From NCBI GenBank assembly GCA_902509965.1, contig CABWZP010000008.1:1-40542 (forward strand): 40,542 nt of DNA. Reading direction: 5' to 3'. The DNA comes from an uncultured SAR86 cluster bacterium. Its GTDB lineage: Bacteria > Pseudomonadota > Gammaproteobacteria > Magnimaribacterales > D2472. Shown here one piece after another: positions 1-40,542 of the stretch (position 1 is its first letter; each line of letters begins with the position of its first letter). The notes beneath the pieces were generated by a model. It saw only the letters and a program-made list of their open reading frames with translations, was not told the DNA's origin and did not search any database. The position numbers were made by a program, and so were the translations under genes.

Positions 1-1187
1 GCAGGCACTAATGTAGCAAGGATGCTTAAAGCAAAAGATACTCCACAAATTAATAATATTTGGCCAACATCGATACTGTATGGAAAGTAATTAATAAAAT
101 ACTGATCAAGTAAATTCCGTTGAAGAATAGACTCAATAAAGGCTACAAGATTAGCTACGTTCCATGTACCAATTAATCCAAATGCAACTCCCAATATAAT
201 TCCAATAAAGCTTATTAGTGCACCTTGAAAGATGAATATAAGAACAAGTTGTTGATTAGAAGCACCTATAGTCTTTAGGATACCTATTTCTCTTTCTTTT
301 GATTTTACGGTCATTATAACAGTAGATAAAATGATAAAAGAGGCAACTATTACAATAAGAAATAAAAGTAGGCTTGTTATCAATTTCTCCATTTGAACAG
401 CTCTAAATAAAGTTCCATGTGTTCTTTTCCAGCTAGAGCCTACAAAATACTGTTTCTCACTTGATAGATTAAAAGAAAGTTCATTAGCGATTGCTTGAGC
501 TTCAAAAAGATCATTAACTTTTACTCTAATGCTTTGTGTTGCATCCTTTTTATTATCTATTATTTGAGCTAGTTGATGAGATGTAACAACTAAAGATTGG
601 TCTAATTCTGCTTTAAGTTCAAAAATTCCTGAAACAGTTAAATTAATTGAGCGAGGAAATGAACCTATTAATGTTGTTCTTATATTTGTTGTAGTTATTG
701 TTATTGAATCGCCTAATGAAACTCCAAGAAACGAGGCAAGCCAATTTCCAATAACAATATTATTTCCATCATTAACGCTAGCAAGTGATCCGGCAATTAT
801 AAACTTCGGCAATATAGACATATCCTCCTCTTTATATGAATCTATCCCAGTTAACATAATTCCTCTTGATTTTGTTCCATGTGATGCCAAAGCTTGAAGT
901 TGTATATATGGTGAAGCTTGAACAACCAATGGATTGTTTTCTAATTTATCAACTAGAGTTTCATAATCATTTATGGGTTTGTCTGAATGAATTAAAACGT
1001 GAGGTACAACTCCTAAAATTCTATCCTGCAATTCTTTTTCAAGACCATTCATTACAGATGTAACTATAATTAATGCGGAAACAGCGATAGCAAGAGCAGC
1101 AATTGCAATACCGGATGTTAAAGAAATTAGTCCGCCTTTCTTAGATCGAAAATACTTGTAACCCAGGCGTATGGGTAAACTAACCAT
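1..1187 (-). CDS. lolC: LolC/LolE-type lipoprotein-releasing ABC transporter permease (3' end cut by window edge)
   Basis: An open frame runs from the ATG at 1187 to the left edge without a stop (395 codons). The N-terminus (MVSLPIRLGYKYFRSKKGGL) leads into a first membrane segment. A periplasmic MacB/FtsX-type domain follows, then three C-terminal membrane segments. The stretch KEREIGILKTIGAS and the terminal ILATLVPA, just before the edge, are typical of LolC/LolE. The family is about 410 aa long, so only about 20 residues are missing. The known role is extracting outer-membrane lipoproteins from the inner membrane for LolA, together with the LolD ATPase. It is the last visible gene of the trpS-hemH run; 3 nt separate it from the ALDH stop. 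LolC and LolE cannot be told apart here, and lolD may lie just beyond the edge. Confidence 0.85.
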   Translation of the reverse strand, partial: MVSLPIRLGYKYFRSKKGGLISLTSGIAIAALAIAVSALIIVTSVMNGLEKELQDRILGVVPHVLIHSDKPINDYETLVDKLENNPLVVQASPYIQLQALASHGTKSRGIMLTGIDSYKEEDMSILPKFIIAGSLASVNDGNNIVIGNWLASFLGVSLGDSITITTTNIRTTLIGSFPRSINLTVSGIFELKAELDQSLVVTSHQLAQIIDNKKDATQSIRVKVNDLFEAQAIANELSFNLSSEKQYFVGSSWKRTHGTLFRAVQMEKLITSLLLFLIVIVASFIILSTVIMTVKSKEREIGILKTIGASNQQLVLIFIFQGALISFIGIILGVAFGLIGTWNVANLVAFIESILQRNLLDQYFINYFPYSIDVGQILLICGVSFALSILATLVP

Positions 1188-1190
1188 AAT

Positions 1191-2621
1191 TTATTTTAGT
1201 AATGACTTTAATACTTTTTCAATGCTTCCTTTGTAGGGAGGTCTTATAGTTTCGAATAATTTATCAAATTTAAAACCAATATCTTTAAAAACAGCCCTTT
1301 GATTAGAGAAATTTTTAAACCCATCATAAGAGTGATATCTTCCGATACCTGAAGGCCCTACTCCACCAAAAGGAAGATCTTTCTGTTGGATATGGCCGAC
1401 CACATTATTGATAGTAACGCCACCTGAAGATGTGTTATTTAAAATATTAGCTTGTTCATCTTTATTGGAACCGAAGTAATATAAACCTAGAGGTCTATCC
1501 TTGGAATTAATAAGATCTAATGCTTCATTAATATTTTCATAGGTAACTACAGGCAGAACTGGTCCAAATATCTCTTCATGCATAACATTCATATCTTCAG
1601 TGGTATTGGTAATTATTGTTGGAGGAATTTTATAAAACTCTTGTTGACCGAAATCTTCATTTGATGGATTTATCTGATTAATATGAGCACCTTTTTCTTT
1701 TGCATCAGTAACAAGTGAATTGATTCTATCGTAATGTCTTTCATTAATTATAGAAGTGTAGTCTTCGTTATCCTTAATTGAAGGATAGAATTCCTTTACG
1801 GTATTTTCTACTTCAGATATGAATTCATCTTTTTTATCTTTATGAACCAAGACATAATCTGGAGCTAGGCATATCTGGCCTGCATTCATAGTCTTTCCAA
1901 ACATTATTCTTTTTGCAGACACCTTCATGTCAGCACTATTTCCAATAACAACTGGAGATTTACCTCCCAGCTCAAGCGTAACTGGAACTAAGTTTTGAGC
2001 AGCAGATTGCATGACATGTTTAGCAACCTCTCCACTCCCTGTATATAACAAATGATCAAAGTGTAATTTAGTGAATGATGATCCAACCTCAGGCCCACCT
2101 AAAAATGTTGCAAACTCTGTTTCATCAAAAGCTTTATCGCATAAATCTTTCATTAAGGCTGCTGAAATAGGAGATAATTCGCTAGGCTTATGCATTACCT
2201 GATTCCCTGCAGCAAAGATGGATGCGAGAGGCCCAAAACCAAGATTAATTGGAAAGTTCCATGGAGAGATCATTCCTACGGTTCCAAGAGGCTCATAACT
2301 TACATAAGACTTAGCTCCAAATAGTCCCATCGGAAAGTTAGAATATCTTTTATCAACCTTAGTCCATTTTTTAATATTTTTAATTGCATTATCTATCTCA
2401 GGAACAATTGTATAAGCATCTGTCATTAATGAAGCATTTTTAGATCTATTACCAAAATCAGAATTTAAAGCTTCAACAAAGTCATATCTATTATCCATGA
2501 TTAAAGCTTTTAATCTATTAAGTCTATCTATTCTAAGTTCAATAGAGGGAGCTCCCTCTTCTATAAAATGTTTTTTCTGGGCACTTAAAATGCCATTCAT
2601 TGATTCGTATGTATTTTCCAT
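1191..2621 (-). CDS. NAD(P)-dependent aldehyde dehydrogenase, coniferyl-aldehyde dehydrogenase-like
   Basis: This 476-aa protein is a full-length member of the aldehyde dehydrogenase superfamily, which oxidises aldehydes to acids with NAD(P). Visible landmarks are Asn122 in SPWNFP (oxyanion stabilisation), Glu217 in TLELGG (general base) and Cys251 in NAGQICLAP (nucleophile). The cofactor-binding TGS motif is near 194-196, and IFGPVLPV and FGGVGPSGIGRYH lie in the C-terminal half. The short length and the LAPDYVLV context after the cysteine match the coniferyl-aldehyde or long-chain type ALDHs more than the 500-aa betaine-aldehyde type. The ATG has AGGA about 9 nt upstream. It follows the DECR-like SDR by 14 nt, so the two are probably co-transcribed. 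The true substrate is unknown; a fatty or aromatic aldehyde is plausible. Confidence 0.9.
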   Translation of the reverse strand: MENTYESMNGILSAQKKHFIEEGAPSIELRIDRLNRLKALIMDNRYDFVEALNSDFGNRSKNASLMTDAYTIVPEIDNAIKNIKKWTKVDKRYSNFPMGLFGAKSYVSYEPLGTVGMISPWNFPINLGFGPLASIFAAGNQVMHKPSELSPISAALMKDLCDKAFDETEFATFLGGPEVGSSFTKLHFDHLLYTGSGEVAKHVMQSAAQNLVPVTLELGGKSPVVIGNSADMKVSAKRIMFGKTMNAGQICLAPDYVLVHKDKKDEFISEVENTVKEFYPSIKDNEDYTSIINERHYDRINSLVTDAKEKGAHINQINPSNEDFGQQEFYKIPPTIITNTTEDMNVMHEEIFGPVLPVVTYENINEALDLINSKDRPLGLYYFGSNKDEQANILNNTSSGGVTINNVVGHIQQKDLPFGGVGPSGIGRYHSYDGFKNFSNQRAVFKDIGFKFDKLFETIRPPYKGSIEKVLKSLLK

Positions 2622-2635
2622 AATATATCCTGCTT

Positions 2636-3502
2636 TTATCTGTCAGCTTTATCTTTGTTATTACTCGACCTTATCATGTTTCTCATTTGTTCCCAATCAT
2701 CCTCAGATAATTTTGAGAGGTTAGAAAAGGTACCACCACCAGTTAGATACTGAGCTCCATCGATTGCTATAGTTTGTCCAGTTAAGTATTCACATCCATC
2801 AGCCATCAAGAAAGTTGCTAGATTCTGTAACTCACTCATTTCTCCGACTCTTCCCATTGGATGATCTCCCATTACACTTCCATCATCTCCATTAGGATTT
2901 AGTCTCTCCCAAGCTCCTTTTGTAGGAAATGGTCCAGGTGCGATAGCATTAACCTTAATTCCATATTGGCCCCATTCAGCAGCTAAAGATTGAGTCATTG
3001 CATGAAGACCTGTTTTAGACATTGCCGAAGGAACAACAAAAGGTGATCCAGTCCATACCCATGTAGCCAAAATAGAAACTATTGAACCTTTATAATCTGC
3101 TTCAATCCATCTTTTTCCTACTGCATGTGTAACGTAGAAAGTTCCATGAAATACAATATTAGCGATTGCATCAAAGCCTTTTGGTGATAAATCTTTAGTT
3201 GGCGATATAAAGTTGCCAGCTGCATTATTAACCAAGCCATCTAAAGGACCGGAATCAAAAATAGTTTGTATGTAACTATCCACATCTTTAGAGTCTCTAA
3301 TATCTAAGGTTGAAAAATGTACCTTGGCGCCATATTCCTCTTTAAGTTCGTTAGCAGTTTTTTCAAGAACATTCTCTCTTCTTCCACATATAAATATCTC
3401 TGCACCATGCTTTGCAAAGTGTGTTGCCATTTCTTTTCCAAGTCCGGTGCCGCCGCCCGTTACAAGAATTCTTTTATCTTTTAATAGGTCATCTTTAAAC
3501 AT
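2636..3502 (-). CDS. SDR oxidoreductase of the 2,4-dienoyl-CoA reductase (DECR) type
   Basis: This 288-aa classical-fold SDR has the NADP-binding GGGTGLG at 16-22 and NNAAGNF at 92-98. It also has the stretch SPFVVPSAMSKTG and the PGP loop APGPFPTKGAWERL. Together these are the signature of mitochondrial/peroxisomal and bacterial 2,4-dienoyl-CoA reductases, which reduce unsaturated fatty acyl-CoAs before beta-oxidation. The catalytic Lys163 is present. At the position of the catalytic Tyr of human DECR1 (recalled alignment TIYAETGS) this protein has Trp148 (ATWVWTGS), so catalysis may differ. The ATG has GAGG 8 nt upstream and overlaps the hemH stop by 8 nt (ATGTTTAA). The family call is firm; activity and substrate are inferred. 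Confidence 0.85.
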   Translation of the reverse strand: MFKDDLLKDKRILVTGGGTGLGKEMATHFAKHGAEIFICGRRENVLEKTANELKEEYGAKVHFSTLDIRDSKDVDSYIQTIFDSGPLDGLVNNAAGNFISPTKDLSPKGFDAIANIVFHGTFYVTHAVGKRWIEADYKGSIVSILATWVWTGSPFVVPSAMSKTGLHAMTQSLAAEWGQYGIKVNAIAPGPFPTKGAWERLNPNGDDGSVMGDHPMGRVGEMSELQNLATFLMADGCEYLTGQTIAIDGAQYLTGGGTFSNLSKLSEDDWEQMRNMIRSSNNKDKADR

Positions 3503-4517
3503 TTTTATCCTCTTTATTTATAATTTTAATAATAGCATTTGCCCATTTATCTGAATAATTTAATGATGGAACAAAGTCTAGCTTTTCACCACCAGCATCT
3601 ATGAAAAGTTCTTTATACTCATCTCCTATCTCAATAATTGTCTCAAGGCAATCTGCTGTAAAAGCTGGTGAGAAAACAAGAACATTTTTAGAACCATTTT
3701 TAGCTAAATCCTCCAAGACTTCATCACTGAAGGGCTCAAGCCAGTTCTTGGTAAGACGAGATTGGTATGAAACAATATAATCAGATGATTTAATATTTAG
3801 CGCATCTGCTAGTAATTTTGTAGTTTCATAGGTTGTTGCTTTGTAACAAAACTTATTTTCTTTTGTAATTCCTGATTCGCAATCATTGTCTGAACACAAA
3901 GAATCTGAATAAATTTTATTTACGTGACTTAGGGGTAAGCCATGATAGCTAAAAACAATCTTGTCATAATTCTGAATGTCGAAATGGTTAGCTTGATCTA
4001 TCCAAGCCTCAAGAAAATATTCATCGTCATAAAATTGATTAATAAATTTAATTTCAGGAATTGACCATCTTTTATCTAACACTCGGGATATTTCTGCATA
4101 AACCGAACCAGTTGTAGATGCAGCATAGTGAGGGAATAAAGGTAGAATTATTAACTCATCAGGATTACTTTCAAGTAGCTTGTTTAAATTATCTTCTATC
4201 GAAGGCTTTTGATACCTCATTGCATAAGCAACATCATAGTGCGGAAGTAGGTCTCTTATTTTTTCAGTTAATTTATGAGTATTATGAAGTAATGGCGAAC
4301 CAGTATTTGGATTCCATAGTTTTTTATATATCTTTGATGATGAGAAAGATCTTAGAGGACAGATTATAAAATTTACAAGAATAAACCTAAGTATGAATGG
4401 ATAATCAAGGACTCTTTTATCCATTAAAAATTGATTTAAGAATTTATAAACACTCCAGTAAGAAGGTGTATCTGGTGTTCCTAAATTAACTAATAATAAT
4501 GCTTTGGTTTTAATCAA
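3495..4517 (-). CDS. hemH: Ferrochelatase (protoheme ferro-lyase)
   Basis: This 340-aa ferrochelatase inserts Fe2+ into protoporphyrin IX, the last step of protoheme synthesis, in the cytoplasm. The sequence shows the N-terminal LLLVNLGTPDTP, the catalytic His192 in FSYHGLP and Glu292 in CLETIIEI. YQSRLTKNWLEP is also typical of the family. The start is a TTG at 4517 (TTG ATT AAA), supported by AAGGA 8 nt upstream and by homology right at the N-terminus; no upstream ATG fits. It overlaps the MFS stop by 8 nt (TTGATTAA). Cysteines 208, 213, 224 and 290 lie in or near the region where some bacterial ferrochelatases hold a [2Fe-2S] cluster; cluster binding here is only a possibility. Confidence 0.96.
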   Translation of the reverse strand: MIKTKALLLVNLGTPDTPSYWSVYKFLNQFLMDKRVLDYPFILRFILVNFIICPLRSFSSSKIYKKLWNPNTGSPLLHNTHKLTEKIRDLLPHYDVAYAMRYQKPSIEDNLNKLLESNPDELIILPLFPHYAASTTGSVYAEISRVLDKRWSIPEIKFINQFYDDEYFLEAWIDQANHFDIQNYDKIVFSYHGLPLSHVNKIYSDSLCSDNDCESGITKENKFCYKATTYETTKLLADALNIKSSDYIVSYQSRLTKNWLEPFSDEVLEDLAKNGSKNVLVFSPAFTADCLETIIEIGDEYKELFIDAGGEKLDFVPSLNYSDKWANAIIKIINKEDKNV

Positions 4518-5694
4518 TTAAATTTTCCTTAAAGATTGGATGAACTATTATAAAGAAAATGATAAGAATACATAATCCTGAACTAAAAACATACAAAAGA
4601 TTGGGTTGTATAGCATAAATTGGCATTGCTACGACAGGTACCATCATATGACCTATTGGCATAACTGATCCTAGATATCCAGCTGCTGAGCCTTGGTTTT
4701 CTGGTAAATGACTTAGTGATAAACTTGATGCTGTTGCAGGTCGCATCATGCCAACACCAAAGCCGTTAAATATTAAAGTTAAGTAATATATGGCAATTGT
4801 ATCTGAATAACTCATGGCATAATAAGATAAAGCCATTAATAAACCACCGCATATCAGCAATTTATAATTATTTAATGCAACCAAATCAGTAAATAGATAT
4901 TGGCTGACAATAGCTGAAATTGATATAAGAGCGAAAGAGACGCTTATAAGAATAGCAAGATCATCCAGACTTCCAAATGTATCAGTTACAAAAAAACCAA
5001 TAGACTGAAGAAGAGAAGCTTGACATAAACTTGTCAATGCAGCTAAAAATAAAAAAGGCCAAACATTATTAGAGGAGTATGAAATTTTAGATATTTCAGG
5101 ATCTCTAGGTTTAATTTCATGCTGCTCAAGATTAAAGAATATTCCTATGGAGCCTATTAAGGCTAATGCACTAAATAGATAAAATGGAGTTTCTTTTGTA
5201 ACTAAGAATAAAATTCCTCCAAGAAGCGGCCCCATTACTGTTCCCGCAAGAAAGCTTGATTCCATTCTTGCAAATTCTAATGTTCTTTCTTCTCTTGAGC
5301 TTGTATCAGCAACATAAGCAAAAGAAGCTGGTCTAGTTGCTGATCCAATAATTCCATTTATGAGGCGGCCTAAGATCAATAAAGGAAATAAATAAATTAC
5401 GTCTAGCACATTCCTTTCAACTAAAAATAAGGGAGTAATAAGTGCAACCATAGATACTGCATAACCTACAAGACCTAGTATTGCTATATTCCTCCTTCCA
5501 TATCTATCACTAGCCCTCCCCCAGCCTGCACTTGTCATAGCCCATGCTACTGCAGAAATTGCAAAAATTATTGAAGTTTGCACTTCAGAAAGTCCAAGGT
5601 CTCTAGCTAGAGGAGGAACTAAAACAAATACAAATGATTGACCTAAGCCAACTGTAAAAAGTCCAAATTTTAACCAAAAACCACCACTATTCAT
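4510..5694 (-). CDS. MFS transporter (drug/metabolite exporter type)
   Basis: This is a 12-TM major facilitator protein of about 394 aa. Motif A of the DHA (drug:H+ antiporter) type is visible after TM2 (GWGRASDRYGRRN), and a TM5-like region reads LAGTVMGPLLGGILF, close to motif C (G-P-G-G). The frame can be read from an upstream TTG at 5712, but the ATG at 5694 is preferred. That ATG has GGAG 8 nt upstream and overlaps the stop of the upstream gene by 8 nt (ATGAATAG), the same geometry as at the neighbouring junctions. It sits between an unknown protein and hemH in the trpS run. Export of a small molecule is likely; the substrate is not predictable. Confidence 0.88.
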   Translation of the reverse strand: MNSGGFWLKFGLFTVGLGQSFVFVLVPPLARDLGLSEVQTSIIFAISAVAWAMTSAGWGRASDRYGRRNIAILGLVGYAVSMVALITPLFLVERNVLDVIYLFPLLILGRLINGIIGSATRPASFAYVADTSSREERTLEFARMESSFLAGTVMGPLLGGILFLVTKETPFYLFSALALIGSIGIFFNLEQHEIKPRDPEISKISYSSNNVWPFLFLAALTSLCQASLLQSIGFFVTDTFGSLDDLAILISVSFALISISAIVSQYLFTDLVALNNYKLLICGGLLMALSYYAMSYSDTIAIYYLTLIFNGFGVGMMRPATASSLSLSHLPENQGSAAGYLGSVMPIGHMMVPVVAMPIYAIQPNLLYVFSSGLCILIIFFIIVHPIFKENLID

Positions 5695-6226
5695 AAACCA
5701 GACTCCACACAAATACCTTGTTTGGAGTAATTACAAAATATTCGTAATATTCTATAAATGCATGACTCCACTCATGATCATAAGGTTGAGCAGGTTTGTT
5801 AAAAGAAGAGTTGAGCATATAAATATCTGATGCACTATTACTTAAATCTTTGGCTCTATGTAATAAAATAGAAACCTTACTAGTATCTATTGGTGGTTGT
5901 AACCAATGCTCTTTTTCTAGAATGCTATTAAGTGAAGAGTAAAAAAACTCTGAATCGATTAAGTCATAAGCTTTATCATTTACATTATCGATACTATAGG
6001 GCCCATGTGATCCTATTAATGAAAAAGAATTATGATTTAGATGAATAAAGTTATACTCATTAAAGGATGTAATTTCTGAAAATAAATTTTTCCAAGAGAT
6101 ATTTTGATCTCCTTTTATATTCCATTGCAATGAGGTAAAGGTCGCGTGATTACTTAATCGAACTTTTATGCTTTGTATATTATCAAGATTGGGTCTTAAT
6201 AATTTGATAGGAATAATTTTAGTCAA
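5687..6226 (-). CDS. Hypothetical protein, unrecognised, in the trpS-hemH run
   Basis: I do not recognise this protein. The frame opens at a TTG at 6277, inside trpS, but a TTG at 6226 is the better start: it overlaps the trpS stop by 8 nt (TTGACTAA), as at the next three junctions. That gives about 178 aa. The protein is soluble-looking, with no signal peptide or membrane segment, and rich in Asn, Ser and aromatics. Features that can be seen are SWKNLF, LIGSHGPYSID, KVSILLHRAKDLS and a C-terminal EWSHAFIEYYEYFVITPNKV. Its tight coupling to trpS and the MFS gene indicates a real expressed gene. A lineage-specific housekeeping accessory is a guess only. Confidence 0.7.
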   Translation of the reverse strand: MTKIIPIKLLRPNLDNIQSIKVRLSNHATFTSLQWNIKGDQNISWKNLFSEITSFNEYNFIHLNHNSFSLIGSHGPYSIDNVNDKAYDLIDSEFFYSSLNSILEKEHWLQPPIDTSKVSILLHRAKDLSNSASDIYMLNSSFNKPAQPYDHEWSHAFIEYYEYFVITPNKVFVWSLVYE

Positions 6227-7211
6227 TCTTAGAGATGCCAACAAGCTCCCTGATTTCGCCAAGCATGTCAGCTGCAAGAGGTCTTACCTTTGCAGCTCCA
6301 GCATCAAGCAAATCATTAACAAGATTTTTATCTTGCTGTAATTTATTAAACGTTTCTCGAATCGGACTTAATTCTTTATTAATACTTTCAAAAAGTTTAT
6401 TTTTAGCATCACCCCATGAAATCCCGTCAGCATATTCACTTGCAAAATTAGCTTGCTCTGGAGATGTTGAAAAATGACGATATAAATTAAAAACATTGCA
6501 CCCTTCTACATCTTTTGGCTCACCTGGCTCTAAAGAGTTAGTAACAATTTTAGCTATGGATTTTTTTAAAGTTCTTTCATCAGATAGTAATGGAATAATA
6601 TTATTATAAGATTTACTCATCTTTCTACCGTCCAAACCTAACACCACTTTTCCATCATCTTGAATTATTGCCTCGGGAATATTAAAGGTTTTTTTGTAAA
6701 GGTAATTAAATCTATTTGCTATATCTCTTGTCATTTCTAGATGCTGCAATTGATCTGGACCAACTGGAACATGAGTTGAATTAAAAATTAGAATATCAGT
6801 AGCCATTAAAATAGGATATGAAAATAAGCCCATATTAATTCCTTTATCTTCGTCGGTTTTATTTTCTGCACTTGCAGCTTTGTATGCATGCGCTCGATTC
6901 ATTAAACCCTTTGCGGTAATGCACGTTAATATCCAGTTAAGTTCTGTAATTTCTTTTATATCTGATTGTCTATAAAAAAAAGATGTATTTGTATCGAGTC
7001 CAGATGATAACCAAGCTAAAGCTATATCATTCACTGAAGCTCTTATGCTTTTGGAATCATTTGTTTTAATAAGGGCATGATAATCAGCTAAAAAGAAAAA
7101 AGACTCAGAACTTTCATTAGCTAGATTTAAGCTGGGTTTTATTGCTCCTAAATAATTTCCTATATGAGGAGTACCAGTTGTCGTAATTCCTGTTAGAATT
7201 CGTTTTTTCAT
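6219..7211 (-). CDS. trpS: Tryptophan--tRNA ligase
   Basis: This 330-aa class Ic aminoacyl-tRNA synthetase charges tRNA-Trp with tryptophan using ATP. The HIGH-type motif is PHIGN at 15-19 and the KMSKS loop is GRKMSKS at 195-201. The bacterial tryptophan-pocket region GLFSYPILMATDIL and PVGPDQLQHLEMTRDIA are present. Length and the N-terminal KRILTGITTTGTPHIGNYLGA match bacterial TrpRS. It appears to lead the minus-strand run ending in the LolC/E gene. Only 30 nt separate its ATG from the divergent GTG of the DUF349 gene, so promoters probably extend into coding sequence. Confidence 0.97.
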   Translation of the reverse strand: MKKRILTGITTTGTPHIGNYLGAIKPSLNLANESSESFFFLADYHALIKTNDSKSIRASVNDIALAWLSSGLDTNTSFFYRQSDIKEITELNWILTCITAKGLMNRAHAYKAASAENKTDEDKGINMGLFSYPILMATDILIFNSTHVPVGPDQLQHLEMTRDIANRFNYLYKKTFNIPEAIIQDDGKVVLGLDGRKMSKSYNNIIPLLSDERTLKKSIAKIVTNSLEPGEPKDVEGCNVFNLYRHFSTSPEQANFASEYADGISWGDAKNKLFESINKELSPIRETFNKLQQDKNLVNDLLDAGAAKVRPLAADMLGEIRELVGISKID

Positions 7212-7241
7212 TATTTAATTATAAACTTCATAAGGGTTAAT

Positions 7242-8678
7242 GTGGAAACTAGTAAAGATTTATTTAAAAGTTTAGATCAAGCAGAAAAACTTTTTGCTGA
7301 TGGTGCTATTAAAAAAGCTCAAAAGATTGTGAGGGATGTAAATAATCAGATTAAAAAATCTGGAAAAATTCCTAACAAGTTACGTCATAAGTTCAATGCT
7401 GCTCTTGCTCAATCAAGATATTATGACGATGTTTCATCCTTTGCTGCTAACCCTAAAAGAAATGAGCTAATTGATGCTATAAAAAATGTTGTTGAGAATC
7501 CTTCAGACACTCCAAAAAAACAAGCAAATATTATTCATGAATTGCAGACTAAATGGCAACTCTTAGATCTATCAAGTAGACCTGCTGGAAGAGAGCAATG
7601 GCAAACTTTTAATGAATTAACAAATAAAGCATGGGAGCCGTGTAAAGAATTTTTTGATGAACTTAAAGAGAAAAAAATTCAAAATGCAGTTCAAAGAAGA
7701 ATATTGATTACTAAGATGAATAAGTATGTTGAAGATAATTCTGTTAAATGGCCTGAAGCTAGAAGTTTAATTAATTTTATTAATTCTATTTTTAATGAAT
7801 GGAAGGAGTATGCTCCTGTATTAGATAAAGATCTTAAAAAATTAAGGGATGAATATTACGATGCTAAAAAACCAATTTCTAAAGAAATTGAGCGACAAGA
7901 AAATATAGTTATTAAAGCTAAAGAATCATTAATTTCAAAAGTTGATCTGATTAACGATGATGATAATGATGCTTGTATAAAGAAATTTAATGATCTTAAG
8001 CAGCAATGGAAATTAGCTGGTTCGGCGGGCAGGAAAAATGATAATAAGCTATGGGATAAATTCAATAAATCTGCTGATAGATTCTTTAATGCAAAAAAAG
8101 AAGATGTAGAAAAAGACTTGGAATCCTTGAAATTATTAACTGCAGATTTAAAGAATAAAACAAAAAATCCTTCTGAGTTACGATCTGAGGCGGCTCTGCT
8201 TATTAATCTTAATAAGACTAAGGAAATGCAAGTTTTTATGAAAAATGTAAAAACTTATCAAGATAATATTGCTCAAGAAGTAAGCATTGCAAAAGTGGAA
8301 TCTTATAAAAATTTATACGAAATTTTACTTGATAAAAAAACTTCAGAAGATAAAAGTATTCCAAAATCTATTCTCAAAGCTATTCAAACTTCTGAAAATA
8401 AGCTTGATAAAGATAAGCTTACTTATTCATGTATCAAACTTGAAGTAATGGCAGACATTGAATCCTTGAAAAAAGATTCAAAATTAAGGCAAACCATTCA
8501 ATTTGAGATGCTAGCAGATAAGTTTAATAAAGGTGTTAATAACAAGAAAATATTAATTGAGAAGCTCTTGGTAGATTTTTATTCCAATCTGCCTGCGAAA
8601 GATGCTGGTACTGATGAAAAAAAACTTTGGTCTAGGATAAGTAAAGCTTTAGATAACTTATCTAATGATTTGCCCTGA
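7242..8678 (+). CDS. DUF349 domain protein
   Basis: This 478-aa, strongly charged, alpha-helical soluble protein has at least two DUF349 modules. One is at about 101-145 (LQTKWQLL ... EQWQTFNELTNKAWEPCKEFF) and a clear copy is at about 252-287 (LKQQWKLAG ... LWDKFNKSADRFF). A partial one around 186-215 (EWKEY ... LRDEYYDAKKPI) may be a third. DUF349 proteins have no settled biochemical function. The start is GTG at 7242 with AAGGG 5 nt upstream; the overlapping ATG at 7240 is out of frame. It is transcribed alone, divergent from trpS and converging on the MATE gene with a 17-nt overlap at the 3' ends. Confidence 0.85.
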   Translation: METSKDLFKSLDQAEKLFADGAIKKAQKIVRDVNNQIKKSGKIPNKLRHKFNAALAQSRYYDDVSSFAANPKRNELIDAIKNVVENPSDTPKKQANIIHELQTKWQLLDLSSRPAGREQWQTFNELTNKAWEPCKEFFDELKEKKIQNAVQRRILITKMNKYVEDNSVKWPEARSLINFINSIFNEWKEYAPVLDKDLKKLRDEYYDAKKPISKEIERQENIVIKAKESLISKVDLINDDDNDACIKKFNDLKQQWKLAGSAGRKNDNKLWDKFNKSADRFFNAKKEDVEKDLESLKLLTADLKNKTKNPSELRSEAALLINLNKTKEMQVFMKNVKTYQDNIAQEVSIAKVESYKNLYEILLDKKTSEDKSIPKSILKAIQTSENKLDKDKLTYSCIKLEVMADIESLKKDSKLRQTIQFEMLADKFNKGVNNKKILIEKLLVDFYSNLPAKDAGTDEKKLWSRISKALDNLSNDLP

Positions 8679-10023
8679 TATCCAATGAGTCCATCCATTT
8701 TTCAGATCTAAAAGTTCTAACATAAAGGTAAGCTTTTACAGAATAATCTGCAATTAATGTAGCGAAAATAAATACAATATCAGCATCCAGATATAAAAAT
8801 ATAACAGCTAATAAAACTCTTATAAGCAACAAACAAGTTAGAGTAATGAGTAATGGGGACTTCGTATCCCCTGCTCCTCTTAAAGCTCCACCCAAGGAAA
8901 ACTCTATTGCCATTAAGGGTTGAAGGGATCCCATAATCCAAATAAAAATTACGGTTAATCTTATAACTTCAGCATCATCAATTAAAAATCCAACAATCTT
9001 TTCAGCAAAGAGAATGATAAATACACCAAAAATAGTCATAAATGTAATAGATAAACGCATACCACTCCATGCTGACCTCTTTGCCTGAAGATTATCTTCA
9101 GCACCCATATGCTGACCAACCAAGCTAGCTCCAGCCATAGAGAAACCAAAACCAATAACAAATGAAAAAGCTAAAATCTGTATGCCTATTCCATAAGCTG
9201 CGTAAGCAGTTGTTCCATACTGGGCTACAATAATTAAAAAAGCATTAATACCTAACTGGAACACTGCTTGCTCTGCTGCGGCAGGAAGACCAACATGAAA
9301 AATATTCCTAATTCTTGGAATGTCTGTTACAAATAACGGAGAGTATTTTGTTTTTACTCTATTAGATCTCCATGCAATCAAAGATAGTAAAGCTCCACAA
9401 AAAAATGAAATACCATTTCCTATAGCAGCTCCGTAAACACCATAATTATTAAAGCCATAATATCCATGAGTTAAAATAATCATTGATGCAACACCTATGA
9501 TATTCATAATTACTGAAATAATTAGTGGCGTTTTGACATCTCCTATAGATCTAAAGCCCGTTGTAATAGAAAGACCTATTGCAAGTAAGGGAAGAAAAGG
9601 CGCTAAGTATTTAAGGTAAATTACTGACATTACCAAGGCTTGACCTTTTAAGCCCAAAAAAGCAACGAAAGGCTCAGCATATAACCAAAGCAGACCTGCA
9701 AAAATAATACTAAACGTTAATGTTAATTGAATAGTTTGCGCCAAGTACCTGCTGCTTTCTTCCGGCTCTTTTGCACCCCAATGCCTTGCCATTAATGCAG
9801 TGGTGCCTGATAAAACACCCATTAATATTGCTTGAAGAATAAAACTAATTCTTTGACCTGTGATAGTTGCCGCTACTGCATCTTGGCCAAGACCTCCTAC
9901 TACTTTAATAGCTATTATTGAAGAAGAGGCAAATAATAAGTTTGTAATAATTGTTGGCCAAGCTAGGCTCCATACACCGGACGAACCCTTTGGGATTTCA
10001 GATTTCTCATAAACAGTTTCCAT
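8662..10023 (-). CDS. MATE family efflux transporter
   Basis: This 453-aa protein has about 12 membrane segments in two similar halves, as in NorM-type multidrug and toxin extrusion antiporters (Na+ or H+ driven). It opens with the typical VWSLAWPTIITNLLFASSSI. Other MATE signatures are the TM2-3 region GISGTT-like (GVLSGTTALMARHWGAKEP), GFRSIGDVKTPL in the first half and GALRGAGDTKSPL in the second; the last two are the paired repeat motif. Its ATG overlaps the stop of the small membrane protein upstream by 1 nt (TAATG), so translation is probably coupled. Cationic drug or metabolite export is the family role; the substrate is unknown. Confidence 0.93.
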   Translation of the reverse strand: METVYEKSEIPKGSSGVWSLAWPTIITNLLFASSSIIAIKVVGGLGQDAVAATITGQRISFILQAILMGVLSGTTALMARHWGAKEPEESSRYLAQTIQLTLTFSIIFAGLLWLYAEPFVAFLGLKGQALVMSVIYLKYLAPFLPLLAIGLSITTGFRSIGDVKTPLIISVIMNIIGVASMIILTHGYYGFNNYGVYGAAIGNGISFFCGALLSLIAWRSNRVKTKYSPLFVTDIPRIRNIFHVGLPAAAEQAVFQLGINAFLIIVAQYGTTAYAAYGIGIQILAFSFVIGFGFSMAGASLVGQHMGAEDNLQAKRSAWSGMRLSITFMTIFGVFIILFAEKIVGFLIDDAEVIRLTVIFIWIMGSLQPLMAIEFSLGGALRGAGDTKSPLLITLTCLLLIRVLLAVIFLYLDADIVFIFATLIADYSVKAYLYVRTFRSEKWMDSLDIRANH

Positions 10024-10274
10024 TAATTTATCTGTCTAAATGATTTTAAGAAAAGAACGCCATAAACTAGTGTTAGAAAAAAACCAAGGATTGGAGTCTT
10101 GGGCCCATTCATAATTTTTTCTTTATAGACTATGCACTCAATTAAGTGCACAAAAAGAAGACCATAAAATGTAACAGTAACTATCCAAAAAAAATAAAAG
10201 TTACTAAAGGGTGCTGATAAATTTAGAAAACCTAGAATCCAAGGAATTAGAATGAGGTTGTCTAAAATTTTCAT
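10023..10274 (-). CDS. Small integral membrane protein, DUF1145-like
   Basis: This 83-aa protein has three hydrophobic stretches, at about 5-20, 26-48 and 63-78. The layout (short N-terminal helix, PFSNFYFF, an HLIECIVY helix end, a basic linker, a last helix) resembles the DUF1145/YhhL family of small membrane proteins. That match is by general pattern only. It overlaps the MATE start by 1 nt and is very likely co-translated with it; a function tied to the exporter is conceivable but not shown. No signal peptide beyond the first helix. Confidence 0.6.
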   Translation of the reverse strand: MKILDNLILIPWILGFLNLSAPFSNFYFFWIVTVTFYGLLFVHLIECIVYKEKIMNGPKTPILGFFLTLVYGVLFLKSFRQIN

Positions 10275-10325
10275 TATGTGATTCTATTTGAATTGAGAGT
10301 AGATAGATATATTTTTGTATCTAAT

Positions 10326-11714
10326 TTAAGAGTTTAAAGCTCTAATAATTTCAGCATGCCTGCTTCTCGTAATTTTATATCTATAAACTAAAAAAGCAGG
10401 AATTAAAATCAAGCTAGCCACTACAGGACCTTGGATGACTATTAACGAATAAATTTCATCACTAGAACTGACTGATCCTTGAAAACCTATGAATGAAAGT
10501 ACAAGCCCTGCAGTAAAACTACCTAATCCTGAATTGACTTTTTGCATAAAGGAAACAGCAGCATAAAGAATACCTTCTTGTCTTTTACCACTCTCTAACT
10601 CGACCTCATCACTAATATCACCAAGCATGGAATCTCTTGTCATTATTCCAATAATATTAAAAGTCATTCCAAAGATAAGGAAAGAAGAAAGAAATGGAAT
10701 TAATTCCCAAGATCCCTTTTCAGGAGTAAGGCCTAAATTAAAAAATGTAAAAGGCATTAAGGTCATAAAGGAAACTATTGATAAACTAATGATAACGATA
10801 TTTTTTTTATCAAACCTTTTAATAAGAACTGGTGTTAACAAAAATCCAAAATATGAACAAACTGCATAAACTGGTAAGAATGCTGTGATTTGAACAGTTG
10901 TAAATTCCCAAAAAAATGTATTTACATAAAGAGTTAAAGCATTACCTAAACCCCATGCAATAGCTAAAGTTAGGTTTATAAAAAATAATCTAATAAAAGA
11001 TCTGTTTGATAAAGCTATTTTAATTTCATTATAAATATCTATTAATTTTATAGACCCACTCCACCTTGATAATGACTGACCTACTTTTAAAGTTGAGAAA
11101 GATGAAAACAAAATGGACATTATCATTATTGCTGCGCCTGCAAAAGCAAAAGGCAGATATGCATCTGGATTCAACATACCTCTAGGATATTCTGGAGTTG
11201 CTCTGAGAAAGATAAAATAACCTAAAAAAGCATTCGTAAGGCCTGCAAGCCAGCCAAATAATTCTCGCCAGGACATTATTAATGCCCTTTCCTCGTAATC
11301 TTTTGAAAGTTCAGCACCTAGACCTCTATGAGGAATATCAAAAAGGGTCATACCAACTCGCGTTAAAACTGCAAAACTAACCATCCATAAAAATAATCCA
11401 GTTTGAGAAACGTCCCAACTAGGATTTGGAATAAACAATAAGATATATCCTATGGTTAGAGGTATAAAAGAAATGAACATATAAGGATGTCTCCTACCCC
11501 ATCGCGAATTAGTTCTATCTGTAATTGTTCCCATCAAAGGATCTGTAACAGCATCAACACATAGAGCCACTAGAATAGCTAAACCAGCTAAAGCAGGTTC
11601 TAAACCAGCAATATTTGTATAAAAAAAGAGTAAAAAAAACGTAAACATATCTGTTTTAACACCATTTGCAGCTGCGCCAGTTGCATAATTTCTTTTTAGA
11701 GCTGTTGAAATCAT
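10326..11714 (-). CDS. GPH-family (MFS_2) sugar/glycoside:cation symporter
   Basis: This 462-aa, 12-TM protein belongs to the glycoside-pentoside-hexuronide:cation symporter family (MelB-like, MFS_2). The key stretches are DAVTDPLMGTITDRTNSRWGRRHPYM after TM2 and LFDIPHRGLGAELSKDYEERA around TM4. LGDISDEVELESGKRQEGILYA lies in the C-terminal half; this is a family hallmark near the interdomain loop. Members take up glycosides or other solutes with Na+ or H+. It sits 9 nt after an alpha/beta hydrolase and upstream of nothing obvious, so uptake of a substrate handled by the hydrolases at 11724-13771 is a reasonable inference. A paralogue lies at 35473. Confidence 0.88.
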   Translation of the reverse strand: MISTALKRNYATGAAANGVKTDMFTFFLLFFYTNIAGLEPALAGLAILVALCVDAVTDPLMGTITDRTNSRWGRRHPYMFISFIPLTIGYILLFIPNPSWDVSQTGLFLWMVSFAVLTRVGMTLFDIPHRGLGAELSKDYEERALIMSWRELFGWLAGLTNAFLGYFIFLRATPEYPRGMLNPDAYLPFAFAGAAIMIMSILFSSFSTLKVGQSLSRWSGSIKLIDIYNEIKIALSNRSFIRLFFINLTLAIAWGLGNALTLYVNTFFWEFTTVQITAFLPVYAVCSYFGFLLTPVLIKRFDKKNIVIISLSIVSFMTLMPFTFFNLGLTPEKGSWELIPFLSSFLIFGMTFNIIGIMTRDSMLGDISDEVELESGKRQEGILYAAVSFMQKVNSGLGSFTAGLVLSFIGFQGSVSSSDEIYSLIVIQGPVVASLILIPAFLVYRYKITRSRHAEIIRALNS

Positions 11715-11723
11715 TTTTAAATT

Positions 11724-12677
11724 TTAAGAGTTAGTATTTAAATGAATTATAAGTTTATCCTTGAATTGATCAAGAATGGGTTGCTCGATCAAGTGACGCA
11801 TATCTTCAATTATTATTAACTCACTTCCAGGTATTAATTTATGCATTTTATAGGCATTTTTTACCTTAAGTAATGGATCCTCCTCACCATGAACTATAAG
11901 GGTTGGAATTTTTATAGATTGAATTTTTTTAAATCTATTCTTTGAGGCAAGAATAGCTAGCAGTTGCCTTGAAAACCCTGTGTCATCTTTTGAACGTTTC
12001 ATGTTTTCTATTGCTTGCTGTTTAAATTCAGGAGTATCAAATTCGTATCCTTTCATTCCAATAACTTTTATAAGCTCAACAGCTCGAAGATATCTATCTT
12101 CATAAGATGCATCTTTTGTGACGGATCTATCTAAAATTAATTTTCTAACTTCTCTTGTTGGGCTGTTAAAAGGGCTTGGAGTTGCTGCTGTCGAGGCAAT
12201 GAGAGTGAAGGACTTGATTCTTTCTGAGTGATTAGCAGCCATAATTTGTGCAATCATACCTCCCATGGACATTCCAAGAAGATGTGCAGATTCAATATTT
12301 AATTTATCTAAAACTGATATGCCATCTAGGCCCATGTCATCTATTGTGTACTCAGATTTAAGGGGTAATCTCAAAATATACTTTAAGTAGTCGGTTGTAT
12401 AATTAGGTGATCCTATAAATTTGGTAGATAAGCCAATATCTCTATTGTCATAAACAATGGGTCGAAAATTATTATCTTTTAGTAAATCAATTAGATTATC
12501 TGGCCATTGTGTAAGCTGACCACCTAAGCCTTGAACAAGAATTATTGGCTCAGCATGCGCGGGTCCATAATCTCTATAGTAGATTTTTATGCCATTATTA
12601 TCCGCGTAACCTTCCTCAAATGCTTCCATAGGCTGATAAATTCCAAATAATATAATTAAAAATATATATTTATACAT
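11724..12677 (-). CDS. Alpha/beta hydrolase with signal peptide
   Basis: This 317-aa alpha/beta-hydrolase-fold protein has a short N-terminal hydrophobic signal (about residues 1-19, ending MEAF). The catalytic triad is readable: Ser137 in GMSMGG, Asp267 in HGEEDPL and His295 in DMRHLIE. The oxyanion region is LVQGLGGQ. Export to the periplasm is inferred from the N-terminus. Its ATG overlaps the DUF3089 stop by 1 nt (TGATG), and it is followed by the GPH symporter, so the three probably form one unit. It resembles the epoxide hydrolase/haloperoxidase/esterase group; an ester or lactone substrate is likely but unspecified. Confidence 0.88.
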   Translation of the reverse strand: MYKYIFLIILFGIYQPMEAFEEGYADNNGIKIYYRDYGPAHAEPIILVQGLGGQLTQWPDNLIDLLKDNNFRPIVYDNRDIGLSTKFIGSPNYTTDYLKYILRLPLKSEYTIDDMGLDGISVLDKLNIESAHLLGMSMGGMIAQIMAANHSERIKSFTLIASTAATPSPFNSPTREVRKLILDRSVTKDASYEDRYLRAVELIKVIGMKGYEFDTPEFKQQAIENMKRSKDDTGFSRQLLAILASKNRFKKIQSIKIPTLIVHGEEDPLLKVKNAYKMHKLIPGSELIIIEDMRHLIEQPILDQFKDKLIIHLNTNS

Positions 12678-13771
12678 CAGATGAATGCATTAATACGATC
12701 TTCTACATTTTGTCTTAATGAGCCCCAAAATAATGAAATATCAAAATTATGTAAATCACCAGAATCAACTAATGTTCTAATTTTATCTACTAGCTCACCT
12801 CTTGTTTCAAGGAGGCCATTGGTACGATTAATCTGACAATCAAAATTTTGTAAAGTTGTCGGAATAATAGATTTAATAGAACCCGAATATTCTTTTGCTA
12901 AACGATTAGCAAAATTATAATTTTTTGCTTTAGTTGTAATTGCTAAATTGCTATCTAATGAATTTATCCATTTAGTATCTGTATTCCATGATAAAGGGTT
13001 TGTTGTTACTATTTTTTGGCCCATGTCTTGCTTTATCCATCCATCAGGAAGCCAGAAAATTGTTCTTTCTCTTGCTCTAACATGACCTTGCATTACAGTT
13101 GCCCAAGTAACAATGGTCCCTATGTCAGTTGGTGATTGTGAAGGTTTAAGATTTGGAAATAAAACTTTAAAAAACTTTTCTGGGATTATATATCCTATTA
13201 AATAGGCACATATCATTTGTTTTTTTAATGAGTTATTTTGAATGTTGTTATGAATAAGTCTCTGACCATGAAGAGCTCCTTGGCTATGTGCAGCTATAAT
13301 GAATGGCTTGCCGTGATTAAAATTTTCTAAATAATAATTAAATGCATCTTCTACATCTTGATAGGCTAAATCATGAGCATTAAAACCATCTTTATTGATA
13401 TCAAAATAGGAATAATAAGTAGCTTGCCTATAATGTGGGGCATAAATATTACATGATCCATTAAAAGCACTAGCTTGATTGATAAGCATTAGTTCAGTTC
13501 TATCATAAGAAGCAATATTCTTATCAATTTTACAATTCCAGTGTTTTCCAAAAAATCCAGTAGGATGAATATAAAAGACATCTACTTCAGAGGATGAAGT
13601 TATTGATGTATAAGATTCACTTGGAACTTCATGTTGCAGTCCTTTGATATCAGGCAGTGCTGCCCAGTTATAGGTGACACTATAATCAGGCTTTCTAGGA
13701 TGCAAAGAATTATTAAAAGCTTGTTTTGGTTTTATAGGTGCAAGAAGCTTATAGAGTTCTTCTTTTTCCAT
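12677..13771 (-). CDS. DUF3089 family alpha/beta hydrolase
   Basis: This 364-aa protein matches DUF3089, a lipase-like branch of the alpha/beta hydrolases. Family features are the N-terminal YNWAALP, VDVFYIHPTGFFGKHWN, ASAFNGSCNIYAPHYRQA and the nucleophile elbow AHSQG with Ser163. No signal peptide is evident. The ATG at 13771 has AAAAGG about 5 nt upstream. It is translationally coupled to the next hydrolase (1-nt overlap) and 9 nt downstream of the HD-domain gene. The pairing of a cytoplasmic-looking and an exported hydrolase ahead of a symporter suggests processing of an ester-containing substrate. Confidence 0.85.
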   Translation of the reverse strand: MEKEELYKLLAPIKPKQAFNNSLHPRKPDYSVTYNWAALPDIKGLQHEVPSESYTSITSSSEVDVFYIHPTGFFGKHWNCKIDKNIASYDRTELMLINQASAFNGSCNIYAPHYRQATYYSYFDINKDGFNAHDLAYQDVEDAFNYYLENFNHGKPFIIAAHSQGALHGQRLIHNNIQNNSLKKQMICAYLIGYIIPEKFFKVLFPNLKPSQSPTDIGTIVTWATVMQGHVRARERTIFWLPDGWIKQDMGQKIVTTNPLSWNTDTKWINSLDSNLAITTKAKNYNFANRLAKEYSGSIKSIIPTTLQNFDCQINRTNGLLETRGELVDKIRTLVDSGDLHNFDISLFWGSLRQNVEDRINAFI

Positions 13772-13780
13772 GATTGCCTT

Positions 13781-14350
13781 TTAAGAAGTATAAATAGATT
13801 TTTTGGGTGCTCTAAAAACTTCTTCAACCATAGGTATAAAAAAGTCCAAATCATAAGACTCATAATCGGGATCAAAGCTATTTTGATCATATTTAGCACA
13901 AAATTCTGCACACTTATTAAAAAATTTGTGGCCTTTGTATCTATCGCGCATATTTTTATCTAAGCCAAGAAAATGAAAAAAGTAATATCCTTGAAAGATT
14001 CCATGATGTTTAACTATCCAGTGATTCTCCTCAGAGACGTATGGCTCAAGAATGGTCGCAGCTATATCTGCATGATTAGATGGCCCCAGTGTGTCACCGA
14101 TATCATGAAGCAGTGCACAAACTACATACTCTGTATCTCTTCCATCTTTGTAAGCCCTTGTTGCTGTCTGCAAGCAATGAGTTAATCTATCGACAGCAAA
14201 ACCGCCTGTATCACCCTTTAATAGCTTCATATGCTCAAGAAGCCTGCCAGGAAGGCTTAGAGTGTGTTCTCTACCCCACCCACCGATTATTTTGTAATCA
14301 TCTTCGGTGCCATCAATCATTTTAGTAAAATTTGCTTGCTCGTTTTTCAT
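13781..14350 (-). CDS. HD-domain metalloprotein, PhnZ/MIOX-like diiron oxygenase candidate
   Basis: This 189-aa HD-domain protein has a ligand set His58, His82-Asp83 (LLHDIGD), His93 (NHADIAA), His115/His116 (VKHHGIFQ) and Asp155 (KYDQNSFD). This spacing resembles the HD-type mixed-valent diiron oxygenases (PhnZ, myo-inositol oxygenase) rather than HD phosphohydrolases. PhnZ cleaves an aminohydroxyethylphosphonate to glycine and phosphate. No phosphonate genes are next to it, so the substrate is open and a plain phosphohydrolase remains possible. It is 9 nt upstream of the DUF3089 gene on the same strand. The ATG lacks an obvious ribosome binding site; Met11 at 14320 is an alternative. Confidence 0.75.
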   Translation of the reverse strand: MKNEQANFTKMIDGTEDDYKIIGGWGREHTLSLPGRLLEHMKLLKGDTGGFAVDRLTHCLQTATRAYKDGRDTEYVVCALLHDIGDTLGPSNHADIAATILEPYVSEENHWIVKHHGIFQGYYFFHFLGLDKNMRDRYKGHKFFNKCAEFCAKYDQNSFDPDYESYDLDFFIPMVEEVFRAPKKSIYTS

Positions 14351-14387
14351 GCTAAAAATTATATATTAAATAAATATATGATGATAA

Positions 14388-14807
14388 TTAACCTATCGTT
14401 AAAAGTTTGTTAGTTGCAGTTGCTGTAGCGACAAGATTATCCTCTTGGTAAAGCTCAGCAGAAGTAAAAGCTATAGATTTTCCCATTTTTAATATCTTTG
14501 CATTAACTACTAGTCTTGCAGGCTTACAAGGCAACAAGTACTTCACATCAATATCTAAAGACAATGGATTAATTTTAAATTCATGTAAATTCAATATGAA
14601 TTGAGCCATAGCAGAATCTAACATACCTGCTACAAATCCACCTTGAACTATTGTCCCATTTGAATGAGTTAAAGAGCTTGAAGGATTAAAAACACAGGAA
14701 TATGTTTCATTGGCATCATTATATGAACAACTTTCAAAACCAAGAATATCTAAAAATTCAGGTTTATGTTCAACAAATAATTTCATCGTTTCATTAAGAT
14801 TCTTCAT
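14388..14807 (-). CDS. Hotdog-fold thioesterase, PaaI type
   Basis: This 139-aa single-hotdog protein has the PaaI/acyl-CoA thioesterase core THSNGTIVQGGFVAGMLDSAMA, with the likely catalytic Asp64, and a typical C-terminal strand pair (AFTSAELYQEDNLVATATAT). Family members hydrolyse acyl- or aryl-CoA thioesters in the cytoplasm. The ATG at 14807 has GAGGT about 9 nt upstream and lies inside the end of the TetR gene (14-nt overlap), so regulator and enzyme are co-transcribed. The TetR protein may therefore respond to an acyl-CoA or related ligand (inference). Confidence 0.88.
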   Translation of the reverse strand: MKNLNETMKLFVEHKPEFLDILGFESCSYNDANETYSCVFNPSSSLTHSNGTIVQGGFVAGMLDSAMAQFILNLHEFKINPLSLDIDVKYLLPCKPARLVVNAKILKMGKSIAFTSAELYQEDNLVATATATNKLLTIG

Positions 14808-15399
14808 ATTTAAGTAACCTCATTATTGCTATGCTTGCTTTTTTTGTAATAGTTTTACTAGGTGCGTAAATAATTTGTTGCCCAATGGAATGAACAACAA
14901 TTTGCATTATTTGATCTATTAGAAAAGGATCAAATTTAATTGGAAAAACTTCAGCTTTTATACCTTTTTTAACATCCGCTGATATTCTTCTCTTATTCAA
15001 ACTCCAAACATCTTTTCCATAGTGACCTCTTGTGCTTTGAATAATAACGGCAGCCCATTTAGGTCTGATTGCAAGGAAATTTATGTACTCTGAATGCGCT
15101 GTTCTTACAACATCAACTGGAGATTTTGCTTCAGATTTTTTTTGAGTTACATGAGTGGCCAGAATTCTTGAAATATAAATAGCTGCTTGAGAGTAAATAT
15201 CTTCTTTATCAACAAAATGATTATAAAATGTTCCATTAGCTACTCCTGAAATCTCGCATATCTCTTTAATAGATGAATTATGAAAACCTTTTTCATATAG
15301 TAAATCTATAGAAGCATCTATTAGCTTTAAGTGAGTCTTTTCTCTTTTAGATTCAGCAGGAGTAATGCTTGAAAAATAATTTGAAGTGTCCATTATCAT
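14794..15399 (-). CDS. TetR family transcriptional regulator
   Basis: This 201-aa protein has an N-terminal TetR helix-turn-helix at about 22-68: KLIDASIDLLYEKGF, then SSIKEICEISGVANGTFYNHF. The C-terminal helical domain is divergent and would bind a ligand. Starts at 15399 and 15393 (Met1, Met3) are both possible and neither has a clear ribosome binding site. It overlaps the thioesterase gene and is divergent from a TIP30-like gene. Two palindromes in the 102-nt divergent region (15422-15435 and 15442-15455) are candidate operators, implying autoregulation and control of both directions. Confidence 0.92.
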   Translation of the reverse strand: MIMDTSNYFSSITPAESKREKTHLKLIDASIDLLYEKGFHNSSIKEICEISGVANGTFYNHFVDKEDIYSQAAIYISRILATHVTQKKSEAKSPVDVVRTAHSEYINFLAIRPKWAAVIIQSTRGHYGKDVWSLNKRRISADVKKGIKAEVFPIKFDPFLIDQIMQIVVHSIGQQIIYAPSKTITKKASIAIMRLLKYEES

Positions 15400-15421
15400 C
15401 TGGTTATTTTACTTATGTATC

Positions 15422-15435
15422 TGAGATATGTCTCA
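15422..15435. promoter_or_regulatory. Candidate TetR operator 1 (TGAGATATGTCTCA)
   Basis: Inverted repeat with 5-nt arms TGAGA/TCTCA and a 4-nt centre, in the divergent region between the TetR gene and the TIP30-like gene. Position and symmetry fit a TetR-family operator; binding is inferred. Confidence 0.45.
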
Positions 15436-15441
15436 CAATTA

Positions 15442-15455
15442 TGAAAGTCCTTTCA
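15442..15455. promoter_or_regulatory. Candidate TetR operator 2 (TGAAAGTCCTTTCA)
   Basis: Inverted repeat with 6-nt arms TGAAAG/CTTTCA and a 2-nt centre. Its centre is 20 nt from that of the neighbouring palindrome, about two helical turns, so two dimers could bind the same face. It may instead belong to the promoter of the TIP30-like gene. Confidence 0.45.
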
Positions 15456-15501
15456 ATTAGATTAATTACATTAGATCATTAAGATAATATAAACTCACAG
15501 G

Positions 15502-16188
15502 ATGAATAAAGAGAAAATACTATTAGTCGGAGCATCAGGCTTTGCTGGACATCATGTGTTGCAAGAACTTAGTTCTAAAAATGTTGAGGTTACAACTTTA
15601 TCTAGAAAAAGTTTACCTGGCCTTCCTCTTAATACTAAAAATTATATTTTTAATTTTACTGATATTGACTCTTATAATGAAATCCCGCTGGCTGATCACC
15701 TTGTTGTGTGTCTTGGTTCTCCTCTAAAATTATGGGACTTGGTTTATTTAAAAAAGAGTGACATTCCAAAATTTATTGCTTTAGATAAAGACTGTGTCAT
15801 TAATTTAGCTAAAGCAGCTAAAAAAATAGGTATTAAAAAAATATCGATAGTTTCAGCGGTTGGTGCAAATTCACAATCTTTTAATACCTATCTTAAAACC
15901 AAAGGGAGAGTTGAGGAGGAGATTATTGCTATGAATTTTGAATCTACAAATATTTTTAGACCAGCGCATATGTGCGGCAGAATTGATTGGGAAAAAAGCA
16001 AAAATACCTATAGATTTGATGTTTTTATTGGAGAATATATAAGCATTCTCACTAAGCCTTTTATGATAGGCAGCTTAAACGATTTTAAGGGTGTGGATGT
16101 AAAAATATTAGCTAAATCTATAGCTAAGAATATTCTTATTAAAAATACCGGAGTTCAATATTTTACATACAGAAATTTTAATAATTAG
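15502..16188 (+). CDS. Atypical SDR / NAD(P)-binding protein, TIP30 (HTATIP2)-like
   Basis: This 228-aa Rossmann-fold protein has the glycine motif GASGFAG at 10-16, a CLGSPLK strand end near 70-76 and the active-site pair Tyr130 and Lys134 (YLKTK). Ser118 lies in SIVSAVGANSQS. The SAVGAN...YLKTKGRVEE stretch resembles the TIP30/CC3-like atypical SDRs. It lacks a long substrate domain. It is divergent from the TetR gene and probably under its control; the 3' end converges on the crotonase with a 6-nt gap. The reaction is unknown. Confidence 0.8.
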   Translation: MNKEKILLVGASGFAGHHVLQELSSKNVEVTTLSRKSLPGLPLNTKNYIFNFTDIDSYNEIPLADHLVVCLGSPLKLWDLVYLKKSDIPKFIALDKDCVINLAKAAKKIGIKKISIVSAVGANSQSFNTYLKTKGRVEEEIIAMNFESTNIFRPAHMCGRIDWEKSKNTYRFDVFIGEYISILTKPFMIGSLNDFKGVDVKILAKSIAKNILIKNTGVQYFTYRNFNN

Positions 16189-16194
16189 TTAATG

Positions 16195-16881
16195 CTATCT
16201 TTGATAGTTAGCTAGTGCATCATTTATTTTTTTAACTGTATCAGCCTGAGCTACATTTTTTGTTTTTTCGTAAAAAGGATGTCCTAAAGTCGCTAGATCT
16301 TCAGCTTTTTCTATAACTCTATTCATAAAATCTTTAGAGGAAGCTAACTCATCTAAATAACCTGCTTCTATTGATTCTTGCATACTTAAAGGGTCTCCGT
16401 GCAAGACTGCTTTGTAAAAAAATCTTTTATTAACTCTAGCTTTAACTATCTCCATTATCTGAATTGGAATATCCATATTATTTCTTACTTCATTAGCTTG
16501 GCATATATATTGACCATTTATTGCAATTCTATAATCAGCGCAGCATGTAACAAAAATGCCTAGGGCGACAGAATGTCCTGAAACTGCAGCAACAATTGGC
16601 CTAGGGAAAGAATATAGTTCTAATAGAGTTTTGTAACCTAAAGAAACCATCTTAATGATCGCATCAACATCTCCTGAGCCAAGTGTTTTTAAATCAAATC
16701 CCCCAGAAAAAATACCCTCCCTTCCAGCTATAACAAGAGATCCACTATCTTTTGGTACTTCATTTAAACACTCATTCAATGCACTAAGCATGTCATATGA
16801 AAACACATTAGCTTTTCCATCATCAAGGGTAATAATTGAAACATCATTATGTTTAGTCAGTGTTGCAAGAGATTTTTTCAT
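16195..16881 (-). CDS. Crotonase-family protein (enoyl-CoA hydratase/isomerase)
   Basis: This 228-aa protein belongs to the short (about 230 aa) crotonase branch. The oxyanion-hole strands are seen as FSGGFDLKTL (58-67) and AVSGHSVALGIF (99-110). Glu131 in QANEVRNNM sits where hydratases carry the first catalytic Glu. The GGTQRL-type helix of FadB/EchA is missing, as is usual in this branch. CoA-thioester chemistry is expected (hydration, isomerisation or hydrolysis); the exact reaction is not predictable. It is transcribed alone, with a palindrome at 16912-16934 upstream of its ATG. Confidence 0.85.
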   Translation of the reverse strand: MKKSLATLTKHNDVSIITLDDGKANVFSYDMLSALNECLNEVPKDSGSLVIAGREGIFSGGFDLKTLGSGDVDAIIKMVSLGYKTLLELYSFPRPIVAAVSGHSVALGIFVTCCADYRIAINGQYICQANEVRNNMDIPIQIMEIVKARVNKRFFYKAVLHGDPLSMQESIEAGYLDELASSKDFMNRVIEKAEDLATLGHPFYEKTKNVAQADTVKKINDALANYQR

Positions 16882-16911
16882 GATTTAAATACTATTTAAA
16901 GATATTCAATA

Positions 16912-16934
16912 TAATACATTTCAATCATGTATTA
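16912..16934. promoter_or_regulatory. Inverted repeat upstream of the crotonase and five-TM genes, candidate operator
   Basis: Perfect 8-nt arms TAATACAT and ATGTATTA separated by 7 nt, in the 97-nt divergent region between the crotonase and the 206-aa membrane protein. The length and location suit a TetR- or FadR-type operator. No regulator gene adjoins it, so this is an inference. Confidence 0.4.
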
Positions 16935-16978
16935 CTATAAAGATAATATATAAATTGAATACATTAAAATAACAAATT

Positions 16979-17599
16979 ATGAGTTTTGAAGAATTAAGAG
17001 TAATCATCATAGTCTATGTATCTGCATTACTACCTATTTACTTAGTACTAAAGAATAGATCTGTCTTACCTGATTGGGTTCCAGGTATATATATTGGTGC
17101 ATTTATTACATGTGCTCTCGGGTGGGAGTTATGGTTCACCTATGGATGGGTTGATGGTGATTCTGTTGATATAAGACGTTCAGCAAACTTAAATCAATGG
17201 CTCCCTTTACATATAAATTGGTTAATGAACTCCTTGGCAGATGCTGGAACAATTACATTAGGTGGATTATGGCTCATGTGGATGCAGGCAAAGAAAGACT
17301 ATAAGATTTTTACATACTGGAACTGGTCAGCATTTAGTGTATTTATGCTTTGGTGTATTGGTCAAAATATTTTCGTTGAAATGTTTCTTTATCATGATCA
17401 ACTTTCCGAGGGTAAAGATTTATCTTGGGCACCTCTATCTCCAGCAGGACCATACCTTAACCCTGTATTATTTGAATTTAATGATCGGAGTCTAATGCTA
17501 CAAACTCAAATACCTTGGTTAATTCTTCCAGCGTTTATATATAAAGCAGTTATTCTTCTAAATAAAAAGGGGTCATATGAAATGACCCCAGAAGATTAA
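16979..17599 (+). CDS. Unrecognised multi-pass membrane protein
   Basis: I do not recognise this 206-aa protein. It has about five membrane segments (around 7-24, 37-54, 80-105, 117-137 and 176-195). It is unusually rich in Trp, many of them near membrane borders (GWELWFTYGW, NQWLPLHINW, GGLWLMWM). Conserved-looking polar positions inside or next to helices include Glu50, His77, Asn79 and Glu/His in EMFLYHDQ. There is no signal peptide or known motif. It is a single gene, divergent from the crotonase and converging on the copper-lipoprotein gene across a strong inverted repeat. Confidence 0.75.
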   Translation: MSFEELRVIIIVYVSALLPIYLVLKNRSVLPDWVPGIYIGAFITCALGWELWFTYGWVDGDSVDIRRSANLNQWLPLHINWLMNSLADAGTITLGGLWLMWMQAKKDYKIFTYWNWSAFSVFMLWCIGQNIFVEMFLYHDQLSEGKDLSWAPLSPAGPYLNPVLFEFNDRSLMLQTQIPWLILPAFIYKAVILLNKKGSYEMTPED

Positions 17600-17607
17600 G
17601 TAATAAT

Positions 17608-17659
17608 TTACTAGCTTGTTCGTTAGGAATGAGAGAGGTAAACCTAACCAAACTAGTAA
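17608..17659. terminator. Long imperfect inverted repeat between convergent genes, likely bidirectional terminator
   Basis: TTACTAG (17608-17614) pairs with CTAGTAA (17653-17659), and GTTAGG (17622-17627) pairs with CCTAAC (17643-17648). A TTG/CAA segment between them extends the stem, with a 3-nt bulge. It fills the 63-nt gap between two convergent stops. No U-tract follows on either strand, so it is not a classic intrinsic terminator; 3'-end stabilisation is an alternative. Confidence 0.5.
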
Positions 17660-17662
17660 TAC

Positions 17663-19546
17663 TTAATAATGCGACTTAGTTTTAAAGCTAAGCTCTCCGG
17701 AACTATTGGTTTGTCCATGGTAACCTTGTCCAGCTGGCATATAGAAGGTAATACCTGGATATTCTTTAAATTCATGTGCATGTTGATCGTCTCCAGCATC
17801 AGCTGTTCTTAAATAAACTTTATGTGTATAACCTGAAGCACCCTTGTATGGTCCTACAGAAACTGTGCCATTTACCTCTAATGCTCCAGAATTTTCACTA
17901 ATATCTAATTTTGATTGATCATATGTTGTCACTATTTCTATTCTTCCATTTGTATACATACCTGCATGGACTCCGCAATGAGGATATAGAACTGATGGTG
18001 TGTCAGCCGTTACAGTAAGAGTATTATTAGACTGGCTCCACCCTTCATTTGAACCAATATTATTATTTCCAGCAGTGTCATTTTGGGCAGTAGAAATTTC
18101 AAATGGATGTGCTGTGAAAACACTATTTGCAGTTGGCTCAAAGACAATAGTATCTCCAACTCTTGCATATATTACTAAAGGAGTTGAATCTGCATTAACT
18201 CCATCAACTGTATAGTATGCAGAGCCGCTATTTCCGACTGTATAGGTTGTTGTTCTAAAGTTTTCAACGTCTGTAAGATTCGTTCTTGAGCTTTTATCAG
18301 AAATCCATTGCAAAGTATCAAAAATTATTTGATCAACTTCAGCACTATCAACTGTATCATCCAAAATGCCTTTGAGAAGAGGAGTAACATAATCTCTTGC
18401 TGTCATTGAGAAATATGCTTGTTCATTATTTGAGTCAACATAAACCTTCTGTAAAAAAGAAGAGAAGCTTCCTGATAGATTTTCTAATTGTGCATTGGTA
18501 ACTGTATAGTTAGGTAAATCAAGATTAAGCAGCACGTCTCTCACAAGAGTTGTATCACCGAGGGAGGTTTCGGTTAGAGCATCTCTATTAAAAATCGCAT
18601 CATTGATTGTAGAAACAGCTGTTAAGTTCGAAGCACCAGACTGGGTTTGGAGGACGCTAAGGGATTCATACATCATAAGCAACTGAGTATTTACTAAGGC
18701 AGCTTTATTTGAAGCAGCATCATTAACACTTAAATAGGGATCATCAAAACGAATCATGAAGTTTGAGTCAACACCTAGCTTCTCCTTAAGGGATTGATAA
18801 GTGAACCTATTATCAACATAAAGCATAGTACTCAATGGTGAGATAACTAGATTTTGTTCAGTAGTAGGATCAATTAATCCCATAATAAATGAATCTGCGT
18901 CATCAGTAACAGGATTGAAACCATCTTCAGCTAATAATTTTATAGTGGTAGTAATATTGTCATCTAATTCTAATGAGAATGAACCATCAGAGTTAGTTGT
19001 TGTTGAGTAATATGCACCTTCACAAGTGTCATCTCCATCTGCATCAGTGGTCGCCATGCAAACAGTTGCAGATTGAATATATCCATCTCTAATCAAAACT
19101 CCATCAAAATTAAATGTTGTCGAATCATCGGAAGTGTCATTTGTTACCGTTACACTAAAGTTCTGACTAGCAGATGCAGTTCCATCTGTTACTGACACTG
19201 TTAGTGCATAGCTGTTATCGCTATTTGCGTCTGTAGGAAACTCAAAATCGGGTGCTGTAATGAAGGTAACAATGCCTGAAGAGCTTATATTAAATAATGA
19301 ACCATCTTCACCGCCGCTAATCGAGTAGGTTAATGAGTCTCCGTCTGCATCAGATGCTGAAACTGTAAAAGCGGATGTTTGGTTTTCTATAACAGAATAA
19401 GAAGTAGTAGATCCATCAATAACTGGTGGATTATTTGGGTTGTAGCCACCATCGCCACCACCTGAGCTAGAGCCACCACCGCCGCCACCACCGCATGCTG
19501 TTAATATTAAAAGGGGGAGTAATTTATTTATAATACTTTTTTTCAT
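17663..19546 (-). CDS. Large lipoprotein with cadherin-like repeat and C-terminal cupredoxin domain
   Basis: This 627-aa protein begins with a lipoprotein signal peptide ending LTAC (Cys18), followed by a Gly-rich linker. Residues about 40-135 form one cadherin-like module (SASDADGDSLTYSISGG ... VTDGTASASQNFSVTV) with acidic, Ca2+-binding-type loops. Residues 145-205 look like a surface beta-sandwich with a Cys pair (163, 175). The middle is helical. Residues about 430-540 look like a cupredoxin: His480 (AHPFEIS) and Cys524-x2-His527-x2-Met530 (YPHCGVHAGM), the ligand set of type-1 copper sites. The tail holds more histidines (589, 591, 610, 626). Anchoring in the outer membrane and copper binding or electron transfer are inferred. 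It is transcribed alone. Confidence 0.8.
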   Translation of the reverse strand: MKKSIINKLLPLLILTACGGGGGGGSSSGGGDGGYNPNNPPVIDGSTTSYSVIENQTSAFTVSASDADGDSLTYSISGGEDGSLFNISSSGIVTFITAPDFEFPTDANSDNSYALTVSVTDGTASASQNFSVTVTNDTSDDSTTFNFDGVLIRDGYIQSATVCMATTDADGDDTCEGAYYSTTTNSDGSFSLELDDNITTTIKLLAEDGFNPVTDDADSFIMGLIDPTTEQNLVISPLSTMLYVDNRFTYQSLKEKLGVDSNFMIRFDDPYLSVNDAASNKAALVNTQLLMMYESLSVLQTQSGASNLTAVSTINDAIFNRDALTETSLGDTTLVRDVLLNLDLPNYTVTNAQLENLSGSFSSFLQKVYVDSNNEQAYFSMTARDYVTPLLKGILDDTVDSAEVDQIIFDTLQWISDKSSRTNLTDVENFRTTTYTVGNSGSAYYTVDGVNADSTPLVIYARVGDTIVFEPTANSVFTAHPFEISTAQNDTAGNNNIGSNEGWSQSNNTLTVTADTPSVLYPHCGVHAGMYTNGRIEIVTTYDQSKLDISENSGALEVNGTVSVGPYKGASGYTHKVYLRTADAGDDQHAHEFKEYPGITFYMPAGQGYHGQTNSSGELSFKTKSHY

Positions 19547-19711
19547 AACGCATCCTAAGCCAAAAGGCTATTAAAACTGGGCGTCAATGAAAAGTGTTTA
19601 TAACAATATCAAAGCAAAGCAGTGGTTTGTAGTGATTAAGTTATTTTATATAACTTTATATGTCAAATAAAAATTATTTATTGTATTTAAAGGGATAAAT
19701 CACTATTTACT

Positions 19712-19728
19712 TTGTAGTTTTACTACAA
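19712..19728. other. Small hairpin after the GFA gene
   Basis: TTGTAG (19712-19717) and CTACAA (19723-19728) form a 6-bp stem with a 5-nt loop, 17 nt beyond the GFA stop on the minus strand. There is no strong U-tract, so terminator function is uncertain. The minus-strand core GTAGTAAAACTAC is close to the hairpin core at 24223-24235. The rest of 19547-19744 is AT-rich and should hold the promoter of the lipoprotein gene; no clear motif is visible. Confidence 0.35.
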
Positions 19729-19744
19729 TTAATGAATATTTTAA

Positions 19745-20203
19745 TTAAAAAGACTTGAGGAGAGTTTTTATATTTGAAATCATCGAAGGGTTTCCTTGAT
19801 AACTTTTTATTGAATCATCAGGACTATTCCAATCATGAGCTGAATCGGTAAAGAAATTTGAGTCTATCTTGAGCCAACTTGAATCCTCTAATGTTCCAGC
19901 TTTAATATAATAAATATGAGGTATTTCTTTTGCGTAGCTTATTACTCCTGATCCACAGTTCTCACAAAACCCCCTTCTAACATGACTTCCTGATGAACCT
20001 TTTACCTCATAGAACTTTAGCTGCCCTTCCATTGTAATATTCTTTTTGGCTACAAATAAAATAGTAGCCTTGCCAGAACCTGTAGATCTTTGACAATCTT
20101 TACAATGACAATTATGTGCTGATATTAATGAAGTTATATCAAACGAATATTTAATATTTCCACATTGGCATCTGCCAGTTTGGATAGAGGCAGTATTATT
20201 CAT
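19745..20203 (-). CDS. GFA-family (Mss4-like) zinc protein
   Basis: This 152-aa protein has the GFA/CENP-V cysteine pattern: Cys12 and Cys14 (RCQCG), Cys32, Cys34 and Cys37 (CHCKDCQRSTGSG), Cys80 and Cys83 (FCENCGSG). These bind structural and catalytic-like zinc. The family is named for glutathione-dependent formaldehyde activation, but most members have no proven reaction. The C-terminal DSAHDW region is common in the group. It follows the ABM-domain gene by 46 nt on the same strand; both are small stress- or detoxification-type genes. Confidence 0.88.
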   Translation of the reverse strand: MNNTASIQTGRCQCGNIKYSFDITSLISAHNCHCKDCQRSTGSGKATILFVAKKNITMEGQLKFYEVKGSSGSHVRRGFCENCGSGVISYAKEIPHIYYIKAGTLEDSSWLKIDSNFFTDSAHDWNSPDDSIKSYQGNPSMISNIKTLLKSF

Positions 20204-20249
20204 TTATGTCTCTTCATAAGTTATGGTCTTTATTTATACAATATAAACT

Positions 20250-20531
20250 TCAAACAAGTTTTAACATTTTGATATCTGGCATAGCAGTCATAAAAGCTCC
20301 CATCTCTGCTCCTAAGGCTTTAAAGTAATCTGTTTTTCCATGAAAGTCTTGAGATTCTTGATCTTTATACTTTTCTAAAAAAATGTAAGTTGTATCATCA
20401 TCTTTATATAGATCATAATAAATAACCCCTTCCTCATTAGCATTTACCATTTCTACTAGCTTGCTAGCTACTTCTTCAAAATCCTTTCCAGAACCCTCTT
20501 TGATTTTTAATGTCGCTATTACTCCAATCAT
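20250..20531 (-). CDS. Antibiotic biosynthesis monooxygenase (ABM) domain protein
   Basis: This 93-aa single ABM domain (dimeric alpha/beta barrel) resembles YgiN-type quinol monooxygenases: IGVIATLKIKEGSGKDFEE, GVIYYDLYKDDD, YIFLEKYKDQES and a terminal MLKLV strand. The start at Met3 (20531) is preferred, because AGAGG lies 7 nt upstream of it and only 1 nt from the ATG at 20537. It probably shares a transcript with the GFA gene. Function may be quinol oxidation or degradation of a small electrophile; cofactor-free chemistry is typical of the family. Confidence 0.85.
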   Translation of the reverse strand: MIGVIATLKIKEGSGKDFEEVASKLVEMVNANEEGVIYYDLYKDDDTTYIFLEKYKDQESQDFHGKTDYFKALGAEMGAFMTAMPDIKMLKLV

Positions 20532-20642
20532 ATTCATGCCTCTAAATGTTTAGATTTATTTTGGCATAGTATGTAAAGAAAAGGAAAACTTATAAAAAAT
20601 GTATTAATATAATTTAAAATAAATCTTTAAAAGGAGTTAAAT

Positions 20643-20867
20643 ATGATGATATCTAAATGGGAATACAAAATAGTTGATTTAAATAACTCAACATCTATGG
20701 GTTACAGCAATCCAGAAACTGAAGAATTTAAAGAAAAGCACAAAGGCGAAAACTGGAAATTAATAATGATGAACATTGAGATAAACAAACTTGGCCAAGA
20801 CGGATGGGAAATGGTTTCAATGAATGGTTCTCATGAAATTTACTTTAAACGCCCTGAGCAAACATAG
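20643..20867 (+). CDS. DUF4177 domain protein
   Basis: This 74-aa protein fits DUF4177: SKWEYKIVDL at the N-terminus, INKLGQDGWEMVSMNG and the terminal FKRPEQ. The function of the family is unknown; members are small cytoplasmic alpha/beta proteins. AAGGAG at 20631-20636 is 6 nt before the ATG at 20643 (a second ATG follows at 20646), one of the best ribosome binding sites in the window. It stands alone, divergent from the ABM gene, and its stop directly abuts the stop of the convergent lipoprotein gene with no gap. Confidence 0.85.
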   Translation: MMISKWEYKIVDLNNSTSMGYSNPETEEFKEKHKGENWKLIMMNIEINKLGQDGWEMVSMNGSHEIYFKRPEQT

Positions 20868-21329
20868 TTATCTTTTTTGACAGATCTCTTTAGATTTAGC
20901 AGTTAGTTGCAAAAGTTTGTCATCACTTAGGTTGTTTATATCATAATTTCTATCCATTAGATCTAGGATTTTATAAATATATATATGTCCTAGCTCTCTG
21001 TCTTTTTTAAAAGCTACATCTAAAGCTGACAGGTTCATGAAGTTACTATTTTCTCTATCTTTCTTTGAAGAAAGTGATATTAAAAAATCTTTTACCTCAG
21101 CATCATCCTCAGAAGCATTAAACTTTATTAAGGTATTTTTTTTATATTCATCTGATCTTATAAGGCTATTGATGTTTGCATTGATACAGTCTGACCTTAA
21201 GATTTCTGGAGTGCAATCAATAAGCACAGTTGCCATTTGAGTATCTACTTTAGTGCATTCAACTTTAGATTGATCTGAAGAACACCCTGTAATTAATGCA
21301 ACAATTAGCATTCGATTTAATAAATGCAT
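20868..21329 (-). CDS. Small hypothetical lipoprotein
   Basis: This 153-aa protein has a short lipoprotein signal ending LITGC (Cys16). The mature part is helical and charged, with Cys25, Cys39, Cys48 and Cys150 that could form disulfides. The stretch LSALDVAFKKDRELGHIYIYKILDL resembles an ankyrin-like helix pair, but I cannot assign a family. It is the last gene of the minus-strand run from 24174, 7 nt after a 54-aa membrane ORF. Met7 at 21311 is an alternative start. Confidence 0.7.
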   Translation of the reverse strand: MHLLNRMLIVALITGCSSDQSKVECTKVDTQMATVLIDCTPEILRSDCINANINSLIRSDEYKKNTLIKFNASEDDAEVKDFLISLSSKKDRENSNFMNLSALDVAFKKDRELGHIYIYKILDLMDRNYDINNLSDDKLLQLTAKSKEICQKR

Positions 21330-21336
21330 ATTGGAT

Positions 21337-21501
21337 TTACAGAATAAAAAATATAAATTGATAGAAAATAAATGGAAGAACGATAAAGAAAAAGCTAAAT
21401 TTATATAAATTAAAGTTTTCTTCTCCTTTAGTAAAAAAAATAAAAGCTATCATTCCTAAAATTGTTAAAAGGAATGCTGCAATGACTTGGTTTAAATCCA
21501 T
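21337..21501 (-). CDS. 54-aa membrane protein (small ORF)
   Basis: ATG at 21501, stop TAA at 21337-21339. The product has two hydrophobic segments, VIAAFLLTILGMIAFIFF and FSFFFIVLPFIFYQFIFFIL, joined by the polar TKGEENFNLYK. It lies 2 nt after the yajQ stop and 7 nt before the lipoprotein start, which supports a real gene in an operon. No homologue is recognised. The ribosome binding site is weak (AGAG). Confidence 0.6.
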   Translation of the reverse strand: MDLNQVIAAFLLTILGMIAFIFFTKGEENFNLYKFSFFFIVLPFIFYQFIFFIL

Positions 21502-21503
21502 TT

Positions 21504-21986
21504 TTAGTCTCTAAAATTATTAAATTGAAGAGGAAGATCATATTTTTGATCTTTGATAACTTGGATGATTTGTTGAAGATCATCTCTTTTTTTACCATTT
21601 ATGCGAATGCTATCACCTTGAATCGATGCTTGAACTTTAACTTTTGATTGTTTAACTAAAGTAGTTATTTTTTTTCCTAATTCTCTATCTATACCCTCTT
21701 GAAGAGAAATCTCCTGCCTTGCTGATCCGTTTGCAACTTCTACTATTCCAGGCTTAAGCGCTCTTAGATCAATGCCTCTTTTAGACAAAGATTCATGTAA
21801 AACTGGCTCCATTTGTTTAATTTGAAAATCTTCCTTGGTAGAAAGATTGATTTGTTTGTCAGTTAGAGTAAATTCTGCGCCAGTGCCCTTAAAATCAAAT
21901 CTAGACTTTAGAACTCTGTTAGCTTGATCTACAGCGTTGGTTAATTCATGTATATTTAATTCTGATTTAATGTCGAAAGAAGCCAT
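21504..21986 (-). CDS. yajQ: YajQ family cyclic-di-GMP / nucleotide-binding protein
   Basis: This 160-aa protein is a complete YajQ (DUF520): MASFDIKSELNIHELTNAVDQANR, RFDFKGTGAEF, the GIDLRALKPG region, a long helix with GKKITTLVKQSKVKVQASIQGD, and the end RVNGKKRDDLQ-like followed by LPLQFNNFRD. In Xanthomonas a homologue binds cyclic di-GMP and acts with a transcription factor; in E. coli nucleotide or tRNA binding was reported. It is cytoplasmic. Here it sits among very small membrane ORFs, which is not a context I know for yajQ. Confidence 0.96.
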   Translation of the reverse strand: MASFDIKSELNIHELTNAVDQANRVLKSRFDFKGTGAEFTLTDKQINLSTKEDFQIKQMEPVLHESLSKRGIDLRALKPGIVEVANGSARQEISLQEGIDRELGKKITTLVKQSKVKVQASIQGDSIRINGKKRDDLQQIIQVIKDQKYDLPLQFNNFRD

Positions 21987-22084
21987 AGCATTTTTAATTA
22001 ACTTTTGTTTTATTTTGGCATAATCAATTCTACTTCGCCATATGAAGTATGGTTTTTAAAAATTAATCTTCCTAAACCGGTAAC

Positions 22085-22630
22085 TTATTTAATTTGACTC
22101 CTCCGCATATCAGCATCAAATTCTGGAAATGCTCCAATGTAACTTGTTATAAGCTTAATATGATCTTCAAATAGGGATTTATTATCAGCATCAAATTCAG
22201 GTAAAAGCTTTATATGAGTAAGTTGCTGAACTATCTCTTTTACAGACATATCACCCCAGTAATACACCTCAGCCATAGTTCTTGTTGCACGTTCTTCAAA
22301 TGATTGAGACTCAAGATTGTTTCTGTAGGTGTTTATTGATTCTACTTGCGAAAATATATTATCAAGTGTTTCCTTGTCTTTTAACTCACTTTTTTCAAAC
22401 TTATAAATAAGTCTTAGGGTTTGATATTGTGGTTCATTTGAATTGATCATGAGCCACATAAAATATGAAGCTTTTTCTTTTTCTGAGTTAAATTGAATAT
22501 CTTTAACTTCACTATGAAAAGTTACACAGTACTCTTTTAGCTTTTCAATATATTGATCAATTGATTCACCGGTTTGTATAAATGGAACCTTGGAAAGCTT
22601 TAAGGACAATGGTTCTGTTTGTTTAGACAT
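22085..22630 (-). CDS. Hypothetical protein with a C-terminal short repeat
   Basis: I do not recognise this 181-aa soluble, mostly helical protein. A visible feature is a repeat near the C-terminus: LLPEFDADNKS and, 25 residues later, AFPEFDADMRRS. At the DNA level 19 nt are shared at 22108-22126 and 22183-22201 with one mismatch. The segment WGDMSVKEIVQQL precedes the first copy. No signal peptide or membrane helix. It starts 3 nt after the stop of a 33-aa membrane ORF and is separated from yajQ by 98 nt. Confidence 0.7.
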   Translation of the reverse strand: MSKQTEPLSLKLSKVPFIQTGESIDQYIEKLKEYCVTFHSEVKDIQFNSEKEKASYFMWLMINSNEPQYQTLRLIYKFEKSELKDKETLDNIFSQVESINTYRNNLESQSFEERATRTMAEVYYWGDMSVKEIVQQLTHIKLLPEFDADNKSLFEDHIKLITSYIGAFPEFDADMRRSQIK

Positions 22631-22633
22631 CTA

Positions 22634-22735
22634 TTAAGATCCAAAATCTTTTAGATACTTATAAACATAAATAACAAACGCCAAAACAATTGTGTAACCA
22701 ATCAGTTGGCCATACTTTTTATAAAATTCCATCAT
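22634..22735 (-). CDS. 33-aa single-TM micro-ORF
   Basis: ATG ATG at 22735/22732, stop at 22634-22636. It encodes a short polar start (MMEFYKKYGQ), one hydrophobic helix (LIGYTIVLAFVIYVY) and a charged tail (KYLKDFGS). It lies 3 nt before the 181-aa gene and 10 nt after a 27-aa ORF. There is no clear ribosome binding site. Position, topology and neighbours support it; size alone does not. Confidence 0.5.
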   Translation of the reverse strand: MMEFYKKYGQLIGYTIVLAFVIYVYKYLKDFGS

Positions 22736-22745
22736 GCTATTTGAT

Positions 22746-22829
22746 TTACCAATTAATCTTATCTTTTACGACATAGTAAAGTAGGCAAATTAATACGATA
22801 TTTCCAATTATGTAGGTTGAATAATCCAT
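22746..22829 (-). CDS. 27-aa single-TM micro-ORF
   Basis: ATG at 22829, stop at 22746-22748. It encodes MDYSTY, one hydrophobic helix (IIGNIVLICLLYYVV) and the tail KDKINW. It is 6 nt after the stop of the 34-aa ORF and 10 nt before the 33-aa ORF. No ribosome binding site is visible. It is the middle one of three consecutive micro-ORFs. Confidence 0.42.
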   Translation of the reverse strand: MDYSTYIIGNIVLICLLYYVVKDKINW

Positions 22830-22835
22830 AGAATT

Positions 22836-22940
22836 TTAAGCAAAAATCTTTACAAAAATAAAGCCAACAACAGAAACGCTTAAAAATAAGATTCCAACAA
22901 GCTTTAGCATTCCTACTGATTCATCTTTATTATTGTCCAT
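22836..22940 (-). CDS. 34-aa single-TM micro-ORF
   Basis: ATG at 22940, stop at 22836-22838. It encodes an acidic start (MDNNKDESVG), one hydrophobic helix (MLKLVGILFLSVSVVGFIFV) and KIFA. It begins 18 nt after the ctlX stop. The organisation (charged N-terminus, single helix, very short basic tail) is that of a genuine small membrane protein. No ribosome binding site is visible. Confidence 0.5.
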   Translation of the reverse strand: MDNNKDESVGMLKLVGILFLSVSVVGFIFVKIFA

Positions 22941-22958
22941 AGAATCAGTATACAGATT

Positions 22959-23834
22959 TTAAAACAATTCTAATATCATACATCGCAAGGAGCCTCCACC
23001 GACATTCTCAATATTAGTTAAGTTTGTGTGCAATATCTTCGGATAATAACTAGAAAGTTCTAAAAGATTTTTCTTAGAAAAGTTACTATAGGCCCTCGAA
23101 GACATTAACAATATTTTATTGTTATCTCTATCTTTAACTTCAATACAATTTCCACAAAAGTTCTTAACTTCTTCCTTAGATAAGGTAATAACTCTATGAT
23201 GCTTTTTTAATAGAGCTTCGATAGTATTCTCTTTAATGAGATCAGATCCAAGACAGGCAATATTTGAACCAATAAACATAACCACATTGGTGTGATAGAT
23301 AGGTACATCATCTAGATAAGAACTAAAAAGATTTAATGTATACCCTCTTCTATTTGCCCAATGAGTTGCTAATTTAACAGAAGACCTTTTCGATACTGAC
23401 ATATAAGCAATTTTGTTAATCCTATCAAGAACCAAAGATCCAGTGCCCTCTAAAAATTGATTATCTTTTTCATATGTTGAAAAATCATTTTTAAGCAAGT
23501 AAGCATTTTGTAGAAAATTTATATTTTCTTTTGATCTTTCTAGTCTTCTATTTGGATTAAGCATGCTAAAAAGGTCATAAGTTTTATCAAAATATGTAAT
23601 TACCCAGTTATTTGGAAAAATTCCGTCTAAGCATTCTTTAGGGCTATTTAAGGTTTGAAAAGCAATATTATTTTTATCAAGAAGTTTTGTTAATTCAAAG
23701 TGTTCTTTTTCTACAAGATCAGATAATTCTTTTGAGTTGTTATTACTCTGAAATATATTGGTTTTTGCTGATATTTCGTCATATCCAAAAGAAGCTGGTT
23801 TGACTAGAACTAAATTATTTGATGATTGAATCAA
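22959..23834 (-). CDS. ctlX: CtlX-type citrulline-utilisation hydrolase (amidinotransferase/DDAH superfamily)
   Basis: This 291-aa protein belongs to the guanidine-modifying pentein superfamily, CtlX branch. Readable landmarks are KPASFGYDE at the N-terminus, DGIFPNNWV (71-78), NPNRRLER (93-100), FLEGTGSLVLDR with Glu129, IYHTNVVMFIG with catalytic His181, and the terminal GGGSLRCM with nucleophile Cys285. The family hydrolyses C-N bonds of arginine- or citrulline-like compounds and is annotated in citrulline use. Usual length is about 300 aa. It is flanked on both sides by very small membrane ORFs rather than by arginine-catabolism genes, so the substrate could differ. Confidence 0.9.
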   Translation of the reverse strand: MIQSSNNLVLVKPASFGYDEISAKTNIFQSNNNSKELSDLVEKEHFELTKLLDKNNIAFQTLNSPKECLDGIFPNNWVITYFDKTYDLFSMLNPNRRLERSKENINFLQNAYLLKNDFSTYEKDNQFLEGTGSLVLDRINKIAYMSVSKRSSVKLATHWANRRGYTLNLFSSYLDDVPIYHTNVVMFIGSNIACLGSDLIKENTIEALLKKHHRVITLSKEEVKNFCGNCIEVKDRDNNKILLMSSRAYSNFSKKNLLELSSYYPKILHTNLTNIENVGGGSLRCMILELF

Positions 23835-23882
23835 TCTAATGTGTAAGGTACTTAATGACTGCTGTTATAAAAAAGAACTAGC

Positions 23883-23960
23883 TTAACTAAAGAAGAAAGT
23901 TAATAGAATTATTACTCCACAACCTAGAATCACCCAATTAACCCAATTATTCATACTCAT
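23883..23960 (-). CDS. 25-aa single-TM micro-ORF with good ribosome binding site
   Basis: ATG at 23960, stop at 23883-23885. It encodes MSMNNWVNW, one hydrophobic helix (VILGCGVIILLTFFF) and a final Ser. GAGGT is placed about 8 nt before the ATG, a far better ribosome binding site than its small neighbours have. It lies 48 nt upstream of ctlX and may act as its leader gene. Confidence 0.55.
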   Translation of the reverse strand: MSMNNWVNWVILGCGVIILLTFFFS

Positions 23961-24000
23961 AAGATTTACCTCTATTTATTTTGTGAATATATCCTTAATA

Positions 24001-24174
24001 TTATTTTTCTTCTGGTTTCCCATTCCTATCAATAAAGAATAGGTAAGTTATAAAGGACAACATTACTATACTGCCCCAATCTCCATTATTTAAAAGATAA
24101 TCATAAATGGTATAAAAAGTAACAGAAAGTGAAACCAACCAAAAGTGTCTTCCATAAGCTAATAATTTTTTCAT
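24001..24174 (-). CDS. 57-aa membrane protein (small ORF)
   Basis: ATG at 24174, stop at 24001-24003. The product MKKLLAYGRHFWLVSLSVTF... has two hydrophobic stretches (about 11-28 and 35-48) and the hydrophilic tail DRNGKPEEK. It is the first gene of the minus-strand run leading to ctlX and yajQ. No good ribosome binding site is seen; TATACT lies about 7 nt upstream, so a leaderless or near-leaderless transcript is possible. Confidence 0.55.
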   Translation of the reverse strand: MKKLLAYGRHFWLVSLSVTFYTIYDYLLNNGDWGSIVMLSFITYLFFIDRNGKPEEK

Positions 24175-24219
24175 TTAAAAAGTATAAACTAGATTTATAA
24201 CCTATCAAGTGTGAGCTAG

Positions 24220-24250
24220 GTGGTAGAAAAACTACCACTTTATCTACCAC
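24220..24250. other. Hairpin with a duplicated arm (GTGGTAG / CTACCAC x2)
   Basis: GTGGTAG (24220-24226) pairs with CTACCAC (24232-24238) across an A5 loop, giving a perfect 7-bp stem. A second CTACCAC follows at 24244-24250, so two alternative pairings exist. It lies between the 57-aa ORF and the tRNA promoter, in either leader. Terminator, attenuator or operator are all possible. Confidence 0.4.
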
Positions 24251-24278
24251 TTTTTAAAATCCTCAAATAAATTATAAA

Positions 24279-24306
24279 TAGACATACCCTAAAAAAGCTT
24301 TAAAAT
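24279..24306 (+). promoter_or_regulatory. Candidate sigma70 promoter of tRNA-Ser
   Basis: TAGACA at 24279-24284 (5 of 6 to TTGACA), a 16-nt spacer and TAAAAT at 24301-24306 (5 of 6 to TATAAT), followed by the GC-richer AGCGAG typical of stable-RNA discriminators. Transcription would start about 10 nt before the tRNA. Confidence 0.55.
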
Positions 24307-24322
24307 AGCGAGTCTTAGCGTT

Positions 24323-24412
24323 GGAGAGATGGCAGAGCGGTTGAATGCACTAGTCTTGAAAACTAGCAAGGGGGCAACTCCTTCCAGGGTTCGAATCCCT
24401 GTCTCTCCGCCA
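24323..24412 (+). tRNA. tRNA-Ser (anticodon UGA), reads UCN/UCA codons
   Basis: 90 nt including an encoded CCA end. The acceptor arms are GGAGAGA and TCTCTCC followed by GCCA. The anticodon loop is CTTGAAA with TGA at 24357-24359, in a stem ACTAG/CTAGC-type. A long variable arm (AAGGGGGCAACTCCTT) marks it as a class II serine tRNA. The T arm is CCAGGGTTCGAATCCCTG. It is closely similar in layout to E. coli tRNA-Ser(UGA). Its 3' end is 1 nt from the stop codon of the hydrolase gene on the other strand. Confidence 0.97.
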
Positions 24413-24413
24413 A

Positions 24414-25337
24414 TTAAAGAGTAACCTCAGTTATAAAATCATCAATAATCTTTTCAATCTCTTCTGTATGAGTTGATAGCATGTAATGATCAGCGCCCTC
24501 AATTATATGCAGTCTTGAATTAGGTATTAATTTTTGAATATATCTTGCTTGTTCAATATCTACATTGATGTCTTCGTCGCCATGGATAATAAATGTTGGA
24601 ACTTTGATTGAAGATAGTGGAAGAGATAACTCAGAGAACTGTTTATAATCATTATAAAAACCATCACGTCTTTTACTAAATGGCCATATAGTCCATACAA
24701 GATCTTTTAATGATTGTATTTTTTTTGGATCAGCAAGAGCTCTATCTTGGTTATTTTTATTTGGTAATAAATATTCCGCTATAGCTCTATCATTAAGTAA
24801 ATGAAGTGATAAAAGTGAAAACATAGTGTCTCTATCAGAAAATTCTAATCCGGCTGCATCTTCATCACTTAAGTCTTCAGAAAAACTTACAGCCTCAAGA
24901 GCAACTAAACCCAAAGTTCTCTCTGGAAAAGCTGCTGCAAATTCCATGGAGCTTGGACCTCCCCCTGAGATACCAATCACAATAACTTTTTGAATACCTA
25001 AACCATCTAATAATTCTTTAAAAGCTGCAGCCTGTTCTAACGGCGTATAACCAACTGAAAGTGGAGTTCTTAAGTAACCTGGTCTTGATGGCGTTAAAAC
25101 TCTATAGCCACTGGTATGACCTATAGTTTGATCATGACCACCAGGCGTTCCATGAGCTATGAGAACAACAGGCCCATTATTTCCTCTAATTTTATATTCA
25201 ATTGGGCCAAGAGATGACTCATAAATTTCAGACTCGCTGTTAAGCTTGCTTATAAAGATACTTTTAAAAACAAAAGGAAATAAAAAATAGATTAAGGCAA
25301 TAGATGTTAGAAAAAATATTAGTAATTTCTTTATCAT
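24414..25337 (-). CDS. Membrane-anchored alpha/beta hydrolase
   Basis: The frame opens at a TTG at 25361 within the permease gene, but the ATG at 25337, 2 nt after the permease stop, is the more likely start (307 aa). AAGGAGG lies unusually far upstream (about 14 nt). The N-terminus carries one hydrophobic helix (LLIFFLTSIALIYFLFPFVF), probably a membrane anchor. The triad is Ser124 in GISGGG, Asp256 in HGDEDIN and His284 in GADHYM, with HGTPGG as the oxyanion loop. It is co-transcribed with the ABC-2 transporter. A role in processing what the exporter moves is an inference. Confidence 0.85.
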   Translation of the reverse strand: MIKKLLIFFLTSIALIYFLFPFVFKSIFISKLNSESEIYESSLGPIEYKIRGNNGPVVLIAHGTPGGHDQTIGHTSGYRVLTPSRPGYLRTPLSVGYTPLEQAAAFKELLDGLGIQKVIVIGISGGGPSSMEFAAAFPERTLGLVALEAVSFSEDLSDEDAAGLEFSDRDTMFSLLSLHLLNDRAIAEYLLPNKNNQDRALADPKKIQSLKDLVWTIWPFSKRRDGFYNDYKQFSELSLPLSSIKVPTFIIHGDEDINVDIEQARYIQKLIPNSRLHIIEGADHYMLSTHTEEIEKIIDDFITEVTL

Positions 25338-25339
25338 TT

Positions 25340-26428
25340 CTAGCCCGCAACCTCCTTCCAAACAAATAATCTAGTAGAAATCATTGTTCCGATACCAATC
25401 CACACACCAATACCAATGATGTTTAAATATATATCTACCATGTTCAAACCGTCGCTAGCAATAGATCTCATTGCTTCTGCAACCAAGCTAAGGGGTAGAA
25501 TTTCAGCAAAAGGTTGAATGTATTCAGGCAAGGACTCTAGAGGGAAAAAAACTCCGGACAAAACTAGTTGAGGGTAAATAAATATAGCAGCCAAAACACC
25601 TACAGATTCTTGAGTTTTAGCTAAACTTCCCAGAGAGAACCCTAAAGTTAAAAACATAAGTACGCTAAGCATAATAATTAAATATAAATTAATAATACTT
25701 CCAACGATATTTGCATCAAGAGCAAATAAAGCAAAACCAAAAATAATACTGAGTTGCCCAAGAACAATAACCATTCTTGCTAAGACAATTGCAATAACAA
25801 AATCTATAGGCTTTATAGGAGTTACAAATAAGCGCTTAAGAATACCCCTTCTCCTGAACTCAACTACATTAAAACCACTGCCTGCGATACTTAGGTTCAT
25901 TAACATGAAAGCCATTATTCCTGGAAGAAGAAAATCTAAATAGCCCTGAGATCTTGATTTTACATCCTCAACAAAAAGACTAAACATAGGCGGATTGCCA
26001 GTGATTTGTCTTTCTATAGATAACAAGGATTGATCAAGTATTGGTTTGATAGTTTGAATAAATTGAACTTGTGATTTATCTACTAATAATTTTATTTTTG
26101 ATGCATTGGCTTGATTGCCTATATCAGCTGGAATAATCAAAGCAATCATGAGATCCCCATTGATTAAATCGTCTCTTAAAACCTCTTCACTCTCTTGTAT
26201 AAGATTAAATAAATTATTTGAAGCTAAACTAGCTACAAATTGCTTAGATAAATCTGAATTAGCATTATCAGCTAAGCCTATATCTATAGGATCTCTATCA
26301 CCATCATTTAAGCCAACAATTCCTAATATAACAAGAGGTAAGATTAAGCTAAAAAGAATATATTGCTTATTCCTTAAAAAAATTTGAATAAATACTTTGG
26401 TTAAATAAGCTCGAGGACTATTAAACAT
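25340..26428 (-). CDS. ABC-2 type transporter permease
   Basis: This 362-aa permease has one N-terminal membrane helix (QYILFSLILPLVILGIVG). A periplasmic domain of about 130 residues follows (DIGLADNANSDLSKQF ... LLSIERQI), then five C-terminal helices. That is the ABC2_membrane_3 layout of YhiH/NatB-type exporters. LPGIMAFMLMNLSIAG, RRRGILKRLFVTPI and VFFPLESLPEYIQPFAEILPLS are typical. It probably dimerises and is energised by the ATPase encoded 1 nt upstream. Export of a lipid, drug or ion is the family range. Confidence 0.92.
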   Translation of the reverse strand: MFNSPRAYLTKVFIQIFLRNKQYILFSLILPLVILGIVGLNDGDRDPIDIGLADNANSDLSKQFVASLASNNLFNLIQESEEVLRDDLINGDLMIALIIPADIGNQANASKIKLLVDKSQVQFIQTIKPILDQSLLSIERQITGNPPMFSLFVEDVKSRSQGYLDFLLPGIMAFMLMNLSIAGSGFNVVEFRRRGILKRLFVTPIKPIDFVIAIVLARMVIVLGQLSIIFGFALFALDANIVGSIINLYLIIMLSVLMFLTLGFSLGSLAKTQESVGVLAAIFIYPQLVLSGVFFPLESLPEYIQPFAEILPLSLVAEAMRSIASDGLNMVDIYLNIIGIGVWIGIGTMISTRLFVWKEVAG

Positions 26429-26429
26429 T

Positions 26430-27194
26430 TTAATCCCTTAACCCATGCCCAGTTAAGGCAATAAATACATCTTCCATATTTCCACCAATAACTTCTTTAG
26501 GTTTATCAGAAGCATGTTGATCAATTAAATTTTGAGGAGTATCTTCGGCGATAATTTTTCCATAATCCATAATAGCTATTCTTTGACATAAAAACTCTGC
26601 CTCTTCCATATTATGAGTAGTCAATACTATCGTCATTCCTGTTTTATTTAGGTTTGAAACCAAATCCCAAAGACTTCTTTTAGCTTGTGGGTCTAATCCG
26701 GTGGTAGGTTCGTCTAAGAAAAGTACAAGTGGATTATTAACAAGTGCGCATGCAATTGAAAATCTTTGTTTTTGACCACCTGATAGTTCATTTGCTTTTG
26801 CTTGTGCTTTGTCTGCTAGATTGACTTTCTTTAAGAGCTCAATTGGGTCATTCTTAATATTATACAAAGCACTAAAAAGATTAAGTAACTCATATAAACT
26901 CATGTTATCAAAGTACTCGTTAGCCTGAAGCTGAACACCAATAATTTGCTTTACCTGATATGGATAATCTTGGACATTAATTTCGTTGATAAAAGCATCA
27001 CCCTCATCTATATCTTTTAAGCCTTCAAGCATTTCAAGCGTTGTTGTCTTACCAGCACCATTAGGTCCTAGAATTCCATATATCTCACCAGAATGAATAT
27101 CTAAAGAAACACCATCAACAGCATTAAATGATTTCGACGAATCAACTGAGTCCTTGTATGTCTTTATAAGATTAGAGGCACTTATTATGGTCAT
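26430..27194 (-). CDS. ABC transporter ATP-binding protein (ABC-2 exporter)
   Basis: This 254-aa ATPase has Walker A GPNGAGKT at 43-50, Gln-loop near Gln88-Gln90 (GVQLQANEYF), signature LSGGQ at 137-141, Walker B LVLFLDE ending Glu162, D-loop GLDP and H-loop His194. Similarity is to the DrrA/CcmA-type exporters. It sits in the cytoplasm and pairs with the permease at 25340-26428, whose start is 1 nt downstream. The hydrolase after the permease completes the unit. Confidence 0.95.
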   Translation of the reverse strand: MTIISASNLIKTYKDSVDSSKSFNAVDGVSLDIHSGEIYGILGPNGAGKTTTLEMLEGLKDIDEGDAFINEINVQDYPYQVKQIIGVQLQANEYFDNMSLYELLNLFSALYNIKNDPIELLKKVNLADKAQAKANELSGGQKQRFSIACALVNNPLVLFLDEPTTGLDPQAKRSLWDLVSNLNKTGMTIVLTTHNMEEAEFLCQRIAIMDYGKIIAEDTPQNLIDQHASDKPKEVIGGNMEDVFIALTGHGLRD

Positions 27195-27217
27195 GGCTTA
27201 AATATAAGAGAGATCTA

Positions 27218-27313
27218 TCAATTTAAAGCAAAGAATATTACTACTAGTAGGATAACAAGCAGGTATGCAAGATAATCATCTATAAATTTTGCAAGACTTT
27301 TGAATAATTGCAT
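27218..27313 (-). CDS. 31-aa single-TM micro-ORF
   Basis: ATG at 27313, stop TGA at 27218-27220. It encodes an amphipathic start (MQLFKSLAKFIDDY), one hydrophobic helix (LAYLLVILLVVIFFAL) and a final Asn. It begins 9 nt after the stop of the serine hydrolase and ends 23 nt before the ABC ATPase start, so it is probably in the same transcript. No ribosome binding site is visible. Confidence 0.5.
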   Translation of the reverse strand: MQLFKSLAKFIDDYLAYLLVILLVVIFFALN

Positions 27314-27322
27314 GTCAAAAAA

Positions 27323-28645
27323 TTAGTTAGATATTCCTGAATATAATAATGCTCTCAAATCTTCTCTTAACGGATATTTATCAGAAGGCATAAATTGTGT
27401 CATCAACACCGCAGTAATTTTCTTCTCTGGATCAACCCAAAAAGTTGTACTGGCTGCCCCACCCCAAAAATATTGACCATCAGAACCAAACATACCAGCT
27501 TGACCTGCATCTTCTAAAACGCCAACCGTAAGTCCAAATCCAAGACCTGAAACACCAAAACTTGCAGCATTAGAATCTTCAAGATCAAGATGGTTTCTAG
27601 ACATTAATTTAACTGATGCTTCGCTTAGGATTCTAACACCATTGAGCTCTCCGTTATTAAGAAGCATCTCAGAAAAAATACTATAGTCATCAATAGAAGA
27701 AACAAGGCCTGAACCGCCATCAAAAAGATTACTGGAATTTGTTAGGTATGGTGACTTATCAAATGCATCAATGGATCTAAGTGATTTAGAGAATTCAAGA
27801 TCAGCATAATTAGTTCCAAGTGGACCCACTATCTCACCATCTCTACTAAAGGCTCCAGATGTATAGAGGGACGTAAAAGATTTCTTGTCACTTGGTTTAA
27901 CTGCAAAACCAGTACTGTTCATTTGTAATGGGTTAAAAATATTCTTATCAAGATAATCTGCAAAAGACATTCCGCTAACAACTTCCACAATGCAACCCAA
28001 AATATCCATATTGATACCATATGACCAATCTTCTCCAGGATTATGAAGAAGAGGTGCTGAAGCTGCAATTGAAGCAAACTGACATGTTGTCCCTGGAAAT
28101 TTACCAAGCTCAGAATCTAAAGAGCCAAAATAATAGGGTCGAATGTTATATTTTCTATAAATCTGATGCACAGGACCTTCTCCAGCCCAACTATAGGTTA
28201 AACCACTTGTGTGTGTAAGGAGATCTCTAATTGTTATTTCGCGTTTAGGCTTAACTACATAATCTTGAAACTCAGTATTTAGAACTTTAGTGTTTTTAAA
28301 AGCTGGAATAAATTTTGAGACTTTATCATTTAAACGCAGTTTGCTATTTTCTAGAAGCTGCATTATTGCAACACCTGTTACAGGCTTGGTCATAGAGTAA
28401 ATTCTATAGATTGTATCTTTATCAGCTGCAGTATTTGAAGCTATATCAGCCATTCCATAAACATGTCTAAAAATCTCTTTATTATTCTGCTTTATTAGAA
28501 TTGATACTTGTGGAATTTTTCCATCATCAACATAGGCATTAAAGTGATCAATGATCTTTTGCTGGTCACTTGAATTAAGAGAAGTTGCAAGCAATGATGT
28601 TGATATTAAAATAGAGGCTAGTGTAAGTGCATGTATGAGTTTCAT
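27323..28645 (-). CDS. Serine hydrolase, class C beta-lactamase/esterase family
   Basis: This 440-aa protein has a Sec signal peptide (about 1-21). The beta-lactamase-fold motifs are Ser84-x-x-Lys87 (SMTK, nucleophile and base), Tyr209 in WSYGINMDILG, and GGAAST in the third position. Other family marks are RDLLTHTSGLTY and GGSGLVSSIDDYSIF. Such periplasmic proteins are usually esterases or peptidases (EstB-like) rather than true beta-lactamases. AAGGA precedes the ATG. It follows the TPR-sulfotransferase on the same strand after 90 nt; a second, divergent member lies at 37496. Confidence 0.9.
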   Translation of the reverse strand: MKLIHALTLASILISTSLLATSLNSSDQQKIIDHFNAYVDDGKIPQVSILIKQNNKEIFRHVYGMADIASNTAADKDTIYRIYSMTKPVTGVAIMQLLENSKLRLNDKVSKFIPAFKNTKVLNTEFQDYVVKPKREITIRDLLTHTSGLTYSWAGEGPVHQIYRKYNIRPYYFGSLDSELGKFPGTTCQFASIAASAPLLHNPGEDWSYGINMDILGCIVEVVSGMSFADYLDKNIFNPLQMNSTGFAVKPSDKKSFTSLYTSGAFSRDGEIVGPLGTNYADLEFSKSLRSIDAFDKSPYLTNSSNLFDGGSGLVSSIDDYSIFSEMLLNNGELNGVRILSEASVKLMSRNHLDLEDSNAASFGVSGLGFGLTVGVLEDAGQAGMFGSDGQYFWGGAASTTFWVDPEKKITAVLMTQFMPSDKYPLREDLRALLYSGISN

Positions 28646-28735
28646 ATTTTTTCCTTATAGATTGTTATTAATGTTACTTTTAAAAAATATTGAGCACAAT
28701 AGATTATAAGAACTTAACAAGTTATTGTGATGATT

Positions 28736-30697
28736 CTAATATTTTAGGTTGTTAGCAAGGTCTGATAAGTAAGGTTCATACTTCTTCCAATAATCTAACC
28801 CCTCTTTAAAAATTGGCTGTCTAACCTGCTCAGCACTAGGTGTTTTGACTGCTCTTTTTGATTTATAAAATTCTACGCAATCTTGTTCGAATGGCAGTTC
28901 GCAATAATCTAAGATTCTTTTTACAGAGTTTTCAAGATCTCCTACAAGATCTTCATATTGCACTGATAATATTTTATTAGGTAAGACCTTTTTCCAATGA
29001 TCCATTAATTCAACATAATCATTATAGTAAGAAGCAAGATCATCTAGCCCATAGGTAAATTCCTGCCCTTCAGCAAATAGTTGCTTGTAGCAAGAAAAAC
29101 ATCCGGCCATTGAATCTCTGCGTATATCGATAATTTTTGCATTTGGTAAGATTAAATTTATAAGACCAATATGGCGAAAGTTATTAGGCATCTTGTCGAT
29201 AAAATAAGGTTTATCAGTTCTAAATACTTGAGAGTCTTTTATGTAATTTTCTCCTATTATCTTTAATTGAGGTTCAGATAAAGAAAGTAAGATGTCAGGA
29301 TAACGTGAGTCTTCTTCTTGTGCTTTTCTAAGATTTAGTTTGTGAGCAATAGCAAGTATATTAGGTAGCTCATGGGTCCCTTCAACCAAAGAGTGAGACG
29401 CTAATATTTGCTCAGTTAAAGTTGAACCAGCTCTTGGTAAGCCTAAGACAAAAATAGGATCTTTCGCAGAGTAGCCCCAATCTTTTTTAACCTCAAAGAG
29501 ATCCTTGGTGCATACACTAATTTGATTTTTGCATTCGTCTGAAAAATTTTCTTTACTATAAGAGGAGTTAGCCCTTTGATACTCGTTACCGGATTTATAA
29601 AATTTGAATGATTCTTTGTATTTACCCATATCTTCATATGCCTTACCAAGACTAAAATACATAAAGACTTTTTCTTCATCTGGTACAAATTCATCTTTTA
29701 CCATTTCTTGTAAAGATTGAATTTGTTTATCAGTAAATTTATAGGTTTTTAAATTAGCTAAACTCCAATAAGCATCACCAAAGTATTTGTCCATAGCGAA
29801 TGCATTTATGTAAGAATCTATAGATTTTTGTATTTGGCCATCAGTTTTATATAAATGTCCCATTGTTAACATGACATCAGTATTTCGAGGCTCTATTTCT
29901 AAAACCGTTTCAAAGAGCTTGATTGATTCTTCATACATATCAGCTCTAAATAAGGTTGTAGCATAAAGTTTCATTGCTACAAGCTCCCCTGGATTGCTTG
30001 CATACAGGTCTTTTGCAGTCTCTAAAGCTAATCCATATTTTTGTCGTCTTAATAATGCGGTTATGTAATCGTGCTTAACTTTAATATTTTCAGGGTCAAA
30101 TACAAGACAACTTTCTAAAAGGAACTCAGCATCTTCAAATATATATAACTCTAAGGCAATCTTCGATAATAAGCGCATTGCTTCTACATCATGAGGTTTC
30201 TTTTGGAGATAATCTCTACATATATGATCTGCCTTAGCCAACTTGCCCTCGTTGGTATAACTAAGAACTGTTTTTAATTCCGGAGGAAGATTTTTTAAAT
30301 AATAGATATTCTCATCACACATCTTTAACAGTTTTTCGTTACCATCTGCTAGTTTTACAATAGATAACCAGGAAGCATGTAAAGAATCATTTAATCTAAC
30401 GGCTCTTAAAAATGCTCTTAGAGCTTTCTTTTCATCTTTTTTTATAGAATAAATATAGCCTAATTCTTGATAGGCTCTAGCGTAATTTGGAAAGAATTTT
30501 ATCAGCTCATTTAAGGCAAGATGTGCATTAGTATAATCTTTTAAATACCTATAACACACAGCTTTAAAATAATAGAAGTCTCTTTTATTAATCTCAATAT
30601 CTTCTCTATCTAAAGCATCAAGCGCCTCTTTAAATTTTCCGCCTGTAACAAGATTTTGTATTTCAGTAGCGGTAAATGATGAGTTGTTATCTAGCAA
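28736..30697 (-). CDS. TPR-repeat sulfotransferase
   Basis: This 653-aa protein has tetratricopeptide repeats over about residues 15-370 and a C-terminal sulfotransferase domain. The 5'-phosphosulfate loop is GLPRAGST at 419-426. The 3'-phosphate site is around Arg526-Arg527-Asp528-Ser529. PYFIDKMPNNFRH and VQYEDLVGDLE are also typical of the Sulfotransferase_3 type. It would transfer sulfate from PAPS to an unknown acceptor. The start is TTG at 30697 with AAAGGA 7 nt upstream. It lies downstream of a TonB-dependent receptor but behind a strong terminator. The receptor-sulfotransferase pair is a recurring arrangement in marine Proteobacteria (recalled). Confidence 0.88.
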   Translation of the reverse strand: MLDNNSSFTATEIQNLVTGGKFKEALDALDREDIEINKRDFYYFKAVCYRYLKDYTNAHLALNELIKFFPNYARAYQELGYIYSIKKDEKKALRAFLRAVRLNDSLHASWLSIVKLADGNEKLLKMCDENIYYLKNLPPELKTVLSYTNEGKLAKADHICRDYLQKKPHDVEAMRLLSKIALELYIFEDAEFLLESCLVFDPENIKVKHDYITALLRRQKYGLALETAKDLYASNPGELVAMKLYATTLFRADMYEESIKLFETVLEIEPRNTDVMLTMGHLYKTDGQIQKSIDSYINAFAMDKYFGDAYWSLANLKTYKFTDKQIQSLQEMVKDEFVPDEEKVFMYFSLGKAYEDMGKYKESFKFYKSGNEYQRANSSYSKENFSDECKNQISVCTKDLFEVKKDWGYSAKDPIFVLGLPRAGSTLTEQILASHSLVEGTHELPNILAIAHKLNLRKAQEEDSRYPDILLSLSEPQLKIIGENYIKDSQVFRTDKPYFIDKMPNNFRHIGLINLILPNAKIIDIRRDSMAGCFSCYKQLFAEGQEFTYGLDDLASYYNDYVELMDHWKKVLPNKILSVQYEDLVGDLENSVKRILDYCELPFEQDCVEFYKSKRAVKTPSAEQVRQPIFKEGLDYWKKYEPYLSDLANNLKY

Positions 30698-30729
30698 AAT
30701 AAGATCCTTTGATTATCATTTGATGATAT

Positions 30730-30759
30730 AAAAAAAAGGGTGCTAATGCACCCTTTTTT
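30730..30759 (-). terminator. Strong intrinsic terminator after the TonB receptor gene
   Basis: GGGTGC (30738-30743), a 4-nt loop and GCACCC (30748-30753) form a 6-bp GC-rich stem, flanked by A8 on the left and T6 on the right, so the minus strand carries eight U after the stem. It lies 13-43 nt beyond the receptor stop and works potentially in both directions. It should separate the receptor from the sulfotransferase transcript. Confidence 0.9.
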
Positions 30760-30772
30760 AATTTCACGTCTA

Positions 30773-33220
30773 TTAGAATTTCATAGAGACTCTTAGACCC
30801 ATATTTCTAGGACGGTTAGTTGATATTCTTGGAATATCATCCTGATCGTTGAAATATAGTTGAGCTCTTTCATCAGTTAAATTTCTAATAAAGAACTCCC
30901 AGTCTGCTCCATTCATTTCAAATCCGTATGCAAGATCAACAATTCTGTATGCATCTTGTTGATAACGTTTGTCAGCTTCTAGTGAACTAAATGACTCGCC
31001 TGCATTTTTAACTGCAATTTGAGTGTAAGCCGCATTACCCATGAATTCAGAATCGCGTCTTGCTCTAACATTCCACTGTAATTCAGGGGCTAAAGGTAGC
31101 GCACTTCCTACAGGAGCAATCTCAACAATTTGAGCTTTTATAGCAGTAACTTCAGTGTCATTAGATGACATAGCTGCAGTTACAGTCCATTTATCATTAG
31201 CAGGATACCAAAGTATATCTGCCTCTATACCGCTCACATCTGCATCAGCTGCATTTTCTATGAAGGTTAGGATTGAAACGTTTACTGGATCAAATCTAGA
31301 TACCTGAATATCAGTCCATTCTACGTTATACCATGTAGCATTTAGTCTTAATGATCCGTCCATTAGCATAGTCTTAATACCAATTTCAGTATTAATAGTA
31401 TCGTCTGAATCATATGTTAAAGGTGGTGATGGGAAATCAGGATTAGCAGGAGCTAGTAAGCCACCTCTATTCCATCCACCAGGCCTAAAGCCCTCAGATC
31501 TTGTAAAATACCATAAAGTATCTTCATCTGGTTTATAGCTAGCAGTAAACTTAGTAACGGTATCACTTTGATTTAATAAGTCAGTTCCATGAACTCCACT
31601 ATCATAGTCTCTACCATTAGAAACGTTAGATCCTCTATAACCAAATTTAGATTGGCCTCTAAAGTCAATATCCATGTCATACTTTCTCATTCCAACCATG
31701 AAGTCTAACTTGTCACTTACAGGGAAAGTAACTTCACCGAAGAATGAAGTTTGCTCCTCAGTTCTCAAGATATCGTTATAGAACCTAGTAGTAACTGGTC
31801 TACATGATTCATCTCTAGCCCAAGCACCAGGTATAGGACAGTTCACTTGATATGGAGCATATGAATCTCCACCTTCAGGTGAAGCAGCACCATTGTAGTT
31901 ATACTCATTTATAGTCATTAAAATACTTTCATCAATGAAAACACCAGCAGTGTATGAGAAAGGAAGCTCACTCATTTCATTTGAAGCTATTCTAAATTCA
32001 TGTGTTGTTCTTTCGTTCTGATCATCTAGGACAACTAGAACGTCAGCATTTCCACATGCACTATATGATGGTGAAGTAGCTGAAGCATAATTACATATGT
32101 AATAAGGCAACCAGTTACCAACATTTCCATAACCACTGTAATCAACTAATTGATTAACTTGTCTATCAAGATATGAACCAGTATATAAAACATCAAGTGT
32201 TCCCATTCTTCCTTCTAAAGTTACAGAAGTTTGAGTGAAAGCATCTTCTAATGTATCAGGTTGAAACCTTTTAACTTGAAGATCGCCAACTGCTGGATCG
32301 TAATCAAATACACCATCAGCATTAATCTCTTGATCAATGTGAGTTACTAATAGATCCCAGTTATCATTTAATGACATTGCAGATGATAATCTGAAACCTT
32401 GATACGAAGCATCATTGAAGTCATCTTCCACTAAAGAAGCATTATCAATTTCTGTATATGTTGAATCTGGTCCTGGGTATGAAGGACTGTTTGGAGATAA
32501 TGAAAGTGTTCCAGGAACATTATCAATATAACCACCTAAGTCTGATCTGTAAAAAACACCTCTTACAGCCCAAACATCATCAATCATTGGAATATTTACA
32601 AAGGCATCAAAGTTATTACTCGCCTCTCCATCAGATGTTCCAAAAATACTGGCATTAAGTCCAGCTTCTGATTCATTAAATTTTGGCTTATTGGTGATAA
32701 GTCTTACAGTACCAGCCTGTGAACTTGCACCATAAAGAGTTCCTTGTGGTCCAGGCAACACTTCGATACGTTCCATATCAGCTACGTAAATATCTAAGTT
32801 TCTTCCTGGAACAGTTACTGGTTGCTCATCTAGATACAAAGCAACGTTAGGAGTTGATCCTTGAGCTGCAGATAAGAATACATTAACTGGGTCTACAGCC
32901 ATGCCTCTTATATATATAGTTGATTGTCCAGGGCCTCTTCCGCCGTTAGTAACATTTGGTAAATATTCAATATATTCATCAAAATTAGACACATTCATTT
33001 CATCTAATGTCTCACCTGTTAAGGCTGTTACAGTAAGTGGTACATCAGAAGCATTTTCATCCTTCTTCTGAGCAGAAACCACAATTTCTTCAATAACACG
33101 CTCTTGTGAAATACCTGTTTGCGGCATTACTGCTGCTACTGTACCAAGTACCCCTAAAGCTACATTCGTCTTTAAATTAGATATATATTCTTTCGAATAT
33201 AAGTCGGTTAAATTCTTCAT
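30773..33220 (-). CDS. TonB-dependent outer-membrane receptor
   Basis: This 815-aa protein has an N-terminal extension with a signal-like helix (VALGVLGTVAAVMPQTG) and a TonB box EEIVVSA at 44-50. The plug domain runs to about 180 (ERIEVLPGPQGTLYGASSQAGTVRLITNKP). A 22-strand barrel follows, ending with GLRVSMKF and a terminal Phe for BAM recognition. The barrel includes FTRSEGFRPGGWNRGG, common in iron- or carbohydrate-type receptors of marine bacteria. GGGAG precedes the ATG by 5 nt. It is transcribed alone up to the terminator at 30730. The ligand cannot be assigned; siderophore, glycan or terpenoid uptake are possible. Confidence 0.95.
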   Translation of the reverse strand: MKNLTDLYSKEYISNLKTNVALGVLGTVAAVMPQTGISQERVIEEIVVSAQKKDENASDVPLTVTALTGETLDEMNVSNFDEYIEYLPNVTNGGRGPGQSTIYIRGMAVDPVNVFLSAAQGSTPNVALYLDEQPVTVPGRNLDIYVADMERIEVLPGPQGTLYGASSQAGTVRLITNKPKFNESEAGLNASIFGTSDGEASNNFDAFVNIPMIDDVWAVRGVFYRSDLGGYIDNVPGTLSLSPNSPSYPGPDSTYTEIDNASLVEDDFNDASYQGFRLSSAMSLNDNWDLLVTHIDQEINADGVFDYDPAVGDLQVKRFQPDTLEDAFTQTSVTLEGRMGTLDVLYTGSYLDRQVNQLVDYSGYGNVGNWLPYYICNYASATSPSYSACGNADVLVVLDDQNERTTHEFRIASNEMSELPFSYTAGVFIDESILMTINEYNYNGAASPEGGDSYAPYQVNCPIPGAWARDESCRPVTTRFYNDILRTEEQTSFFGEVTFPVSDKLDFMVGMRKYDMDIDFRGQSKFGYRGSNVSNGRDYDSGVHGTDLLNQSDTVTKFTASYKPDEDTLWYFTRSEGFRPGGWNRGGLLAPANPDFPSPPLTYDSDDTINTEIGIKTMLMDGSLRLNATWYNVEWTDIQVSRFDPVNVSILTFIENAADADVSGIEADILWYPANDKWTVTAAMSSNDTEVTAIKAQIVEIAPVGSALPLAPELQWNVRARRDSEFMGNAAYTQIAVKNAGESFSSLEADKRYQQDAYRIVDLAYGFEMNGADWEFFIRNLTDERAQLYFNDQDDIPRISTNRPRNMGLRVSMKF

Positions 33221-33272
33221 ATCAGCTCCCTTTATAGAAAATTACTAATACTAAATAAGATCGACTTTTTAA

Positions 33273-33290
33273 ATTTAGGTTGCCCTAAAT
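33273..33290. other. Hairpin and C7 tract in the leader of the TonB receptor
   Basis: ATTTAGG (33273-33279) and CCTAAAT (33284-33290) form a perfect 7-bp stem with a 4-nt loop, directly beside a C7 tract and GGG (33292-33301). The G7 run would lie in the receptor mRNA leader, about 75 nt before the ATG. Unusual in such AT-rich DNA; leader regulation is possible. Confidence 0.4.
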
Positions 33291-33352
33291 ACCCCCCCGG
33301 GAAGTTTAGCTTGTTTAAAGACCAGCAATTTCATTAAATTAGTCTTGAAAGG

Positions 33353-33380
33353 ACTATAACATTAGAGAGATATAATTCAA
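33353..33380 (-). promoter_or_regulatory. Candidate sigma70 promoter of the TonB receptor gene
   Basis: On the minus strand TTGAAT (33380-33375), a 16-nt spacer and TATAGT (33358-33353). The transcript would carry a leader of about 125 nt containing the hairpin at 33273-33290. Confidence 0.4.
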
Positions 33381-33397
33381 GTTTTTGGCTATATTGG

Positions 33398-33409
33398 TTA
33401 TGTACATAA
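33398..33409. promoter_or_regulatory. Perfect 12-nt palindrome TTATGTACATAA
   Basis: Fully symmetrical site in the divergent region between the TonB receptor and the BCCT transporter, 18 nt upstream of the receptor -35 candidate. It is a plausible operator for either gene; no regulator is adjacent. Confidence 0.4.
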
Positions 33410-33446
33410 ATTAGACAAAATTTTTCTAATTTTCTGTAAATTAGTT

Positions 33447-33462
33447 ATAGTGTTGGCACTAT
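33447..33462. promoter_or_regulatory. Inverted repeat before the BCCT gene, candidate operator
   Basis: ATAGTG and CACTAT arms with a TTGG centre, 20 nt upstream of the BCCT start. It overlaps TATAGT (33446-33451), a possible -10 element, so a bound protein would block transcription (inference). Confidence 0.4.
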
Positions 33463-33482
33463 TTCAAATTTAATGATAAAAA

Positions 33483-34998
33483 ATGCAAAATATTAGTAAG
33501 TCTAGATTTCTCTTTGCCGTTTCACTCATCCTATTCATTACAGCAATTGTTTCAACAAATTCTGATGTTTCTGAAGCATTATTCCTGCAAATTCAATCAT
33601 TTTTATCAGATTATTTTGGATGGTTGATTATTGTTCTTGCCAATGGATTTCTTATTTTTACTATTTATCTACTCTTTACCAAGCATAAAAATATCAGGCT
33701 GGGTGGACCAAATGCTACCCCCTCTTATACCTATGTAAATTGGATAGCTATGCTTTTCAGTGCTGGTTTAGGCATAGGGCTCCTTTTTTATGGAGTCGCT
33801 GAGCCAATAATGCATATGAGTTCATTCCCTGGAATGATTGACGGTGATAATGCACATAATGCTAGCAAGGCAATTAATCTTGCTAATCTTCATTGGGGTC
33901 TTCATGGATGGGCTGTTTATTCTTCTTTAGGACTATGTTTTGCATTTGCTTCATATAATAAAAAAACTGCCTTTTAGAGTAAGTTCGCTACTTGGAGAGA
34001 GAGTTTCATCTAATAAACCTTTAGCTGTTTTGATTGATGTTATAGCTATTTTAACAACAGTTTTTGGTGTCACTACATCCTTAGGTCTTGGAACCGTGCA
34101 AATAAGTGCAGGCATGGCACATATTTTTGGTATTGAAGAAACTTTTACCAACAAAGTTTATATCATTATCTTTATAACCTTATTGGGTTTAACAAGTGTC
34201 TCGCTTGGACTGAATGCAGGAATTAAAAAATTATCGCAATTAAACATGATAATTGCCACTGGGCTACTTTTATTGGTTTTTATCCTTGGACCAACTATCT
34301 TTATTGTTAACGCTTTGGTTCAAAATTTTGGAGCTTATTTAAATACCATTCTACAATCTGCAACATGGACTGAGGTCTATGATCCGACCTCTTGGCAGAA
34401 TGGATGGACTTTATTTTATTTTACCTGGTGGTTTTCATGGGCTCCTTTTGTCTCTTTGTTTATTGCAAGGATTTCGTATGGGAGAACGGTTAAAGAATTT
34501 ATCGTTGGGGTCTTGTTTGTACCATCTTTAATAGTTTTTTTATGGATGGGAGTTTTTGGTAATGCTGCAATTTATCAAGTTATTAGTAATACAAGTGATA
34601 TAAGCCAGGTTGTTGCTAATAATTTACCTGTAGCCTTGTTTACTTTGTATGATGTTTATCCTTTTGCTCAGCCTTTATCAATTGTTTCATTAATTTTAAT
34701 AATTACTTTTTTTGTGACTTCTTCAGATTCTGGTGCCTTAGTTGCATCGATGCTTTCATCAAAAGATCAAACAGATATAAATGATGATTCACCAATGATC
34801 TCTAGAGTTACATGGGCAGTTCTTCTTGGAATTGTTGCTGCAGTTCTTTTATATGCAGGTGGATTGACTGCTCTTCAAACTTCCGTAGTTATAACTGGAG
34901 TACCCTTTGCAATAATTATGGTGTTTGCTTGTAAAAATCTTCTAAAAGGTTTGGAAGAATCAGAAGATTCTCCACCAAGACATATAAACACCGATTAG
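33483..34998 (+). pseudogene. BCCT family (betaine/carnitine/choline) transporter, frameshifted
   Basis: Two frames make one transporter. 33483-33977 encodes the N-terminal 164 aa (including AGLGIGLLFYGVAEPI, a BCCT hallmark). The frame from about 33955 to 34998 encodes the rest, including the FTWWFSWAPFVSLFIARISYGRTVKEFIVG core. Joining them at the A7 run near 33959-33966 (...SYNKK + LPFRVSS...) gives about 505 aa, a normal BCCT length, if one A is removed. So there is one extra base: a real mutation, a slippage-variable tract or an assembly error. Both parts show no other decay. The family imports compatible solutes with Na+ or H+. The 3' end overlaps the convergent 61-aa ORF by 39 nt. Confidence 0.88.
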
Positions 34999-35145
34999 AT
35001 CAATCCAAGTCACTAAAAAAAGAAATCCTAGCCAGACTAGTTTGGTGTCGTAGTTTTTAAAAAGCTTTTTTAAAATAAAATGTAATATCGCTACAGATAA
35101 TGCAAGAATTGTAAAACTAATAAATATTGCTTTAATGAATTCCAT
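34960..35145 (-). CDS. 61-aa two-TM membrane protein
   Basis: This 61-aa protein has two hydrophobic segments, AIFISFTILALSVAILHFIL and LVWLGFLFLVTWIDLIGVY, joined by a basic linker KKLFKNYDTK. The end overlaps the BCCT gene on the other strand by 39 nt. It starts 16 nt after the 60-aa ORF and is probably co-transcribed. There is no clear ribosome binding site and no recognised family. Confidence 0.5.
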   Translation of the reverse strand: MEFIKAIFISFTILALSVAILHFILKKLFKNYDTKLVWLGFLFLVTWIDLIGVYMSWWRIF

Positions 35146-35161
35146 AAATTATTTTCTGAAG

Positions 35162-35344
35162 CTATTCATCAATGCTTTTGTCTAATTCATTAAGTTCATC
35201 TTCGGACATTTCTTCTTCATAGATCAAGCTATTATCTTCCACATCAGCCTCTACAGTTAGGGCTTTATCATTATTGGACAGCCTCCTAACAATAAGATAA
35301 GAAACTATTACTAAAGCTGCTATTCCGATTATTTGTATAAACAT
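35162..35344 (-). CDS. 60-aa membrane protein with acidic tail
   Basis: One N-terminal membrane helix (FIQIIGIAALVIVSYLIV), then RRLSNNDK and a strongly acidic tail (VEADVEDNSLIYEEEMSEDELNELDKSIDE). This bipartite layout is unlikely in a random frame and argues for a real protein. It may be an assembly or adaptor subunit of something in the membrane, but I do not recognise it. It heads a two-gene unit with the 61-aa ORF. Confidence 0.55.
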   Translation of the reverse strand: MFIQIIGIAALVIVSYLIVRRLSNNDKALTVEADVEDNSLIYEEEMSEDELNELDKSIDE

Positions 35345-35472
35345 ATTTTTTTAAAATTATTAACTTTATTAATAATACCTTTTTTTAGAATTAATAAATA
35401 ATACATACTAAAAAAATACATAGGTTTGTTGTTAGACATAATCCTAACAATCTAGCATTATGAATAATAATT

Positions 35473-36900
35473 ATGTCATCTATAAAATTAAGTACTAAAT
35501 TTTCATATGGTGTAGGAGCTATTGGTGAAGCTAGTGTTTTATGGCTGCTTGCTACTCTGGCCTTCTTTTTTTACAACCAGGTTATAGGTCTTTCAGGTTT
35601 CTTAACTGGTTTAGTAGTTTCGATAGCTATATTCTTTGATGCTATTTCAGATCCTTTAGTTGGATCAATGTCAGATAATTTTAAATCTAAGCTAGGAAGA
35701 AGACATCCCTTTATGTTTGCATCACCTTTACCCGTAATGATTTGTATTTTCTTAATATTCACTCCGCCAGAAGGAATGAATCAATTGGCAATATTTGCTT
35801 GGTTTACAGGATTTACTATTTTATTAAAGCTAAGTATTACTCTTTTTACTATTCCACATTTAGCCTTGGGAGCTGAGCTTTCTGATGATTACATCGAAAG
35901 ATCTAAAATTATGAGCTTCAATAATGTCCTTTCTTATACAGGTGTAATTATTATGCATGTCTATGTTTGGTTCTTTATTTTTCCAAATATTGAGGGGTAT
36001 GAGTTAGGTCAATTGTCTAGAGATGCATATCCACCAATAGTTATTTTTACCTGTATTTTAGTTGGTATAGCCTTAACAAGTTCAGCCTACTTTACTAAAG
36101 ACCAAATTTCTAAATTAAAACAACCCAGAGAAAGAAAAAGTAAAAATAACTTATTTAGATTTTTTAAAGACATTGGCAAGGTATTAAAAAATAAAAATTA
36201 TCTATATCTTCTTTTAGGTATATTTTTTCTTTCTATTCTAATAGGAACACATGAAGTGCTTGGACTTTACATGTACACTTTTTATTGGAAATTAAGTCCT
36301 ATTCAAACTGGTTGGTTGATTCTAAATAATGTATTTGGTTATGCGATAGGCTTTATAGTTACAGCTCGTCTTCATGCAAAATTTGATAAACCAATAATTA
36401 TTGTCCTCTCTGCAATAACTTTAAGTGTTTTTTGGTCACTAGCTGTTATTTTAAGTCTTTTTGGATTGGCTCCTGATCCTGCTTCATGGGATTTAGTAAT
36501 TTTTATAATCATTCTTGGATCAGTTGCTGCTGCAGCAGGCTCAATTATCCATATTAGTGTCATGTCAGCTTTGGCTGATATCTGTGATGAGCATGAACTT
36601 TTAACAGGTTATCGTCAAGAAGGTATTTTTTATTCCGCGCGATCGTTTTTTGCAAAATCTTCAGGTGCTCTTGGTTCGATTGTTGCAGGAACTGCATTGG
36701 AAATAATCAACTTTCCTTCATATGGTAGTGAGGAAGAAATTACACAATCTATGCTCTTTAATTTAGGAATTCTGGATGGTCCTTTTGCAATGATATGGGG
36801 TTTAATAGCTGCATTCTTTTATTCTGGGTACAAAATTACTAACAAATATCATAAAGAGATTAGAGATAAACTTGAACAGAAAAAGTTATATAATTCTTAA
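35473..36900 (+). CDS. GPH-family (MFS_2) sugar/glycoside:cation symporter
   Basis: This 475-aa, 12-TM symporter is a paralogue of the one at 10326. The same marks are present: FDAISDPLVGSMSDNFKSKLGRRHPFM, LFTIPHLALGAELSDDYIERSKIM, and ALADICDEHELLTGYRQEGIFYSARSF. It begins a plus-strand run with 3-nt gaps or less: symporter, nitroreductase, then serine hydrolase and SDR. This suggests uptake of a compound then processed by those enzymes. No good ribosome binding site is visible before the ATG. Confidence 0.88.
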   Translation: MSSIKLSTKFSYGVGAIGEASVLWLLATLAFFFYNQVIGLSGFLTGLVVSIAIFFDAISDPLVGSMSDNFKSKLGRRHPFMFASPLPVMICIFLIFTPPEGMNQLAIFAWFTGFTILLKLSITLFTIPHLALGAELSDDYIERSKIMSFNNVLSYTGVIIMHVYVWFFIFPNIEGYELGQLSRDAYPPIVIFTCILVGIALTSSAYFTKDQISKLKQPRERKSKNNLFRFFKDIGKVLKNKNYLYLLLGIFFLSILIGTHEVLGLYMYTFYWKLSPIQTGWLILNNVFGYAIGFIVTARLHAKFDKPIIIVLSAITLSVFWSLAVILSLFGLAPDPASWDLVIFIIILGSVAAAAGSIIHISVMSALADICDEHELLTGYRQEGIFYSARSFFAKSSGALGSIVAGTALEIINFPSYGSEEEITQSMLFNLGILDGPFAMIWGLIAAFFYSGYKITNKYHKEIRDKLEQKKLYNS

Positions 36901-36903
36901 TAA

Positions 36904-37461
36904 ATGGACGCTATAAAAAATATTACAACTAGAAGTTCTGCTAGAGAGCTAATCGAACCACATCCTTCAGCACAAGAAATGGAAACGGTTTTTAAGGCAG
37001 CTCTTAGAGCGCCCGATCACGCATGGTTAAAACCCTCAAGATTTATACAAATATCTGGTAATGGCAGAAATAAACTATCTCAAATATTTATTAAAACTGC
37101 ACATGAACTAAATAAAGAGTTAACGGAAACACAGATTTTGAAATATACAGAGGCTCCCTTTAGAGCTCCAATGATAATCATATTAATTTCTAATTATAAA
37201 GAACATCCAAAAGTGCCGCCCATAGAACAGATTATCTCAACAGGCTGCGCTGGCCAGAATATACTTTTAGCTTTAAATGCCTTAGGTTATGGAGGTATGT
37301 GGAGAACTGGAACCTTTGCATTTAATGAAGTTATATCAAAACATCTTGGATTAGAAAAATCGGCTCAAGTTATAGGATATATTTATGCAGGAACTAGAAC
37401 AGGTAAAAATAAAAAAATTCCAATTCATGATGTAAAAGATTATGTTGATGTTTGGGAATAA
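36904..37461 (+). CDS. YdjA-like nitroreductase (FMN)
   Basis: This 185-aa protein matches the short YdjA-type branch of the nitroreductase family. It shows TRSSARELIEPHPS, LRAPDHAWLKPSRF (the RAPDH signature), APFRAPMIII, QIISTGCAGQNILLALNALGYGGMWRTG and VIGYIYAGT. Members bind FMN as dimers and use NAD(P)H to reduce nitro, quinone or enone groups. It starts 3 nt after the GPH symporter stop. Its physiological substrate is unknown; the setting suggests redox conversion of the imported compound. Confidence 0.92.
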   Translation: MDAIKNITTRSSARELIEPHPSAQEMETVFKAALRAPDHAWLKPSRFIQISGNGRNKLSQIFIKTAHELNKELTETQILKYTEAPFRAPMIIILISNYKEHPKVPPIEQIISTGCAGQNILLALNALGYGGMWRTGTFAFNEVISKHLGLEKSAQVIGYIYAGTRTGKNKKIPIHDVKDYVDVWE

Positions 37462-37495
37462 TAATCAAATTGCTTAACATGAATAAGGGGGACTT

Positions 37496-38704
37496 ATGAA
37501 AACAATTGCGATCATTCTAATAGGTATTATTACTATACTTGCTTTTATCTATGGCCCTGGTGCCTTAAAGATTTATAGAATAATGCATTTGTATGATGAA
37601 GATAAAATTTCACATAATTTTATAAATATGCGCGATCTTTTTACAACATCAGAATCTATTGCGCGATCAACCAAAGCGAAAGCCATTCCAAAATCAAATG
37701 AATTGTTTTCACTCCCTGAGTCATACAAGTTTGATGGCAAGGATCAAAACTTAGAAAGTGCATTGAAGCATTTTAAAACTGATGGTCTTTTGATTATTAA
37801 AAATAATAAGGTGATTTATGAAGATTACTTTAATGGAAATACAGCTACCTCAAAACATATATCGTGGTCTGTCGCTAAGTCTTTTTTATCAGCCCTTGTG
37901 GGAATTGCTCTAAGAGATGGGTTGATTGATGATATTAATGACCCTATCACAAAATATCTACCTGATTTTAAAGGGACTGGTTATGATGGAATAAAAATAA
38001 AGAATATTCTGCAGATGTCTTCTGGGGTTTTATTTAATGAGGATTATGCAGACCCTAATTCAGATATAAATAAATTTGGACGCGCTGTTGCTGCCGGAAC
38101 TTCATTCAGAGATTTTGCTAAAACTCTAACTAATCACAAAGAACAAGGTACTTACAATCACTACGTTAGTATTGACTCACAAATGCTGGGTTTTTTGCTA
38201 GTAGAGGTTACAGGTATGCCTTTAAGAGAGTATTTACATAAACATATATGGGAAAAAATTGGCATGGAGGATGATGCTTATTATTTGTCTGATGATAAAG
38301 ATGTAGATATGGCTTTAGGAGGTTTAAATGCAACTCTAAGAGATTATGCTAAATTTGGCCTTTTGTACTTAAACAATGGTAAGTGGGATGATGAGCAGGT
38401 GGTTCCAAGCGCTTGGGTAGATGCATCCCATAACATGGATGCTCCTCATCTTCAGCCAGGTGTTAATGATCTCTCATCTAGTGCTTGGGGCTATGGTTAC
38501 CAATGGTGGGTTCCAGGCTTTCCTGATACAGATTACACTGCATCAGGAGTTTATAATCAGTATATTTATATAGATCCACTTAGTGATGTTGTAATAGCAA
38601 AAACATCATCAAATCATAGGTTTACAGCCGAAAAAGAGTATTCTAAAGCAGCTCATGTTGCTATGTTTAGAGCGATAGCTAAATCTACAAATTCTAATTT
38701 ATAA
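37496..38704 (+). CDS. Serine hydrolase, class C beta-lactamase / NylB-like
   Basis: This 402-aa protein has one N-terminal hydrophobic helix (TIAIILIGIITILAFIYGPG), either a signal anchor or uncleaved signal. The catalytic Ser125-Val-Ala-Lys128 (SWSVAKSF) and Tyr223 in NHYVSIDSQMLG are typical of 6-aminohexanoate-dimer hydrolase-like esterases. The later GYQWWVPG, then TASGVYNQYIYIDP, fits the same group. AGGGGGA is about 6 nt before the ATG. It lies 34 nt after the nitroreductase and 3 nt before the SDR. An amide or ester substrate is likely. It differs clearly from the other serine hydrolase at 27323. Confidence 0.9.
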   Translation: MKTIAIILIGIITILAFIYGPGALKIYRIMHLYDEDKISHNFINMRDLFTTSESIARSTKAKAIPKSNELFSLPESYKFDGKDQNLESALKHFKTDGLLIIKNNKVIYEDYFNGNTATSKHISWSVAKSFLSALVGIALRDGLIDDINDPITKYLPDFKGTGYDGIKIKNILQMSSGVLFNEDYADPNSDINKFGRAVAAGTSFRDFAKTLTNHKEQGTYNHYVSIDSQMLGFLLVEVTGMPLREYLHKHIWEKIGMEDDAYYLSDDKDVDMALGGLNATLRDYAKFGLLYLNNGKWDDEQVVPSAWVDASHNMDAPHLQPGVNDLSSSAWGYGYQWWVPGFPDTDYTASGVYNQYIYIDPLSDVVIAKTSSNHRFTAEKEYSKAAHVAMFRAIAKSTNSNL

Positions 38705-38707
38705 ACA

Positions 38708-39481
38708 ATGGAAAATTTGTCACAAAAGCCTGTTGCCATAATTACTGGTGCTAGTCGTGGAGTTGGAGCTGCAACTGCATTATTGCTTGCCTCCAAGGGT
38801 TGGAACATTACACTTACATGCTCAAGTACAATAAAAGAAGCTAATGAAATTGCAAAGGCATGTGAAGATTATGATGTTGAAGCTTTAGCTATTCAGGCTG
38901 ATGTTTCAGATAACAATGATTGTATAAATACTATTGATCAAACAATTAATAAATGGGGTCGAATTGATGCATTAATAAACAATGCTGGAACTAGCAAATT
39001 TGCATGGGATCATTCTAATCTAGAGCTCCTTGATGCTGTGGATTTTCAAAAAATATATTCTGTGAATTTGGTTGGTCCATTCCAGATGATAAAAGCTTCA
39101 AAAGAATTTTTAATGAAAAGTGATAATCCCAGTATTACAAATGTATCTTCTATAGCAGGCATAAAAGGTATAGGAAGCTCGATTGCCTATGCAGCCTCAA
39201 AAGGTGCTTTAAATACTATGACTATTTCAATGGCAAGGAATTTAGGACCAATTAGAGTTAATGCTATCTGTCCTGGGTTTATTGATGGAGACTGGTTGAA
39301 AGCTGGTCTTGGTGAAGAAATGTTTGATGCAGCTAAAACTAATCTTGAGTCTACCGTGCCATTAAAATCTGTAGCAACTCCAGAAACCATTGCTGAATCC
39401 ATATTAGCTTTTATATTACTTAATAAAAACGCAACTGGTCAGCTTCTAATTCTTGATGGTGGTCACCATTTAAATCTATAA
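38708..39481 (+). CDS. Classical SDR-family oxidoreductase
   Basis: This 257-aa classical short-chain dehydrogenase has GASRGVG at 14-20, NNAG at 91-94 and the catalytic set Ser147/Ser148, Tyr161 and Lys165 (YAASKGAL). The end GQLLILDGGHHLNL is the usual C-terminal strand (FabG-like). It uses NAD(P)(H). The ATG is 3 nt after the serine hydrolase stop, so co-transcription is likely. The substrate, an alcohol or ketone, is unknown. Unlike the SDR at 2636, all catalytic residues are standard. Confidence 0.93.
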   Translation: MENLSQKPVAIITGASRGVGAATALLLASKGWNITLTCSSTIKEANEIAKACEDYDVEALAIQADVSDNNDCINTIDQTINKWGRIDALINNAGTSKFAWDHSNLELLDAVDFQKIYSVNLVGPFQMIKASKEFLMKSDNPSITNVSSIAGIKGIGSSIAYAASKGALNTMTISMARNLGPIRVNAICPGFIDGDWLKAGLGEEMFDAAKTNLESTVPLKSVATPETIAESILAFILLNKNATGQLLILDGGHHLNL

Positions 39482-39530
39482 AAAATTTGCATTGAAAAAT
39501 GGTAAATGGATATGTTAATTTATTTGTACT

Positions 39531-40542
39531 ATGAAAATTAAATATAAATTTTTTACGCTACTCGCTCTTCTTCTGGTTATAGGTATTGAGGCTGAGCCAT
39601 TTGATTCCACTTATATAGCCAAACCATCAGTAACATCATTATTAAAAAATGCAAATATTTATGATGGTGAAGGCAATGAATTTCTTGGTTATGACCTACT
39701 CATCAAAAATGGAAAAATTGAGGCTATTGGTTCTGATCTAGATACCCAAACAGAAGATGCTATTGAGTATGATCTTTCTGGAATGTGGGTAACTCCTGGT
39801 ATTATTGATTTACATTCTCATATGGGTGTCTATTCTGCACCTGGAGTAAAATCAAGTTCTGATGGTAATGAATCTACAAGCCCGGTAACTGCAGACGTTT
39901 GGGCAGAGCATTCAGTTTGGACACAAGATCCTCAGTTCTCATTAGCTCTTCAAGGTGGTGTAACAACTTTTCATGTATTACCTGGCTCTGCAAACTTAAT
40001 TGGTGGAAGAGGAACAACGTTTAAAAATGTTCAAAGTAATACTGTTCAAGGTATGAAGTATCCTGATGCACCCCATTCATTAAAAATGGCATGTGGTGAA
40101 AATCCTAAGAGAGTTTACGGCAGTAGACGACAAGCACCATCAACACGAATGGGTAATGTTGCAGGCTATAGAAAGGCTTGGATCAAGGCCTCAAAGTATA
40201 AACAAAATATGAATTCATATGAGAGCAAGTCAGCAGAAGCAAAAGAGATAGTAAGCCCTCCTACGCGTGACTTAGAGATGGATACATTAGCAGGAGTCCT
40301 TGATGGAGAAATTTTGGTTCAAAACCATTGTTATCGTGCAGAAGAAATGGCAATGATGATAGATATTGCTAAAGAGTTTGGATATAAAATAACTGCTTTT
40401 CACCATGCTGTTGAAGCTTATAAAATTGCTGATTTATTAGCCGACAATGATATTTGTGGAGCTTTATGGGCAGATTGGTGGGGCTTTAAACATGAGGCCT
40501 ACGATATGGTTCAAGAAAATATAGCTATTATTGATCAAGCTA
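39531..40542 (+). CDS. Amidohydrolase, exported (3' end cut by window edge)
   Basis: The frame from the ATG at 39531 stays open to the right edge (337 codons). A signal peptide (KFFTLLALLLVIGIEA) is followed by the composite beta-sandwich (NANIYDGEGN ... IKNGKIEAIGSDL). The metal-binding WVTPGIIDLHSHMG has His95 and His97. GGVTTFHVLPGSANLIGGRGT, NHCYRAEEM (His266) and FHHAVEAYKIA (His291/292) follow. These mark the metal-dependent amidohydrolases of the imidazolonepropionase/peptidase-like group. Periplasmic or lipid-side action is implied. It follows the SDR by 49 nt and may belong to the same run. The C-terminal Asp ligand is beyond the edge. Confidence 0.88.
   Translation, partial: MKIKYKFFTLLALLLVIGIEAEPFDSTYIAKPSVTSLLKNANIYDGEGNEFLGYDLLIKNGKIEAIGSDLDTQTEDAIEYDLSGMWVTPGIIDLHSHMGVYSAPGVKSSSDGNESTSPVTADVWAEHSVWTQDPQFSLALQGGVTTFHVLPGSANLIGGRGTTFKNVQSNTVQGMKYPDAPHSLKMACGENPKRVYGSRRQAPSTRMGNVAGYRKAWIKASKYKQNMNSYESKSAEAKEIVSPPTRDLEMDTLAGVLDGEILVQNHCYRAEEMAMMIDIAKEFGYKITAFHHAVEAYKIADLLADNDICGALWADWWGFKHEAYDMVQENIAIIDQA

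Follow-up and report, generated by a model that had tools for sequence, protein, structure and literature searches.

The gene at positions 17,663–19,546 of the window, the 40,542-nucleotide stretch of SAR86 DNA analysed here, is best described as encoding a SAR86 envelope lipoprotein in which a domain like those of type-1 copper proteins, belonging to a largely marine and uncurated kind, is joined to a private C-terminal domain. The reading that we favour, at a probability of about 0.5, is a type-1 copper protein anchored in the envelope, perhaps with a second metal site, that would serve in copper handling or tethered electron transfer. Its parts are not equally firm: the cupredoxin-like domain very probably holds a type-1 copper site, with copper as the metal that we infer, and that the protein mainly handles copper or transfers electrons is proposed more tentatively, at slightly less than even odds. 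In the mechanism that we envisage, a stalk made of a cadherin module, a beta domain and a helical part would carry the cupredoxin domain near the end of the protein, and one copper ion would be bound there by His480, Cys524, His527 and the axial Met530, as in other type-1 proteins with the short C-x2-H-x2-M loop. The fused C-terminal domain would add a second metal site adjoining the cupredoxin domain (H-x-H, His610, His626, Met603), and the job of the whole would be to hold copper or single electrons at the cell envelope, or to pass them on, in sea water poor in copper. SAR86 is abundant in the ocean and difficult to grow; copper is scarce for its cells, and the domain offers a defined, testable site.

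Table 1. Features of the gene and its product, with positions in the window.
Feature	Position	Strand	Evidence
Signal peptide and lipobox LTAC; Cys18 lipidation site, +2 Gly	19493..19546	-	sequence
Cadherin module, residues 38-137	19136..19435	-	Pfam; AlphaFold2 model; Z 12.6 to cadherin repeats (protocadherin-15)
Beta domain, residues 142-235, with Cys163 and Cys175	18842..19123	-	model; PF13620 matches
Helical stretch, residues 236-417	18296..18841	-	AlphaFold2 model
Cupredoxin-like domain, residues 431-540	17927..18256	-	model, structure search, profile comparison
His480, proposed Cu ligand	18107..18109	-	invariance
Cys524, proposed Cu ligand	17975..17977	-	invariance
His527, proposed Cu ligand	17966..17968	-	invariance
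Met530, proposed axial ligand	17957..17959	-	invariant in family; Met 25, Gln 2 of 27 elsewhere in SAR86
SAR86 C-terminal domain, residues 541-627; His589, His591, Met603, His610, His626	17666..17926	-	alignment, distribution, conservation
Terminator-like hairpin 3′ of the stop codon	17569..17589	-	weak: 2 in region vs 1.3 expected (shuffles)

The first-pass annotation had placed an open reading frame at 17,663–19,546 without naming a strand; the frame is genuine and lies on the minus strand, where it runs from an ATG for 627 amino acids, the plus-strand reading being full of stops. The lipobox that it had described is present (LTA-C18, followed by Gly), and Cys18 is found in all 17 homologues having that column of the alignment; the outer membrane is the most likely place for the lipoprotein to be anchored through Cys18, with Gly at +2. 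The fold of the single cadherin-like module, claimed as well, was confirmed on the AlphaFold2 model, and in Pfam its match to Cadherin (PF00028; E 2.4e-6, 28.3 bits) lies slightly below the 28.8 cut-off, while its match to Big_9 exceeds the cut-off of that family. Because L018, from another SAR86 family, has no cadherin module, this part lies outside the protein core. The ‘long helical middle’ of the annotation held for residues 237–417, which the AlphaFold2 model builds as helices (block-mean pLDDT 71–93 for the stretch as far as residue 400, lower after), but not for residues 142–235, which form a beta domain. The latter bears a weak likeness to the carboxypeptidase regulatory domain in both model and Pfam (PF13620 matches in 9/13 homologues at E ≤ 0.1, the lowest E being 3.3e-5), and its two cysteines are conserved in 17/18 homologues each.

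The full-length AlphaFold2 model (17 aligned rows) is poor over residues 409–627, and the matches listed by a structure search with it were filled by cadherins. The model of residues 431–540 was built from 101 aligned rows and has a block-mean pLDDT of 79–98 across model residues 11–110. This model appears to bear out the C-terminal cupredoxin-like domain that had been claimed, with moderate scores. Foldseek ranked a rusticyanin first in the PDB (E 3.1e-3, probability 0.97), and its top nine PDB matches are all rusticyanins, with E from 3.1e-3 to 8.0e-3; after them come laccases, nitrite reductase, pseudoazurin and AcoP. A rusticyanin is also the best VIA-align match (Z 7.7, rmsd 3.0, 95 aligned), and 48 of the best 50 matches listed are rusticyanins, laccases (a two-domain laccase included) or nitrite reductases; the other two, an ephrin complex and factor VIII, we take to have the cupredoxin fold too. 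In the model the Cys ends strand 95–100, the first His stands just ahead of strand 58–61, and the second His and the Met lie in the loop preceding strand 110–114; this order along the strands agrees with the putative ligands lying near one another. The fold could instead be a different beta sandwich in which Cys and His are conserved for other reasons, in line with there being no VIA-align match to the domain model at Z ≥ 8, below which the program warns of a mere common arrangement, and no Foldseek match to it in the PDB at E ≤ 0.001. The make-up of the VIA-align matches and the match of the wide profiles to pseudoazurin make this very improbable.

That profile match was obtained against 18 SAR86 pseudoazurins, with E 3.2e-6 (probability 88%) and E 1.3e-6 (91%) for the wide profiles A8 and A7, and E 3.4e-4 (38%) for the family-only profile A5. 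In 3/3 comparisons C524 and H527 were aligned with the Cys and His that bind copper in pseudoazurin. H480 was aligned with the pseudoazurin His in a single comparison, that with the family-only profile; with the two wide profiles the template His fell beside a second His of the phage forms. When the PDB was searched by sequence, the best match of the wide profile was a pseudoazurin at just E 0.075, and with the family profile outer surface protein A chains (E ≥ 0.25) outranked pseudoazurin (E 0.85). The annotation knew of no named family with this order of parts; neither the domain nor the whole protein is covered by a Pfam or NCBIfam family. PF00127 had no match in the window protein or in 13 relatives at E 0.1; in the domain alignment (A7) it reached E 0.008 in one of eight members, and the cupredoxin families of Pfam and NCBIfam gave single-member matches alone, at E 0.008 to 0.06.

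The proposed metal-binding residues had been placed exactly, as the alignment confirms (His480, Cys524-x2-His527-x2-Met530, His589, 591, 610 and 626). Full or long homologues occur in 18/61 genomes, the window's own genome counted, and H480, C524, H527, M530, H589 and H591 are invariant in all 18; H610 and H626 are present in the 17 homologues extending that far, the 18th (L017) breaking off in frame. The same six residues are kept in 50/50 family loci in genome contigs and H610 and H626 in 49/50, the exception (L079) again breaking off in frame; one of the two search patterns behind this 50-locus set included the Cys-His-Met stretch, a bias from which the 18-homologue set is free. Judged from these sequences, conservation of the putative ligand pattern is beyond chance. 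Residue 523 is His in 12/18 homologues and Tyr in 6/18 and is therefore an unlikely ligand. Outside the family, the best 30 profile-matched loci less three family members provided 27 domains of other SAR86 proteins, several of them near-identical, which have His-Cys-His in every case and an axial Met in 25 and Gln in two. Since Gln is the axial ligand of stellacyanins, the swap between Met and Gln speaks for a type-1 site that works.

The site might alternatively hold zinc, another metal or none, with Cys524 as a free thiol; ephrin, which is among the VIA-align matches, has a cupredoxin fold without copper, so copper-free versions of the fold do exist. We consider this improbable, as the alignments have His-Cys-His and an axial Met (or Gln) in cupredoxin order and the genome encodes another blue copper protein. 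The latter (G000:C14:3973-4233, L266) is a true pseudoazurin, with E 1.8e-26 to a solved pseudoazurin, and PF00127 scores above cut-off in 29/41 SAR86 genomes, the window's genome included. PCuAC chaperones were found in 5/41 genomes; the window's genome is not among them, and we therefore draw no link to these chaperones.

AlphaFold2 gives no confident fold for residues 541–627 (block-mean pLDDT about 28–45). No Pfam family reached its cut-off in this domain among the window protein and 13 relatives, and a search of the PDB by sequence returned nothing convincing for 541–627 (best E 0.37). Its profile has matches at E 0.01 in 52/203 genomes of the SAR86 order, two of which (G032, G497) have partial copies, and in 2/369 genomes of the class, these being the window's genome and one of its family; by these profile matches the domain is nearly confined to SAR86. 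A second metal site, made up of the H-x-H pair, M603, H610 and H626, would have an even chance of being real on the strength of the conserved residues. Other assignments of 541–627 were rejected. A cupin (H-x-H-x3-E and a later His) has too short a Glu-to-His spacing here for the cupin motif, and the profile matches of 13 relatives included no cupin; a second cupredoxin has no profile relation to the cupredoxin-like domain, and the match to the Rhamnogalacturonan lyase C-terminal domain (E 0.003) is far below cut-off. The proteins of the family end in Tyr in 48 of 50 cases (L032–L081), though the tail past KSH[YF] varies from 0 to ∼18 residues; the two without it have an ambiguous codon near the end (L078) or are a broken copy (L079). 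This last Tyr may serve as a mark for recognition.

Pseudoazurin and plastocyanin (PF00127) have the His...Cys-x2-His pattern in common with the window protein, at a wide-profile E of about 1e-6, but the axial Met of SAR86 pseudoazurins is at Cys+8 and that of the window protein at Cys+6, and pseudoazurin is a short protein whereas the window protein is a stalked multidomain lipoprotein without a PF00127 match. Rusticyanin, the best structural match to the domain model at 16–19% identity among the VIA-align matches listed, has a longer ligand loop and, unlike the window protein, is not multidomain. A multicopper oxidase would have two or more cupredoxin domains and a trinuclear site; one cupredoxin domain is recognised in the window ORF, and the C-terminal domain, for which the model gives no confident fold, has no profile relation to it. 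Other SAR86 lipoproteins (L155; L048 6756-8441) share the lipobox, the cadherin module and the C-terminal cupredoxin domain with it but have another middle domain and lack the C-terminal His domain. The C-x2-H-x2-M loop is that of amicyanin, and azurins space their ligands as C-x4-H-x3-M. Lipid-modified azurin (Laz) is of the azurin family and a different chain, with neither a cadherin module nor a C-terminal His domain, and its azurin-type ligand loop is absent from the window protein, which reads C-x2-H-x2-M. What Laz, from Neisseria, has in common with our protein is a cupredoxin on an envelope lipoprotein, according to one paper (PMC6277709); cupredoxin domains also occur in coccolith proteins, as another states (PMC11685980). 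Searches of an open-licence library turned up nothing pertinent on cupredoxins in SAR86, cyanophages or phage tail fibres, and no report of a pseudoazurin for SAR86.

The 50 family loci are filed under SAR86 (43), Gammaproteobacteria (4), Pseudomonadota (1), the K189A clade (1) and ‘Uhrbacteria’ (1). The last of these, a 7.4 kb contig filed as Candidatus Uhrbacteria (L037), carries a member of the family with 77% identity over the C-terminal part and is probably mis-binned. Matches of the family-only profile occur in 4/369 genomes of the class, all in the window's order and the window's genome among them, and in the window's own genome alone among 299 genomes of the phylum. The wide-domain profile has matches in 98/202 genomes of the SAR86 order, and the SAR86 open frames carrying the wide domain are up to 3,942 amino acids long. 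At three loci (L048:6756-8441, L047:1032-2717 and L035:6606-7901) a second cadherin lipoprotein with another middle domain lies in tandem directly downstream; the copies of L047 and L048 end in a phage-type cupredoxin domain, and that of L035 is without it. Another carrier of the domain would be a 600-amino-acid open frame (L160), which ends in it and has repeated Asp-rich D-x-N/D-x-D-G stretches that look like those of FG-GAP/VCBS-type repeats.

The domain is abundant in viral contigs, where a scan confirmed at least 564 loci; among the best 80 of these at least 564, an equivalent of His480 is present in 80/80 (77 H-P, 3 H-D or H-A), at a position that lay outside the search pattern. A viral copy of the domain found matches at E 1e-5 in 201 of 50,697 phage records, and the window protein's own C-terminal part found them in 14 at E 0.01; there was no match in the plasmid collection. 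Ten phage regions keep the His throughout and C-x2-H-x2-M in nine, P-RSM6 being without the loop. By PHROGs the domain is found mainly in phage tail proteins, the families matched being tail fibre connector, tail fibre, baseplate, virion structural and two of unknown function. PHROG 677, the baseplate wedge tail fibre connector gp9 of marine T4-like phages, was matched at E ≤ 0.001 by 8/8 members of the domain alignment (A7), the window's included; the likeness is limited to the domain, PHROG 677 being a phage tail protein whereas the whole window protein is not a phage protein. Beyond these, PF25489 (At5g54830-like domain) gave weak matches in 3/8 domain members (best E 0.029), and could possibly be a eukaryotic relative of the domain. 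Foldseek also matched the domain model to a ‘Beta-sandwich protein’ in records of Marseillevirus and Pithovirus, at E 2.0e-4 and 4.1e-4, and the domain may reach giant viruses.

The phage copies count against electron transfer, since a tail protein offers no obvious partner for it. They bring in a different explanation, namely that the domain is a metal-stabilised structural or adhesion module, a sturdy metal-locked Ig-like fold on stalks and fibres that would serve in display or attachment and not in redox chemistry. Its occurrence in both tail fibre and baseplate wedge tail fibre connector proteins fits this, as do the very long SAR86 open frames that carry it and the cadherin module on the same chain. 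On the other side, conservation centres on the copper ligands, with the exchange of axial Met and Gln, and a purely structural role would leave the C-terminal His domain without a reason. We regard this explanation as less likely than the favoured one, though it is a serious contender and the strongest of the alternatives. If the site is a copper site throughout, a blue-copper module without a curated family would be spread through the ocean: on lipid-anchored stalks and very large cadherin-bearing proteins in SAR86, and on tail fibres and baseplates in cyanophages, pelagiphages and other marine phages, with one SAR86 lineage having added a private second metal domain. We advance this with some reserve, at a little below even odds. 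If true, many marine virions would be copper proteins; since many ocean viruses have the domain in their tail proteins, the sea may commonly harbour a copper protein module that has been overlooked. Copper on the phage copies would put a redox metal on tail fibres where the host is touched, which would be surprising. A curated domain model would in any event name many proteins presently called hypothetical.

The gene neighbourhood bears on the choice between redox and structural roles in both directions. In seven of the 50 loci, all of one genus (L036, L038, L039 and L041–L044), the gene is flanked by a peroxidase of catalase type (PF00141, in two stretches) on one side and an AhpC/TSA redoxin on the other, the three sharing a strand; one further locus has the peroxidase only and one the redoxin only. 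This flanking suits a redox role and speaks against a structural one, though the loci are close relatives. The redox neighbours are not constant, as a structural module would allow: outside this genus the neighbours are unrelated and differ between genera. They include adenylate kinase, holo-ACP synthase, an Era-like GTPase and a queuosine pair, and their counted clusters occur in 24–28 of the 50 loci. Neighbours of the window's type are found in three of the 50 loci (L032–L034), which are near relatives. A membrane-type protein of 206 amino acids at 16979-17599 on the plus strand, with no Pfam family at cut-off, is convergent to the gene in the window and adjoins it in 3/50 loci.
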